From positions 38,698 through 102,697 of the forward strand of contig JABLTG010000055.1 of NCBI GenBank assembly GCA_016618085.1: a DNA stretch of 64,000 bases, given 5' to 3'. A model generated the notes under the pieces. That model saw nothing but the letters and a program-made list of their open reading frames with translations. It ran no database searches and was not told where the DNA came from. The stretch's first letter is position 1, and every line of letters begins with the position of its first letter. A program made the translations under genes and the position numbers. Source of the DNA: Neovahlkampfia damariscottae. Its lineage: Eukaryota; Heterolobosea; Selenaionea; Neovahlkampfiida; Neovahlkampfiidae. Positions 1-64,000 of the stretch are shown one piece after another.

Positions 1-279
1 ACTGTTCGAGGATCTTTGAATAGTGACGGTGATTTATTAGGTCAAGAAGATTTACTAAAAGCTATGGAAGAAGCCTTAGCAAATAATCAACCAATATCAT
101 ATGACACCTTATTAGCATTAAAACCTGTACAAAATCAATCGACACCAAAACCAGAACAAAAAAAAGAAAAGAGAAAATCATCATTGACTGAATTATCACA
201 AGAACAAGACGAAGAAGAAGAAAATCCAGTTCTTCGAAAATTACAAGAACAAAAAGAAAGAGAATCAAAAAAAGAATGA
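1..279 (+). CDS. 3' end of a gene, unknown charged protein (partial)
   Basis: The frame is open from the first base of the window and ends at TGA 277-279, so this is the C-terminal part (92 residues) of a gene that starts upstream. The visible part has a moderately helical stretch followed by a Lys/Glu/Gln-rich tail with acidic clusters (DEEEEN) and a likely coiled-coil end. No catalytic motif or known domain is visible, and I do not recognise the family. It converges on the FHA-RING gene, leaving about 60 bp of A/T-rich spacer between stops. Coding potential is good but the function cannot be assigned. Confidence 0.6.
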   Translation, partial: TVRGSLNSDGDLLGQEDLLKAMEEALANNQPISYDTLLALKPVQNQSTPKPEQKKEKRKSSLTELSQEQDEEEENPVLRKLQEQKERESKKE

Positions 280-341
280 AAAAAAAAATAATTTTTTCAA
301 CAATAGAAAACAAAGAATTCTATTTGTTATTTTTGTAAACT

Positions 342-1686
342 TTAAAATAATAAATTTTCCAAAAAAGTTTCAAGTTTTTCTTTAATTTCATCTGCATTTT
401 GTGTTTTTTGACCTTTTGAATTTTCAGGTATTGAAATACCAATATTATTACATGCTTTTATTAATTGATTATAATTTGCTTGTTTAATCCAACTTTGTGT
501 AAAACCTGTTAATTGACAATATTGTATTCTTGCTTTTCCAGTAAATTTCATCAAACCTTTTTGAAAAGTTTCTCTATTTTTTGATGACCATGGTTTCTGT
601 ATATCTAAAAATTGTTGTTTTCCTTTTTTTGCTGTTTCTACCAGATTTGATAATTTTTTCAATGATTCTTCTTCTATTTTTTTTTGTTTTTCAATTTTTA
701 CATTTCTTTCTTCAAAATAAACTTCAGGTAATTGTTTAACAATAGTTTCAACAACATTATCAATAATTATATTTCTATTTGGTTTAGCTGTTACTCCTTT
801 ATTACAAATTGGACATTTCTTTTTTTGTTTTAAAGAATTATAAATACATTCCTGACCTAAAAAAAAAAGTTTAGAAAAAAAACGGACATTAGTGTTCTTA
901 CAGAAAGTATGAGAACATGGTTGGATTGCAGTTGCTTTATGAATCAATTGTTTACAGATTTCACATTCAAATTTAGAACATAACTCTTTAAATTTAGAGT
1001 CCAAAATAATGTTTGAACTTGAAACAGAAATTTCGTTTTTTTTTTCTGTTTGGTTAGGTTTTATAGTGGAATTTGTTATAATATTAATAGTTGGTGGAAT
1101 CATACTCTTTCTTTCCAAGGTTTCTGTTTTTTGTATTTTTAAATCTTTTTCTTCTAGTTGTGATTCTCTTTGACGTTTTAATAAATTTCTATCATTCTCT
1201 TTTTCAAATTTATAAATTATAATATTTTTTCCAAAATTCTTATTCAGTTCTGTTGGTATATCTTCAGTTCCTTCTAACTTTGTAAATGCTCCTCCTTCTT
1301 TTAATTTATTTCCACCAAAATGAATAATATCACCACATCTTAGAAATTTAATTTTAGTTTTTTTACTTCAACTCTGCGTGACTAACTTTTATGTTATTTA
1401 TAAAAGTTCCATTCAAAGATCGAATGTCGAAAATTTTGGTTATATTTGAATCAAAATCATGTAAAATTTGAGCGTGGTTTCTTGAAATCATCTGTGGAAA
1501 TATCATAGAATCTATTTTTCTGAAGAAAAAATTTAAAAAAAAAATTTGCGCAAACAAATCCGCAGTTTGATTTCTTCCAATAGAAGTAAATGAGTTTTGT
1601 AATTCAAATTCTGAAGGTAGATTACAATGATGTTCTGGATTCATCAAAATCAATTTCCCAAAAGATTTTTGTTTTTCCTTGGTCAT
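342..1686 (-). CDS. FHA-RING E3 ubiquitin ligase (RNF8/CHFR/Dma type)
   Basis: Predicted E3 ubiquitin ligase whose FHA domain would read phosphothreonine and whose RING would recruit an E2. Splicing three introns (857-901, 1339-1366, 1520-1555) gives 411 aa. The N-terminal FHA domain (about residues 25-100) shows SIGRNQ, SRNHA and NGTFINN, ending GDIIHFGG. A charged linker follows, then a C3HC4 RING (CEIC...CSHTFCQECI...CPIC). Each splice restores a domain motif that the genomic frame disrupts. FHA plus RING is the architecture of RNF8, CHFR and fungal Dma proteins, which act in DNA damage and mitotic checkpoints; which of these roles applies here is unknown. ATG 1684-1686 lies about 40 nt after a CCAATCA box (minus strand). 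Confidence 0.86.
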
Positions 1687-1788
1687 CAAATCACTCTCTT
1701 TGGTTTGTTGGAAATCTTTGGTGATTTGATTGGTTACTCAGTTTCCAATTTGTGGTTGCAAAAAAAAAAAAAAAAATAATTAAAACTT

Positions 1789-4700
1789 TTATTCTTCAAA
1801 AAGAATATCAGAAGAATGAAGATCTGGGATTAATTTTTCAATTTCATCTTCTTCATCGTGAAATTCAAATTGATGTGGATATTTTCTACCTAAGAAAAGA
1901 CCTTTTCCTAAATAATCTGTAATATTTTCAAAACCTCCATCTTTTCCAACATCTCTTCTTTGAGAAATAAAATCATCTTGAGATTTTCCTTCACCACTTA
2001 ATTCTTTATATTTTCTTCTTTGATTCAAATCTCTATCCCAACATTTTGGACAATGTTCATCTGTGGCACAACGAAGATGAAATGAATGTTTACACATGAA
2101 ATGAACAGTTGGTAACTCTAAAGGAAGAGCACATTTTGAACATTTTTGAGCAGCACATACAGTTGCAGTAGTAATAGCTTCTTCAATTTCTGATCTTAAT
2201 TTTGTTGTTTCTGTATGATTTGCTTTAATTGATTCATTATTTTCTTCAGTTTTCTTAATCAATTGTCTTGTTTTTCTTGAGAAATAATCTTTTATAAGTT
2301 TAATTTTAACACCTGTTCCTTCTTTTGGTTGATATCCTTCATAAGAAGGTAATAAAACATCAATCACTTCAATAGGTGATAAAATTTCTTCATCTTCTAC
2401 ATCTTTAATAATATCTTTAATATGTTCATCAACAATATTAATATCATATTTTGAAATAATTCTTCTTTCAACAAAATATTGAAGTGCCCATAAATACATG
2501 TATGAATCAGAATGTTGAGAATCTATCCAATTTGTATTTTTATTTAATGGATTTGGTTTCTTTGATAAATCACGTAATGATTTTTTAATCATTTCATAAT
2601 TATTAATATCCATATAATACTTTATAATATCATAAAATAAACCCAATTTTTCAAAAATGTGTAAAACACCAGGAATGAAATTTTTTGATTGACATAATAT
2701 TAATGCATGAAGTAAATTTGGATAATCATCTTCTACATCTTGATTTTGATTTGATTTTAAATCACCACGAATATAAACATATTTGGCATCTGTAAGACTT
2801 AATAAATGAAGTATTTTATCTTCATAACTCATTTTATGAAGTTCATCATTTGGTGGAAATATATCATATAATGTTTCATATTCAACTGATCTTTTAAATT
2901 GTGTAATAATTGATGCAAATGGATTTTTTATAATTTTCTTTTTTTGTTCAATTATTTTTTCTTCTTCTTCTTCTTCATCAGCTTCTTCTTTATGTGAAGT
3001 TAAATCAGGTGGTGCATAACATCCAGATGGTACATATATATTTTTACCTTTGAATAATTCCCAATATTCTAAATATAATTCAAGTAATGTATTATAAACT
3101 AAAGGTGAAAGAATTGAACGATCTTTTTTTAGTTCAGTGTGTAATTTCTTAAATGTATGATTTCCATCAATTCTTTCAATTACATTTTCTAAAAATACCA
3201 TTAACCAATATCTTTGTGTTAAATATCCACTAATAAAATGATCAGGACTTATAAATTTTGGTGTATATTCTTTTTCATGAATGACTGCTTCTACTTCTTC
3301 TAAATCTTCATATTCTCCAAAAATACCTTGTTTTATAACTTTTTGTACTTTTTTTACAACTCTTGTTCCTCCTGTACCTGTTGATTCAAAAGAAAGACTG
3401 GAATTTGCATCTAATTCTCTTGGTCCTAAATATTTGATACTAGTTGGATAATAAGCAACACATAATCTAATTAATAAATTTGTTGTTTGTTTTGGATATT
3501 TTTGAATGAATACAGGAGAATATTTTTTCATGAATTGAACAGCCTAAAAACAAGTTATTAATTTTTTTTTTTTTACATCTTCGTATTCTAATGATTCAAC
3601 ATATTGCAAAGCAACTAAATAAGGTGGTTCTGTTTTTGAATCTGGATAATCTTCTAAATGGATTTTGATATACCATTCATGAGCTCTTACTTTTTTAGCT
3701 AAACTTGTTGCTTGTTGAAGGTAACCAAAATCTCTCATTGCTCTAATAGTAGCATCTGCATCAACTTTTGAACCATATTTCTTGTATTGTTTTAAAAAAA
3801 AATACTTCTTCTTACTTCAATAAAATTTTCTAAATTTTCTTCAACTTCAATACGAATATTTGGTTCTTTTGTGAAGAATTTAATAAAAAGAACAGTATGT
3901 TCAGGATTATGTTTTCCTTTATCATGTAAAATCTTTTTATAAAAATTAAAAATAATTAATTTGTTTTACGTCTAAATATTTTAAAAGATGTTTGTTGTCA
4001 ACAGCTTTAAGAAATTTTCTAATTGTATATGAAGGTTCAAGAGTACCAATAGTATTTGCATAATGAACAATAGCTTCTGAGTAATTTTCAACATTAAATT
4101 CATAATCACCATATTGACGTTCAATTTCAACCATGACCTCCTTTGAAGATTTTGAATCTTCAGCAATTTTCAAAGCATTTTCAAAACGAGCATTTTGAAC
4201 TAAAATTTCAATCTTTTGTCTATCGGCCTTTTCTTCAAATTGTATAACTGAAAATGAATTACTTTTATCTTTAATGATTAAATATAAATATTGTTGTTCT
4301 TTGATAATATCAACAACTTCTGAATCTGGTTCTAAAGCATATGAAAAAGTTTGAATTTGATGCTCTAAAAAGTATGCTCTTAAAAGTTGATTCTTTGGTT
4401 CATTGTGTACAACAATTAAATAATCATCATGACCATTGTTACTTCTAAACCATGAAACTGAAGCTTTTTCATTAAGACAAGGTACACTATATTTATGTAA
4501 AACACCTTTTTTATCTTTATATTGTTTCCATTTGTCTTTATTTTCAGGTCCATAAAATAAAATTTCCTAAATGAAGTTTATGTTAAATTTTTTTTTTTTT
4601 ACGTTATCTGTAGCCATAACAAAACGGTCCCATTTGTAATCACTTTTAGAATGTTGATCTCTATAGTTTCTACTAACAGTGCACATATCATCATCACAAC

Positions 4701-5523
4701 CACGTTGGTCATCCCATTCAACAAGTTTCAAACCTATAAAAGTACCAGGATTATCACATTTATAAACCATAGAATCTGTTGTAATAAATAAAGACATAGC
4801 AGGGCCCCAATCTGATTTTCTTGCAACGAATGCTATACCTGTAATTTGTGAACCAATTTGTACATTTGTATAAACAGGTTTTTGTTTGAATAAATCACCT
4901 TGAATTAATATAACTTTACCATCTAATTCTGAATCAGTATTTGAGTTTATAGCACATGCAATACAGTGGTCATCTGGTGAAACATCAAATGCAACAATCT
5001 TTGAAATCAAAAGTTAGTTTAAAATAAACAAACTTCAAAACTATGAAAATCAGGTAATCCTCTCTTTTTTATGTCATAATTTTCTTTAGTGATCAATGGA
5101 AATTCTTGAATGACTTCTGAAAATTTATCAGAGTTAAAAACTTTGATGTAATATTGTTTTTTATAATTTTCTGTTTTTATACCAAGTGCTCCGAAAGTTT
5201 TTCCACCAACATCTACACTTGCAATTTCTTCAAAAAGTTCGTGGCATTCATGATAGTAATTTTCGTTATATGAATGAAGAACACCTCCCTTTTTACCATC
5301 ATTGGCAGCAAATACTAAAGATCCTGCTCCATTTGTTGAAGCTACTACTTCTAATTCATCTCCACGTTTCTAAATATTTTTTTAATGAAAAGTAAAAAGA
5401 GTGTACATAAAGTTCTTTGAATTTATTTCTACCTGTCAAGTTTCTTTCTGGTCCAAAAAAATTAAAATACGGCCAATTTTGAATTGTATAAAGTGGATCC
5501 TCTTGGTTTGTTGTTTGAGACAT
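1789..5523 (-). CDS. VPS11: VPS11, core subunit of HOPS/CORVET tethering complexes
   Basis: Vacuolar protein sorting 11, a scaffold and RING subunit of the class C/HOPS/CORVET complexes that tether endosomes and lysosomes/vacuoles. Six introns (3544-3576, 3781-3815, 3933-3969, 4567-4602, 4999-5033, 5370-5406) give 1173 aa, somewhat longer than most VPS11 proteins. An N-terminal beta-propeller region (for example KIVAFDVSPDD-type repeats) is followed by a clathrin-repeat-like helical solenoid and a C-terminal RING-H2 (CSKCALP...HFMCKHSFHLRC...CPKC). An acidic Glu-rich insertion lies in the solenoid. ATG 5521-5523 follows a CCAATCA box by about 18 nt. No key motif is missing. Confidence 0.9.
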
Positions 5524-5540
5524 TTTTTTCACTTGACAGC

Positions 5541-5547
5541 TGATTGG
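5541..5547 (-). promoter_or_regulatory. CCAATCA box of VPS11
   Basis: CCAATCA on the minus strand, about 18 nt before the VPS11 ATG, with a second CCAAT (other orientation) about 12 nt further upstream. It shares the position seen before most genes in this window. Confidence 0.5.
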
Positions 5548-5687
5548 ATAAAAATTGATCCAATGGTTTTGAATTTTTAATTTTTGATTGTTATTTTCAT
5601 TTTTTCTACGTTTTACATTTCATTTTCAAATCCCTAAATAACGAATTTTCTGTTGATTTCATTGGATAACGAAGAAATTACTTGGAG

Positions 5688-6069
5688 ATGCAGGAAAAAC
5701 AATTGATCATTCCAAATCGAAGTAAATCTGCTTTAACTTTATTTTATGATCCACTATTAAAAATGTTGTTCAAAATGTGATATTTTTTTTTTGTTAATTT
5801 TTTTTAGAACGAATTTAGATCTTCAAACTCAATTTTCGATAAAAGTTGCTATAGCCACCTTGTCTCTGTATTATATGAGTTTAACCACTTATTATGTTCA
5901 TGTAAAAAAAATGAAAAATTTTAAAAATATTTCACAGAACGGGTACACCCGAAACTTAATTGGAATTTTTAATGACTACTCACCAATTTCATATCAAACA
6001 AAAAAAGAGACAGAGAAACTCACTTTTCAAAATGTCATAACTAAAATAAGAGAAAAAATTAATTTATAA
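5688..6069 (+). CDS. Small single-pass membrane protein, unknown
   Basis: Two exons (intron 5777-5807, 31 nt) encode 116 aa. There is one strong hydrophobic stretch (about residues 40-60, VAIATLSLYYMSLTTYYV) with basic residues on either side, so a single-pass membrane protein is likely. The C-terminal half is polar with Lys/Asn-rich helices. The size and layout would fit a small accessory subunit of a mitochondrial membrane complex, but no family motif is visible and this is only a guess. ATG 5688-5690 was chosen because ATTGGAT (CCAAT, reversed) lies about 22 nt upstream and the spliced frame is clean. It is divergent from VPS11 and convergent with the next gene. Confidence 0.6.
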
Positions 6070-6159
6070 AAATTTAAATAAATTAATTACAAGGCAGACA
6101 GAAATTTTGATGAATTTAAATAAATTTTACACTAAAATGTAAAGTAGTTTTTATTCTTC

Positions 6160-7109
6160 TCATTGATGCATTTTTTGTATTGTCTCTTTTAAAATTCTTT
6201 CTCTGTCTTTTTCAATATTTTCTAAAATAAATTGATTCCTTTCTGATGTTTTTAATTTTCTTTTTGAAATTTCATCCTTGAGCTTTTGTTTTGAACAATT
6301 AAAAAAAAGAACAAAATTTTACCTCATTCAATAACTCTTCAAAAATGTAATCATCAAATTCATCTTCTTCTTCACCAATATCTTCATATGACATATTTAT
6401 ATCATCTGAATTTAACTTGTTCAAATTCTCTTCGTCTGGATCTTAAAAAAGAAAATGTTAAAAATTTTGTGTGAATTTACATTCCTGTGGAGACATGACA
6501 AATCTTGATTTCCAACTTGGTTCAGTTAAACCAGACCACTCTTTATAATTTAATTCTAAATTTTTTCTTAAATCTTTGTTTGTTGTGTGAACAGCCTCCA
6601 TTAAAAACTTTGAATCTTCTCCTAAATGCAACTTCATTGGATTCAATTTCTTTTTGATTTTATTTTCAGTATATTTTGTTATATTTGTTATATTTACATA
6701 TGATGCTCCCATTGAAACTAAAGGAGTTATATATTCAATTTCATCATTAGTAGAAATGTCATCCAACAAAGAATTCTTTGGAAAAAATTAAAAAATAAAA
6801 ATGGAAGCTAACAATTGAATGTGGAAGAAAATCTTCCTTAAAGGCCAGCCATTTGAAATCTTTTTGATTTTCAAGGTACTTTAATCTTTGAAGCCAATTT
6901 GACAGAGCTTCTCTCCATGTTATACTTTTATCTTTCACATATAAAAACTGTATCCACTGAAATATTGATATTAAACCGAGGTATGTCCACACATAGAAAA
7001 ATTTGTGATACCTTGAAGAATCCAAATAGGTTGAAGTAACAAGATGAATAGGTTTTTTTTTTTGAGTAATTTTCTCTTCTAATTTGAGCAATTGAGTTGA
7101 TTTTTCCAT
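6160..7109 (-). CDS. Unknown protein, possibly membrane-associated
   Basis: Three introns (6283-6322, 6442-6480, 6776-6812) give 277 aa from ATG 7107-7109. An aromatic-rich stretch near residues 35-55 (KFFYVWTYLGLISIF) could be a membrane segment. Alternatively part of it is a fourth, in-frame 36-nt intron (GTGTGG...TTTCAG), which I cannot exclude. The middle is rich in charged and aromatic residues, and the C-terminus is an acidic segment followed by a basic helix. I do not recognise the family. A CCAATGA-type site (reversed) at about 7172-7178 lies upstream. Coding status is supported by three frame-restoring introns; the start is less certain. Confidence 0.6.
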
Positions 7110-7191
7110 GGATTTCAAATTTATTAAACTCTTTGTCAAATTTGAAGCAAACCAAGAGGAAAAATGAAATGACCAATGAAAATGATTTATT

Positions 7192-8619
7192 TTACCAAAA
7201 GAAATTAATATCTGATTTTGAATTCATTGGAATTTTTAAATCTTTTTCGAATACAGGAATGTCAAAAATTGAATTCAAAAGATTGTTGATAAAAAATTCA
7301 AAAGTATCTCGACGATGCAAAGGAACTCTAATTAAACAATCTGCATTTTTATAACTACCATAAAGGCTCAAAAAATTTGATTCAAAATTCAATTTTACAT
7401 CATTGATATGAATATTTTCACAAATGTATAACACCTTCTTTGAGAGTTGTGAATTGTATTTTCGAATTTTTTCTACATCAAAGAAAATGGACAGATTCAC
7501 AGACGATGATTGATATTTATTATTCAATAAATACAATACCATGTTTTCATGTGTGAGTATAGTTTGACGAATACCATCTCCCATATGTTCAAAATTTAAT
7601 CTTAAATTCTCTCTCAAAATGATTGAATACTCCCTGAGCTTCATACTTTTGATTTCATAATTTTTATCATAATAAATCGTATAACTCAAAATTCTTTCAT
7701 TTCTGCTAAATAGAGGACGTGGTATTTCCTTTTCAAATTTGTCAATTTGAGAGTTCAACTCATCTTCAAACATTTTGATATTTCTTGAGTAAATGATATT
7801 TTTATGAGTTGTGACATATGTATTTTCTTTTTCAAACAATTCAATTTTTTCTTCTCTGTGACGCTTGTTGATAAAATTCATCGTATATTCAGATGTATTT
7901 TCTGTTAACTTCATCTTTCCATCAAATATAAAGATTTCATTATTCCATTGGAAATAAAATCCACAATCAAATTCAATACTCTTTGTTTCAAAAAAATTGT
8001 CACTGCCAAAAATCACATTTGCTTTGGAATCAACCAATGAAATGACATCAAAAAATTTTGGTTTTTTAATTTTTGGTGATGATTTGAAAACATCATCTAA
8101 TGAATCAAATACTGAAACATCTGATTTTTTGATAATTGCATCATAGAAATACCAATCATCTTCAATTATTCTGAAGATTTTGGTGAAACCTCCTTCTTCA
8201 ACTTTTAGTTTCATTGAAACTCTTGTAGGTTTAATTTCTGATTTAAATAATAAATTAATTGCGGGAAATGAAATTTCATCAATTGTTATGGCAGTTTTAA
8301 AGGCTTGCGTATGTTTTTTTTCACGTAAGATAAGTATAAATGTGAATTCTTTATCGTTTTGGATTTTTAACGAATTTATGTACAACTTGTCAAAATAAAA
8401 ATTTTCTAGTTGAAGACTGAGCGATATAAGGTTTAAAAATTCTTGCAAGATTAAATTTGTAGGATAAATTTCAACAGAAAACTCTTTTGAAAAATAATCG
8501 TCCACAGAGGTAACCTGCTTTCTGGAGTTGTCTTGTTTTTGTACAATATATTGTTCATCAATTTTTAACTTTGAGAATAACTTTTTTAAAACTTGGTTTT
8601 TTTCTTCATGGTCGGACAT
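7192..8619 (-). CDS. Unknown 475-aa protein, intronless
   Basis: Single exon, 475 aa, ATG 8617-8619, with a CCAATCA box only about 9 nt upstream. The protein is rich in Phe, Ile, Lys, Asn and Asp and looks like a globular alpha/beta or mostly beta protein. There is no signal peptide, membrane segment, metal-binding Cys/His cluster or nucleotide-binding loop. No family is recognised. It lies in a run of minus-strand genes with about 80 bp between its stop and the next start. Being intronless is unusual among the larger genes of this window, though adenosylhomocysteinase and the alpha/beta hydrolase share this. Confidence 0.7.
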   Translation of the reverse strand: MSDHEEKNQVLKKLFSKLKIDEQYIVQKQDNSRKQVTSVDDYFSKEFSVEIYPTNLILQEFLNLISLSLQLENFYFDKLYINSLKIQNDKEFTFILILREKKHTQAFKTAITIDEISFPAINLLFKSEIKPTRVSMKLKVEEGGFTKIFRIIEDDWYFYDAIIKKSDVSVFDSLDDVFKSSPKIKKPKFFDVISLVDSKANVIFGSDNFFETKSIEFDCGFYFQWNNEIFIFDGKMKLTENTSEYTMNFINKRHREEKIELFEKENTYVTTHKNIIYSRNIKMFEDELNSQIDKFEKEIPRPLFSRNERILSYTIYYDKNYEIKSMKLREYSIILRENLRLNFEHMGDGIRQTILTHENMVLYLLNNKYQSSSVNLSIFFDVEKIRKYNSQLSKKVLYICENIHINDVKLNFESNFLSLYGSYKNADCLIRVPLHRRDTFEFFINNLLNSIFDIPVFEKDLKIPMNSKSDINFFW

Positions 8620-8627
8620 GATGCAGT

Positions 8628-8634
8628 TGATTGG
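8628..8634 (-). promoter_or_regulatory. CCAATCA box of the 475-aa gene
   Basis: CCAATCA on the minus strand ending about 8 nt before the ATG; preceded by TTTTAT. Confidence 0.45.
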
Positions 8635-8792
8635 ATAAAAAAAAAGCAGCTTGATGATTTGTCAAAAAACCTCCAATATCCTGGTATCTGAATGACTTCA
8701 CTTTTGAAATAGACTTCACAGTGAATAGCAAAAATAATTTTCGTTTAGAATTTTTAATCATTTTCTGTAATTTGTCCAATTCGGAAAACAAT

Positions 8793-11139
8793 TTAGAGTT
8801 TTGAAGAAGTTGGTTGATAAAAATTTGAAATCCTTTCTGGAAAGAATGTTTGCTGTATTGCCTCCATATTCTTCAATAAAGTAGTGGGAGCATAATTTGA
8901 ACCATATTTTTCTTCCAATTTTTTCAATCTTGATACCAACAAATTCTTACGAATCAATCCATCAGCATAGTGCAATAACCCTCCAGTTGAAGGAGGAAAC
9001 CCAAATTCATAAATCATCGCCAAATCAATATCTTCTGGATATCTAGCAATTCCTTCCATAATACATCTTGAAGCTTCATTGATCAATGATAATATAATAC
9101 GATCTTGAATTTCTTCATAGGTTGATTTCTTAATTTCAGTTGAATATTTTGTTTGTAATTGAAAAATAACTGGGTTAATATCTTTAATTTGATCACCTGA
9201 ATAAATGTAAAATCCAGTTTTTGTTTTTGAATTTTTTCCTGTGAAATTTTTTTTGATGAGAAATTCTAAAGCTTCTTTTGCTTCTTTGTTCATGAATCTT
9301 TTTCCCAAACCACTTGCTAATCTTGGTATTCCTGTGATGATTTCCTGATAAAATTTAATACTAAAAATTGAAATTACATCTAATCCAATAGTATCCATTG
9401 CTTCAAATGGACCTAAACGAATACCAAAGTTTTTCATTATTCCATCAATTTTGTCTATCGAATTTCCTTCAAAAATCAAATTTGCAGCTTCAATAAAATA
9501 AATGGCAAATAATCTCGGCGTCAAAAAACCAGGACTATCTTTCACTATGATTGGAATCTTCCCTAGATCCAATAATAATTGATACATTGTTCCAATAGTC
9601 GAAGTTGAAGTCCAATTTGTTTTTACCAATTCAACAAATGGCATTTTCATAAATGGTTTGAAGAAACTCAATCCAACGATATTTTCTTTATTTTTGAGAT
9701 TTGTAGTGATTAAATTGATTGGATAGTTGTATGTACAAATGGCATAAATCGAGTTGGGAAATTTCTTTTGAGCTGCTTCTAAAATTTCTTTTTTGATTTC
9801 AATTGACTCTGGAGACCCACATTCAATAATCACTTCCAAAGCTTCTTTATTTTGTGAAAATTTTGTACTTGATGATAAATTTGATGATATTTTTTTATAT
9901 TCTTCATTTGTTAACTTTTTTTCGTTCTTCAAATCATCTAGTTCAAATTTGATATTTCCTATTGCTTGAGAAAGTGATTTTTCATCTTCATCTTTCATAA
10001 ACACTTTAAAACCTTTCAATGATGATAGTAATGCAACTTCTTGACTTAATTCATCAGAACCAATGACTGATACTCTTTCAATTTTTTTAACAAATTTTGG
10101 ATGACAGATATTTGATATTTTCTGAGTTTGGTTCAACATTAATCGAATAATAATAAAATTTTTGGCTTCTTCTGATAAACATCTTTCAATAAATAAATTC
10201 ATTGTATACTCTGAAGACTTCAAAAAATTATTGGTATAACAAAAGAACATCAGTTCCAATAAGACATAAGGAATTTCATATTTTCCTTTGACAAATGAAT
10301 CAACTAAATTTTTCATTTTTTTCTCTAAAATTAATCTGCCAATGGCATTATCTTCTAATAAATATTCAACATTTCCTTTCAACAATAGTTTTTTTTGATG
10401 TGAACTTAAAGAGAAAATTCGAGTGTTTTGAAAAAAATTTGATTTTTCAGGAATGATGGAATGTATTAAATTTCTTTCTTTTGCTTCTTTTATATTTAAA
10501 TATTTCCCTAAAATTATCATTTTAATGGCTGGTATCAATCCAATTTTTCGAGACAAAAAATAACATCCTCCTGAACATGGAATTAAACCAAATTTGACTT
10601 CTGGAAATCCAAATATTGTTGTTTTATCATTTGTTGATAATATGAAATCACAGCATAAACTTAATTCTAACCCAATACTTTTACAATTACCCTAGTTGTG
10701 TTAACAATAATTTGTTTTACATGAACTGCTGAAATGGTTGTGATTTTTAGTGATTTTATTCTTTCCATTAGTTCATGACATTCCATTGTGAAGTGTAAAG
10801 CATCTTGTGGTTTACTCATTTCATAAATTTCTTGTATGTTCAATCCAATGTTGAAATGTTCGTTCAAACTGTAAAAAATCAAAGCAGAAATTTTATCTTT
10901 TGTTATATAGTCTTCTACTATATGTATTAACTTTGAAAATGGTGAGAATTTTTTTTTCTTACTTTGTTAATTTCATGAATTGTAGTTTGATCGATTATAT
11001 TTTTTGTTTGATGAAGAAAGATGTACGAGATTTTTGTAGTAGGTTCATATATGAATGATACATCATTTAAACTTCTCACAATTTGAAATGGAATCGACCC
11101 AAAAAGTGAGTCAACTTCATACAAGGCTTTTGGATTCAT
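8793..11139 (-). CDS. Enoyl-CoA hydratase / 3-hydroxyacyl-CoA dehydrogenase multifunctional protein, dehydrogenase half apparently inactive
   Basis: Two introns (10692-10720, 10931-10962) give 761 aa, the usual size of HADHA/FadB-type beta-oxidation proteins. The N-terminal crotonase domain keeps the two catalytic Glu positions (SIGLEL, and FPEVKFGLIP), although the usual GGG before the first Glu is KSIG. The second half aligns with the dehydrogenase: a Rossmann start (VSVIGSDELSQEVA), then GLSFFKPFMKMPFVELV and DSPGFLTPRLF. The NAD-binding GxGxxG is lost, and the catalytic His of H-F/Y-F-x-P is Ser, though the partner Glu is kept. The C-terminal repeat (GFPPSTGGLLHYAD) is present. The hydratase may work; the dehydrogenase probably does not. 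Divergent promoter shared with adenosylhomocysteinase. Confidence 0.85.
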
Positions 11140-11257
11140 TTCGGGATAATTGGCGGAAAAATTCGGAATTTTAGAACTAACAATTTTTGAAGTATTTTGA
11201 TGTAAATAAGAAAAAATATCATTTCTAAAGATTGGAACGAATAGTACGTTTATTCAA

Positions 11258-11285
11258 CCAATAGAAATATTACATGTCGTCCAAT
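11258..11285. promoter_or_regulatory. CCAAT pair in the divergent MFP/SAHH promoter
   Basis: Two CCAAT boxes at 11258-11262 and 11281-11285 in the 232-bp divergent interval, with an ATTGGTT closer to the downstream start. The interval is the only space available for promoters of both genes. Confidence 0.4.
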
Positions 11286-11371
11286 GGGAAAAGCTTCGAA
11301 TTTAAAAAAGAAGGTATTTAATTGGTTGTGTGAATTTTTCCGTTCGTTCACAAAACTAAAAAAACATAAAC

Positions 11372-12811
11372 ATGTCAACACAACAACAAACCACAGGAAG
11401 TTCTACTGAAACTTTCTCAGACTACAAAATTGCAGATATTTCACTTCATGAATACGGAAGAAAAGAACTTACTCTTGCTGAACATGAAATGCCTGGTCTT
11501 ATGGCTTGCCGTACAAAATACGGAAACGAAAAACCACTTAAAGGTGTTAGACTTTCAGGATCACTCCATATGACTATCCAAACTGGTGTTTTAATTGAAA
11601 CACTTAAAGAACTTGGAGCTGATATCAGATGGTGTTCATGTAACATTTTCTCAACACAAGATCATGCTGCTGCTGCTATTGCTAAAACTGGAACTCCAGT
11701 ATTTGCTTGGAAAGGAGAATCATTAGAAGAATACTGGGATTGTACATGGAAAACAGTTAACTTTGGTAACGGAAAAGGACCACAACTTATTGTTGATGAT
11801 GGTGGTGATGTTACTTTATTAATTCATCGTGGTTATGAAGCTGAAACAAAACCAGAAATCTTAGACAATGATGAAGGAAATGAAGAATTAGCATGTGTTA
11901 ACAAACTCATTAAAAGAATTTTAAAAGAAGATCCAAAAGCATTTTCAAAAATTGTACCTGATATTAAAGGAGTTTCTGAAGAAACAACAACAGGTGTTTT
12001 AAGATTATATCAAGCTGAAAGAGCTAAAAAATTATTATTCCCTGCTATCAATGTTAACGATTCAGTTACAAAATCAAAATTCGATAACGTATACGGATGT
12101 AGACATTCATTAGTTGATGGTATCATGAGAGCTACTGATGTTATGATTGCTGGAAAAATGTGTATGGTCTTTGGATATGGTGATGTTGGAAAAGGTTCAT
12201 GTGAATCATTAAGAGGACAAGGTGCTAGAATCATTGTTTCAGAAATTGATCCAATTTGTGCTTTACAAGCTTGTATGTCAGGACACACTGTAGGAACAAT
12301 TGAAGATTATGTTTCAAAAGTTGATATCTTTGTTACAGCTACAGGTAACTTTGGAATCATTACTGCTGAAATGATGTCAAAAATGAAAGATAAAGCTATC
12401 ATTTGTAACATTGGTCACTTTGATAATGAAATTGATTATGCTGGACTTAAAAACTGGCCAGGTATCAAAAGAATCAACATCAAACCACAAGTTGATCAAT
12501 GGGTATTCCCTGATGGACATTCAATCATCTTATTGGCTGAAGGTCGTCTTGTCAATTTAGGATGTGCTACTGGTCATCCAAGTTTTGTTATGTCAAATTC
12601 ATTTACAAACCAAACTTTAGCTCAAATTTCATTATGGAAAGAAACATACGAAGTTGGTGTTTATACTTTACCAAAAAAATTAGACGAAGAAGTTGCAAGA
12701 TTACATTTAGATAAATTAGGAGCTAAACTCACAGTTTTATCTGATGAACAAGCTAAATACATCAATGTATCAAAAGAAGGTCCTTATAAACCAAAAGAAT
12801 ACAGATATTAA
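11372..12811 (+). CDS. Adenosylhomocysteinase (S-adenosyl-L-homocysteine hydrolase)
   Basis: Cleaves S-adenosylhomocysteine to adenosine and homocysteine in the methyl cycle, in the cytosol, with bound NAD. Intronless, 479 aa, ATG 11372-11374. Conserved motifs are easily read: [47 protein letters not shown], the NAD-binding [19 protein letters not shown] and the C-terminal KxxxY tail (PYKPKEYRY). It contains the roughly 40-residue insertion typical of the plant/bacterial long form and many protists. It has no introns and uses more C-ending codons than neighbouring genes, consistent with high expression. Start and end are unambiguous. Confidence 0.97.
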
Positions 12812-12924
12812 ATTAATTTCGTTTTTTATTTGATTTTTAACTTTTGTTTTTGTACTTTCATAAATTTTACCATCAGTTAAAAAAACAAGAAATTAACTTT
12901 TGACTCATTTTAAATTTTATTTGA

Positions 12925-13575
12925 TTATTTTCTTGAGAAAATAGCATGAGTTGGTGGTTGTGCTGTTTTGAAACTTGGATTTGGCATTTTCAAACATTTA
13001 TCAACTGGGAATCTAGCAGTTTTATAATTTCCTTTACATTCTTTTTCTTCATACGCTTCTGTTTTGAAAACATTTTCGTTTTTGTCAAAATAATTTTTTT
13101 GAGATTTTGGTCTTGTACCAAAACTGAATTCCGAGAGCAATCCTTTTTGTGGTGCATTACTACAATATTCATCAATTAAGAAAGTACCATGATCTCCTAC
13201 TGGATAGTTTTTGCATTGTGAATTTGTAAATGTACGAAGGTAAATACCTTTTTCTTTGATTTCTGGAAGTGTATCAACACAACTGATTTTTACATTAACA
13301 AAACCTTGAATACATTTGTTTATTGGATATGAAATTGATCTACCACATCTTGTACATTCAAGATTACATTCAAATTCAGTTTTTACGTGTGTACTATTGC
13401 AGCTACTTCTTTGAATTGTAGTCCCAGCTGAGTGACATTTTTTATCTTCAAAAAAAGAACCAAAGACAGGAGCAGTTGAGCAGTCAATGTCCTCTGGACC
13501 ATAGATTCTTTGAACGATATATTTACTGTGAGCAAGGGCAAATAAGCAGAATAAAATGATAATGAGTTGTTTCAT
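12925..13575 (-). CDS. Secreted cysteine-rich protein, unknown
   Basis: Single exon, 216 aa. The first 17 residues (MKQLIIILFCLFALAHS) are a clear signal peptide. The mature part carries about 14 Cys, with pairs such as CNLECTRC, and a repeated layout in which 'C...Y/F...C' units occur two or three times, suggesting disulphide-bonded repeats. No transmembrane or GPI-like tail is visible. A role as an extracellular or lumenal structural protein or adhesin is possible but not shown. ATG 13573-13575 lies about 22 nt after a CCAAT (CCAATTA). Convergent with adenosylhomocysteinase. Confidence 0.75.
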   Translation of the reverse strand: MKQLIIILFCLFALAHSKYIVQRIYGPEDIDCSTAPVFGSFFEDKKCHSAGTTIQRSSCNSTHVKTEFECNLECTRCGRSISYPINKCIQGFVNVKISCVDTLPEIKEKGIYLRTFTNSQCKNYPVGDHGTFLIDEYCSNAPQKGLLSEFSFGTRPKSQKNYFDKNENVFKTEAYEEKECKGNYKTARFPVDKCLKMPNPSFKTAQPPTHAIFSRK

Positions 13576-13984
13576 TGTGCTGGGTTTGTTAAGAGGAACT
13601 CTAATTGGACAATTTTATAAACATTCCAAAATATTTCCACCAATCAAAAACTTTGGAGGCCCAACGTATTTCTTTTCTGCAAATGAAGAAGTTTTCGTGC
13701 AATAAAATATATTTACCAGTTCTGTTGAGAAGGTATGTGAATTTTGGTCACCAGAGTGAAGAAAAAAAATGGAATCATTGATTCATCATTATACTCAAGT
13801 GGCGATTCGAGATGGAATAGTGACAAAGTGCCAAAAAATTTCTAATTAATTTTTGTTTGTTGGTAATTTTTGAGTTCATCAGAAAACCCAACGCAAGTTG
13901 AATTCAGTTTGGGTTTATTGACCTGAAAAAATTTCCGTTCAATTGCAAAAGTGGTATGAATTTAGTTTGATTGACAAATCTGTG
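13576..13984. other. 409-bp interval, mostly non-coding, with one weak small-gene candidate
   Basis: Lies between the Cys-rich gene start and the next minus-strand stop. CCAATCA at about 13641 (plus) is followed about 35 nt later by ATG 13683. Splicing a 22-nt segment (13733-13754, GTATGT...CACCAG) gives a 46-aa basic peptide ending at TAA 13843-13845. The intron would be the shortest in the window and has no T-rich tract, so the gene is only a candidate. The rest shows nothing I can identify. Confidence 0.25.
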
Positions 13985-14626
13985 CTATTGGCTCTTGATA
14001 TCAAATTTAGATAGATATTGTATAATGACAATTTGGTTGTTAATTTCTGACAACATGAGGATAGCGTTTTGAGAATTTTGAAGAATTTCTTGATAAAGTT
14101 GCTTGTCGTTATATTGAGGTTGTTGAAGATCGAGTTGATTGTACTTGGACGAGTTGGTTCATTGAAAAATAAAGTCTTTTTCAATTTTGACCTGTTGTTT
14201 ATGTTGATTCAATTCTGTAGATAAATTCTTTTTGGGTAGCATGCGAAGTGCCTTTTCCATACTGCTTTTTATGGCATCTTTGAATTTTTCTCTATCAAAG
14301 TAATACTTTTCAGAATCTAACTTTCTTTGTTCATGACTTATAGTCGAGGTTTCATATTTGTAAATGTGATTTTCTTTCTTGTACTTGTGATAATCTAACT
14401 TTTTAAAATTTTGATCAATATTTGTTTTAGAATAAAAGTTTTCTTTGAAGCCTTTTGAAAATTTTTCAGGGTCTTTGGATGCTTCTTCTATAAAAGTTTT
14501 GGCATATTTCTCATCACAAATTCCTCTCACAGAATCTAAAAGATATTCAATTTCTTTTTGTTCCAAGTACTTTTCAAGTCCCAAATTTTTTAGGCTTAGT
14601 TGAATCTCCTCAGCTGGTGTTGTCAT
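13985..14626 (-). CDS. Unknown helical protein; TGA inside the frame, probably removed by a 48-nt intron
   Basis: From ATG 14624-14626 the frame runs 155 codons to TGA 14159-14161, then continues in the same frame for 58 codons to TAG 13985-13987. The downstream part reads like protein (Gln/Asn-rich helix, YNQLDLQQPQ...). Removing 14144-14191 (GTCAAA...CCAAG, 48 nt, a multiple of three) deletes the TGA and gives 197 aa. The donor and acceptor are weaker than usual. The protein is mostly charged helix, no known domain. A CCAATCA box abuts the ATG (only one base between), so the 5' UTR must be extremely short or the box is within it. Confidence 0.5.
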
Positions 14627-14627
14627 T

Positions 14628-14634
14628 TGATTGG
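14628..14634 (-). promoter_or_regulatory. CCAATCA box directly abutting an ATG
   Basis: CCAATCA on the minus strand, one A, then ATG (14624-14626). The closest spacing in the window. Confidence 0.45.
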
Positions 14635-14639
14635 TTCAA

Positions 14640-15180
14640 TTTTAATTCAAATGATTGGTTTGATTTTCAAACTTGATTTTTCTTGTATCCATGATACATT
14701 TTTTTTAAACAATCATAGAATTAATTGGAGGTTCAAACAAAATGAATACTCCATCCTGGTTTTTATGACAAAAATAAAATTATCTCTCATTGAAATTATT
14801 TTTTATTTGGAATGTCGACTAAATCCTGTTGCCATTTTTGAACAGATTTTGAAAATATTCCATAACAAGGTTTTATATTTGGTTCAGGGAACCAAATCGA
14901 AATTAAGCATCCTTTTGAATGAAATATTTTTATTTTACTTAAATATTGGAACATCATTCTTACATTTTGGGATAAGGATTGACGGAAATAAATTCCTTTT
15001 CTTTAAGTTTTGGGAGCTTTTCTTCACATGAAATCTTTGACACCAACTATTAGGGATCCAAAAAAAAAGGGAAACAAGTTTTTTCCTATTGAAGATCTTG
15101 TAATTGGCAAGTCCACAAAAAAATTAAAAATCAAAGTTAAATTAAAAATCTGTGAAACTAAACATTCAAATTTTGTGAAT
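14640..15180. other. Unassigned interval with coding-like tracts on both strands
   Basis: No confident gene. On the minus strand a tract ending at TAA 14796-14798 can be extended through a 26-nt intron (GTAAGA...ATTTAAG near 14918-14943) to about 15031. It encodes a plausible peptide containing WFPEPNIKPCYGIF and QKWQQDLVDIP, but I find no in-frame ATG. On the plus strand ATG 15028 opens a 60-codon Lys-rich frame to 15210 that overlaps the 3' end of ATP23. One or both may be remnants or contain exons I could not join. Confidence 0.3.
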
Positions 15181-15947
15181 TTAATTTTTTGTAACTTTGT
15201 CTTTGTATGATAAATTATCAGGATTGTATGGTTGTTTTCCATTCATTTGACTAATTCTTGCATCTTCTTCAATTGGTCTAAAATCATTCGAACATTGATC
15301 AAAAACGGAATCAATATCCTTTTCAGAAGTTTGAGAACAATAATTCTTAAAAAGTTATTGAGTGAGATTTGAAAAAATATACTTTTGTTGATAAAAAAGC
15401 ATGATATTTCAAACACTCCTTTAGTGTTGAAAAATGTTTGTCACCATATGCAGACCCAAATAGATATTTCTGTTTTGAACAAATGCCTAAAAATGAGTTG
15501 TGTTAAAAAATTTTAAAACCTGAAATATTGTATGAACGAATTTCCATACATGCACGTGTTTTACAATAAACTTTTTTATACTTCATTGAATCCTTTGAGA
15601 AACTAAAAAAGTTAATTCTTTTTTTTTTCTTAACTGAGTTAATTTTGTTTTTCTGATACGTATGCATGAACTAATTCATGAATCAAGACTTCAGTTGTAT
15701 TTTTTTTATCTTTTAGTTTATTAACGCATAATGTCACAACTTGTTTATTTCCATCATAATAACCTCTTTCTGTATTTTCACTTTTACAAATTTTACATTT
15801 GAAACCATTTTTCAAAACATTTGGGTCCAAATTTGAAATTGAGTTTGCTAACTTTTTAACTTTTTCATTATTCTTCAAATCAAACTCTATAGATTTTCTA
15901 CAATCGTTTATCGTTTGGTATGAGTCTTGTTTGCTCTTTGGAAACAT
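15181..15947 (-). CDS. ATP23: ATP23 mitochondrial intermembrane-space metalloprotease
   Basis: Zinc metalloprotease of family M76. In yeast Atp23 processes Atp6 and helps ATP synthase assembly, and it also degrades intermembrane-space proteins. Three introns (15346-15382, 15487-15519, 15593-15659) give 209 aa. The zinc motif HELVHAYD is created by splicing the 67-nt intron, which starts directly after HAY. Upstream is the CKIC pair typical of the family; downstream are CKTRACMEIRSYNISGIC and KNYCSQTSE. These extra Cys are typical of ATP23 in the oxidising intermembrane space. ATG 15945-15947. All three introns restore family motifs, so the model is strong. Confidence 0.88.
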
Positions 15948-16015
15948 TTTGATTTGTCAAAAAGAAAATGAATTTTATTTTAACAAATTGAACAAGTATT
16001 ATTAAACAAGTAATA

Positions 16016-17800
16016 TTAAAATCTTGAAAAATCTCTTCCAAATAATCTTGTTTTTGTCCAATCTGAAAATAATGAGTATTTGTTTTTCATTGAAACTTGT
16101 TTGTTCCAATAGACGCTGGACCAAGCTAAGTAGGTGAAAAATCCAGTGAAAGAATAACCACCTGCATCTAAAGCAGATTGTGATCCACCGATATAGGAAA
16201 ATGATCCACGATGAACATATTTAAAAGCATCTTCTTTTGATTGGTTTAAATTCTTGGCTAAATGCTCACCACATTGACCAGCAACTTGAGCAGTCGGTGG
16301 AAGGGCTGTTATTTTACGATCTGCATCAGCCAATAATTTAAGAAATTCTTCTTCATCAAGAAATCCATCTCCTGAAGTATCAAACTTTTCGAATTGTTTT
16401 AACGCTTCTTTAGCGATATATTTCATTTGAGGATAAATATCTGTACTTTTATCAATGAATTTTTGAAATTCTTTTGGAGATAATTTCCCATCACCATTTG
16501 CATCAGCTTGTGAGAATAACTCACTGCACGCATGAACCATTTTATTTTGATCAATTGTTCCACAATCACCAATAGCATAAATATTTGAACAACCATTTAC
16601 TTTGAATTTATCATCTGTTATCAAAGCAACTCTATTTTTTTGATTTGGTAATTTCTTTGCAAATGAATGAGTCATTTCTAACATTTTATTTCCAGTGCTC
16701 CAAACACACATTCCATAAGGTAATATGATTTTTTCTTTTGATTTTTTATCAAAAAGTTCAATGGTATCTCTGTTGACTGCTGTGACTCTTGTATTTGTAA
16801 TTACATTCATTGAATCTCTTTTGAATTTATCTTCAGCATCTAATCAAAAAGAATAAGATGTTATTGTTTTCATTTACATTCTGAAATAGATTCTGAATAA
16901 GAATTTAAAATGTGAGATGCACTTTGAACCAATGAAATTTTGAAATGATCTTTGACAATTGGAAAAACTTTTACAAGATCATCTTTGAAATCATTAAGTT
17001 CTGCTGCAAATTCAACACCAGTTGGTCCACCACCAACAACTTTTTATATGTTAAAAAAAAATGAAAATTCGAACCAACAAAATGACAAAGTTTGTCACGC
17101 TCTTCCTTTGTGATATTAGGATAAGAAGCAGATTCTAAGTTATCAATGATTCGTTCTCTTATTTTTTGTGAATCTAAAAAATAATTCAGAAATTATTAAT
17201 TTACGTTTGACTTGTTTCAAGAAGAAACAATTCTCCACCACACCTTTTGTACCAAAAGTATTTGATTCACAACCAACTGCTACAACTAATTTATCATAAT
17301 TCAATTTGAATTTATCATTTGATTCACAAGAAAACCCTGAAACATCTGCACAATCTACAACTTGATTTACATGGTCAATATTTTGACAAGCTGCTTCATA
17401 ATACTTGATTTTTGGTTTCTTTTTTGAAATGAAATTTCTTATAGGTTGTACAATTGAACGAGCTTCTAAAGTACCAACTGTGGAGGAAGCCAATAAAGGA
17501 GTGAAAAGAAAATAATTTCTAGGACTGACAATAGTGACATTATATTTGTCAGTATCAATGGTTTTTATAAAACTCATGGATGCCCATCTTTGAATTTAGT
17601 TTTTTTTTTTTTGTTGTTTTTTACCCTGTTCCCAAAATGACAATTTCTTCTTTTTTTTGTTCTTCTTCTTTTGCATAGAAGAAAGGTTTGGATTTGTTAT
17701 ATTTATACAAAGCTAATGTTGTTGAAGCAATTAAGATGTTTCTAAGAAAAACCTTTTTTGTAGAGAACAATTGTTTGAATGAGAACTTTTTGCTAAACAT
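16016..17800 (-). CDS. External alternative NADH dehydrogenase (NDH-2) with EF-hands
   Basis: Single-polypeptide FAD enzyme that passes electrons from NAD(P)H to ubiquinone at the mitochondrial inner membrane without proton pumping. Four introns (16840-16877, 17040-17074, 17174-17204, 17588-17624) give 547 aa. The N-terminus is basic with a hydrophobic stretch (targeting/anchor). First Rossmann motif VILGTGWAS, then SPRNYFLFTPLL, second motif VVVGGGPTGVEFAAEL, then GDC(G). Two canonical EF-hand loops (DANGDGKLSPKE, DTSGDGFLDEEE) are inserted before the C-terminal domain, as in plant NDB and fungal external enzymes, implying Ca2+ control and a face toward the intermembrane space. The C-terminal membrane anchor (TGFFTYLAWSSVYW) is present. 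Confidence 0.93.
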
Positions 17801-17926
17801 CTTTTTTTATCGTCCAATGAAAAATCAACACTATTTGAAACTGTAAACAAGTTAATAAACTTTGACAAATTTATCAAATTATTGTATTTTCATTGATTTT
17901 GGTTCTATTGATTATTATTGGTCAAC

Positions 17927-17931
17927 TGATT
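17927..17931 (+). promoter_or_regulatory. ATTGG (reversed CCAAT) before the first membrane-protein copy
   Basis: ATTGGTC about 16 nt upstream of ATG 17947. The second copy keeps an equivalent ATTGGTT at about 19211, 20-odd nt before its own ATG. Confidence 0.4.
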
Positions 17932-17946
17932 TTTTTACAAGAAAAG

Positions 17947-19109
17947 ATGAACTTAAACTGTTGCTCAAACTCAAAAGTAAATTACAATTTGATTTTAATA
18001 CCTCCACAGAAATTTTCAAAAAGATGGATTTTTGTTTTTATTTTCATCACAACAATACAAGTTCTTTCTATAACCATTTCACAAACCTGCTTTGAAATAT
18101 GGAATTTATCACAACCAAACCCATCTTATGTTTTAGGATTTTATTGTACATTAATCTTAATTGGAGCTTTTTTTTTCAGTTTATTAGGATTTGAAGCAGT
18201 CTTTCGAGGAAATGAATACAAATATTTTGGTTTTATGATTTTATCAAATTTAGTAGTGTAATACAATAATTTTTGATTTATTTTCTGGAATTAGTGCTCG
18301 TGCAATCTATCAATTGGTTAGAATTAATGTTTGGGATATTGATGAAGATCCAATTGAAATACTGATCGCAATTTCTTGTTTTTTTTTAGTTGTTTGTCAA
18401 ATTATTCATTTTATTATTGCATTTCCATTAATACGTAGTTTTGGATGGAAAATATTTCATGTGGTTGGAACATCTCCACAATTAAAAAGGTTTGATTTTT
18501 TTTTTTTTTCACATTTTGAAGTTTGAAAAATTTCTTCATTAACAAAAATTAGAATCATTTCGCGTCTATCAGATATACTCGACTATTATAAGATTGGATT
18601 ATGAAGGATTGATAACTTTGTTTTTGGTCAGAACCTTCATTTTTGAAGTTGATTTATATGAGAAATTTACATTCTCTCCAATATATGCTGCAATAGGAAT
18701 TCTTTTATTTTCATTAATAATGGCACCTATTTCAATTTATATTGGCGTTAGAAGAGAAAACAAAGTGATTCAAATTTCATTTTTAATTTATTCAATTATA
18801 CCATTGCTTTATGTAATATACAGTGGAATCATCATGTGGGTTTTAAACCCTGGGTTTAGACCTCAAATTACTGAAATTATGGAAACAAAGATTATTGTTT
18901 CAATTTTTATTTTAGCTTTTGTGATTATCCGAGTTTTCTTGATTGTCACTGGATGCATCATGATTTTTCATTTTAATCAAGGTTTGAAAAATAAAGTGTA
19001 TGGAAAAGATGGAATGTTCCATGAGTATTGGAAAGATGAAATACAGAGTTATCGTTCAAGTCGACATTTACTTGCAAAAGAAAATATTGATCCAACCAAA
19101 ATCAATTGA
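17947..19109 (+). CDS. Multi-pass membrane protein, first of a tandem pair
   Basis: About seven or eight hydrophobic helices are readable across three exons. Intron 1 is 18258-18294; intron 2 is near 18490-18552. ATG 17947-17949 follows ATTGGTC by about 17 nt. Landmarks: GFEAVFRGNEYKYFGFM, RSFGWKIFHVVGTSPQLKR, then YQIYSTIIRLDYEGLITL, and a cytoplasmic tail after FHFNQGLKNKVYGKDGMF. The phase at intron 2 is off by one base with the obvious AG|GTTTGA donor and TTAG acceptor; the same mismatch is in the second copy. The motif 'GTxPxLxxxYxxYQI' reminds me of fungal multi-pass proteins of unknown function. It could be a receptor-like protein, but nothing proves this. Confidence 0.65.
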
Positions 19110-19236
19110 ATTTTTCAACTTTCAAAATTCGTTTAAATTTAATTATTATGGTGATGCATGGTTCAAAAGAAAATCCAAATCAGGTGTTGGTAGCTTCCAA
19201 TTATTTTGATTGGTTGAAAAAACTGTACATTTAGGA

Positions 19237-20415
19237 ATGAAGATAAGTAAGCTGTGCACTGAATCAAAAGTAAATCAAACAACATTTTAAACAAAAAGAG
19301 ATACTCTAAAACATGGACATTGGTGTTTATTGTCATAACAGCTGTCCAAGTTTTATCAATCATATTGTCTCAAACCTTTTTCGAAATTTGGAATTTATCA
19401 TAACTTTATCCATCATCTCTTATCGAATTTTATTGTGATTTATTAATAATCGGAGGTTTTTTGATCACTCTACTGGGGTTTGAAGCAGTCTTTCGAGGAA
19501 ATGAATACAAATATTTTGGTTTTATGATTTTATCAACATTAGTTGTGTAATACAATAATTTTTAAACTAATAATTTCATTTAGAATTCGTGCTATTTACC
19601 AGTTCATCAGAATTAATGTTTTTGATTTGGACCAAGATCCAATTCAAATTATGATTGCTCTTTCAACGTTCATTTTAGTTATTTGTCAAATAATTCAATA
19701 TTCTATTGCTTTACCTCTTTTACGTAGTTTTGGGTGGAAATTGTTTCATGTGGTTGGAACATCTCCTCAATTAATAAGGTTTGATTTTTGAAATGATTCA
19801 CCATTTTTCAAGTTTAATTTTTTTCATTTTTTACAAAATTTAGAGTCATACAAGGTGTATCAGATCTACTCAACTATTATAAGATTAGATTATGAAGCTT
19901 TGATCACTTTATTTTTGATCAGAACATTTTTATTCAAGACAAATTTCATCAATCGATTTTCATTCTCTCCGTATCCACTGGTAGTTTTAATCATGGTTAT
20001 TTCATTAATAATGGCTCATATATCTATTTATGTTGGTGTTAGAAGGGAAAACAAATATGTTCAAATTCTCTTTTTACTCTTTTCAGTATTAACTTTAGTG
20101 TTTGTTATTTATCATCTTATTTCATTATGGATTGTTGATGCAGGATTAATTCTTAAAATTGATGCTTCTGAATTAATTGAAACTAAGGTGGTTGTTTCAA
20201 TCATTCTTGCTGTTTTTATCCTAATTCGCATTTCGTTGCTTATTTCTGGAACAATTATGATTTTCCATTTTGGATCAGGATTGAAAGAAAAAGTTTATGG
20301 TAAAGATGGAGTGTTTTATCATTATTGGAGAGATAAATTACTCAGATATAGTTCATCGTCTTCTCATTTACTTCAATCAAAAGAGGCTATATTTGAAGAG
20401 GAAAATGAAGAATAA
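19237..20415 (+). pseudogene. Second, broken copy of the tandem multi-pass membrane protein
   Basis: Paralogue of the preceding gene: GFEAVFRGNEYKYFGFM is identical, and intron 1 (19547-19583) starts with the same 14 bases. The 3' two thirds stay open and conserved (RAIYQFIRINVFD, RSFGWKLFHVVGTSPQL, YQIYSTIIRLDYEALITL, VYGKDGVFYHYWRDK) to TAA 20413-20415. The 5' part is damaged: from ATG 19237 the frame hits TAA in a region that has lost and shifted sequence, and a second in-frame TAA follows NLS where copy 1 has NLSQPNPSY. Either it is a pseudogene, or translation starts further downstream giving a protein without the first helices. Conservation of the 3' exons suggests recent loss. Confidence 0.7.
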
Positions 20416-20781
20416 ATATTTTGTACGATCCAAGCTATTTCAACATCAGTTTCGAGGCATGTTTGGAAAAAGGTATTCCAACTAAATCTGGAAAAGCTGA
20501 TTAATTTTCGTTTTCTTCAAAGTTTCATTTTCTTGAGATTTTTGCTCTCATAACAACTAATGAGAGGAAAACTTTCATTTGACATCTGTTGTATCAAATT
20601 TTACTGAATTTGGTTTATCTAACTTAACTGATTTGGTATTTATTCCTTTTTGTACTAACTTTATTCCTAATTCATGTTCCATACCAGGGACTGAAACAAT
20701 TAGAATTATTTTTTTGCAGTTCGGATCTCAATGACAGTATAGTTTTTTCCTCAAAATTCAATATTCTTTATCAATGTTTAT
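20416..20781 (-). pseudogene. Interval with a C-terminal coding fragment of unknown origin
   Basis: Most of this 366-bp interval is featureless. On the minus strand, from about 20748 down to TGA 20578-20580, one frame reads as about 55 residues with normal coding composition (GKNYTVIEIRTAKKIILIV, then GMEHELGIKLVQKG, ending DTTDVK). There is a stop just upstream, and the only Met is internal. It lies immediately downstream of the ABC transporter stop in the same orientation. It could be the last exon of a lost gene, or an alternative 3' exon. I do not recognise it. Confidence 0.35.
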
Positions 20782-23502
20782 TTAATGATTTGATTTTGTT
20801 ACAGCCAAATAAACTTCCTCTAAACTTGTTTGAGAAATTCCCCAATTCTTAATGATTTTCTCTTCTTCTTTTTTCTCAATTTCAGACAATAATTCTGGGA
20901 AATCACCTGATGTAGATGTCAATTTAAACAAAATATTCCCGGAATTTTTTGAAATAACATTTGAATCTGGATGAATTTCTTGAACTAATTTCACAATTTG
21001 ATCAATTTTTTCAACTTCATACAAATTGATTGTCAGTGAATATCCACCTCCATATTTACTTTTTAAATACAAAGAATCACCTAAACACTTAATTTTACCA
21101 TTGGACATAATTGCAATTTGATCTGCTAAAGCATCAGCTTCTTCCATGGAATGAGTTGTCAAAAAAACTAATTTGTCTTTTTTTAATTCATTGATCAATT
21201 CCCAAACATCTCTTTTTGATTTTGGATCTAATCCAGTTGTTGGTTCATCTAAAAAGACAATCATTGGATTTCCAATTAAACTCATTGCAACTGATAATCT
21301 TCTTTTCATACCACCAGAAAAAGTTTCAACTAAATTGCTTCCTACTTTTTGTAATTTAACACTTTTGAGTAATTTGCTGACTTCTCTATTGATATCTTGA
21401 AATGGAATTCCTTTTATTGACGCATACAAAGATAAATGTTCATAAGCTGATAAATTTGGCCAGAAAATATCATGTTGTGGACAAATTCCAATGAATTGTC
21501 TGATTTTATTAATTTCTGTTTTAACATTATAACCTAAAATAAATGCATCACCACCTGAAATTGATATTAATCCAGTCAACATTGAGATTAAAGTTCTTGA
21601 AGAAATTAAAATTTAAACAAAAAATTCTTACGTTTTTCCAGCACCATTATGTCCTAATAATGAAAAACAAGTTCCCTTTTTTGAAATAAATGAAACATTT
21701 TTAACAGCATTCACGTATTGACTTGAATTAGAATATACTTTGTTAATTTCAACAATTCTGATAATTTCATCTTCTTTAAAAAGATTTTCATCAAAATTTC
21801 TTGCATTTTTAATTTCCTGTAATACATTTTCATCCATTGAGTTTTCTTCATCATTTTGAAATGTTGAAACTGGTTGATCATTCAAGTATTCTCTGATATT
21901 CACTTTTTTTGAGAATCCCCAAAAAGAAGGAAGAAAACAAAAATGAAAAGGTTTTCTGACTCCATGATTATCACTGAAAACATAATCAAAATACCAAGCT
22001 AACAATAAAAGTATCATTGAATTCCAACATAAATTAACCAATGATAAATAACCAGCTGATGAATTTAATAATCCTTTTGTGAATAAATCTTTGAATCCAT
22101 AAGTTCCAAATTGTGTTGATCCTGAGAATATCAATTTTTTGATGTAAATTTCATATCCAATTAATGAAAAAATTCTTGCAAAATTGAATGGTGGATAGAT
22201 TGTGAACACAAATCCGAGAAGTGGATATTGAAAAGGAATTAAAATAACAAATAATGGATTTGTGACTAAAGTATTCAAAATTATAGATAATGCATTCAAA
22301 ATAAAAACAGTAATCACTAAAGCAATGAATAAAAAAATAGTCTTACTTGCTGATTTGACAGTTGAAGTTATACTACTAATGAGCATACCAATACTTATCA
22401 AAGACATTCCATAGCAAAATAAAATTAAAAAAGTTACAGAAAAGTCACATTGAATAAAAAATGAAACTCTGAAAATCATTCCTGTTGCTATAATTGATAA
22501 TACAGAAATTGTTAAAAATAAAAAGCATGATATCAACCAAGAGAACCAATAACTTGAATTTTTAACACCTGTCATTGATAAATTAGTTCTTAAATTATTC
22601 TCTTTTTCATAAACAATCAAATATAAAATAATGATCCAGAATAAAATTAATGTCAATGAAATGGTTGTGGAACCAATACCAAAAAACATCATATCACCAT
22701 ATTTTAGAGAATTAAAATCAATTGATAATAACTTCATTGGTGGATTTGGATAAGGTTTCATTTCAACTTCTATTTTATCTTGTTTTGATCCATAAACATG
22801 AACTTGTGTGAAAAAATTAAAAAAAACTTTTTTAAGACAAACGTATTGCGTTATCAATTGATTTTTGAAGTTCTTTTACGATATAAGGTTCTGAAAGAGC
22901 TCCTTCATATAAACTTAATGATGTTGTTCCATTCCATAAAATTTCATACTTGAATTTGTTTTCATTTTCGATTTTTTCAAATAAAACAACAGTTCTTGTT
23001 TTGTTTTGTGCTCCTTTTGTTATGATTTCTGATCTAAGCATGACGTTAGAAGTGAAACTTTTAATTTCATCTTTTGGAATTGAATTATCTTCAGCCAGTT
23101 GATTCATAATATCATTTATTTCTTTGGTATTAGGTGAAAACCAAATCAATTGACACTTTTCAGTTGGCTATAATTGAAAATTAATCAAAAAAAAAAATTC
23201 AAACAAATGTTTTACAACTGGTTAATTTCTGAACTGGTGTTATTGGACCATGTTGATCTAGAAAAATCAAAGTTAGTCTTTTATTTTATTTACAAGAATC
23301 ATTGAATTGTAATGAACCATTGACATAATTTATGAAAAGTGCGTTGAAAACTGTGAAAAGAATTGGAAACAGAAAAACCAAGGTGGTGATAAAAATCTTT
23401 CGTTTCTGTGTTTAAGGTTAGAATGTTTCTAATTTTGTTTACATATAATGTTACATTCTTCAAGAACAGATACGTGGTTTGTTGGAAAAAAGTTGTGAGC
23501 AT
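20782..23502 (-). CDS. ABCA-type half transporter
   Basis: ATP-driven membrane transporter of subfamily A; family members often move lipids. Five introns (21596-21631, 22803-22842, 23168-23204, 23258-23293, 23406-23442) give 844 aa: one transmembrane half and one nucleotide-binding domain, as in half-size protist ABCA proteins. Order: a first membrane helix near residue 30, a large soluble loop (about 35-190), six hydrophobic helices, then the ABC domain. The ABC domain has Walker A GHNGAGKT (split by an intron), Q-loop ICPQHD, signature FSGGMKRR, Walker B IVFLDEPTTGLD and H-loop TTHSMEEAD. All catalytic motifs are intact. ATG 23500-23502 lies just after an ATTGGTT; the 138-bp upstream interval is shared with the K+ channel. 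Confidence 0.92.
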
Positions 23503-23621
23503 TTTTTTTTTTTTACAACCAATGAAAACCTTTGGAAACTCAACGAAATTGAAGTATTTTTTTTGTATATTTTTCGCATTTCTTGCCTTAAATTCAAGTT
23601 TTTAGTTGGATCCTTTTTTAT

Positions 23622-23628
23622 CCAATCA
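23622..23628 (+). promoter_or_regulatory. CCAATCA box of the K+ channel gene
   Basis: CCAATCA 12 nt before ATG 23641, preceded by TTTTTTAT as in front of VPS11. Confidence 0.5.
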
Positions 23629-23640
23629 GCTAGTAAATTT

Positions 23641-25491
23641 ATGACAACACCAACTCCTGCTGTGGAAGGTTTGGCATATCAAGAACAAATTAATGAATAC
23701 GACTCTGATGAAGAAACACCAGACTTATCAAAAACAAGATATGAAAGAGTAAAATATTTCATATGGAATGTTTTAGAACAAGAAAAACCAACAAAATTTG
23801 GAGCAATTGTAAATATTATTTTAATGATTATTATCATCTTAAATTTAACTCTAATGACCATCGAAACAGAGCCTGCGTTATCAGAAAACGAAAATGATTT
23901 TTATTTCATTTTTTTTCATGGACTCGAAATTTTCTTTTCACTTTTTTTTTTATGGGAATTATTCTTGAGAAATTGGTCAGCTTCATCAGCAAAGAAATTC
24001 ACAGGAGGTTGTTTTAAAAAGAGATTGAAATATTTTTTTTCTTTTTGGAATATCATTGATGTTTTGTCAGTTATGCCATCTTTAGTTTATATTGTTCTTG
24101 GATTTATTTCTGTAGCTCTTCCAAGACAAATTGTTCAAACTAATTTTTATTTTTTGAAAGATGCTGTTTTTATATTTAGAACATTAAGATTTTTGAGAGT
24201 TTTAAGGATTCATTATTTTTTTAATTTGTTTGGAATTTTAAAAAAAGTATTGATCTCAAAATGGAAAGAGTTGTTGGTTTCAATTTTTTTGATGATTACA
24301 GTGGTGTTATTTTTTGGTTTATTTATTCATATTTTTGAAAGAAGAGAAGATCCACAAAATTTTGGTTCCATTCCAAGAAGTTTTTATTTTGTTATGATAA
24401 CGTTATCTACTATTGGTTAATTTTTGATTTTCTTAATTTTGATAGGTTATGGTGATGTGGTACCAAAAACTGTATTTGGAAAATTGATTGTTTCTGTTTG
24501 TGCTTTATTACCAATTGGATTATTTGGTGTTCCGTTGACTGTTATTGCTTCTGGATTGATTGAAGAATTACAAACTGATAACAAAGAAATTCATGATCAA
24601 TTAAAAAGGTTTTTAGGAAAAAAAAGTAAGAAATTAGTGAATACACCGACCACAACGATTACTTCCGGTTCATCTGTTTCATTAAAACCTGGCAGAACTT
24701 CATCAGATGTTGGTGAATTTGATGATTTCTTGCAAGAAAGAGAAATGAGAAATCGATCTTCGATGATTATTCCAAACTTAAAACCAAATGCTGACATCAA
24801 AAATTTGTTAAAATTACTCAATGATGATGAGGAAAACATCAATTTTTATGATTCAAAATTGTTGGCTTCAATGATTGATTTTGGAGTTTCTTTGAACGGA
24901 ATTTTCATCCCATATTCACATGACGAATTAAGTTTTGAAATGAAAAAAGTAAAGAAATTAGGAGGCATAACATCTGTCAAATCATTGAAAAAAATCATTG
25001 ACGGAAATGAATACAAAATGAAAGATATTCAGAGATTAATAAAATCTATTGAAAAGATGATTGAATTTTGGAAGTTGAATCAATTGAATTATGAGGATTT
25101 CAAAGAATTAGATTTAGAAATGAAAGAGAATCCAATAATGAAAAAGAACTCAAAAGAAATTTATAAAGAGAATGCCCAAGTAATCATTGAAGAAATATCT
25201 CAAAAAGTTCAAAATGATGAATTGAACATTGAATTTCGAATCTACATTTCAACAAAAGTGATGAATAAGATCACAAAAGAAAAATTGAATATTTATACAG
25301 ATTTAATGAAAACAACAAAAGCAGTGATAAAGACCATATTAGAAAACTGGATTTTGGAAGCTGAATTAACTTTCAATGAAGAAATTAACAATATTATCGA
25401 AAATTGTATTATCAAGACATTAGATAGTCTACCAAGTTGGAAAAAGAGAATTGAATTCTTAAATGACAAATTGAAAATAAATGATTGTTGA
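23641..25491 (+). CDS. Voltage-gated potassium channel, six-helix type
   Basis: Predicted K+ channel of the plasma or an internal membrane. One intron (24416-24445, 30 nt) falls inside the selectivity filter codons and must be removed to give LSTIGYGDVVP; 606 aa in total. S1-S6 are visible: S1 near residues 60-82, S4 with regularly spaced Arg (FRTLRFLRVLRIHYFF), the pore loop and S6 (FGVPLTVIASGLIEEL). The roughly 300-residue C-terminal tail is polar and helical, with no cyclic-nucleotide-binding, ankyrin or tetramerisation domain that I can see. The N-terminus is acidic. ATG 23641 follows CCAATCA. The stop lies 9 bp from the next convergent stop. Confidence 0.92.
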
Positions 25492-25500
25492 TTGGACAAT

Positions 25501-26202
25501 TTATTTTAGTTCTGGTCTATAAATTGGTTGATTTTCACCAGAATAACAACATTCAGAGTTTCTTGGTGAATTACTCAAAACAAATCTGGAAGTTTCAAGT
25601 ATTGCTTCTTTATGATTTTTACAAACAAACATTTCCATTGAATAGTCATTGAAATCTGCTAAATGTTCACAACCTTTCACCATACATTTGAATCCAAATG
25701 AATAGTTTCTACCAAGTATCAAATAGTTTGCGCTAGTTGGAAACTTGTTTGAGATTGGTTTGATCTTTTCTATTTTTAGATGAGTAGTTGCACCAAAATC
25801 ATATTCATACAGAAAAACGATGGGTGTTGAAGCAATATTCTTTGTAAATTCTAAATCTTCTCCCCCGAATATTTTATAAAATCTGCTTAGATGTCCACAT
25901 GGTTCGTCCAACCAAATTTTTCTTATTTCAGAGTCAATCTCCAATAATGTTGTTTTTTTTCTCACAACATAGTAGAGAGTATATGGAAGAGTTTCATATC
26001 TGGCATCTGGTGAAATCTTTAACAAAATTGCATTTGATGAAGTTGAAGTTGGAAAGATTTCTTTGAAATGTGATGAATTCCATGGAAACGCTTGATCGCA
26101 GTGATGGCAATGAATTTTAAAAACCAAGTTAGATTTTTTGTTTTTGTCTTCAAATTCGTATTCGTCTGTTTTTGTTATTGGTAACATCTTTGATGGATCC
26201 AT
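25501..26202 (-). CDS. pRiA4b ORF-3-like domain protein with zinc-ribbon Cys
   Basis: Resembles the bacterial 'plasmid pRiA4b ORF-3/IS1096 passenger' family of unknown function: TLLEIDSEIRKIWLDEPCGHLSRF followed by PIVFLYEYDFGATTHL matches the usual 'LRxxWLExCGHLSxF...YxYDFGxTT' pattern. An N-terminal CHHC and a C-terminal CMVKGC/CKNH could bind zinc. Two starts are possible: ATG 26200-26202 (233 aa), which has CCAATCA 26 nt upstream, and ATG 26308-26310 (269 aa). I prefer the first because the extra 36 residues would include the CCAAT box. Intronless. The family is mostly bacterial, so horizontal transfer is possible but unproven. Function unknown. Confidence 0.72.
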   Translation of the reverse strand: MDPSKMLPITKTDEYEFEDKNKKSNLVFKIHCHHCDQAFPWNSSHFKEIFPTSTSSNAILLKISPDARYETLPYTLYYVVRKKTTLLEIDSEIRKIWLDEPCGHLSRFYKIFGGEDLEFTKNIASTPIVFLYEYDFGATTHLKIEKIKPISNKFPTSANYLILGRNYSFGFKCMVKGCEHLADFNDYSMEMFVCKNHKEAILETSRFVLSNSPRNSECCYSGENQPIYRPELK

Positions 26203-26228
26203 TTTGGAGTTTTCTCTTGAAAGTTTTT

Positions 26229-26235
26229 TGATTGG
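26229..26235 (-). promoter_or_regulatory. CCAATCA box deciding the start of the pRiA4b-like gene
   Basis: CCAATCA on the minus strand, 26 nt before ATG 26202 but inside the longer reading frame that starts at 26310. It favours the shorter protein. Confidence 0.45.
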
Positions 26236-26449
26236 AGGAACCGAAAGATCCACCAATAACAATAGTGAATACCCAATTTTGATTTTATTGTCTTTGAAAA
26301 ATAGGTTCATTAAGACAAGAATAGTAATATTTGCTGATCATTGGAGAGTTACCAAAAATTGATCTTCATTTCAAAGTATCATATCTCAATTGAAACTGTA
26401 GTTTCTTCTGCAAAACAATTTTTGGTTGATTGGATTATTAACCAAAAAT

Positions 26450-27421
26450 TTATTTTTCTTCCATTTTTTTCATTTCTTTGTAAAATTTTGTCCAATCAGC
26501 TAACATTCCGAGATGTCCTAAATTTTCAAATTCAAACAGTTTAGATTTTGGTAAAATTGACTTGATAAACTTCCCATTAAAAGGTGGAGCAATTGTATCT
26601 GCCAATCCAGACCATATAGATACTTTTGATCCCAAAGAATCCAAAATTTTGATTTTTTCAAAAAGTTCATTTCCTTTGGTCAAAAGAATCTCTCTAATTT
26701 CTGTATTTCCTTCATGATGATATTTCTTTGCTCTATCAGAATCAGCTTGTCCAAGTTCAAAATTTTGTGGTGCATTTTTTTCAACATAAGCAACATCTTC
26801 AGGTGCTATAGTTCTCAAGACATCAATTAATTTCATTGGTATTTTTGCTGTATAATAAATTGATATTCTTCCCATTAATAATTTAGCAATGATTCCTTCA
26901 TTCTTTGTTGAATCAAAGGTCGACATTGAAGGCCAAGCTGGAACAACAATTTGTAGCGAAATTACTCTTGACGGAACTAATTCAGCAACAGCAGCTGCGT
27001 GACCTGAACCATATGATACTCCTTGAATGTGAAACTTATCGATTTTCAAGAAATCAACAACAGCAATGATATCTTTAGCAGCTTCAAAAAAACCTCTTCC
27101 TTGTATTGGTGAAGTACCACCAGAACCAGGTAAACTAACGGATATAACATTTAAATTGAATTTCTTTGCCAATTTACCGGCATGTAAACCTGTTTTTCCT
27201 GTAGAACCAGCTCCATGAAGCCAAACAAGAGGAACTCCATTTGAATCTCCAGATAAAAAGTATTCAATAGTTCTTCCATCTTTGAAAAAAGCGAATCCAC
27301 CATCAGCTTTTATTTGCTCTTGAGTTACATGAGGTGTTGTATGGAATGTATTGAGAAAAAGTCCGTAAATTGAAGCAGAAAGAGCAGCAATAAAAATTAA
27401 ACAAAAATTTGTTGAGCACAT
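26450..27421 (-). CDS. Alpha/beta hydrolase with N-terminal signal or anchor
   Basis: Serine hydrolase of the alpha/beta fold, substrate unknown. Intronless, 323 aa, ATG 27419-27421. The first 24 residues are hydrophobic (signal peptide or anchor), so it acts in the secretory pathway, at the cell surface or in a lysosome-like compartment. Core motifs: oxyanion region LVWLHGAGSTG, nucleophile elbow GVSYGSG (Ser), acid in SGLADTIAPP (Asp) and the catalytic His in LGHLGML. Complete and of normal length for a lipase/esterase-like family. It is divergent from the M28 peptidase, with only 108 bp between starts. Confidence 0.85.
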   Translation of the reverse strand: MCSTNFCLIFIAALSASIYGLFLNTFHTTPHVTQEQIKADGGFAFFKDGRTIEYFLSGDSNGVPLVWLHGAGSTGKTGLHAGKLAKKFNLNVISVSLPGSGGTSPIQGRGFFEAAKDIIAVVDFLKIDKFHIQGVSYGSGHAAAVAELVPSRVISLQIVVPAWPSMSTFDSTKNEGIIAKLLMGRISIYYTAKIPMKLIDVLRTIAPEDVAYVEKNAPQNFELGQADSDRAKKYHHEGNTEIREILLTKGNELFEKIKILDSLGSKVSIWSGLADTIAPPFNGKFIKSILPKSKLFEFENLGHLGMLADWTKFYKEMKKMEEK

Positions 27422-27496
27422 TGATGTGTTCTTGTTGTCAATGTATGTGTTATTTTGAAAAACTTCAATTTATAAATATTCTCAATGTTCAAATAT

Positions 27497-27503
27497 CCAA
27501 TCA
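27497..27503 (+). promoter_or_regulatory. CCAATCA box of the M28 peptidase gene
   Basis: CCAATCA on the plus strand 26 nt before ATG 27530, in the 108-bp divergent interval. Confidence 0.5.
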
Positions 27504-27529
27504 GACACGATTTCGCTTAAATTGTCAAA

Positions 27530-29260
27530 ATGATTGAACTTGAAGAGGATGGAGATGCAATGAATCATCACCCTGGAATAAATAATTACGATGAACAAAA
27601 ACAAAACAAATTAGAAATGAGACAAAGGTAAACCATATTTTTTTAAAACTGAAGGTATTATGTTCTAACCATTTTACTTCTGTCCATTATATTATTTTTA
27701 ACTATTTCAATATTAATTTATTTCATTATTATTACAGTATTTAAATCATATCCATCAACAAACGTACCAACAGAACCAATTCAATTTTATAGTCGAATAG
27801 AAACTGAAAATATTTTAAAACATTTACAACAATTTCAAAATATTGCTTTAAATAATAATAATAGTAGATCACCACAATTTGGATATAATGAAACTGGAAA
27901 ATATATAATGAATGAACTATCAAAATATTCTGATAAACTAAATATTGAAATACAACCATTTCAAATTGAAGAATATTTGATAAAAGAAAAACCAAAATTT
28001 TCAACTTCAAATCAAGTTGAATATAAATTAGATATTGATTTTAATCAATTATCTTATTCTGGTTCTGGAAATATATCAAATTTATATTTAAAAAGAATTC
28101 AAAATAAAGGATGTAAAGAAAATGATTATATAAATATGATTAATGAAACAAAAAATTATTTATTTTTAATTCAAAGAGGAGAATGTACATTTTTAGAAAA
28201 AGTAAATCTTGCAATAAAATATGGTGCAAAGAGTGTATTAATTCAAAATCAAGAAACAGAATTAGTTCAAGGTACTTTAGGTAAATATGTTCCAATACCA
28301 ACATTTTCAATTTCTTCAACATTTAAATTTCCAATAAACAATGAAACATTATTTAATTTATATTCAAATAATGAAGTATTAATTCAAAATACATTTAATA
28401 TTATAACTGAAACTAAAAAAGGAAATCCAAATGAAATAATTATAATTGGATCACATTTAGATTCTGTTTCAAAAGGACCAGGTTTAAATGATAATGGTTC
28501 TGGTTCAACTTCAATGTTGGAAATATTAATTAATTTATTACAATATCATGAAAATGAAATTGAAAATAAAATTAGATTTTGTTTTTGGGGAGCAGAAGAA
28601 ATTGGTTTAGTTGGTAATATTTAATATATTTTAAATTTTAAAGGATCAACATTTTATGTTAATTCATTAAATAATATTCAATTAAAACAAATTTCATTAA
28701 ATTTAAATTTTGATATGATTGCAAGTAATAATAATATTTCTAAGTAAAATCTGATAGGTCCAAATTATATTCGTGGAGTTTATGATGGTAAAAAGAAAGA
28801 TAAAAAATGTCATCAAATTCAAAAAATATTTGAAGAATTCTATATAAAACAAGGCCTACAATTTGATTTATCTGAATTTGATGGAAGATCAGATTATGGT
28901 CCATTCTTGGAGTATTATCATTTTTATTTTAATTCTTTCAAAAGAAAAGGAATACCAGCAGGTGGATTAGATTCTGGAGCTGAAAAATTAAAAACAGATG
29001 ATCAAGTTTTAAAAACTGGTGGTATATCTGGAGTACCATATGATATTTGTTATCATTTATCATGTGATACTATATGGAATGTTAATTTAATGGCTTTAAA
29101 AGAAGCATCACAAAATGCTGCAAATGCTATCTATTATTTTTCAACTTTAAAAGGATTAAATTCATATTTAAATCAACAAAATAATCTGAATGAACAAAAC
29201 AATGAAAGAAGAGTATTTGATTTTAAATTTATTGATGGAATAAAATATTTCTTGAAATAA
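27530..29260 (+). CDS. Membrane-anchored M28 family aminopeptidase with PA domain
   Basis: Zinc aminopeptidase related to vacuolar aminopeptidase Y. Four introns (27628-27654, 28614-28643, 28725-28757, 28912-28944) give 535 aa; without them the frame has two stops. A short cytoplasmic N-terminus precedes one membrane helix (about residues 35-60), so it is a type II protein. A PA domain (RGECTFLEKVNLAIKYGAKSVLI) is followed by the peptidase: HLDSVSKGPGLNDNGSG (His, Asp), WGAEEIG (Glu pair), FDMIASPNY (Asp) and YHLSCDTI (His). All five metal-ligand positions are present. Splicing restores GLVGSTFYVN, DMIASPNYIRG and GPFLEKGIPAGG, all family-typical. Probably vacuolar, lysosomal or at the surface. 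Confidence 0.92.
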
Positions 29261-29414
29261 AAAAATTCTTTAAATCATTTTCTTTTACAAATAATTCCCA
29301 AATTAATTTTTCCAATTTTTCTTTCAATGCAGCAAGATTAATCTTTATTATCCTAAAATGTATCTTGTCTAATGGTACAATCCAGCAAAGGGAACAATTT
29401 CAGAAATGTTTTTT

Positions 29415-29478
29415 ATAAAGACTCTTAGACATTTCGTCACCTTGTTATGATAAACTTTAGTTTTTAAGTTGAAGTATG
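29415..29478 (-). repeat. Left arm of a 64-bp inverted repeat
   Basis: 64 bp that match the reverse complement of 30357-30420 with 11 mismatches (about 83% identity), no gaps. Shared cores are CGTCACCTT and TAAACTTTAGTTTT. It sits in the 286-bp interval between the stops of the M28 and SAM-like genes, which otherwise shows nothing. Confidence 0.65.
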
Positions 29479-29546
29479 TTTAAAAAGTAAACTATACAAG
29501 TATTTGCTTGTAATAAAAGGATTTATTTGAACAAAGCAACTTTATT

Positions 29547-30099
29547 TCAATTTACAATCATAATTACTTCTACATATTTCATTAATTTAATTCTTGGAAC
29601 CACATCTTTGACAAACGCTTCAAAATCATTTTTGGTGAAGTATTTCAAATCATCTAATTCAAGATTAGCATCTTCAAAATTTTGTACAAATCCTTTATCA
29701 ATTTCCAACTCAGAAAGGAATTTTTCCCAACTAAATTTTTCTTCTTTTTCTACTATTTCTGATTCAGGAAGCATTTTTTTGTATTTATCATCTAATTTGA
29801 ATTGGTGACTTGAGCTTGAAAATTGTTGTTTACCAGGAAGATTTAGTAAAGCTATGATCTCAAATACATATTCCAATATGTTTACGCCATTCACCAGTGA
29901 ACAAGTTGTTTTTGGCATACAATCTGATCCTTCAAATTGTAGTTTTTGTACTTGTAAAAAGAAATATGTTGTCTTTCTCAATTTTAACATCCCATGAAAA
30001 ATTACAAAACCTTACACCAGTTTGATTGACTTCCATTATGTGTTTTCCTTCTTCAATTGTTTCATCAAAACTTTGAACAACTTCGACCACAATACTCAT
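29547..30099 (-). CDS. Small protein with SAM-like C-terminal domain
   Basis: One intron (29973-30015, donor GTAAGG, 43 nt) joins two frames into 169 aa. The C-terminal half (from about residue 100) looks like a sterile-alpha-motif fold: WEKFLSELEIDKGF, then FEDANLELDDLKYFTKNDF and a final basic helix, matching the SAM pattern of a core 'L...l..y...F....i....L..L...dl'. The N-terminal part is unrecognised and contains two Cys (GSDCMPKTTC). SAM domains bind other proteins, lipids or RNA; the partner here is unknown. ATG 30097-30099. The gene is flanked on both sides by arms of the inverted repeat. Confidence 0.65.
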
Positions 30100-30505
30100 T
30101 TGAAATTTGGTTGGTGGAAAAAAAAACTGAAATTGAACAACTTGAAGAATTAGATTATGGAACCAAAGGATGCAGTGTATTCTCATATGGAAAAACTATC
30201 TGATGTTTCAAAAGATGTTCATAGAGAAGAGCAAGAATTTAGTATTTAGAATAACACAAAATTTTACGAATTGCTTTATTTTGATGAAATGAGTAAAAGG
30301 ATTACAATGAAAATGGATTTTATTCACTTTGTACAAATTTTATTTATCTGAAACATCACACTTCAACTTGAAAACTAAAGTTTATTATAGTAAGGTGACG
30401 AATTGTTCAAGAGTCTTATAGTTCTTGATCAAAATTAATATCTTTTTCTTGCAATGATTTTCAAGTAAAAATTCATTCTTTTGATTTTAATAATACAATG
30501 ATCTT
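30100..30505. other. 406-bp interval with a possible micro-ORF and the right repeat arm
   Basis: Apart from the repeat arm at 30357-30420, the only coding-like feature is a 30-codon plus-strand frame from ATG 30157 to TAG 30247-30249 (MEPKDAVYSHMEKL...). A second frame of the same stretch is also open for about 25 codons, so the signal is weak. Nothing else is visible. Confidence 0.2.
30357..30420 (+). repeat. Right arm of a 64-bp inverted repeat
   Basis: Counterpart of 29415-29478; the arms enclose the SAM-like gene and are about 880 bp apart. No transposase, target-site duplication or tRNA-like fold is evident. Confidence 0.65.
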
Positions 30506-31105
30506 TTATTTCATATATTTTAAAATATCTGGATGATCAATTTCTGAATCATCATGATCATCTGTCATACTATTTGACGATAAAAAACTATTTCCTGTTG
30601 TATATTCCGTATTTGTCATTGGAACCTCTGACAAATTCAATGATGAATCTCCGAAATTTTTCAATTCTACTTTCTGAATTTTTATAAACTCTTCAAAAAC
30701 TTTTTTTTTTGGTGTTAAATGTTCAGAAAGATTTTTCTGCTGTTTTTCAAAACTTTTACTTCTTGAATGTGATTTTAATAGATATGGTGAACTTGAAGGT
30801 GATTTTACCAAAGGAGGTGTTTGTGGTTCTCTATTTTGTAATTTCACTTCTGGTTCTCCAAAAACATGAGAAAATATATTTTTGACCATATCATGACTTT
30901 TTGTTCTTCTGTGTTGTTTCCTCAGAGGTTGAATTTCTATTACACCTTCTGGTAAATCTAAATCAATTTTTGGAATAGGTGACGTGTCACTTTGATTTGG
31001 TACAGGTGAACTACTTGCACTACCAAATCTTCTATGATCTTCTAATGTATCATCACCATCACAGTCTAAAGACTCAAAATGAAGACAATCAAAAGGTTTG
31101 CTCAT
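30506..31105 (-). CDS. Ser/Pro-rich probably disordered phosphoprotein
   Basis: Intronless, 199 aa, ATG 31103-31105. The sequence is low in hydrophobics and looks disordered. It contains basophilic kinase-type sites in a repeated form (RRTKSHD, SRSKSFE) and several Ser-Pro or Thr-Pro sites (SSSPVP, DTSPIP, TPPLVKSPSSSP). RxxS/T motifs of this kind can bind 14-3-3 proteins after phosphorylation; this is inference. No enzyme motif is seen. Divergent from the trehalose synthase gene, sharing a 176-bp interval with CCAAT motifs facing both ways. Confidence 0.65.
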   Translation of the reverse strand: MSKPFDCLHFESLDCDGDDTLEDHRRFGSASSSPVPNQSDTSPIPKIDLDLPEGVIEIQPLRKQHRRTKSHDMVKNIFSHVFGEPEVKLQNREPQTPPLVKSPSSSPYLLKSHSRSKSFEKQQKNLSEHLTPKKKVFEEFIKIQKVELKNFGDSSLNLSEVPMTNTEYTTGNSFLSSNSMTDDHDDSEIDHPDILKYMK

Positions 31106-31272
31106 CTGTTTTTTTCTTTCCGTTTTGGTTTTTTTTCCTATCCAATAAAAGTTGAGATTTTTTTTTTTGATGATTTTTAGAACAAAGCAGTTTTCTATTG
31201 AATATTTTCAATTCTTTTTGGGCAAAGATTTTTGCTGATCTCTTATTTGATCACGGGTAGTCAAGTATTTTC

Positions 31273-31277
31273 ATTGG
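31273..31277 (+). promoter_or_regulatory. ATTGG (reversed CCAAT) abutting the TPS-TPP start
   Basis: ATTGG followed by ACAA and ATG 31282. No other in-frame Met occurs before SNRLP, so the start is secure and the box is truly adjacent. Confidence 0.45.
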
Positions 31278-31281
31278 ACAA

Positions 31282-33754
31282 ATGACTTTAGAAAAAAAGA
31301 AAGAAAGCAGGTTAATCATTGTGAGCAACCGTCTTCCTATAACATTACAAAAAGTAGACGGGACTATCTCATTCAAAAAATCATCAGGTGGATTAGTAAC
31401 AGCTATCAATGGTAGAAAAAAAAAACAATTAAAAAAAAAAATCGGTTAGGAATGGAAAGACCTTTTTCTTGGATAGGATGGTTAGGAAATGAAATACCAA
31501 AAGAGCAAGAAAAGCAAAAAATTGAAAAAATGCTCTCAAATGAAAAGAATCCACTTTTTCCAGTTTTTATGGAAGAAAAAATTGGAAAACTATTTTATGG
31601 TGGATTTTCGAATTCAGTAATTCATTTTTTTATTCATATTCACTCAAAAATCATAGATTCTCTGGCCTTTATTTCATTATCAATTTGAAAGAACTGTCAA
31701 ATTTTTCGGTGATATGAAAGAGCAATGGATTGCTTATCAACAAGCAAATCAATGTTTTGTTGATAAAATATTGGAAGTTTATAAGAAAGGAGATATGGTT
31801 TGGGTGCATGGTAAATTTTTATTCGAACTCTAAAAGTTTACTTTTTTTTAGATTATCAATTGATGCTTGTTCCAAAATTATTGAGAGAAAAAATACCTGA
31901 TATTAATATTGGATTTTTCTTACACATCCCTTTTCCATCATCGGAAATTTATAAAATTCTTCCAGTGCACAAGGTAAAGAAACTTAAAAAAATAATTTTT
32001 CTTAGGAAATTCTTGACGGAGTTTTGAATTCAAATTTGGTTGGATTTCACACTTATGATTTTGCAAGACATTTTCTTAGTGCTTGTACAAGAGGTTTTGG
32101 AACCTCACCTACACCACTTGGTATTCTTCACAAACATACTTTTGTTTCAGTTGGAACTTTTCCAATTGGAATTAATCCACAACAATTCACAGACGGAACA
32201 AAAAAACAAGAAACATTTGATTTATTTAAGAGTTTCAAACAGAAATATGATGGAAAAAAAATTATCATTGGAGTTGATAGAGTTGATTATACAAAAGGTA
32301 TTACTTTGAAATTAGAAGCATACAAAAAATTCCTACAAAAGAATCCTGGTAAAACAGTTTTAATTCAAGTAGGTGTACCTTCCAGAGAAGATATTGATGA
32401 ATATAGATCTTTAATTAATGAAGTAAATAGGTTAGTAGGAGAAATCAATTCTTTATACGGAACATTGGACTATTCACCAATTGTGTATATTAACAAATCA
32501 ATTAATTTTTCTGAATTATGTGCATTATATGCATTAGGTGATTGTTTAATTGTGAGTTCAGTCAGAGATGGAATGAATTTAGTTGCATGTGAATATGTAG
32601 TGTGTCAAAATGAAAGAAAGAATTTAGGTGGAGATGATCAAGGAGTTTTAATTTTAAGTGAATTTGCAGGTGCTTCAAGATCATTAGCAGGTTCTGTTAT
32701 TATCAATCCTTGGGATGAAGATGGTGTTGCTGCTAAAATTGAGCATTGTTTATTTCAAATGTCAACAACAGAAAAATTAGAAAGACACAAACAAAATTTT
32801 GAAATTGTTTCAACAGTAAAACAAGTATTTTTAACTAATTATCATTTTATTTAGAATTCTGTTAAGAAATGGGCAAGTACTTTCATGAGTGAATTTGAAA
32901 AATCTTGTGATACTTCAAGAGAAGTTTATCATGAAATTTCAATTCTTCCAAAACTTTCAGTTGACATAATGAGAGAAAATATGAACAACTCCAAAAAAAG
33001 ATCATTCATTTTAGATTATGATGGAACACTTGTTGACATAACCAATCATCCACGTTTCGCATTTCCAAAAAAAGAATTAATTGAAATTCTCAAAAAAATA
33101 GTTTCTAATGATAAAAATGATGTTACTATTTTAACTGGAAGAACAAAAGAACCTATGGAATTATTTTTAGAAGAAGTCAAAAATGACATTCGAATCTGTA
33201 CTGAACATGGAATGTTAACCAAAGATCAAAATTCAAAAGATTGGTATTCTTTATATGAAAATGGATCTGATATGAAATGGAAAGATATTTTAAAACCTGT
33301 ACTTGATCACTTTTCACAAAGAACTCCTGGTAGTTTTGTTGAAGATAATACAAATTCATTAGTATTTCATTACAGAAATGTTGAACCAGAATATGGAAAA
33401 TATCAAGCCAATGAACTGATTTTACATATTGAACATACTTTTGGTTCTTTACCTGTTGATATTATTTCAGGAAAAAAAATAATTGAATTTAGATCATTGG
33501 GTGTTTCAAAAGGACATGCAACTGAAAAATTGATTTCAAAATTAAAACCTGATTTTGTACTTGTGGTTGGAGATGATAAAACTGATGAAGAAACTTTTGA
33601 AGCTTTGAATAATTTACAAGCCAAAACAACAGATTTCAAAAGTATCTCTGCTGTTGTTGGTAATCCAAAAGGGAATATTACATCAAGAGCTCATTATCGT
33701 TTAGCATCACCTGCAGATTTACTTGATATCTTAAAACAAATTGCAGATAAATAA
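31282..33754 (+). CDS. Bifunctional trehalose-6-phosphate synthase / phosphatase
   Basis: Makes trehalose-6-phosphate from UDP-glucose and glucose-6-phosphate and probably dephosphorylates it; the fused layout is like plant class II and many protist enzymes. Five introns (31412-31449, 31617-31656, 31811-31851, 31974-32005, 32825-32854) give 763 aa. GT20 motifs: [60 protein letters not shown] and [11 protein letters not shown], so the synthase site looks intact. The HAD phosphatase half has [18 protein letters not shown] and [11 protein letters not shown], also intact. ATG 31282-31284 is only 4 nt after ATTGG. It is followed 78 bp later by a separate phosphatase. Confidence 0.95.
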
Positions 33755-33832
33755 AAGTTATTAAACCTTCTTTCAAAAAATTAAAAAAGAAATTCATTGG
33801 TTGAATACCCTAACTTCTATTTTAACTGTGAG

Positions 33833-34609
33833 ATGAACTCCGCAATTGATAAATTTGATGAAATATTTTCTCAAAAAACTGAACAAAAAGAATTAATTCT
33901 ATTTCTTGATTATGATGGTACTTTATCACCAATAGTTTCAAAACCTGAACTTGCAGTTATTGATGAAAAGAGAAGAAATATAATTCAAAAACTATCACAA
34001 AAATATTTAACCAGCATTGTTTCAGGTAGAGCAAAAGAAGATGTAAAAAAAAGAGTATCTGTTGATAATTGTTATTATGCTGGATCACATGGATTTGATA
34101 TAACAACACCTGAAAATAAACAATTAAAATTTGCTGAAGAATATATCCCAATTTTAAAAAAAGTATATGATGAATTATGTATTGAATTGAAATCATATGA
34201 AGGAGTTATTTTAGAAAATAATATTTTTACTCTTTCTGTTCATTATCGTTTGGTCAAAGAAACAAAAGATTTTGAAGAAATTGAAAAAATTGTGAAAATG
34301 AAATTAAACGAAAATGAAAAAATAAAATTAACGAATGGAAAAAAAGTTTTTGAATTTCGACCAAATTTTGAATGGCACAAAGGAAAGGCATTAGTTAAAT
34401 TACTTGAATTAATGAAAAAGAAAAACTCTGATATTTTTTGTATTTACATTGGCGATGACAAAACTGATGAAGATGCTTTTAAAGTTTTAAAAGATTTGAA
34501 TATTGGAATTGGTATTTTTGTTGGTGATTCAAATAACTCAAATACTCATGCTTCTTTTTCTTTAAAAGATCCAAATGAAGTTGAATTATTTCTTCAAAAA
34601 TTGATCTAA
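33833..34609 (+). CDS. Trehalose-6-phosphate phosphatase (stand-alone)
   Basis: HAD-superfamily phosphatase that removes phosphate from trehalose-6-phosphate. Intronless, 258 aa, ATG 33833-33835, with ATTGGTT about 30 nt upstream. Motif I LFLDYDGTLSPI (two Asp), motif II IVSGR, GSHGFDI, KGKALVKLL (Lys) and motif IV YIGDDKTDEDAF are all present. It lies in tandem with the fused synthase-phosphatase, so the two genes form a trehalose pair, one enzyme covering both steps and one extra phosphatase. Its stop lies 16 bp from the convergent DUF1765 gene. Confidence 0.93.
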   Translation: MNSAIDKFDEIFSQKTEQKELILFLDYDGTLSPIVSKPELAVIDEKRRNIIQKLSQKYLTSIVSGRAKEDVKKRVSVDNCYYAGSHGFDITTPENKQLKFAEEYIPILKKVYDELCIELKSYEGVILENNIFTLSVHYRLVKETKDFEEIEKIVKMKLNENEKIKLTNGKKVFEFRPNFEWHKGKALVKLLELMKKKNSDIFCIYIGDDKTDEDAFKVLKDLNIGIGIFVGDSNNSNTHASFSLKDPNEVELFLQKLI

Positions 34610-34625
34610 AAATAACATTTTTTTT

Positions 34626-36777
34626 TTAACCACTAAATTTATTCAATTTAACCGATAAAACAGGATATTGAGGTACTGAATTTGATTTTAATGTTCTTGA
34701 TTTCCAAATTTCATGTTCTTTTGATAAATTTGATAATTCTCTTAAAGAAGTGACAATATAAGGTCGAAAATTAAAAGGAACTAATAATTCATTCAAATCA
34801 TCATCATTTTTATCTTTTTTATATTTTTCTTTTCTTTTAGTTTCAACTGAAATATCTTTGGTTGGTGTATTTTTCATTAAAAAAATGTAAGAATCAACTT
34901 TTGATTTTAAAACTCTTTTTAATGAAATTTTAGAAATTGTTGAAATTCTTACTCATCTAAAACTTCTTCTTCATTTTGTTTTTCAATTGTCAATTCATAA
35001 AATATGTCTTTATAAAAATTTTCTTTTGATTTTAAAAATGAATTTAATTTGTTGATATAAATTAAATCTTCTGGTTTTTTTGGTTTTATTCTTTACTTTA
35101 AATTATATTTTGAATTTACTTTTGTTTTGAAATTTTGAAGGTATTTGAAGTTGACGAAATAATCTCTTTTTGAATATTTTGTTTACCTTCTGTTGGAATA
35201 TTTACAATAGATTTCTTCCAAATTCTTTGAATTTTGAATAAAATGATTCTATGAAAACACATTCTAATATCATAATTCCAATGACAAAATAAATCAAAAA
35301 AGAAATTTTTCAACAAAAAATTTTGAATAAAATCTTTTCTTTGTTGACCAAAAAATAAATCTAAATTATTATAAATGAAAATTAATGTTCTTGTAACAAT
35401 TTGATAATGATCCAATGAAAATAATTTTTCCACTACTTGCTTGAAAAAATCATAATCAAAATTGATTGGCCATTTTATCAAACATTGACATAATTGGTCA
35501 ACTCTATCAATTGAAGATAATACTTCTTGAGTATTAAATATTCTTGCGGAAGTAAAATTAATAAAAATCAATTTCGTCAATAATAAATGATTTTGTGATA
35601 AAAGAACCAATGATAATTGAAACCAAACTGAATTTAAATGAATGGGAACATTGCATAATGAAAAAAAAATTTCAATCAAATTTGAGTAATAAGGCATTTG
35701 ATCAAATTGAATATCAATATCAGTGAATAATATTTGACTGATTTGTGATGTAAATTCAGCTAAAAAAGTTTGAAAAAAATTGTGATGTGAATTTATATCA
35801 GGAATCCAATCTGAACATTTTTGTAATAATTCTTGAATAGATTTTTCTTCTTTACATGTTTTTAAATTTGTATAAAATTTTTCAAAACGAAATAATCGTG
35901 ACATTTGATTTTGTGATACTTTTGGTGTAAATTGAACATTTTGAATTTTATTTTCATCTTTCTGTTCAATTTTATTCTCTTCTTTTGTTAATTCTTCTTT
36001 TTCTTCTTCCTCTTCTTCTATTGGATGTTCAACTTTAACTTCAATTTCCAAATCTTTTTGACTATGATTTTGACTATGGTTTTGGTGATTATTTGATTCT
36101 TGTTTTTCATTAATTTTCATTTTTGAAAAACTTTCTGCAACTTTCATTCCATTGGGTATTCGATAACAACCAAGTGCTACAAAAAAAAAAAACATTAATT
36201 TTTTTTTTTCAATTTTCAAACCTAATACACTAGCTGAAAATGAAATATATTCAGGTTTTTCAGTAAATTCTTTCATTAATTGTAATTTAGTAATTACAAA
36301 TGAATAAGTTCTATAAAGTAATTGTTTATATTTTAATGTCAATTGTCCTTTTTGTATATTTTTTGAAAAGAAACCAATAGAAAACTCCTCTTTATCATTC
36401 CCATCCATATAAAAAGGATCAAATGTTCTTCTTGATAAAATTTTAACAATAACATCCAGTGAAAGTATTCGTTCTTCTAAATTAATTTCTTCTATGACAG
36501 ATAAAAGATATTCCCATAAATTTAAAAGTAAATAAGCAGAGTAATAACGATTATCATTTGATGAATATTCTTTTGTTTTAATTTTTTTTTTTTTTTCAAA
36601 CCAAAGTCTACTCCGTCTTGAAGACAAGTTCTGATTTCAGTCAAGTTGTCTTGAAAATACCAAGGTTTATTTTTACCAGTACCTGTAGCACTTGAATTTT
36701 ATATTTAATTTTATTGTTGTTTTTGGTTACTTTTTTATTTTAGTGGACAATAACATTGACCACTGTATTTGTTTCAT
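34626..36777 (-). CDS. DUF1765-like helical protein
   Basis: Five introns (34915-34952, 35091-35119, 36177-36221, 36570-36601, 36691-36730) give 655 aa. The conserved part (about residues 300-480) is a helical repeat region containing LSQNHLLLTKLIFINF, YQIVTRTLIFIYNNLDLFFG and FFFDLFCHWNYDIRMCFHRI. That pattern is what I know from the fungal/amoebal DUF1765 family of unknown function; assignment is moderate. A Gln/Asn/Glu-rich linker splits the protein, and the C-terminus is basic. ATG 36775-36777 sits 20 nt after CCAATCA, and intron 36691-36730 is needed to join the short first exon. The 166-bp divergent interval is shared with the EF-hand gene. Confidence 0.75.
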
Positions 36778-36797
36778 CCTCACTTTTAAATACGTTA

Positions 36798-36804
36798 TGA
36801 TTGG
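36798..36804 (-). promoter_or_regulatory. CCAATCA box of the DUF1765-like gene
   Basis: CCAATCA on the minus strand 20 nt before ATG 36777; it identified a short first exon that is otherwise easy to miss. Confidence 0.5.
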
Positions 36805-36943
36805 ATTAGAAATTTTAGATTCCAAAAAGTTTGTTTTTCAATTTATTTTATTATTTAATATTAATTACAAAATTTATATTACTGTTGAAAGACTGAACCA
36901 ATTAGAACATTTTTTGAAAACATAAAAACGTCAACAGGTTGAG

Positions 36944-38237
36944 ATGGGTCAAATTGATAGTTACATGAAAGATACCATAGAAGTTGAATTTAAAAAAGCA
37001 AAATCTTCAAGAAATAAACACAGTTTTTTGGTAAAGAAAAAAAAAAATTAAAAAAAAAAAAAAGACAGTCGAAGAGGTTAAAAATATACGAATTGATAAA
37101 ATTTTTCCTGATGAAACATTAAGGATAAATAGATTATCTATTATATATATGCTTGATTTTGACAAAAATGGAAAGTTTTCTGTTCAAGATTTAACAGATT
37201 TTGCTGAATTTGCCTCCAAGATATCTTCCATATCACAAATGGGTAATTTTCGAAATGAACTTGAAGCACAATGTACATTATGTATGTGGAAACAACTTAC
37301 AACTGAAAAAGGTCAAAAAGCTTTCATAGATTGGTGTAGTAGGTTATTCTCTTGTCGTATGAGGGTGAAAGTACCAAATTATGAAAATATAGCATTTGTA
37401 CATTCTGATATTATTCCAACTTTACATGAGTTATTTCAAATCAAAGAAACATATTCATTATCACCACAGGATTTAACAACATTAATGCAAAGAGTAGGTG
37501 AAGAGAATGGATACATGAAATTGGAAGATGAGAAATTGGACAATGTAGTACCTTTAGAATGTATTAAATTATTCTCAAAATACTTTGCTGAAGGATTTAT
37601 ACAAATGATGTCCAATTTAGGATATTCAAGAGAGAAATTTATTGAAGAGGATTTAGATCCTCAATCAATTTATGAAATGGGTGGTGACTCTGATTCAGAT
37701 AAAGATGTATATTCAAATGATGTATCAACCGATGCAGATGATGATTCGGATCAAGAAGAATTGGATGAAGCAGTTGTCAAAGATTCACAAAAAAAGAAAC
37801 TTTCAAATCTCTTAAAGAAAGGAAAATCTATGAAGAAAATTGAAAGAAGAACATCTGAGTCACCTTCAAATTCACCATTATCACAAGCTGCAATGAAAAG
37901 AAAAAGTCAAAAAAATTTAAAACAAAGTCAAAGTTTTTTTTTAAAAAAACAACAAGAAGACATGAATAAAAAGACTCCTAACAATTTACAAGTTATAAAT
38001 ACACCAGAAGAGAAACCTAAAATAGAAGAACCCTCACCTGAAAAAAGTGACTTGATGAACAAAATCAACTTAGTATCATCTTTAAAATTATCAAAACAAG
38101 CATCAACAAAAAGATCAAGATTTGGAGAATTGAATGTTGACAAAGAAGAAGATCCTAAAAAATCACCAAAAGGAGAAGAAAAAAAAAAATCACCTTTTAG
38201 TTTAAACATAGCAGGTTTAGGTGGCAAAAAAAAATAA
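36944..38237 (+). CDS. EF-hand protein with possible N-myristoylation and acidic/basic tail
   Basis: One intron (37031-37064) gives 419 aa. The start MGQIDS fits the N-myristoylation consensus (Gly2, Ser6), so the protein may sit on a membrane face. One clear EF-hand loop, DFDKNGKFSVQD at about residues 62-73, is followed by a conserved helical domain with RLFSCRMRVKVPNYENIAF. From residue about 240 the chain is disordered: an acidic DSDSDKD...DADDDSDQEELDE block, then Lys/Ser/Pro-rich segments ending GLGGKKK. The layout resembles calcium-responsive regulatory proteins, but I do not recognise the exact family. The stop lies 12 bp from VPS25. Confidence 0.75.
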
Positions 38238-38249
38238 AATTTTTGTTTT

Positions 38250-38882
38250 TTAAATAAATTTAATAGCATCTTCATCAGATGGTTTTGATTTTTTTTGAAA
38301 GTATTGTATTTTACCACTCTTTTCTAAAATTTTAATCATTTTGTGAAACATTGATTCTTCAAGTTCATAAAATTCAGCTCCTTCACCTGTTTCACCTTGT
38401 CTTAATTCATAAACTGTATATAAACTACCAGGACCATCTAAACCGTTTTGATTTGACCATTTTAAAAATATATCTTGGCCTGTGTTAAACAATTGTTTTT
38501 CTTTACCTGACCATTCTGTTGGACTTTTCCAATAAACAAAGATTTTTTGTTTTTTATCATCTTCCCATTCACCATGTCCTGATGATACCATTGAATCAAA
38601 AATTATGTCAATCCCTTTTTGGTTTAGTTTTCCTTTTTTTTTTTTGAATTTTTTTTTTTTTTTTACGATTTATGGTTTTATTTTCAAATAAATGTGAATT
38701 TTCTGAGATATTCATGACAGTCATTTTGTTATGTTTACAATAATTTACGATAATTTCTGTCCATAATTTCATTTGTTTTTCTTGTGTTTCCAACACAGGT
38801 TGAAGTCTATTCAGTTTAGATTTTTATATTTTTACGTGAAAAATGGTGGTAAGTTATATATTGGTGGAAATTCAAATCCCAT
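38250..38882 (-). CDS. VPS25: VPS25, ESCRT-II subunit
   Basis: ESCRT-II component that links to ESCRT-III at the endosome and helps sort ubiquitinated cargo. Two introns (38615-38666, 38807-38835) give 183 aa, close to the 176 aa of human VPS25. The N-terminus MGFEFPPIYNLPPFFTLQP is the family's PPFF motif, formed across the second intron. Then QKQMKLW/EKQMKLWTEIIVNYC, SHLFENKTINR and the C-terminal winged helix with FVYWKSPTEW and SLYTVYEL. Both winged-helix domains are present. ATG 38880-38882, with CCAATCA about 42 nt upstream. Confidence 0.92.
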
Positions 38883-38924
38883 TTTTTTTAGTTGGAAAAA
38901 CGGAGTTGATTTTGAAAAGTTGTT

Positions 38925-38931
38925 TGATTGG
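38925..38931 (-). promoter_or_regulatory. CCAATCA box of VPS25
   Basis: CCAATCA on the minus strand 42 nt before ATG 38882. Confidence 0.4.
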
Positions 38932-39039
38932 TCAACTATAAAGAAAAATTGTGTGAATAACACACAAAGAAATGAAATTGTACATACTTTTTTTTGAAAT
39001 GATTTCTAGAATAATTGATGTCTTGATTTGACATTAGTT

Positions 39040-40819
39040 TTATTCTTTATTTTCTTCATTTTTATCTTCTTCTTTTTTGTCATCATTTTTTTGAACTTTT
39101 TCTTCTTCTTTGTCTTCACTAGTTGTTTCTTTGATTTTTTTTTCATTTTCAATTTTCATGTTTTCTTCTTTTACATTTTTTTTTTCTTCTAAATTGGTAT
39201 CATCTTGTTTCACTTCTTCTTCATTTGTTTGTTCTTTTTTTACATCTTCTGAACTGTCAAAACCAGTTTCAAAATCTAATAATGTTGCAACTACATTTGT
39301 GTCCAAATTCTTCACTGGAATCTCTTGTAATACTTCAACTTCTGCTTGTGACACTTTTCTTTTTGATTCTTTTTCTTCAGTTTCATTTTTTGGTTTAATT
39401 TCAATTACACTTTTTTTGGCTAAATCAGCATTTTGAATTTGAAAAAATTGTTGAACAAAATCTAAATCTAAATACTTTCCACTTATTGATTTTATCCAGA
39501 CTTCTAATTGAACTCTTCTTTCTTGTATAAAATCTTGAGATAAATGATCAATAAAAATTGCTGGTTTTTTTTGTGGGAATCCAGGTAAACTACTGGCAAG
39601 AGCAGAGTCAGTCATTGAAAAATATTCTTTAAACTGATAATAAAAACAATTAAAAATCATCTTTTTTTTTCTTACTTTTTCGTGTAACCCATGAAAATCA
39701 CGATATCGTTTTGCGAGTGTATATTCAATATATTTAAAAGTTTCAGGATGTCTGCCTTGTATCTTTACCAAGTAAAGTGTTATCATAGTTCCATCAATTT
39801 TTTGATTTTCAGTTCCAACAATTTCACATTTTAGTGGAGCTTCTTCTGAGTAAGTATAATCTTCAAGAGAATGTGTTGATGAATTTATGACTTATTGAAT
39901 TTAGAATGAAATGATTCTTACAACCTTTAGATCTACGTTGTTTACTTGTTATTTCATAATATTTCTTTAAAACAAAAGCTGCCTGATTTTGTCCAAGAAT
40001 AGAAAGTTGAGTACTGACACCAGGTACTTCTAAAGTCAATAATTCTTCTTTTCCATTGATTTCTATAGCTGCATATTTCTTGTCTTTCTTTGGTGCAATG
40101 GATGCTGATCTCTTTGTTTCTTCTTTTAAAGAATCGGATCGAAGACTTGTGTTGATGGAAACTGTGACTTGTTCAACAACTTTCAGAGCATTTTCTAAGT
40201 TTTCATAATCCATATGATCTTTATCTGTATTTTCAATTAAAACTTTCAACAAGGTGGTGTATCTCTTTTAAAAAAAATTTTGTGTTAAAAAATTTTTTTT
40301 TTTCTATTTTACAGGCTAAAAAAAAAGGTTTAGAACATTTATGCATTTTTTTTACTATTCTTTGAATTGGCATGATCAAGTATGACCCAAATTGGAGTGG
40401 TGACTTTTTTCTTTGTTCTTCAATGAAACTGTCAAATTCTGGGTTTGTTTTTTTTTCATTTCTCAATAAAGTTGAGACATTTTCATAATTTAAGTAATAT
40501 TTTTGATAGGCTTTTAAAAAAGGTTGTTCTAACGCTATAAAACAAAGACCAACACATTCAGAACCTTCTATTGCGTTTTTGGCTTGAAATTTCAACTGTT
40601 CATTCAGTTCTGTATTTACAAATAATATTTCATCGTAGTTTGATTCCAAACTGTCAAGAATTACAGTTGAAAATTTTTTAGAATTTCTCAATGGAGTGAA
40701 ATAACACTTTGGTATTTAGATTTTTTTTTAATTACTGTTTGTAGATCTTGTAAGCTTTTCAAGTATCCCTCTTCAGTATCTAAAATCTCTTGAATGATTC
40801 TGCTTCGTTTTTGACTCAT
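39040..40819 (-). CDS. Rho guanine-nucleotide exchange factor (DH domain) with PX domain
   Basis: Predicted activator of a Rho/Rac-type GTPase, targeted to phosphoinositides by PX. Introns 39634-39675, 39891-39921, 40265-40312, 40316-40355 and 40707-40735 give 529 aa. The DH domain starts at once (RSRIIQEILDTEEGYLKSLQDL), passes LIMPIQRIPRYTTLL and ends near residue 190. The Pro of QRIPRY is encoded by a 3-nt exon (40313-40315) between two introns. A poorly conserved linker replaces a clear PH domain. PX follows (RRYRDF-type KRYRDFHGLHEKF, LPGFPQKK, RRVQLEVWI). The C-terminal 110 residues are highly charged, Lys/Glu-rich. ATG 40817-40819. Confidence 0.87.
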
Positions 40820-40949
40820 TTTTTTAACTTAACGTTGACCAATAATATCTTTTGGATAAAATACGTTAAAATAATACAGAATTAATTAAAAAAAAGGAAT
40901 AAATTTCATTCTTTATTTTCTCTGTTAGAAAAATGATTGGATCAAAATA

Positions 40950-41927
40950 ATGTACTCTTTGTCCACACAAAAACTACAATGGACCTTTACACCAAAAGAA
41001 CTGAAACAAGAAAAAGAAAAAGTTTTGAAAGAATCAATTGAAAAAGTGAATAAAATACCAAGAAAAGACAACAAAGAAATCAACTTTTTAACTTTAGAAG
41101 AACATGAAAAACTAACTCAATCCTATGAAAAGAAAATATTATTATTCAGTCAAAGGTTAAATTTTACATTACAATCACAAGCTTCAAGTGTTATTTTTTT
41201 TAAAAGATTTTTTTTCAGACATTCAGTTTTTGAATATGACATTACGAATGTAATGTTAGGTTGTTTATTTTTATCAACAAAAATAGAAGAAGAAAGAACA
41301 ACTCTGGATGAATTTTTAGATAAAGTTGAAAAAATTGTTGGAAAAAAATTTTCCACTGAAATGATGAACAAAATTGAATTGATAATTTTAGAAGGTTTAA
41401 ATTTCGAATTAGTGTTATATCATCCTCACCGATCTTTAACTGCTTTAATTCATGATTTTTGTTCAATTGAAAAAAATATAAACAAAAATGAACTTTTTGA
41501 TGAAGCTACAAAATTTATTCAAGATTCCTATTTGACAGACAGTTCACTTATATTTTCACCTTCTATTATTGCTATGACTTCAATTTATACAAATTTAAAA
41601 GATAAAAAAAATGATTTCATCAAGTAAAAAGAAAAAGAAAAATTTAAAACAAAAAGTTATCTGAAAAGTAGAACAAATGAAAATATGGATGTATTAATTC
41701 AAAATATGAATTATGTTCAAAATTTAGTTTCAAATATCAAAATTGAAGAAACTAAAAAAATTGAAAAAAAATTAAAATCCATTAGAAAAATTGTAATGGC
41801 ATTTGTTGAACAAGAAGAATTAAAATATCAACAAGAACAAAATAAAAATCAAGAAGAAAAAAGAAAATTAAAATTAGAAAAATTAAAAAAAGAAGAAGAA
41901 GAAATGGAAAGAGAATTACTTCAATGA
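40950..41927 (+). CDS. Cyclin H, TFIIH kinase module
   Basis: Regulatory cyclin of CDK7/CAK in TFIIH, acting in RNA polymerase II CTD phosphorylation and CDK activation. One intron (41624-41656) gives 314 aa, against 323 in human. Family landmarks: N-terminal YSLSTQKLQWTF (like SSQKRHWTF), two cyclin folds with VIFFKRFFFRHSVFEYD, LGCLFLSTKIEE and ILEGLNFELVLYHPHRSL. The C-terminus is a long Lys/Glu-rich coiled coil. ATG 40950 has ATTGGAT 8 nt upstream. The partner TFIIH subunit TFB4 is 10 kb away. Its stop lies 11 bp from xanthine dehydrogenase. Confidence 0.9.
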
Positions 41928-41938
41928 ATATATATTTT

Positions 41939-44900
41939 TTAATTACTTTGAAATGATCTATAATTGGTTGAATTTTCTTGAGCAACAAGTTTAACAAATT
42001 TATCTGGACATGACATTTTAATTCTTTCACAAGTTGCAGGTGAATCCATCAAGAAATAACCATCACAATTATTTTCTTTTCTGAATTCATAAATTGCATC
42101 TTTAATAGCATAAAAAGCAGCAGAAGCAAGAAATAAAGGAGGTTCTCCAACTGCTTTTGATCTCATTACAGCGTATTTATTTGGTAATTTTGGCATTAAA
42201 TGAACTGAAAAATTACGTGGAACATCATCTAAAGATGGTATTTTATAATTACCAGGTCCTCTTGTTAATAATGTTCCTGGTTTAACCCATTTATGTTCTT
42301 CATCTCCATAAATTAATTCTTCCATTGTAAAAAGACCTAATCCTTGAATAAATGCACCTTCAATTTGTCCAATATCAATTGATGGATTAATTGATTCACC
42401 AACATCCATGAATATTTCAGAATTTAAAATTCTAAAATCACCTGTTAAACAATCAACTTCAACTTCTGAATAACCAACTCCTTGAGTGAAATAACAAAAT
42501 GGAATTCCAGTTCCTTTTCCATCTTCTGTAAATGTATATTGTGTAATCATATCAGGTTTATAAAATCCTTGAGCTGATAAATTAATTCTATCAAAATATG
42601 CAGATGAAACAACTTCTTTAAATGTTGCATTTTTATTTTTTTCATAATATGGTTTTAATCTATTTTGTATTTGTTCACATGCATCTTGAACAGCTGCACA
42701 ATATAAATCAGAACCCATTGATGCTGCAGTTGGTGATGTATTAGGAACTTTATCAGTTGATGTTTCTGAAATAAAAACTGATTCAATTTCACAACCTAAA
42801 ATAGTTGCTGCAACTTGCATAACTTTAATATGTAATCCTTGACCCATTTCAACACCACCATGGGTTACTAAAACAGATCCATCTGTATAAATATGAACTA
42901 ATGCACCTCCTTGATTCAAAAATAATGCAGTAAATGCAATTCCAAATTTAGTTGGAATCATTGAAATTCCTCTTTTTTTTAATTTATTTTTTTTATTGAA
43001 ATCTTCAATTTCTTTAGTTTTCTTTTCAATATCTATTTTTTCTAATGCATCTTTCCAAATTCCATTGATTCTAAAAAAGTCAAGGGTTTGACCAAAATGT
43101 GTTTTTTCATTTTCTTTATAAAAGTTCATTTCTCTAAATTTATGTTTGTTTAATTTAAGTTCTGCTGAAACTTGATCCATAATATTTTCACAAATCATCA
43201 TTCCTTGAGGTCCTCCAAATCCTCTAAATGCTGTATTTGATGGTAAATTTGTTTTACAAACTCTTCCTGTAACTCTTAAATTTGGAAATTTATAACAATT
43301 ATCAATGTGAAATAATGATCGATCTAAAACTGATCTTGATAAATCTAATGAATACCCTGCATTATTATATACTTCAACATCTAAAGCAACTAATTTTCCA
43401 TCTTTTTTAACACCAACTTTATATTTTCCAAAGAATGGATGTCTATGACCTGAAAAACAAAAATCTGAATCTCTATTTAAAATTAATCTGATTGGTTGAT
43501 TTAAATCTTTGGCAGCCACAGCTGCTACAGCAGAAAGAGGGTTAGTTCTAGTCTCTTTACCACCAAATCCACCTCCAATTCTCTTAACCTTTGCAACTAT
43601 TTTATGATCACTTAATCCAAGAACATGTGCAACAACTTTTTGTGTTTCTGTTAAATTTTGTGATGAAGAAACAATCAACATTTCATCATTTTCACCTGGA
43701 TAAGCAATACATCCCATTGTTTCAAGATAGAAATGTTCTTGTCCACCCATTTTAATTTCTCCTTCAATGATATGATCACAGTCATTTTTGAAAGCAGCAT
43801 CAACATCACCATCATGAATTATACCCTCTGATAAAAATGATTTTTGTTTAATTGCTTCATCAATTGATAAAATAGCAGGTAATTCTTCATATTTAACTTT
43901 AACTTTTTTTGATGCAAATTTTGCTTGTGCTTCAGATTCTGCAACAACAAGACCAATAATTTGACCAATAGAAGTAACTGTTTCTGTAATGAAAACTTCT
44001 TCATCTGGAATAATAGCTCCCCATTTATTTTCACCTTGAACATCTTTTGCTGTATAAAAACCAACAACTTGATCCATTTTTAATGCTTCAGATGCGTCAA
44101 TTTCAATAATTTTTCCATGAGGAATTGTTGAAAAAACAATAGCTGCAAATAATTCATTTTTAGCTAAAGGTACATCATCTGTATAAGTTGCTTGTCCTGT
44201 AACTTGTAAAGGTCCTGAATTATGCATTTTTGAGATACCAACTGAAGTACCTTTTTGAACTTTATCAAATGTTTGTTCCATTTTGAATTTTGTTTTTTTA
44301 TCTTCTTCATCACCTTCTTCTGTTAAAATACTCTTTAAATCTTCAGGTACATTATTCAAACATTCATGTGAAACTTTTAAATAGAATTTATAAAAAAATG
44401 TTAAAACTAAAGCTTGTCTGAAATGAGGCATTCCTCCTGGAACTTGAACATCAAGTTTGAATTCACTTGATAAAATTTGTGTTGCTTCTTCGAATGTTTT
44501 ATCATTCCATGATTTTCCAATTAAAAATTCTTCAGTTTTTTTTGCACATTTTGTAATGATTGACATGCCACCGTATGCCAAACCAACTTCTTCAACAATA
44601 AAGTCATCTTTTACTTTGTTTAATTTAACTCTTAATCCACATGTGACAATAGCAATATCATCTTCACGTCTTCTTGCTTGTTTAAATGGAAGAACAAATT
44701 CATTTTCTCTTGTGTAAGGAACATCTAATAAATGTAAAAAAAAAAAAAAGTTATTCTCTTACAAATGGATTCAATGATTTCATCTTCTTTTAAATCAGTT
44801 TTTCTGTATCCTAAAAAGAATTCTCTAATTGGTAATTTTCTTGAAGTTCCATCTGTTTTAACAATTTTTAAAATTGCATTCTTTTTAAAATTTAAGAATC

Positions 44901-46209
44901 TATTTTTTTATTTTACCATTGCACACCAAATAGGATTTAAATCTGAAATTGGTGAAGCAGTTGCAATATTACCACCAAGTGTTGAAACATTTCTAACAGC
45001 TGTACCTGAAAACCATTTTAATTGGTTTGTGATACATTTAAAAAGTCTAGCAGAATTTGAACCATCTGTTTCTCTTGCATGAGAATATTCTTTTAAATCA
45101 GTTAATCTAACTGAACATCCAAAATGAACACCATATTTATCTTCAATAATCTAAATAAGAGTTTAATAATGTTTTTATATTTACTTTTGTCATTTCTGGA
45201 ACTGAAAATGGTGAAACTAAAGTTGAATATTCAAAATTGAAATTAAAGAAACCAAATTTTGATTCAATTCCAAGTTCTGTAAAACCTCCAACAATTTTCA
45301 TTTTTGGATATTTTTTTTTGATCTTTAAAAATGCCTCCATACTTGTTGGTCTGAACCAATTTTTTCCATCTTTTGATTCAATTGAAATTGGTCTATCTTT
45401 TCTTTTTCTTAATTCAACTGGAAAAATCCATTGCTTAATTACTTTTTCTGAAATCTTTTTTGTTTCACAAGAATGTTCAACTTGTTTTTTACATTCACAT
45501 GGTAATCCAGAAGAAGGACAAATATTACCACCATCTTTAGGTTTATTTTTGACAAAAGTATAAGCAGCTTCAATGATTGGTCTATAACCTGTACACCTAC
45601 ATAAATTTCCATCAAAACATTCTTCAATTTGATGTTCTGTTGGATATGGATGATTTCTTAAAAGTGTATATAAAGCCATCACTTAAAGTTAAATTTTTTT
45701 TTTTTTTTGAAAATTACCAAATCCAGGAGTACAAAACTGCGGAAGAATTGGTTAGTTTTTTTTTTTTAATACTCCGCATTGAGAAGCATGTTTTGTTGAA
45801 AGTGCTTCTTGTACTGGATGCATGTTATTTGAATCACCAATACCTTCAACTGTAATGATTGCCATTGCATCAGCAGCGCACAAAGGAAAGAGACATGTAT
45901 TTACCGAACGGTTACTATTCGTTAAAAATTATAAATAAAAACTAACACTATTTTATCATTTTCATAGTAAGACATCATACATTGACATGCTCCGCATCCA
46001 CCTTCACCACATCCTGGATAAAGAATTAGTTTTTTTATTTGTGGTGAAACCTAATTTAGTTCCTGTGTGACCTGTTTGTCTCAAATATTCAAGAAGTGTC
46101 ATACATGCGTCAGGATTAGTGACTTCATGTTTTTTTCCATTAACATAAAATGAAATTGTGTTTTCTTGAAGCTCAACCTAAACAATGAGTCATTTTTTAA
46201 ACAAACCAT
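41939..46209 (-). CDS. Xanthine dehydrogenase (molybdenum hydroxylase)
   Basis: Oxidises hypoxanthine to xanthine to urate in purine breakdown, with two 2Fe-2S centres, FAD and molybdopterin. Eight introns (44725-44762, 44881-44916, 45151-45184, 45682-45717, 45737-45772, 45915-45946, 46014-46050, 46178-46206) give 1330 aa, matching human XDH (1333). Fe-S I: CGEGGCGAC; Fe-S II: CGFCTPG and CRCTGYRPI; FAD domain: GGFTELG and TLGGNIATASPISDLNP; Mo domain: GGGFGGKETR, AFRGFGGPQG and EMGQGLHIK, KAVGEPPL (catalytic Glu at VGEPP). The initiator ATG is alone in the first coding exon: an intron begins directly after it. CCAAT lies 6 nt before that ATG. Confidence 0.96.
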
Positions 46210-46335
46210 TTTAATTGGATGATTTGTATTTTTCCAACAGTACCTTATAATACTGCTTTCAAATATATTTTTTAGAAATATAAATCAAATTACTTCACTA
46301 GTGTTTTTACCGTTATATTAATTGGATCAATTCAA

Positions 46336-46342
46336 CCAATCA
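46336..46342 (+). promoter_or_regulatory. CCAATCA box of the FACT subunit gene
   Basis: CCAATCA 20 nt before ATG 46363, in the 153-bp divergent interval shared with xanthine dehydrogenase; an ATTGG at 46321 faces the other way. Confidence 0.5.
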
Positions 46343-46362
46343 ATTCACATCGAGCCCAAACA

Positions 46363-47979
46363 ATGTCTCAACTTGAGTGTGCACTAAACTCAAGAAGTTT
46401 GATTGTAAAACAAAACAAAATTAAACAAAATAGACTTCTGGAGTGATGAGTTTTGATAAAAACGAAATTTTATGGGCAGCTAATAATACAAACAACAAAA
46501 AAACATTCAAAAAAGAAACAATTCAAGATGCTCAATGGAAATATACTTCTAAAGGATATCAACTACGATTATTCACAGCAGATGGAAATGTCACCACTTT
46601 TGTTGGTTTCGGAAAAGAAGTTTATTTTTTTTTTTTTTTTAATTTTCAAAAAGAACCTTCCTTTTTTAAGTTCTTTATTTCAACAAGATTATAATGTTAA
46701 TATCAAAGATATAGCTGTTTCAACAAGAGGTCATAATTGGGGTGATTTCACAGTCAAATCACAACTTTTATCTTACAACTCACCAGATGGTGAAGAAATT
46801 TTTTCATTAAATATGACTGATGTAAAAAATTGTCAAGTTCAACCAAAAAATCAAGAATTAATTTTAGATTTACACACAAATGAAAAAATGGAAACAAAAG
46901 AAGACATGGTAGTTCAAGTTAGATTTGTTTATCCAAAAGATGATGCAGAAGAAAAACTAAATGATATGAAAGAGAAAATCTTACCACATGTTGATACAAC
47001 TGTGCAAGAAACAGGAGAAAGTATTTGTGTGCTTGAAAAATTACCATTTATTGTACCAAGAGGAAAATACAATGTTGAAATATTTGATAAGTTTATGAGG
47101 TTATCAGGAGGTACACATCTTTTTAAAGTTAATTTTCAAAATATTCATCAAATGTATCTTTTACCAAAACCAGGTGGAACACATATGTACTTTGTTGTAA
47201 GTTAAAATTTAATTTCAATTCAATTTAGATAACACTTGAACAACCACTTAGATTGACACGTAAACCATTATATCAATTATTATTTTTATTTGAAAAATCA
47301 CAAATTATTTCATCCGATTCACCTTTGAAATTGAATTTAACATCAGAAGAACTTGAAGAATACAAAGGAAAAGGAATTCAAAATAAAATGAGTGGACCTC
47401 TTTTTGAAGTTGTTGCAAAAGTATTTAGAGCATTTTCAGGAAAAAAGATTATTGGAGCAGGTAGTTTTAGTAGTTTCGAAAATGAATCTGCAATCAAATG
47501 CTCACATAAAGCAAATGAAGGACATATCTTTTTCTTGGAAAAAAGTATCTTCTTTTTATACAAACCTATCATATATTGCAGACATGAAGAATTAAAATCA
47601 CGTTTGATTTTTAATTTTTAATCTTTTGATAGTTAAATTTTCAAGAGCTAATATTCTTGATCAAGGTTCAAGATTTTTTGATTTTATTTTGTATGCAAAG
47701 AATGGACAAAGTTATACATTCCAAAATATTGAAAAAAATGAATATGATAAATTGGTTGAATTTTTAAAGAATAAATCAATAAAAATTGAAAATGAAATGC
47801 AACAACAACAAACAAATGTTCAACAATTAATTGAAGCAAATGTGATTGGATTAGATGAAGATTCAGATGAAGAAGATGATGATTTTGAAGGAGGTCATGA
47901 ATCATCAAGTGAAGATGAAGATTTTGTTGGTGAAGAATCATCAGAACCATCAAAAAAAAGAAAAAGAGATGATGAATAA
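46363..47979 (+). CDS. FACT complex subunit SSRP1/POB3 (lacks HMG box)
   Basis: Histone chaperone subunit that, with SPT16, remodels nucleosomes during transcription and replication. Four introns (46405-46433, 46620-46653, 47197-47228, 47602-47632) give 496 aa. N-terminal dimerisation PH domain (SLITSGVMSF...KGYQLRLF), then GHNWGDFTV, the SSrecog region with FIVPRGKYNVEIFDKFMRLSGGTHLFKV and PLYQLLFLF, a second PH-like domain (SFSSFENESAIKCSHKANEGHIFFLEKSIFF) and the terminal acidic segment (DEDSDEEDDD). It ends with a basic KKRKRDD, without an HMG box, as in yeast Pob3 rather than animal SSRP1. The first exon was found from CCAATCA and a 29-nt intron. Confidence 0.9.
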
Positions 47980-47986
47980 AATAGTT

Positions 47987-50900
47987 TTATTGAAGTTTTC
48001 TGTTTGATGCATACCACTCTTCATAGGTACTCTGCATTTTACTTTTAAAAAAGAATCTTCTTGTGAATTGAATTGCCATATCAACTGCAACACAAGCTCC
48101 AACTGATAAAATTACATATAGATAATATCTTCCTTTTGTCCAAACATAATCTAAAATTTCAATAAAATATTTACTTACAAAATATCCAATAATAATTATT
48201 TGTTGAACTCAATGGAAAGATTGGAAATAATGAATATATTAAATGCCATCCAAAATAAGTCACAAATATACTGGCATAACATAGTAAACTCATCACTGTT
48301 TGTTCGCTTGAAAAAGTTAAAAAAATATTTTTAAAATCACGTCATTTCAATCATTGCTTTGTAAGTAATCACAAGTGTAGTTGCCATTGATAAATATTGT
48401 GCATAAACCCAACGATCATCAATTTCATTTTCAACTATTGGTCCATATGAACCAATACCAACTATAAAAAAGTAAAGAATTGCTGAATGAATCACAGCAT
48501 CTAAAAACCATCCAATGAATGTGAACCAAGTCATTTTATATCCTAATTTAATTTTTTTATACAATTCAGGACAATTTTCAACTGCTTCTTCAGAATAGTC
48601 TTTTTCATAAGCACCAACATAAATAGGTGGTAATAATGTAAAAATCATATTGTAAAATGTGATATACCAAGAATCTAAAATAGAATCAGAAGTAAATGCG
48701 CAAAAGAAATTATAGTAAACTTGTATGAAAGTCAATACCATATTTTTGTAAAATGAATATTGAATATAATAGGCATTTCTGACAAGTGAATATCTACCAT
48801 GAACTGCCAATAATCTCTTCAAATGTCTAAATCTTGGAATTGCATAATCAGCTGATCTTGCTGCTTGTGATCCTTCTCTTCCCATAATTCCAACACCTAC
48901 ATTGGCTTCAGAAATCATTGAAACATCTACATGAATTAATTTAGAAAATATTTACCATTTGCTCCATCTCCAATTGCTAAACCAATTTTATGCCATTTAT
49001 TTTGAACTAAAGTTACAACTTGTGCCTTTGAAATAGTTAAAAAAAAATAAATTGTTACTTTTTGAATTGGTGTCACACGACAACATATTGCGGATGTGCA
49101 ACCTTTTGCAGCTTCCAAAAATAATTCTTTTAAACTTTCATGGGCTACTTTAAATGAAGAGGTGTCCAATATAATTGAGACATCTTTTTCATTTTTACAA
49201 ACTTCAATGCATTGTTGTAGTTCACCTGCGACTTCAATTACATCAGTTCCTTTGATATGTTGTTGATTTGTTGTATCCAATAGTAACCGTGATGTTTTTG
49301 CAATAGAAACAGCTGTATCTCTTTTATCACCTGTTAAAACCCAAACTTGAACACCAGCTTTTCTAAAGAATTCAATAGTCTCTGGTACTTCTTGTTGTAA
49401 ACAATCTTCAATTGCTGATGCACCTAAACAAATGAAATCATTTTCAATTGCTTTTTCTGCATTTGCAATTTTCTTTGATTTTCCTTTTTGAGCAGCTTGT
49501 GCTTCTAAATAAACCTTATTCCATTTTTCATAATCATCTTTTGTTATTTCTTTATATCCAATCAATAATGTTCTGAGTCCATCATGAGCAAATTCATCAA
49601 TATGTTGTAATGTTTTATCTACATTCAAATCATCTTTTTTAATGATAGTTTCCATGATATTATCAGCACCTTTTGTATAACAAATAATTTTTTCATTTTC
49701 ATCTTTCACAATTACAGTCATTTTTTTTCTATCTGAATTGAATTCAATAATGTTTAAAATTTCAAATGTTTCAATTTTTCCAAATACTTCAATTTCAATT
49801 GATTTTTGATTTCTTTTTTTTAAAATAACTCCATTTTGACGTGTTGCTTCAACAAGAGCAACTTCATCAATTGATGATCCATCATAGAATAACTCATTGG
49901 TATCAATTGATATTTCTGGATTAATTGTATTACAAATAGCTAGATTAAATAAGAAATGTCTCAAAATTGAATATTTTTCTTTTTGATTTTCATCATCTTT
50001 TAATACAAGTAATTGATTTTTTAAAGCTCCTTTATCCTTAACCTCATCATGTAATATATTATTACCAATTGAAAATTTGTTTAAATTCATTATATTTTCT
50101 GTTAATGTACCAGTTTTATCTGAGAATATATATTCTATATAAGATAAATCTTCATTCAAATTTGATGTAATTGGGTTCATATGTTTTCCATCTTGACTCA
50201 TTTTTAAATCCCAAGACATAAATTTAGATTGAATTACTTTTATAATTTCTAATGATACAAATAATGACATTGGAATTAATAAATTATTCAAAATAAAAAC
50301 AGTAAAAAATTGTAATAAAACAAATAAGAAACTTGGAAATTCATTTAAACCTTCAAGATAAAAACTATTAATGTTATTGAAAATTTGAAAAATAATAAAT
50401 GCAAAAGTGAAACTAAGATCAATTGTCTTTTTTTGATTTAGAAAAATAAACACTTACTAAATGAAGAGCTAAAATGAAAATCATAAATGCATTCAATTTT
50501 TTATCTAATAATGAAAATTTGAATTTTGGTTTTTTAACATTCAAAGATAGTTTAGTTTGTTTTCCTGCATATAAAGCTAATCCATAAATCTATGAATAAA
50601 TTAAAAAAAAAGATATTTTTACCCATTTTGTATTTCTCAAAATTGCTCCTCTTAATAAAATATTTTTTGATGAAAGTTGATCTGAATCATGTATATTAAT
50701 ATTACCTGATAAATTTGGAACACTTTCTAATTCTTGTTCTAAATTATCTATTTCAAGTTTTCCATTAAATTTTTCCAATTCAAAACGTGGTTTTTCACAA
50801 TAAACTCTTCCTTTAATTCCAGAAATCAATTCAGGTGTATTTAAATGTTTTGTTGCTTCTTTTGAATGATGTAATTTCAAATTAGATTCACTTTTTAAAA

Positions 50901-51819
50901 ATTTAGATTTTATTTTATTTTACCCATTTAAATTTACTGTTGAAACAAAACATTCTCCTGTATGATTTTCAGATGATAAAAACATCAAATCACATGGAAA
51001 TTCTTGTTCATTATGTATTTTAATAACATCTCCAACTTTTAAATCAGATGAAAATATTTTCTTTTCAATTCCATTTCTGACCACAGTATACTTTTTTCTA
51101 TTAACATAACGATCAGAAAGAGCTCTGAAAAAATCTTCAATTCCATCTTTAACAAGTGTTGTTCCAAGTATAAATATAACAGGTAATATTGATGTAATTG
51201 GAAAAATAGGTGAAACTCCAGGTAATAAAGCGAAAATCATAACCATGATAAAATAAAAATTTGAAATTCTTGAAAATTGTTCAAATAAATTTTTTGGGAT
51301 AAAATTCCACCATGTGTACTGATCAGAAAAAATTTGAGTTTTTTTTTTTTTTTGTTTTACTTTTGTGGTTCTGATGTAATTTGATGTGAATTTTGGAAAA
51401 AAAAAGTTTTTTAAACCTGAAGGATGATTTGTGGCCTGATCATTAAAATGAACAATATAATCTAGAATTATAGGCTCATCTTTCTTTGTTTTTATTTCAT
51501 CTTCATCTTGTGGCATTTCTGAACGTCTTGAACTTTGTCTTGATTTTCGATAGTTATTTTCTTCTTTTGATGTTTCTGAATTTATAGTATCTCCATTATG
51601 TTCTATTTGAATTAATTCTTCTTTTTTATTCTCAGGTTCAACTGTTTTATCATTTAATTCTTCAATTTCGTTTTCTTTAATTTCTTCAACTTTCTCTAGA
51701 TATCCTTCATTCAAAATTAGTGCTTCCTCTTCTTTATTTTCTGAAGTAAGATTATCTGGAGAGGGTGGTGAAGTTCCATCTAAAGGAGTTGGAGGCAACC
51801 TCAGATGTTCGTTGCTCAT
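47987..51819 (-). CDS. P4-type ATPase, aminophospholipid flippase
   Basis: Moves phospholipids to the cytosolic leaflet at plasma, Golgi or endosomal membranes. Eight introns (48151-48178, 48307-48340, 48927-48955, 49026-49058, 50427-50457, 50590-50622, 50891-50923, 51319-51360) give 1189 aa. A disordered Glu-rich N-terminus (about 110 aa) leads to IRTTKYTWWNFIPKNLFEQF, actuator NLNGESNLK, phosphorylation site FSDKTGTLTEN, nucleotide-binding region FNSDRKKM, VWVLTGDKRDTA, GDGANDVSMI and ten membrane helices. In the actuator loop the usual DGET is NGES, keeping the Glu. The partner CDC50 is not in the window. ATG 51817-51819 follows CCAATCA by 20 nt. The stop lies 7 bp from the FACT gene stop. 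Confidence 0.93.
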
Positions 51820-51838
51820 AAAAAATCAAAAATTGTGT

Positions 51839-51845
51839 TGATTGG
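51839..51845 (-). promoter_or_regulatory. CCAATCA box of the P4-ATPase gene
   Basis: CCAATCA on the minus strand 20 nt before ATG 51819. Confidence 0.5.
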
Positions 51846-51888
51846 ATAGTTTTTCAACAACAATTTTTTATTTTTTTTTTAAAAATTT

Positions 51889-52883
51889 TTAATATTTTGA
51901 TTCACATGAAATACATTTATCAATTTTTTCACTGTAAATTGATAAACAAATTGAACAAACGAATCCAATGTCCACAGGTTTTTTTGTGATAAAACATGAT
52001 GGTTTGAAGTCAATTACATTTTGTGAAGGCATATGTATTAATTTTCTTAAATTTTTTTCCACTAAGTATACATTCAACAAGTATTGTAATAAACCTGAAA
52101 AAAGTATTGATGTTAAAATTTTTTTTTACCTTCTTGTTTGGTTGGTTTCATATAGGTGCCACCAGTGATGTATGCTGCTTGTTGTAAAAATGAAGAGTTT
52201 TCAGGACTTAAAACACAAGAATCAATTGCAACATTCATTTTTTGAGCACAAAAGATAGAATTCATCATTGAAATGTATTGTGATGAAATATCAGGTGTGA
52301 CTTGCAAAACTAAAATTCTTGATAATAACTCAGTAGAAAGTGGTTTTTCCTTTTCTATTCTATTTGTATAAGCTAATGCCAATGATAATGATGAAGTGAC
52401 AGAGCTTGAATTGACTTCCGAAAATTCTATTTTTTTTAATTGATTCAACATACATTCTTTCACCGTCGAAAATTGAATTTCATGATCAAATACATTAGTT
52501 TGCTTTTTCTTTTTTTTCTTTTTCTTCTTTTTTTCACTTTCTTTTGTGGTTTCATCTCCTCCTTCAATCTCCATTTTATCTTCATTTTCTTCATCTTGTG
52601 AAGTCTCTTCTTCAGGAATTGGATATAAAAAATGACTTGATTTATTTGTAGAACCAATTACACATAATCTATTGTGATGTTTTGTCATCAAATAAGTTTT
52701 CAAAAAAATTAATAGGTGGTCAAGTAATTCTGAAAATTTTAATTTGTATTTTGTATCTGAAGTTGGAATATGTTTTCTTTTTTCCCATGAAATTGGATTT
52801 AAATCTAAAATAACAGTTAAACAACTGATTAATTCTTTTCTTTCTTCTTCAAAATTTGGTGATGTTGTGGATTGAACAGACAT
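51889..52883 (-). CDS. TFIIH core subunit TFB4 / p34 (GTF2H3)
   Basis: Subunit of the TFIIH core used in transcription initiation and nucleotide excision repair. One intron (52095-52129) gives 319 aa. N-terminal von Willebrand A-like fold (SCLTVILDLNPISW...), a Lys-only insertion of about ten residues, SRILVLQVTPDISSQYISMMNSIFCAQKMNVAIDS, GGTYMKP, then LLQYLLNVYLV and VDIGFVCSICLSIYS ending with two CxxC pairs (CSIC, CISC) of the C-terminal zinc ribbon. These match TFB4/p34 closely. ATG 52881-52883; ATTGGTC lies just upstream. Cyclin H, another TFIIH subunit, is encoded 10 kb away. Confidence 0.92.
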
Positions 52884-52966
52884 GTTTTTTTGACCAATTA
52901 GAAGACAATGAAAAATAAAAAATTTATTTTTCCTTTGAAATTATTTTTTTTTACCTAAAAATATAA

Positions 52967-53231
52967 CTATTGTGGAATTTGGTTTGGTGGAATAGGTTTT
53001 TTACAATCACATTTTCCTTTTGTGATAGATACAGCTTTTGCACATTTGGCAACACATTCAGAGGAGTAAGTAATTTCATCACCACAAACTAAAGATAAAT
53101 TTTTTAAAGTTAATAAAAAAAAAACCTGGATCTAAAATCATTGGGCAATAACCACATTTCGTTTCTTCTGCAAAAGCAGACATAAAAAGAATTGAAATTA
53201 ATAAAAAAACTAACAAAATGTTTGACTTCAT
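52967..53231 (-). CDS. Secreted Kazal-type protease inhibitor
   Basis: Small secreted protein with one Kazal domain, expected to inhibit serine proteases. One intron (53089-53125) gives 75 aa. Residues 1-20 (MKSNILLVFLLISILFMSAF) are a signal peptide. The Kazal pattern is complete with six Cys: CGYCPMILDPVCGDEITYSS, ECVAKCAK and KGKCDCK. The intron falls inside DPVCG. A second ATG directly upstream (53232-53234) could add one Met. CCAATCA lies about 34 nt upstream. No other protease-related gene is adjacent; it could defend against bacterial or host proteases or regulate lysosomal ones. Confidence 0.85.
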
Positions 53232-53264
53232 CATCAACAGTTTTAGCAAACTTGATATACTTTT

Positions 53265-53271
53265 TGATTGG
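53265..53271 (-). promoter_or_regulatory. CCAATCA box of the Kazal gene
   Basis: CCAATCA on the minus strand, 34 nt before ATG 53231; the 94-bp divergent interval also carries ATTGG at about 53293 for the phosphatase gene. Confidence 0.45.
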
Positions 53272-53324
53272 TGGAGAATTTCACTTCATTCATTGGTTTA
53301 TTTTAACTTCGTATAATAAACTCA

Positions 53325-54395
53325 ATGAAGACAAAAAAGTTTTTTCAAGTGAACAAAACACTATATTCAACAAGTTTTACTTTTAACCAAGTTGAAAAAT
53401 TGTGTAACAAATTCCAAATGTCTCTAGAATTCCAAAACTCATTTGATGTTTTAGAACAATATAAGAATTCAAAAACAACATACGGTGATCCTATTCATCT
53501 GAACTTAGTCAAGCAGCAAGCTAAATTATTATTTCAGATGAAGGATTATAACAGTTCAATTCAATTTTGGAAAACTGTCAGAGGACAACCATTTGGAATC
53601 TCCAAACAAGAAAAATCAAAAATATATGAAGAAATCGGAAAATGTTACAATCAATTGGGGTTTACAGAAAAGGCTGACGAATATATAGATGAGTCAAAAT
53701 TTATTTATAAACAAGATTATGAAAGATTTATTTTCATTGGTGATGTTCATGGATGTTTTGATGAACTTATGAAATTATTAAACAAATGCAATTACGATGA
53801 AAAGAAAGATAAAATAGTATTTGTTGGTGATATCATTGGAAAAGGACCAAAGTCTAAAGATGTATTGAGTTTTTCAATTTCAAATGAAGTTGAATGCGTA
53901 AGAGGAAATCATGAACATTTTATACTTCAATGGTGGATTTCAGAATATCAAAAGGAACCAAATGAATTAATTTTACCATCAAGTCATCAAAAATTATGCC
54001 AAGAACTGAGTGAAAATGATTGGAAATGGTTATTGAATTTACCATTCCATTTACAAGTGAAAAAGTTCTTTGTTGTTCATGCAGGTATAAATCCATACAT
54101 TTCCATAGAAAATCAATCAATTTATGATATGATGAACATGCGAAGTATCACAAAAAACAAAAAAATCAGCTACAAAGTTGAAGAAGAACCTTGGGCGAAA
54201 TATTCAAACCAAGAAATGATTATTTTTGGTCATGATGCTATAAGGAAGTTACAAATTTATGAAAATGCAATTGGGTTAGATTCTGGTTGTGTTTATGGTG
54301 GAAATTTGACAGGTTTAATTTATAGTACAAAAAATGATGAAACAAGACTTATTGAAGTCCGAAGCGAAGAAATTTACCAAAAAGTGAACAATTAA
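53325..54395 (+). CDS. ApaH-like metallophosphatase (ALPH) with TPR-like N-terminus
   Basis: PPP-superfamily phosphatase related to bacterial ApaH (diadenosine tetraphosphatase); a trypanosome member, ALPH1, is an mRNA decapping enzyme. Intronless, 356 aa. The first 100 residues are helical and TPR-like (LNLVKQQAKLLFQMKDYNSSIQFW; KIYEEIGKCYNQLGFTEKADEYI). The phosphatase starts at residue about 135: GDVHGC, FVGDIIGKGPKS, RGNHEHF, VVHAGINP and IFGHDA. Four metal/phosphate motifs are intact; GDxxxKGP matches ApaH-like rather than PP1. ATG 53325 has ATTGGTT about 30 nt upstream. A basic, aromatic first 20 residues might target mitochondria. Substrate (cap, Ap4A or protein) cannot be told. Confidence 0.85.
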   Translation: MKTKKFFQVNKTLYSTSFTFNQVEKLCNKFQMSLEFQNSFDVLEQYKNSKTTYGDPIHLNLVKQQAKLLFQMKDYNSSIQFWKTVRGQPFGISKQEKSKIYEEIGKCYNQLGFTEKADEYIDESKFIYKQDYERFIFIGDVHGCFDELMKLLNKCNYDEKKDKIVFVGDIIGKGPKSKDVLSFSISNEVECVRGNHEHFILQWWISEYQKEPNELILPSSHQKLCQELSENDWKWLLNLPFHLQVKKFFVVHAGINPYISIENQSIYDMMNMRSITKNKKISYKVEEEPWAKYSNQEMIIFGHDAIRKLQIYENAIGLDSGCVYGGNLTGLIYSTKNDETRLIEVRSEEIYQKVNN

Positions 54396-54564
54396 AATGT
54401 GAGGAAGAAATTAATTATTGCTAAATGAATTAATTTTTGTTATCCAAACATCAAATAGTTTATTAAATCAAGGTATTTTCTTATCTTGAAGTTAATTTTT
54501 TATTTCCAGCTTAGTTTTGTTGTCCAAAGTTTCAATTTTTCTTTTTTCTTTGTTGCATTATTTC
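54396..54564. other. Short convergent spacer
   Basis: 169 bp between the phosphatase stop and the next convergent stop, T-rich, with no feature I can support. Confidence 0.3.
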
Positions 54565-54861
54565 TCATAATCTTCTTCTGGATTCAAAGTTGGAACTACT
54601 TTTCAACGGAAATCTTGTGCTTGAATACTTTTCTGTCCAGGTTGTTTGCCCTTTTTTACATTCCAAGAATAGTGATTCTCCATGAATAGGGTTCAAACAA
54701 ACAAAGTATTCACTTCCCTTGTTTTCATTCTGTCTGGCGAACCCTTTTTCGATGAAGCAGTTGATTTCCATCTTCTTTGATCTTTGAAAAAAAGCCGGAT
54801 CTGAAATAAAGAAACCAATTCTATTCATCAACACTCCATTGGAACATCTGATGTCACTCAT
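54565..54861 (-). CDS. Small unknown protein, 98 aa
   Basis: Intronless, ATG 54859-54861. The protein is basic, with four Cys (IRCSNG, INCFIEKG, YFVCLNP, LECKKGQTTW) and an aromatic C-terminal part ending in ESRRRL. Composition and codon use (CCG, TTC, GGG codons) are less A/T-biased than the neighbours. CCAAT lies about 40 nt upstream on the minus strand. No domain is recognised; the evenly spaced Cys might bind zinc. Coding status rests on frame length, start context and composition only. Confidence 0.45.
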   Translation of the reverse strand: MSDIRCSNGVLMNRIGFFISDPAFFQRSKKMEINCFIEKGFARQNENKGSEYFVCLNPIHGESLFLECKKGQTTWTEKYSSTRFPLKSSSNFESRRRL

Positions 54862-54944
54862 CTTGGAACAAATCCAAAAATAGATTCTTGTTGTTTGTTT
54901 ATTGGTCAATTTTTTAACAACAACAATTTTTTACCAAACACAAA

Positions 54945-56672
54945 ATGCTTGAAGTAGAAGAAGTTTTAATCAAAATTGAAAAAGATACATCCAATCCTGA
55001 CAACATAAAATTGTTAGGAGATCTCCTAAGAGAAGGTCAGAAAAAAACAATTTTAACTTTTTCCAAGATCATCACAGAGCAAATACCATGAAATGTAGAG
55101 GAGTTGAAATTTTATCAAAAGCATTTTATGATTCTATTGAATCCAAAAACACCACATGTCGTTCTTTGGTCACTCGTTGTTATGCAAATTTATCCTATAT
55201 GGCTCAAGACAACATTGACCAAATTTTAAAAGATGAAAAAATCATTGACCTTGTGATAGAGTCTGTTCAACAAGATGATAATTATGAACTCAAAAGAAAT
55301 GCTATTGCAGCTATTTCAAACTTTGCTCATAAAGAGGATGAAATTAGAAAAACTATAACAAAGAAACAAGGATTTGAAATTTTATTAAAAGAATTGTTAG
55401 AAAAGAAGGAAAATAATGATATTCCTGTTTTTCCACATCTTTTAAAAGGAGTTGAAAATTTATTACCTTGTGGTATGTTTTCATTATTTTTTTTTTAAAT
55501 TGTTTTTAAGAGGAAACAATGAATCATTTTATTTCAATAAAAGGAATTGATAAATTAATAGAATTAATCAATATAGGTGATGAAGATATTACAAATAGTA
55601 TCATTCCAATTTTAGGAAGTTTTGCTGCTTTGAAAGACGTGAATGAAGAAACTTCAAAGATTTTCAAGTTATATCAAAAATTAATTGAAAAAGATGAATA
55701 TTTAGAATCAATTTTAGAAGGTTTGGATTCTTTTGTTTTTGTTGGAGGTAAAACGAAAAAAAAATTGACTAATGAAAAAAAGGTGATTTTATCAAAGAAA
55801 TATTTGAGCTTGGATTTTTTAAAAAGATAATTTCATCAATGAAAGATCATAAAATCGTATCAGAAGGTTTAAAATTAATCACCAAAGTTTCAGAAAAAGA
55901 AGTTTATTTAAAAGAATTCATTGAGTTAGGAATACTTGAAGTACTCAAAGATTTATCAATTTCAAATGATTTAGAAATTCAAAAAGCTGCTTGTAAATTA
56001 TTGGCTCTTTTATCATTGAATGACGAAAATATCAAAATTTTGATCAATGAAATTGATTTGATTTCAAAATTATTGAAACATCAAGATTTAGAAATTTTAA
56101 GATTCATTGCTATTTTAGCAGGTAATTTAGCAAGATCAGATGAAAATTGTGAAAAGTTGATCAAAGAAGGAATTTCTAAACAATTATTGTCGTTGATTAA
56201 TACACCTGAGTTGGATATTCAAGTTGTTGGTAACTGTGCTTTTGCTTTTACAAATCTCATCAAGTTGAGTAAGAATTTGAATTAATTAAATTTTCCAGAA
56301 ACTCAAAGAAAAGAATTAATCTCTCAAGGATCTGTGAAAAGTTTACATTCACTTTTAATCCATAGATCTGATTTATTAGAATTCTATATTTTAGATGGAC
56401 TTTCAAATTTAAGCATTGATAACAAAGAAGTTGCGAATGAAATCATTGAATTGGGTACTGAAAAAGTTATCGAAATTTTAATCAAAAATGATAAACCAAG
56501 AATTAAATTTTGTGCTTGTAAACTTTTGAATTCAATTTATGAAAATGACAACAAACACAAAGAACAAATAATTTTGAGTGATGAAGCAAAAGAAACAGTC
56601 AAAAAACTTGAAGAACATGAAGATAAAAAAATATCAGAAATGGCAAAAAAAACAGAAGAATATTATTTCTAA
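54945..56672 (+). CDS. Armadillo-repeat protein, SmgGDS (Rap1GDS1)-like
   Basis: Four introns (55036-55067, 55473-55510, 55748-55782, 56269-56298) give 530 aa made almost entirely of armadillo repeats (TRCYANLSYMAQDNIDQILK; KAACKLLALLSLNDENIKILI; ILAGNLARSDENCEKLIKEG; ILDGLSNLSIDNKEVANEII). The layout, the 'NLARSDENC' repeat (compare NFARNDANC) and the length resemble the GTPase chaperone SmgGDS, which binds prenylated Rho/Rap-family GTPases. Other armadillo families are possible. It would fit functionally with the RhoGEF in this window, but that is inference. ATG 54945-54947; ATTGGTC lies about 40 nt upstream. Confidence 0.78.
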
Positions 56673-56738
56673 AAATAAAAATTCATCTAATTTATTTAAT
56701 TGGCCGGAGTTTATTAGCAAATCATTCTCCTTCAAAGA

Positions 56739-56934
56739 ATGTTATTGGCAGCAGGTAACTTTGTGCTGATCAAACAGTAAAAGAGGATGTGATGACATTA
56801 TTGAATACAGTTTCGGAATCAAATGAATTAGCAAAAGCGTGAAAGAACAAATTACAGGAGAATCAAAAGAAGATGAAGAAGTTATTGAAAAAATAGAATT
56901 CTATTTTTTTTGTCAAAGGTCACAAAATGTTTGA
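56739..56934 (+). pseudogene. Frameshifted coding fragment downstream of the armadillo gene
   Basis: ATTGG at 56699-56703 is followed by ATG 56739. A short intron-like segment (GTAACT...CAAACAG or to TAAAAG, about 56755-56783) leads into MTLLNTVSESNELAKA, then TGA. One base further on, another frame continues as VKEQITGESKEDEEVIEKIE to TGA 56932-56934. The two halves look like one acidic helical protein broken by a single-base indel near 56838. It could be a pseudogene, a sequencing error or an exon of a gene I cannot rebuild. Confidence 0.35.
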
Positions 56935-56951
56935 TTTGTAAAATAATTTCT

Positions 56952-57635
56952 TCATTTCAAAATATATTTTAAAAGAAGATTAGCGTTTTCTTCTCTAAAA
57001 ATTTTAGAATCTTTTAAATTTGATTTATCAATGTCAATAATGATTTCTTCAATGTTTAAAAGTTTGTTTGTAGGAACACGAATACCAGGTTTGAAATAAG
57101 GTTCACTAGATCTCGGTTTTGCACCTGTTGGAAAAATAAAATGAATTCTAATGATTCCTTTCACTTTTTTTTGTTTCATTTTATCTAAAATTATTGATTG
57201 TTTATGATTCTCTGTTTTTTCAGAGTAAAAATTAATAAAATCAGTTTTTTTAAAATTTGATTCTGCTTCTTTCGTTGGAACACTAGTTTTCGTTGAACTT
57301 AATTTTTGACCAGTAAATACTAAAATATCATCATTCAAAATGGCAGTATCTGGTCCAGATTTGAAATCAGGAAGAATCTATTTTCCATGATCCCATTAAT
57401 CTTTCTTAATTTCATCAATTATATTATTTTTTGAAATTTCAACAATTTTAAAAGGATTTTGTTTTTTGTTTTTCCACCAATCTGGTATTTTAATTTTTGA
57501 ATTTTTAAATAAACTTGATAAAGGATCAATTTCTTGTGGTTCCAATAAAAAACTAAGTGCAACAATAAGATCTAATCTTGTTCCTCGTTCAGTTGGAGAT
57601 GCAAATTGCATACAATTTTCTATAATATAATACAT
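56952..57635 (-). CDS. Unknown protein; in-frame TAA and TAG removed by a probable 66-nt intron
   Basis: From ATG 57633-57635 the frame runs 79 codons to TAA (57396-57398), then TAG five codons later, then stays open in the same frame for over 120 codons to the end. Removing 66 nt (about 57378-57443, GTTGAA...AAATAG) joins NPFKI to ILPDFKSGPDTAI and deletes both stops, giving 205 aa. Landmarks: TERGTRLDLIVALSFLLEP, IPDWWKNKK and a C-terminal GIIRIHFIFPTGAKPRSSEP. I do not recognise the family. The donor is atypical, so stop readthrough or a decayed gene remain alternatives. ATTGGTT lies about 27 nt upstream of the ATG. Confidence 0.5.
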
Positions 57636-57771
57636 GATTGATGTATCATTTTTCTTAATTATTATTGGTTTTTCTTTGTATTTTGTTCAACAAATTAGTG
57701 ATAAAATTATTTTTCAACGATAAAAATCAATAAAATGTTGTTTTTATTCAATAATTGCGCCAATTACTTTC

Positions 57772-57776
57772 ATTGG
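57772..57776 (+). promoter_or_regulatory. ATTGG (reversed CCAAT) before the first DNAJC11-like gene
   Basis: ATTGGTT about 26 nt before ATG 57802. Confidence 0.4.
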
Positions 57777-57801
57777 TTGAATTCAAAAAAAACACAAGAC
57801 A

Positions 57802-59620
57802 ATGAACGAACCATATCATTTGAATAAACACAAAAATCATAATAGCACAAAAGAGTTTCTCACTTTCATGAATCCAGAAGACGAATTAACTCTCAGTGAG
57901 TTGAACTTGGAAAAAAATGAAATTGACAAAACACCTTACAATATTCTTGGTAAAAATAAAAAAAAATTGATTTTGAAGGTGTAAAACCTGATTCCACACA
58001 AGAAGAAATCAGAAAAAATTATTTACAAAAAATTAAACAAGAACATCCAGACACAAACTTTAACAAAGAAACATCAGCAGAAGAATTGAATTCTGCTTAT
58101 TCAATCCTTAATGATCCTGTTAAAAAAGCCAGTCATGATGTTTTTGGAAACTCAGAAAAAGGTAAAAGAAATGGAAAGTTTAACTTCATTTAGGTTTAAT
58201 GTTATTGGAAGACAATTTTGAAAATGATGAAGATTTGAGAAATAAATTCAAACAAATTAAAAGAAAACTTCAAAAATTAGAAAGAGAAAATTTGATGCTT
58301 TCTCAATCCAATATTGTTCTTGGACTCAATTTGAAACAAAAAACAATTGAAGAATTCAATACAACTAATTCATGGCAAACAGCGATTACAAAAACAGATA
58401 TTTTGTTATTCAAAGCTAAAGGATCATTACAGATTCAACAAAATCAATTAGTTCCTCATTTTACGAATTCAATTGGTTACAGAAAATTATTTCCAAATTC
58501 AAATTCATTTTTCGAAGTTGATTCAATATTTCATCCAAATGGTGTACTTTGGTCTGCATCTGGTGAAACAAAATTATTTGAAAGAACGTAAGTTACCAAT
58601 GAAAAATGACTTGATATTTTAGATCTGCTGGTGTCAGATGGTATGGAATTTTGTATCCAAAAATCATCCCATTCAATGCATCACCATATTTTAAACGTGA
58701 TTTTGGTGATAAAACCACAGGTACTTTGACAGTAAATTTAGGACAAAGCTATAATGCAACTTTGGACATCACTAAAAAATATGAAAATGTACAAATGGAT
58801 TATCATCTTAAAGGTGGATATAATAGTTCAATTGGTATTCAATTAGAAAATCAAATCAATGATGAAGACTCTTTTATTCTTGGCGCTGATATAAGTTATA
58901 ACCAATCAACTGGTGTTCAACCTTCTGCTGAATTGACAGTCACCAATTACATTGATAATGAAAATCAAATCGGTGCAGGATTGGATATCTCAAGCAATGG
59001 TGTCAATTTCAAATTGGTTTACCGTCGGGATAGACATGCATTTTCTTTACCAATCACATGTTGTGAAGAATTAACTTGGTCAAATGTGTTATATTCAACA
59101 ATAATTCCATCTATTGCATATTTTTTAACATCATTTTTTATTATTAAACCTTTAAGAAATAGATATCAAAATGAAATCAGAGAAGCTTTAATCAAGAAAA
59201 CACTCGAAAAAATGAATGAATCAAAAAAAGAGATTGAATCAATCAAAAGTGAAGCAAACAAGAAATATGAAGATGAAAAAAAGAAGAGTGGACTTGTTAT
59301 TTTGAGTGCAGAGTGTAAGTTTATTTTTTATTTTAAATGATTGGTAAGATGGTATTTTGTCAGATAGAGTTGGAGATCAATATTCTTTGTGCATTGATGT
59401 CACCATTCCTTTGAGAAATTTTGTGTATGATTCAAAATTAAAACTTGAATCAGATTCAAAATCACAATTATTTGGATTCTATGATCCATGTCCTTCAAAA
59501 TCAAAAGAGTTGAGAATAAGATATAAATACAAAGACTCAAAAGAAATATACATAATTATTGATGATGAAGAAGATTTAGAATTACCTGAACAAGAATGTA
59601 AGAAAAACAAAATATTTTGA
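57802..59620 (+). CDS. DNAJC11-like J-domain protein, intact copy
   Basis: DNAJC11 associates with the mitochondrial MICOS/MIB complexes and affects cristae. Four introns (57950-57978, 58162-58193, 58588-58622, 59315-59348) give 562 aa (human 559). The J-domain follows TPYNILGVKPDSTQEEIRKN with an intact HPD (KQEHPDT) and ends at SILNDPVKKASHDVFG. A long region rich in alternating beta strands (GTLTVNLGQSYNATLDITKK) looks like the family's beta-barrel-like part; a membrane-like helix (STIIPSIAYFLTSFFII) and coiled coil follow. The C-terminal DUF3395 has ILSDRVGDQYSLCIDVTIPL and GFYDPCPSKSKELRIRYKY. ATTGGTT lies about 28 nt before ATG 57802. Confidence 0.92.
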
Positions 59621-59693
59621 CAATTCAGAAATATTTTTTTGACTCTTTTCAATGTGCAAATTGTTCTTTGAACTTTTTTGTTCGGCTATTCCA

Positions 59694-59700
59694 CCAATCA
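59694..59700 (+). promoter_or_regulatory. CCAATCA box of the LYR-protein gene
   Basis: CCAATCA 24 nt before ATG 59725. Confidence 0.5.
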
Positions 59701-59724
59701 TCTAACACGATTTGTTTTTGAAGA

Positions 59725-60133
59725 ATGAACACTTCAAGAGTACAAGCGTTGAACTGGTATAGAAAAGTAATCTTAAACCTTTATTAATTCCAAGATATTC
59801 CGTGCAGGAAAAGAATGGAAAGGAAAACCAGAAGACAGAGAATACATTTTTGGAGAAGCAAGAAAATTGTTTCGTCAAAATATGAACATAAAAGATAAAG
59901 AATCAATTGAAAGAAAATTATTTGAAGCTGAAACAAGATATGAATTGGCCATTCATTACAAAATTCCACAACCAAGAAGTTACAACGTTCCTCAAGGTAA
60001 AGATTTTTAACAAAAAAAAGTAAAATTTATAGGATTTAAACCAAGTTATGATCCAAATATTATACCTAGTTATATGGACTCAACAGCTATTCCAACAAAA
60101 ATTGATTTGTACCAAGAAGACAAAGATTTTTAA
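59725..60133 (+). CDS. LYR-motif protein (LYRM1-like)
   Basis: LYR proteins bind mitochondrial acyl-carrier protein and help assemble respiratory or Fe-S complexes. Two introns (59767-59794, 59997-60032) give 114 aa; neither exon alone is long enough to stand out. The motif is WYRK at residues 11-14 (ALNWYRKIFRAGKEW), then EREY-type DREYIFGEARKLFRQN, IERKLFEAETRYELAIHYKI and PQPRSY, which matches the LYRM1 pattern '...I..EAR..F..N....(D/E)...I...l.E.E.R.E.a.hY..P.PR'. The Leu of LYR is Trp here. It sits between the two DNAJC11-like paralogues, all three on the same strand. Confidence 0.82.
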
Positions 60134-60276
60134 AAAAAAAAAGTTGTATAAATATTTCTCTACTTTTGATAATAAATCATTAAAAATTTTCGTTTTTCTT
60201 ACTCATAAAATTATTGGTTCAAATCGACAAATCACAGTTATTTTTACAAAATTGGCGGAAAATTTAGAAGGAAGAA

Positions 60277-61853
60277 ATGAATCCACCTTATCGTTTGAGT
60301 TCGTTCAAAAACGGTGAAATAACAAACATATTTACTGATTTTATGAACCCAAATGATCCTATTCATCGAGATAGTTTCAAAATGGTCGTTAATGAATCTT
60401 TATACGAACAATTAGGAGTTTCTCCACAAGTAAAGAAAATAAAATTAAAAAACAACAGGCTACTTTGAAAGAAATCAGAACAAAATACTATAAAAAAATT
60501 AAAATCTACCACACTGATTTATTACCTTCAGCAAAAAAGAAAGAGTTTTATTCAAATAGATGCAATGAATTGAATGAAGCATACAACATCCTCTCAGATC
60601 CAAAAAAGAGAGCAAAATATGATATACTTGGATTGAATCAAGATTTAAATTTAGAAGCAGAATACAAAGACAAAACAGCAGAAGAAATGAGAAGAGAAAT
60701 TAAAATCCAAAAAATGTGTTATGACAAAATAAAAAGAGATGAAAGAATAAAATCACAATCAAATATAATACTAAATTTGAACTCAAAAGCACAAATCCAA
60801 AATATAAATTCTAACTTTTCTTGGAGATCAACTTTGAATTCAAATAACTTTATAAACTTCAAAGCATCAACGGCATTTGATTTAAATGATATAAATAAAT
60901 CAATGATTCACAATAAAATTGAATTCCAGCATAATTTTGAATCAAGTTCAATTAAACTAGGATCAAATTTGAATAACAAAAAAGAAGTATCATTTGACTT
61001 AAATTTAGGTTTTGGGTCAAGTGTTGATAATCCTTCATTAAATATTAATCTCAATGTAAGTAGTTTTTTTGTATATACTTATGCACCTTAAAAGAGCGAT
61101 AAAATTGGAAAAATTGAATTAAAGAAAGATGTTCAAATGACACAATCAGATCACATTCAATTCAGTTCAAATTTTGAAATGGACAACTCACTTAATCATA
61201 GTTTTAACATAAAAACCAACTTGTTGAAGAATTTAGATGAAAATAACAAATTAGGATTTGGTATTTCAATTGTAAATTCAAATGAAGTTCAGTGTTGTTT
61301 TAATTGGGAAACTGGGAGACATTTATTTTCTATTCCAATTCCAATCTGGGAAGAATTGACATTTATGAATGTGTTGAAAACTTTTGCTGTTTCATCAACA
61401 CTAAATTTCTTGTTATCTTCATTTTTTATTCGTCCTTATAGAAGAAGAAATTTAGAAGAAATCAGAAGAGAAAATTATGAAATTAACAAAAAGAATTCAT
61501 GGAAATTGAAACAATGGATAAATGAAAAACAAATGGAGATTTACCAAAAAATGGATTTTGAAGAATCAAGAAGAGGAATTGTGATTATGAATGCAAGATA
61601 TGGTGTTTTAAATGATGAATATTCAACAGAATACCAAGGTTATATTGATGTCACACAATCTCTTCAATTTCATGTGAAGAACTCAACATTGGAATTATCA
61701 AATTTTTTGGTTGAAGAAGGTTTTTATGATCCAGCTCCTGGTGAAAAGAAGGAATTGGAAGTGATTTATAAATTTCATGGGAAATTACATTATGTTATCA
61801 AAGGTGATGGTGAAGTATTACAAATGCCATTGTCAGAACATTTGGATGAATAA
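60277..61853 (+). CDS. DNAJC11-like paralogue with altered J-domain (HTD for HPD)
   Basis: Two introns (60430-60458, 61056-61094) give 502 aa, shorter than the first copy. The N-terminal MNPPYRLSSF...FTDFMNPNDP parallels MNEPYHL...FLTFMNPEDE of the first copy. The J-domain has LYEQLGVSPQATLKEIRTKY and ends NILSDPKKRAKYDILG, but the HPD loop is HTD (KIYHTDL), which should weaken or abolish Hsp70 stimulation. The rest is conserved: RHLFSIPIPIWEELTFMNVL, the membrane-like helix, coiled coil and C-terminal DUF3395 (GFYDPAPGEKKELEVIYKF). Only two introns remain, at different places from the first copy, so the duplication is old. Confidence 0.88.
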
Positions 61854-62057
61854 AGATTTACTCAAATTGTTGATATCAATCGTTGCTTCTGTGGTTGTTC
61901 AACACCTCCGAATAATATTTCCCTGTAACCATCAAAAAAACCAATCTATTTAAATAACAACCTTCCAAATCGTTGAACCAAAATCGAAAGAATTTATTTT
62001 TGTTTCTCGAGTAACATTTTGTATTTGGATCAGTTCATCATGTTGTTTTGTTCTTTC
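61854..62057. other. Spacer between the J-protein paralogue and 5S rRNA
   Basis: 204 bp. A TATTTAAATAA-like A/T element occurs near 61956-61966, about 95 bp before the 5S gene; its relevance is unknown. No other feature is seen. Confidence 0.2.
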
Positions 62058-62176
62058 GCTTACGGCCATACTTAGGAGAATACACCGCATCCCGTCCGAT
62101 TTGCGAAGTTAAGCTCCTACAGGCTCTCCTAGTACTAGGGTGGGAGACCACCTGGGAACCGGGAGTGTTGTAAGCT
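62058..62176 (+). rRNA. 5S ribosomal RNA gene
   Basis: About 119 nt with all hallmarks of eukaryotic 5S rRNA: GCTTACGGCCATAC at the 5' end, CATCCCGTCCGAT, GAAGTTAAGC (box A region), CTAGTACTAGGGTGGGAGAC (loop E and box C region) and CACCTGGGAA. The first six bases GCTTAC pair with GTAAGC near the 3' end to close helix I. A T-run follows directly. GC content is far above the flanks. It is a single isolated copy, not in a tandem array or next to other rRNA genes. Expected to be transcribed by RNA polymerase III from the internal promoter. Confidence 0.97.
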
Positions 62177-62180
62177 TTTT
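62176..62180 (+). terminator. RNA polymerase III T-run terminator of 5S rRNA
   Basis: Five T directly after helix I of the 5S gene, followed by CG and a second T6 run. Confidence 0.8.
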
Positions 62181-62293
62181 CGTTTTTTAGCCTTGCCACA
62201 AGAGATCGACATTCCAGCAGTGCCATTTTATTGGTGTCATTCATTTATCAGTAAATTTGCTGTTCTCAGTTCTTGGATTTTCGAAAAGAAGTT

Positions 62294-63497
62294 TTATTTT
62301 GAATCATATCTTATTCTGTACAATTTGATTGCGTGTCTTACTGCTTCATCAAACGTATACAAAGGTTCATAACCAAGTTCATTTCTCAATTTTGAAATAT
62401 TGAATGTCAATTCTTTGCATAGATAAGCATAGATTTTGTCATGGGAACTTTTAAATCATAGATTGGTTGAATTAACCATTTGAAATGGGATCCAAGATAA
62501 ATTGCACCAAAAAATACAACAGTAGGAACTTCTTGAAATTTGATTTCCTTTTGATGATATTCTTTCCAAATTTGAACTCTAAAGTCAATTTGTTTGATTG
62601 GTTTATTGTCTGAAATGAAGTATCTATTTCCAATTGATTTTCAAACTTTTCCAACCCTAAAATTTGACCATGACAAGCATTTTCTGAAAAGCAAGATGAT
62701 TGAGCATCATTATCAATTGAAGGCATTGTATACATTGCATCTTTCATTCTTACAATTTGACGAACACCAAGTGGATCATAAGGACCCAAAATTCCGATTG
62801 TAATAAAAGTGGTTGTGTATAATCCTTTGATTCAATTTGCTTCTAATACCAATTCTTCAGAATATCTCTTTTCTTCACCATAGGCTTCAATTGTATTGTA
62901 TTTTGCTGATTCATCATAGTCATTCTGAACCCCTTTCGGCATGGTGGCAGATATACTTGAAGTGTGCACCAATACACCGACATCTTTTTCAATACAACAT
63001 TCCACAATGTTCTGTGTTCCGATTAAATTCACACCTAGTAATTTAGTTCTGAGTGAATCAATGTCAACCAAAGCCGCTGCGTGAAATACTGCATCTACGC
63101 CTTTGAAATATTCGAAAATAGAACTGATATTGCTGATGTTTCCAGAAACATATGTAACTCTTTCTGTCGAAGGTCTTGTAATTAAATCTAGTGAAATGAT
63201 TTTTGCAGCTGGAAATCTTCTCAATAAAAGTTCAATCATTGATGAGCCTAAATTTCCACATCCCCCTTGTCACTAATATTAATTTATTTTCTCTTTTTTT
63301 AAGTGGTTTGATGAACTTTTTGTCAAGATGTTTTTTCTTCCATTCTTGGTGATGACATATGATTTTATTTGCTTCATATTCTTGGTAGAAATGAATAACG
63401 TATCTAATCAAGTATATGATGAAAATTGCTTGTACTACTTCAACATTTATTCTTGGCTTCGCAAAATGAATGAAAAAATCCGATTGGTCAACCTATT
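62294..63497 (-). pseudogene. 3-beta-hydroxysteroid dehydrogenase/isomerase family pseudogene
   Basis: The whole family outline is visible but broken. Reading on the minus strand: FAKPRINVEVVQAIF and WKKKHLDKKFIKPLKK with no in-frame ATG; LILVT followed by an extra A that shifts the frame within TGGCGNLGS; then an open stretch with GVDAVFHAAALVD, VNLIGTQNIVECC and catalytic YGEEK; a TGA in VLEAN-TGA-IKGLYT; GILGPYDPLGVRQIV; a frame change before RYFISDNKPIKQIDF; another after YDLKV; and finally LCKELTFNISKLRNELGYEPL to TAA 62294-62296. At least one nonsense and about three frame changes. High residual identity to the family suggests recent inactivation. Normal function would be NAD-dependent sterol or steroid oxidation. 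Confidence 0.82.
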
Positions 63498-63564
63498 TAG
63501 CCATTGGACAAGAAATTGAAGAAAAATTTTCCTAAATTATTTGATTGGTCAATTTGCGGAGAAT

Positions 63565-64000
63565 TTAAAGTTTATTCAAACGTTTATATTCTGTGAAATC
63601 AATGTTCATAATATGATTTAAAAATAATTTTACATGTTCTTCCTTGTTTCCAATTGCGAAGTTTCCATTATAATATCCTTCATTTGACAACAACTTAATA
63701 TTTCTTTCATTTTTGCTAAAGTTAATGATTGTATTGGATCTAACAATTCTTCATGGACTAAAAAAGATTTAATGGTTTCTAATTGATCTAATTTTTCTTT
63801 TTTTCAATATTTTCATTTAATTCTTGAAAATAGAGAAGCGCTTTTTGATCATTCAATTGTTTCCTTGTTATTGAATTATTATATAAATTTCTTCCAAGTT
63901 TCTTCAATTGGATTTTTAATTCTAAAGGGAAATCTTGAAATTGAAATGATAAATTTTTCAATTTACATACACTAATGATTACAATCAGTTTTATATTTCT
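63565..64000 (-). CDS. 3' part of an unknown gene, truncated by the window edge, with an A-run frame slip
   Basis: Minus strand, ending at TAA 63565-63567 and continuing beyond 64000. A 29-nt intron (GTTAGA...TTTAG, near 63723-63751) joins VHEEF to KNERNIKLLSNEGYYNG and GNFAIGNKEEHVKLFLNHI. Upstream, NDQKALLYFQELNENIEK and EKLDQLETIKSFL belong together but are one base out of phase across a run of seven A (about 63802). The part seen is helical and Lys/Leu/Asn-rich; no family is recognised. The slip could be an assembly error in a homopolymer or a real mutation. Confidence 0.5.

Follow-up and report, generated by a model that had tools for sequence, protein, structure and literature searches.

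The RhoGEF-PX locus

The window, a stretch of 64,000 nucleotides of contig JABLTG010000055.1 from the heterolobosean Neovahlkampfia damariscottae, contains on its minus strand, at 40819-39040, a gene that is modelled with six coding exons and encodes 529 residues. Both PF00621 (RhoGEF, in two pieces) and PF00787 (PX) match within this one gene, which makes it a PX-bearing member of the RhoGEF (DH) family; RhoGEF and PX are also both given for a single protein record, P0003, which is discussed below. The five introns (29, 40, 48, 31 and 42 nt) are all GT-AG. The features of the gene are as follows:

40736..40819, minus strand: coding exon 1, ATG at 40819 (gene model; P0003 has the identical start methionine)
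40707..40735, minus strand: intron 1, 29 nt, GT-AG (gene model; P0003 residues agree over the join)
40356..40706, minus strand: coding exon 2, 351 nt, 3' end ...MPIQRI (gene model; Pfam RhoGEF PF00621)
40316..40355, minus strand: intron 2, upstream of the predicted microexon, 40 nt, GTAAAA...TTTTTTTTTAG, with a branch-point-like stretch, TTCTAAAC
40313..40315, minus strand: predicted microexon CCT, 3 nt, a single proline codon, both borders in phase 0 (spliced-form scores)
40265..40312, minus strand: intron 3, downstream of the predicted microexon, 48 nt, GTAAAA...TTAAAAG (bases read directly)
39922..40264, minus strand: coding exon 4, 343 nt, starting RYTTLLK (gene model)
39891..39921, minus strand: intron 4, 31 nt (gene model; P0003 residues agree over the join)
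39676..39890, minus strand: coding exon 5, 215 nt, start of the PX domain (gene model)
39634..39675, minus strand: intron 5, 42 nt (gene model; P0003 residues agree over the join)
39040..39633, minus strand: final coding exon, 594 nt including the stop, remainder of PX and an acidic tail (gene model)

The neighbors of the gene are a cyclin-like gene and a xanthine-dehydrogenase-like gene, the long open frame of the latter (xanthine-dehydrogenase/aldehyde-oxidase-like protein) lying at 41939-44758 on the minus strand. Elsewhere in the window, on the plus strand, are a long open frame for S-adenosylhomocysteine hydrolase (11360-12811) and a 5S ribosomal RNA gene (62058-62176; Rfam RF00001, 102 bits).

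A sequence-only reading of the window had proposed that the bases CCT form an exon of their own within the segment 40265-40355, and its description of these bases was accurate: the 91 nt consist exactly of intron, CCT and intron. Read on the minus strand, CCA ATT CAA AGA ATA is followed by GTAAAAAAAATGCATAAATGTTCTAAACCTTTTTTTTTAG (40 nt, 40355-40316), CCT (40315-40313), GTAAAATAG...TTAAAAG (48 nt, 40312-40265) and then AGA TAC ACC ACC. Inclusion of CCT yields the spliced string CAAAGAATACCTAGATACACC and skipping yields CAAAGAATAAGATACACC, the junction without CCT being ...CAAAGAATA-AGATACACC; both forms preserve the frame. With an upstream AG and a downstream GT, a length well within the 15 nt taken as the limit for microexons, and an inclusion product in which the conserved protein sequence is restored, CCT has the sequence properties of an internal coding microexon. 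A stwintron or zero-length recursive splice site was considered and rejected, as one codon (three bases) is left in the favored parse.

Intron lengths and the splice sites around CCT

The genome assembly is AT-rich and comprises 20.4 Mb in 307 contigs. Introns were surveyed in 54 RhoGEF domains and in 40 intron-bearing Ras-family loci; the latter derive from a search with 154 matches, from which 60 places were taken, 20 of them open (used for the profile) and 40 showing signs of introns. Counting an intron as unambiguous when it contains a stop codon or has a length that is not a multiple of three, we obtained 159 such introns with a median of 35 nt, of which 155 measure 26-46 nt. The four longer ones are 60, 72, 107 and 147 nt, the last two both stemming from the misparsed locus L023. 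A further 19 calls were ambiguous: 17 of these are 30-45 nt long, while the remaining two, of 129 and 141 nt, are probably coding insertions. Of 161 introns of up to 50 nt, 85 contain a YTRAY-like branch site. The 72- and 60-nt introns, in the loci L108 and L111, share a P-loop site, each has an inner TTTCCAG, and they are the sole clean introns above 46 nt in the survey besides the 48-nt intron of the window.

Measured against this distribution, the 40-nt intron is of normal size, as had been stated for both introns, while the 48-nt intron lies just above the usual range; a single intron of 91 nt, described earlier as twice the usual length, would have about 2.6 times the median length. Ranked from the weakest among 68 training introns (described below), the 40-nt intron has a donor of rank 52 and an acceptor of rank 22, and the 48-nt intron a donor of rank 39 and an acceptor of rank 5. 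This fifth-weakest acceptor and the length of the 48-nt intron count against the CCT exon.

Of 20,000 dinucleotide-shuffled versions of the interior, with both introns required to be at least 27 nt, 46 contained AG-CCN-GT and 324 AG-any sense codon-GT; none had a proline codon whose inner splice sites together scored as high as the real ones or higher. If the segment were one intron, the inner AG-CCT-GT would have to be a coincidence.

Homologous proteins at the proline position

Across an alignment of 57 DH domains, made up of the window model, 54 paralogs and the proteins P0001 and P0002, the proline column has no gap, and 46 of the 57 read QR[ILVM]PRY; the paralog sequences in this alignment are themselves the product of the same spliced aligner. 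P0001 has a DH-PX layout like that of the window gene, is 46% identical to it across 98% of the query, and reads YLIMPIQRIPRYATLLK (QRIPRY) at the motif. Because the tree places it with the window gene (100/97 support), we regard P0001 as its probable ortholog on the basis of the sequences compared.

A protein search, in which a two-sequence alignment served as the query, returned 12 other proteins, among them P0001 and P0002, and excluding the gene's own record, P0003; all 12 carry a residue at the proline position. Together with the 54 paralogs, the residue is thus present in 66 of 66 compared relatives. The intersectin structure alignments (three shown, with 60 of 61 matches listed) have a threonine at this position and no gap. 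A search with the PX part alone yielded 1980 candidates, none at E 0.001, P0003 being above the length limit of that search and of the one behind P0001.

These alignments also bear on the notion that the locus is a pseudogene or an assembly error. No positive sign of either was found, 529 codons are open across five GT-AG introns, and the RhoGEF-PX gene model aligns with P0001 through both domains, so that we give this explanation almost no weight.

Scoring of spliced forms

To score the ways in which the site could be spliced, all GT/GC-AG introns of at least 20 nt around it were enumerated (26 introns, 38 spliced forms), and a profile was built from 28 paralog segments (46 motif places, 29 of them open, one dropped for intron read-through). 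The form that includes CCT ranks first among the 38 with 73.7 bits, and skipping scores 60.8 bits, 12.9 lower; forms retaining one or both introns score 49.8, 20.3 and 19.0 bits.

Spliced-profile alignment gave a result that depended on the intron model. With a flat intron cost, and with neither a splice-site model nor a length model, the aligner opted for a 91-nt intron plus the loss of one residue over CCT, a result that counts against the exon. An aligner trained on 68 paralog introns of up to 60 nt, with the window and L023 left out, reversed this choice and parsed exons of 63, 351, 3 and 114 nt. Barring the CCT acceptor costs this aligner 11.1 bits, the parse with CCT scoring that much above the best parse without it, and this is the lowest gain among the ten counted exons of up to 15 nt described below.

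As a control, real introns were swapped for shuffled introns of double length and one codon was removed. In the 675 mock introns the trained aligner invented 31 exons of 1-15 nt, 13 of them of 3 nt; only one invented exon matched or exceeded a gain of 11.1 bits, the runner-up standing at 11.0. When 3, 6 or 9 bases were taken out in an earlier run, 5, 6 and 6 of 135 trials produced non-zero inventions. Zero-nt "exons", that is, back-to-back introns, appeared in 56 of the 675 mock introns; we attribute these to the length model, as a by-product of it, and left them out of the count.

A protein record without the proline

The sole predicted protein found for the RhoGEF-PX gene itself, P0003 (EukProt, 528 residues, gene5711-9531_t), is identical to the gene model at every residue except for the proline, which it does not have: QRI is joined to RY. 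It corresponds to a single 91-nt intron; its outer splice sites match those of the gene model, as do the three remaining introns. The sequence-only reading had named transcripts joining ATA directly to AGATAC as evidence that would speak against the exon. P0003 touches on this point in part, since it makes that join, but it is a protein record rather than a shown transcript.

P0003, which goes against the CCT exon, thus embodies the reading in which one 91-nt intron is removed and the mature protein has QRI-RY, a CR3 motif one residue short. This reading keeps the frame, agrees with the choice of the flat-cost aligner, and can point to the unambiguous 60- and 72-nt introns as proof that longer ones exist. 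Yet no other clean intron reaches 91 nt, the spliced form loses on the paralog profile by the margin given above, and the residue is absent from none of the 54 paralogs and none of the 12 other proteins. Furthermore, annotation is known to miss exons of up to 15 nt: in a plant study, most of the 2,398 microexons of this size reported were unannotated (PMC8831610). Because annotation often misses such exons, the absence of the proline from P0003 would reflect a limit of annotation, and the name of the record, as we read it, resembles that of a gene prediction. We therefore think it improbable that a single 91-nt intron is the correct structure. Gene models in such genomes may silently drop residues, as P0003 appears to do for one found in every relative compared.

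Alternatively, both forms could be made, with regulated inclusion or skipping of the proline codon tuning the exchange activity of the DH domain. The frame is intact either way, and an alternatively spliced 3-bp exon, equal in length to CCT and likewise one codon, is known from Drosophila homothorax (PMC7392893), whereas the exon described here is read as constitutive. However, nothing examined bears a sign of regulation, loss of one residue inside a conserved motif would be unlikely to leave a working domain, and the commonest mode of alternative splicing outside animals is believed to be intron retention (PMC6142364). We consider regulated inclusion very unlikely, more so than the single intron.

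A probable constitutive 3-nt exon and its proposed splicing

The 3-nt microexon proposed by the sequence-only reading is supported by the top profile score among the 38 forms, by the ungapped column of the 57 DH domains and by the QRIPRY of P0001. We hold with considerable confidence that the RhoGEF-PX gene has a constitutive 3-nt internal exon, CCT, which encodes the proline of the CR3 motif QRIPRY, and that its flanking introns are removed in turn. The splice sites, the frame, the support from profile and homologues and the other very short predicted exons are all read from sequence; from them we infer the inclusion of CCT in RNA, the order of splicing, intron definition and the origin of the exon.

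In the mechanism that we favor, each of the two short flanking introns would be recognized across the intron, and one would be removed after the other. Should the 40-nt intron leave first, the product ATA-CCT|GTAAAA would retain the donor of the 48-nt intron; should the 48-nt intron leave first, TTTTTAG|CCT-AGA would retain the acceptor of the 40-nt intron. As removal of either intron leaves the sites of the other intact, the CCT exon would need no length of its own. The intron would be a natural recognition unit where introns measure about 35-48 nt. The earlier suggestion that such an exon calls for "near-zero exon definition" therefore appears to set the question in the wrong frame, because small introns can be recognized across the intron and removed in either order, and recognition of this kind should suffice. 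By the standards of this genome the CCT exon seems unremarkable, and it accords with splicing by intron definition.

Most likely, the exon originated when two introns came to be separated by three bases, exon size in this genome being nearly unconstrained. Within the 12 nt coding for R-I-P-R, introns of the RhoGEF family occupy six distinct positions out of 29 in total (P 0.003 under uniform placement); they belong to the window gene, which has two, and to ten paralogs, and are dispersed across the tree. Explaining the 11 rows that have an R-I-P-R intron takes 10 changes on the tree, which is no improvement over shuffled labels and suggests repeated gain or loss of introns at this spot; through such repeated events, two introns could have arisen three bases apart.

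Other predicted very short exons in the genome

Very short exons were also predicted, from sequence, at other loci of the two families. Eight of the 40 Ras-family loci have a predicted exon of up to 15 nt:

L110: predicted exon of 5 nt, DL of NKIDL
L084: predicted exon of 6 nt, VWD of WDTAGQE
L116: predicted exon of 6 nt, GQE
L101: predicted exon of 8 nt, GQE
L111: predicted exon of 9 nt
L102: predicted exon of 12 nt
L103: predicted exon of 13 nt
L100: predicted exon of 15 nt

The gains of these eight exons range from 14.7 to 34.1 bits; the Ras profile was rebuilt with the same loci, so that their own parse is favored. DTAGQE and NKxD are invariant GTPase motifs, and the predicted exons of L110, L084, L116 and L101 (5, 6, 6 and 8 nt) each supply a portion of WDTAGQE or NKxD. 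Among the RhoGEF domains, L043 (G000:C127:1300-4400, minus strand) has a predicted 9-nt exon, GATTACCAA, in the QRxPRY motif itself, with a gain of 23.9 bits; it lies between introns of 38 and 31 nt, each at a site common to other paralogs.

Several further short-exon calls were not relied on: those of 15 nt in L016 (2.1 bits), 24 nt in L024 (11.8), 23 nt in L081 (2.0), and 17 nt in L100 (2.5) and L105 (4.9), as well as a 19-nt call in L095 (29.6 bits), which exceeds 15 nt. Two other RhoGEF loci, L009 and L013, have three domains apiece within 8 and 6 kb, in one orientation.

PF15230, which we take to be the SRRM eMIC domain of the animal SRRM4-type neuronal microexon program, has no match in the genome, and it has none in 14 control genomes either. 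Five candidate FF-domain matches lie on two contigs and may be set beside the elegans work of PMC11463390.

Placement of introns and the lower limit of exon size

The frequency of very short exons was compared with random placement of introns. Of the 55 RhoGEF domains, 50 entered this comparison, including that of the window; L016, L020, L023, L024 and L027 were dropped beforehand, in-frame insertions in them having been judged misread as introns. Because the L016 domain was dropped, its 15-nt call is outside the ten exons counted. Under uniform placement, 3.1 exons of up to 15 nt are expected in the 50 RhoGEF domains and 2 were observed, one of them that of the window; for the 40 Ras loci, 6.0 are expected and 8 were observed. 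For the two families together, 10 were observed where 9.1 are expected; a count of 10 has a 95% Poisson range of 4.8-18.4. When the expectation is instead based on intron sites pooled across other loci, it is 2.8 for RhoGEF, 11.1 for Ras and 13.9 together. With 10 observed against 9.1 or 13.9, there is therefore no strong depletion of exons of up to 15 nt, although a depletion of about half (two thirds relative to the pooled sites) would still be compatible with these counts.

At larger sizes, the RhoGEF set has 6 exons of up to 60 nt, compared with 11 expected (lower tail 0.03 uniform, 0.01 pooled). Relative to the pooled sites, the 30- and 60-nt counts are low in both families, the other three lower tails being 0.05-0.07. 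Purely random placement does not fit all of the counts.

The lower size limit on exons nevertheless looks weak or absent in this genome, and the occurrence of other predicted exons nearly as short as CCT suggests that splicing here makes hardly any demands on the exon itself. A stronger version holds that no lower limit to the size of internal exons can be detected, that introns of 26-46 nt are placed by chance, that exons of 3-15 nt, some with invariant catalytic residues, occur at the frequency of random placement, and that splicing needs nothing from the exon; we find ourselves evenly divided over this version. The larger lead is the genome itself, in which numerous few-codon exons are predicted, about as often as chance placement would produce them. 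Whether an exon must have a minimum size where introns are the recognition units is, to our knowledge, an open question, for which a genome rich in exons of one to five codons could serve as a natural test bed.

Relation to known microexons

A search of the open-license literature, covering mostly titles and the starts of abstracts, returned no report of abundant exons of up to 15 nt in a protist; none of five exon-size terms occurs in a ciliate paper (PMC5014332), and PMC3162530 describes a gene-structure tool. Exons of this kind are known from other organisms, and CCT would belong among these very short microexons, being, on the sequence evidence, very likely real.

Like the single-nucleotide exon of Arabidopsis APC11, the CCT exon is ultra-short, internal and read as constitutive; the APC11 study considers exon definition very unlikely and suggests intron definition with recursive splicing (PMC4674806). 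However, the plant exon has 1 nt and was shown experimentally, whereas here an exon of 3 nt is proposed for a single-celled eukaryote from its sequence. The plant microexons of 1-15 nt noted above are usually included and located in conserved coding sequence as well as mostly unannotated, as CCT appears to be (PMC8831610). They number 105-302 per genome and occur in 0.61-1.07% of genes (six table rows), compared with 8 of 40 Ras loci here, rates that are not directly comparable because the Ras loci were chosen for showing introns and their exons are predicted.

A parallel in reasoning is the one-nucleotide exon of Fusarium CYP621A, which was likewise inferred from an intron of double length and a gap in a conserved motif (PMC12940212). 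There, a base was missing from the motif, an intronless relative served as a length marker, and reads later confirmed the exon. That exon has 1 nt and was found in 20 orthologs, in contrast to the 3 nt and one probable ortholog of the RhoGEF-PX gene.
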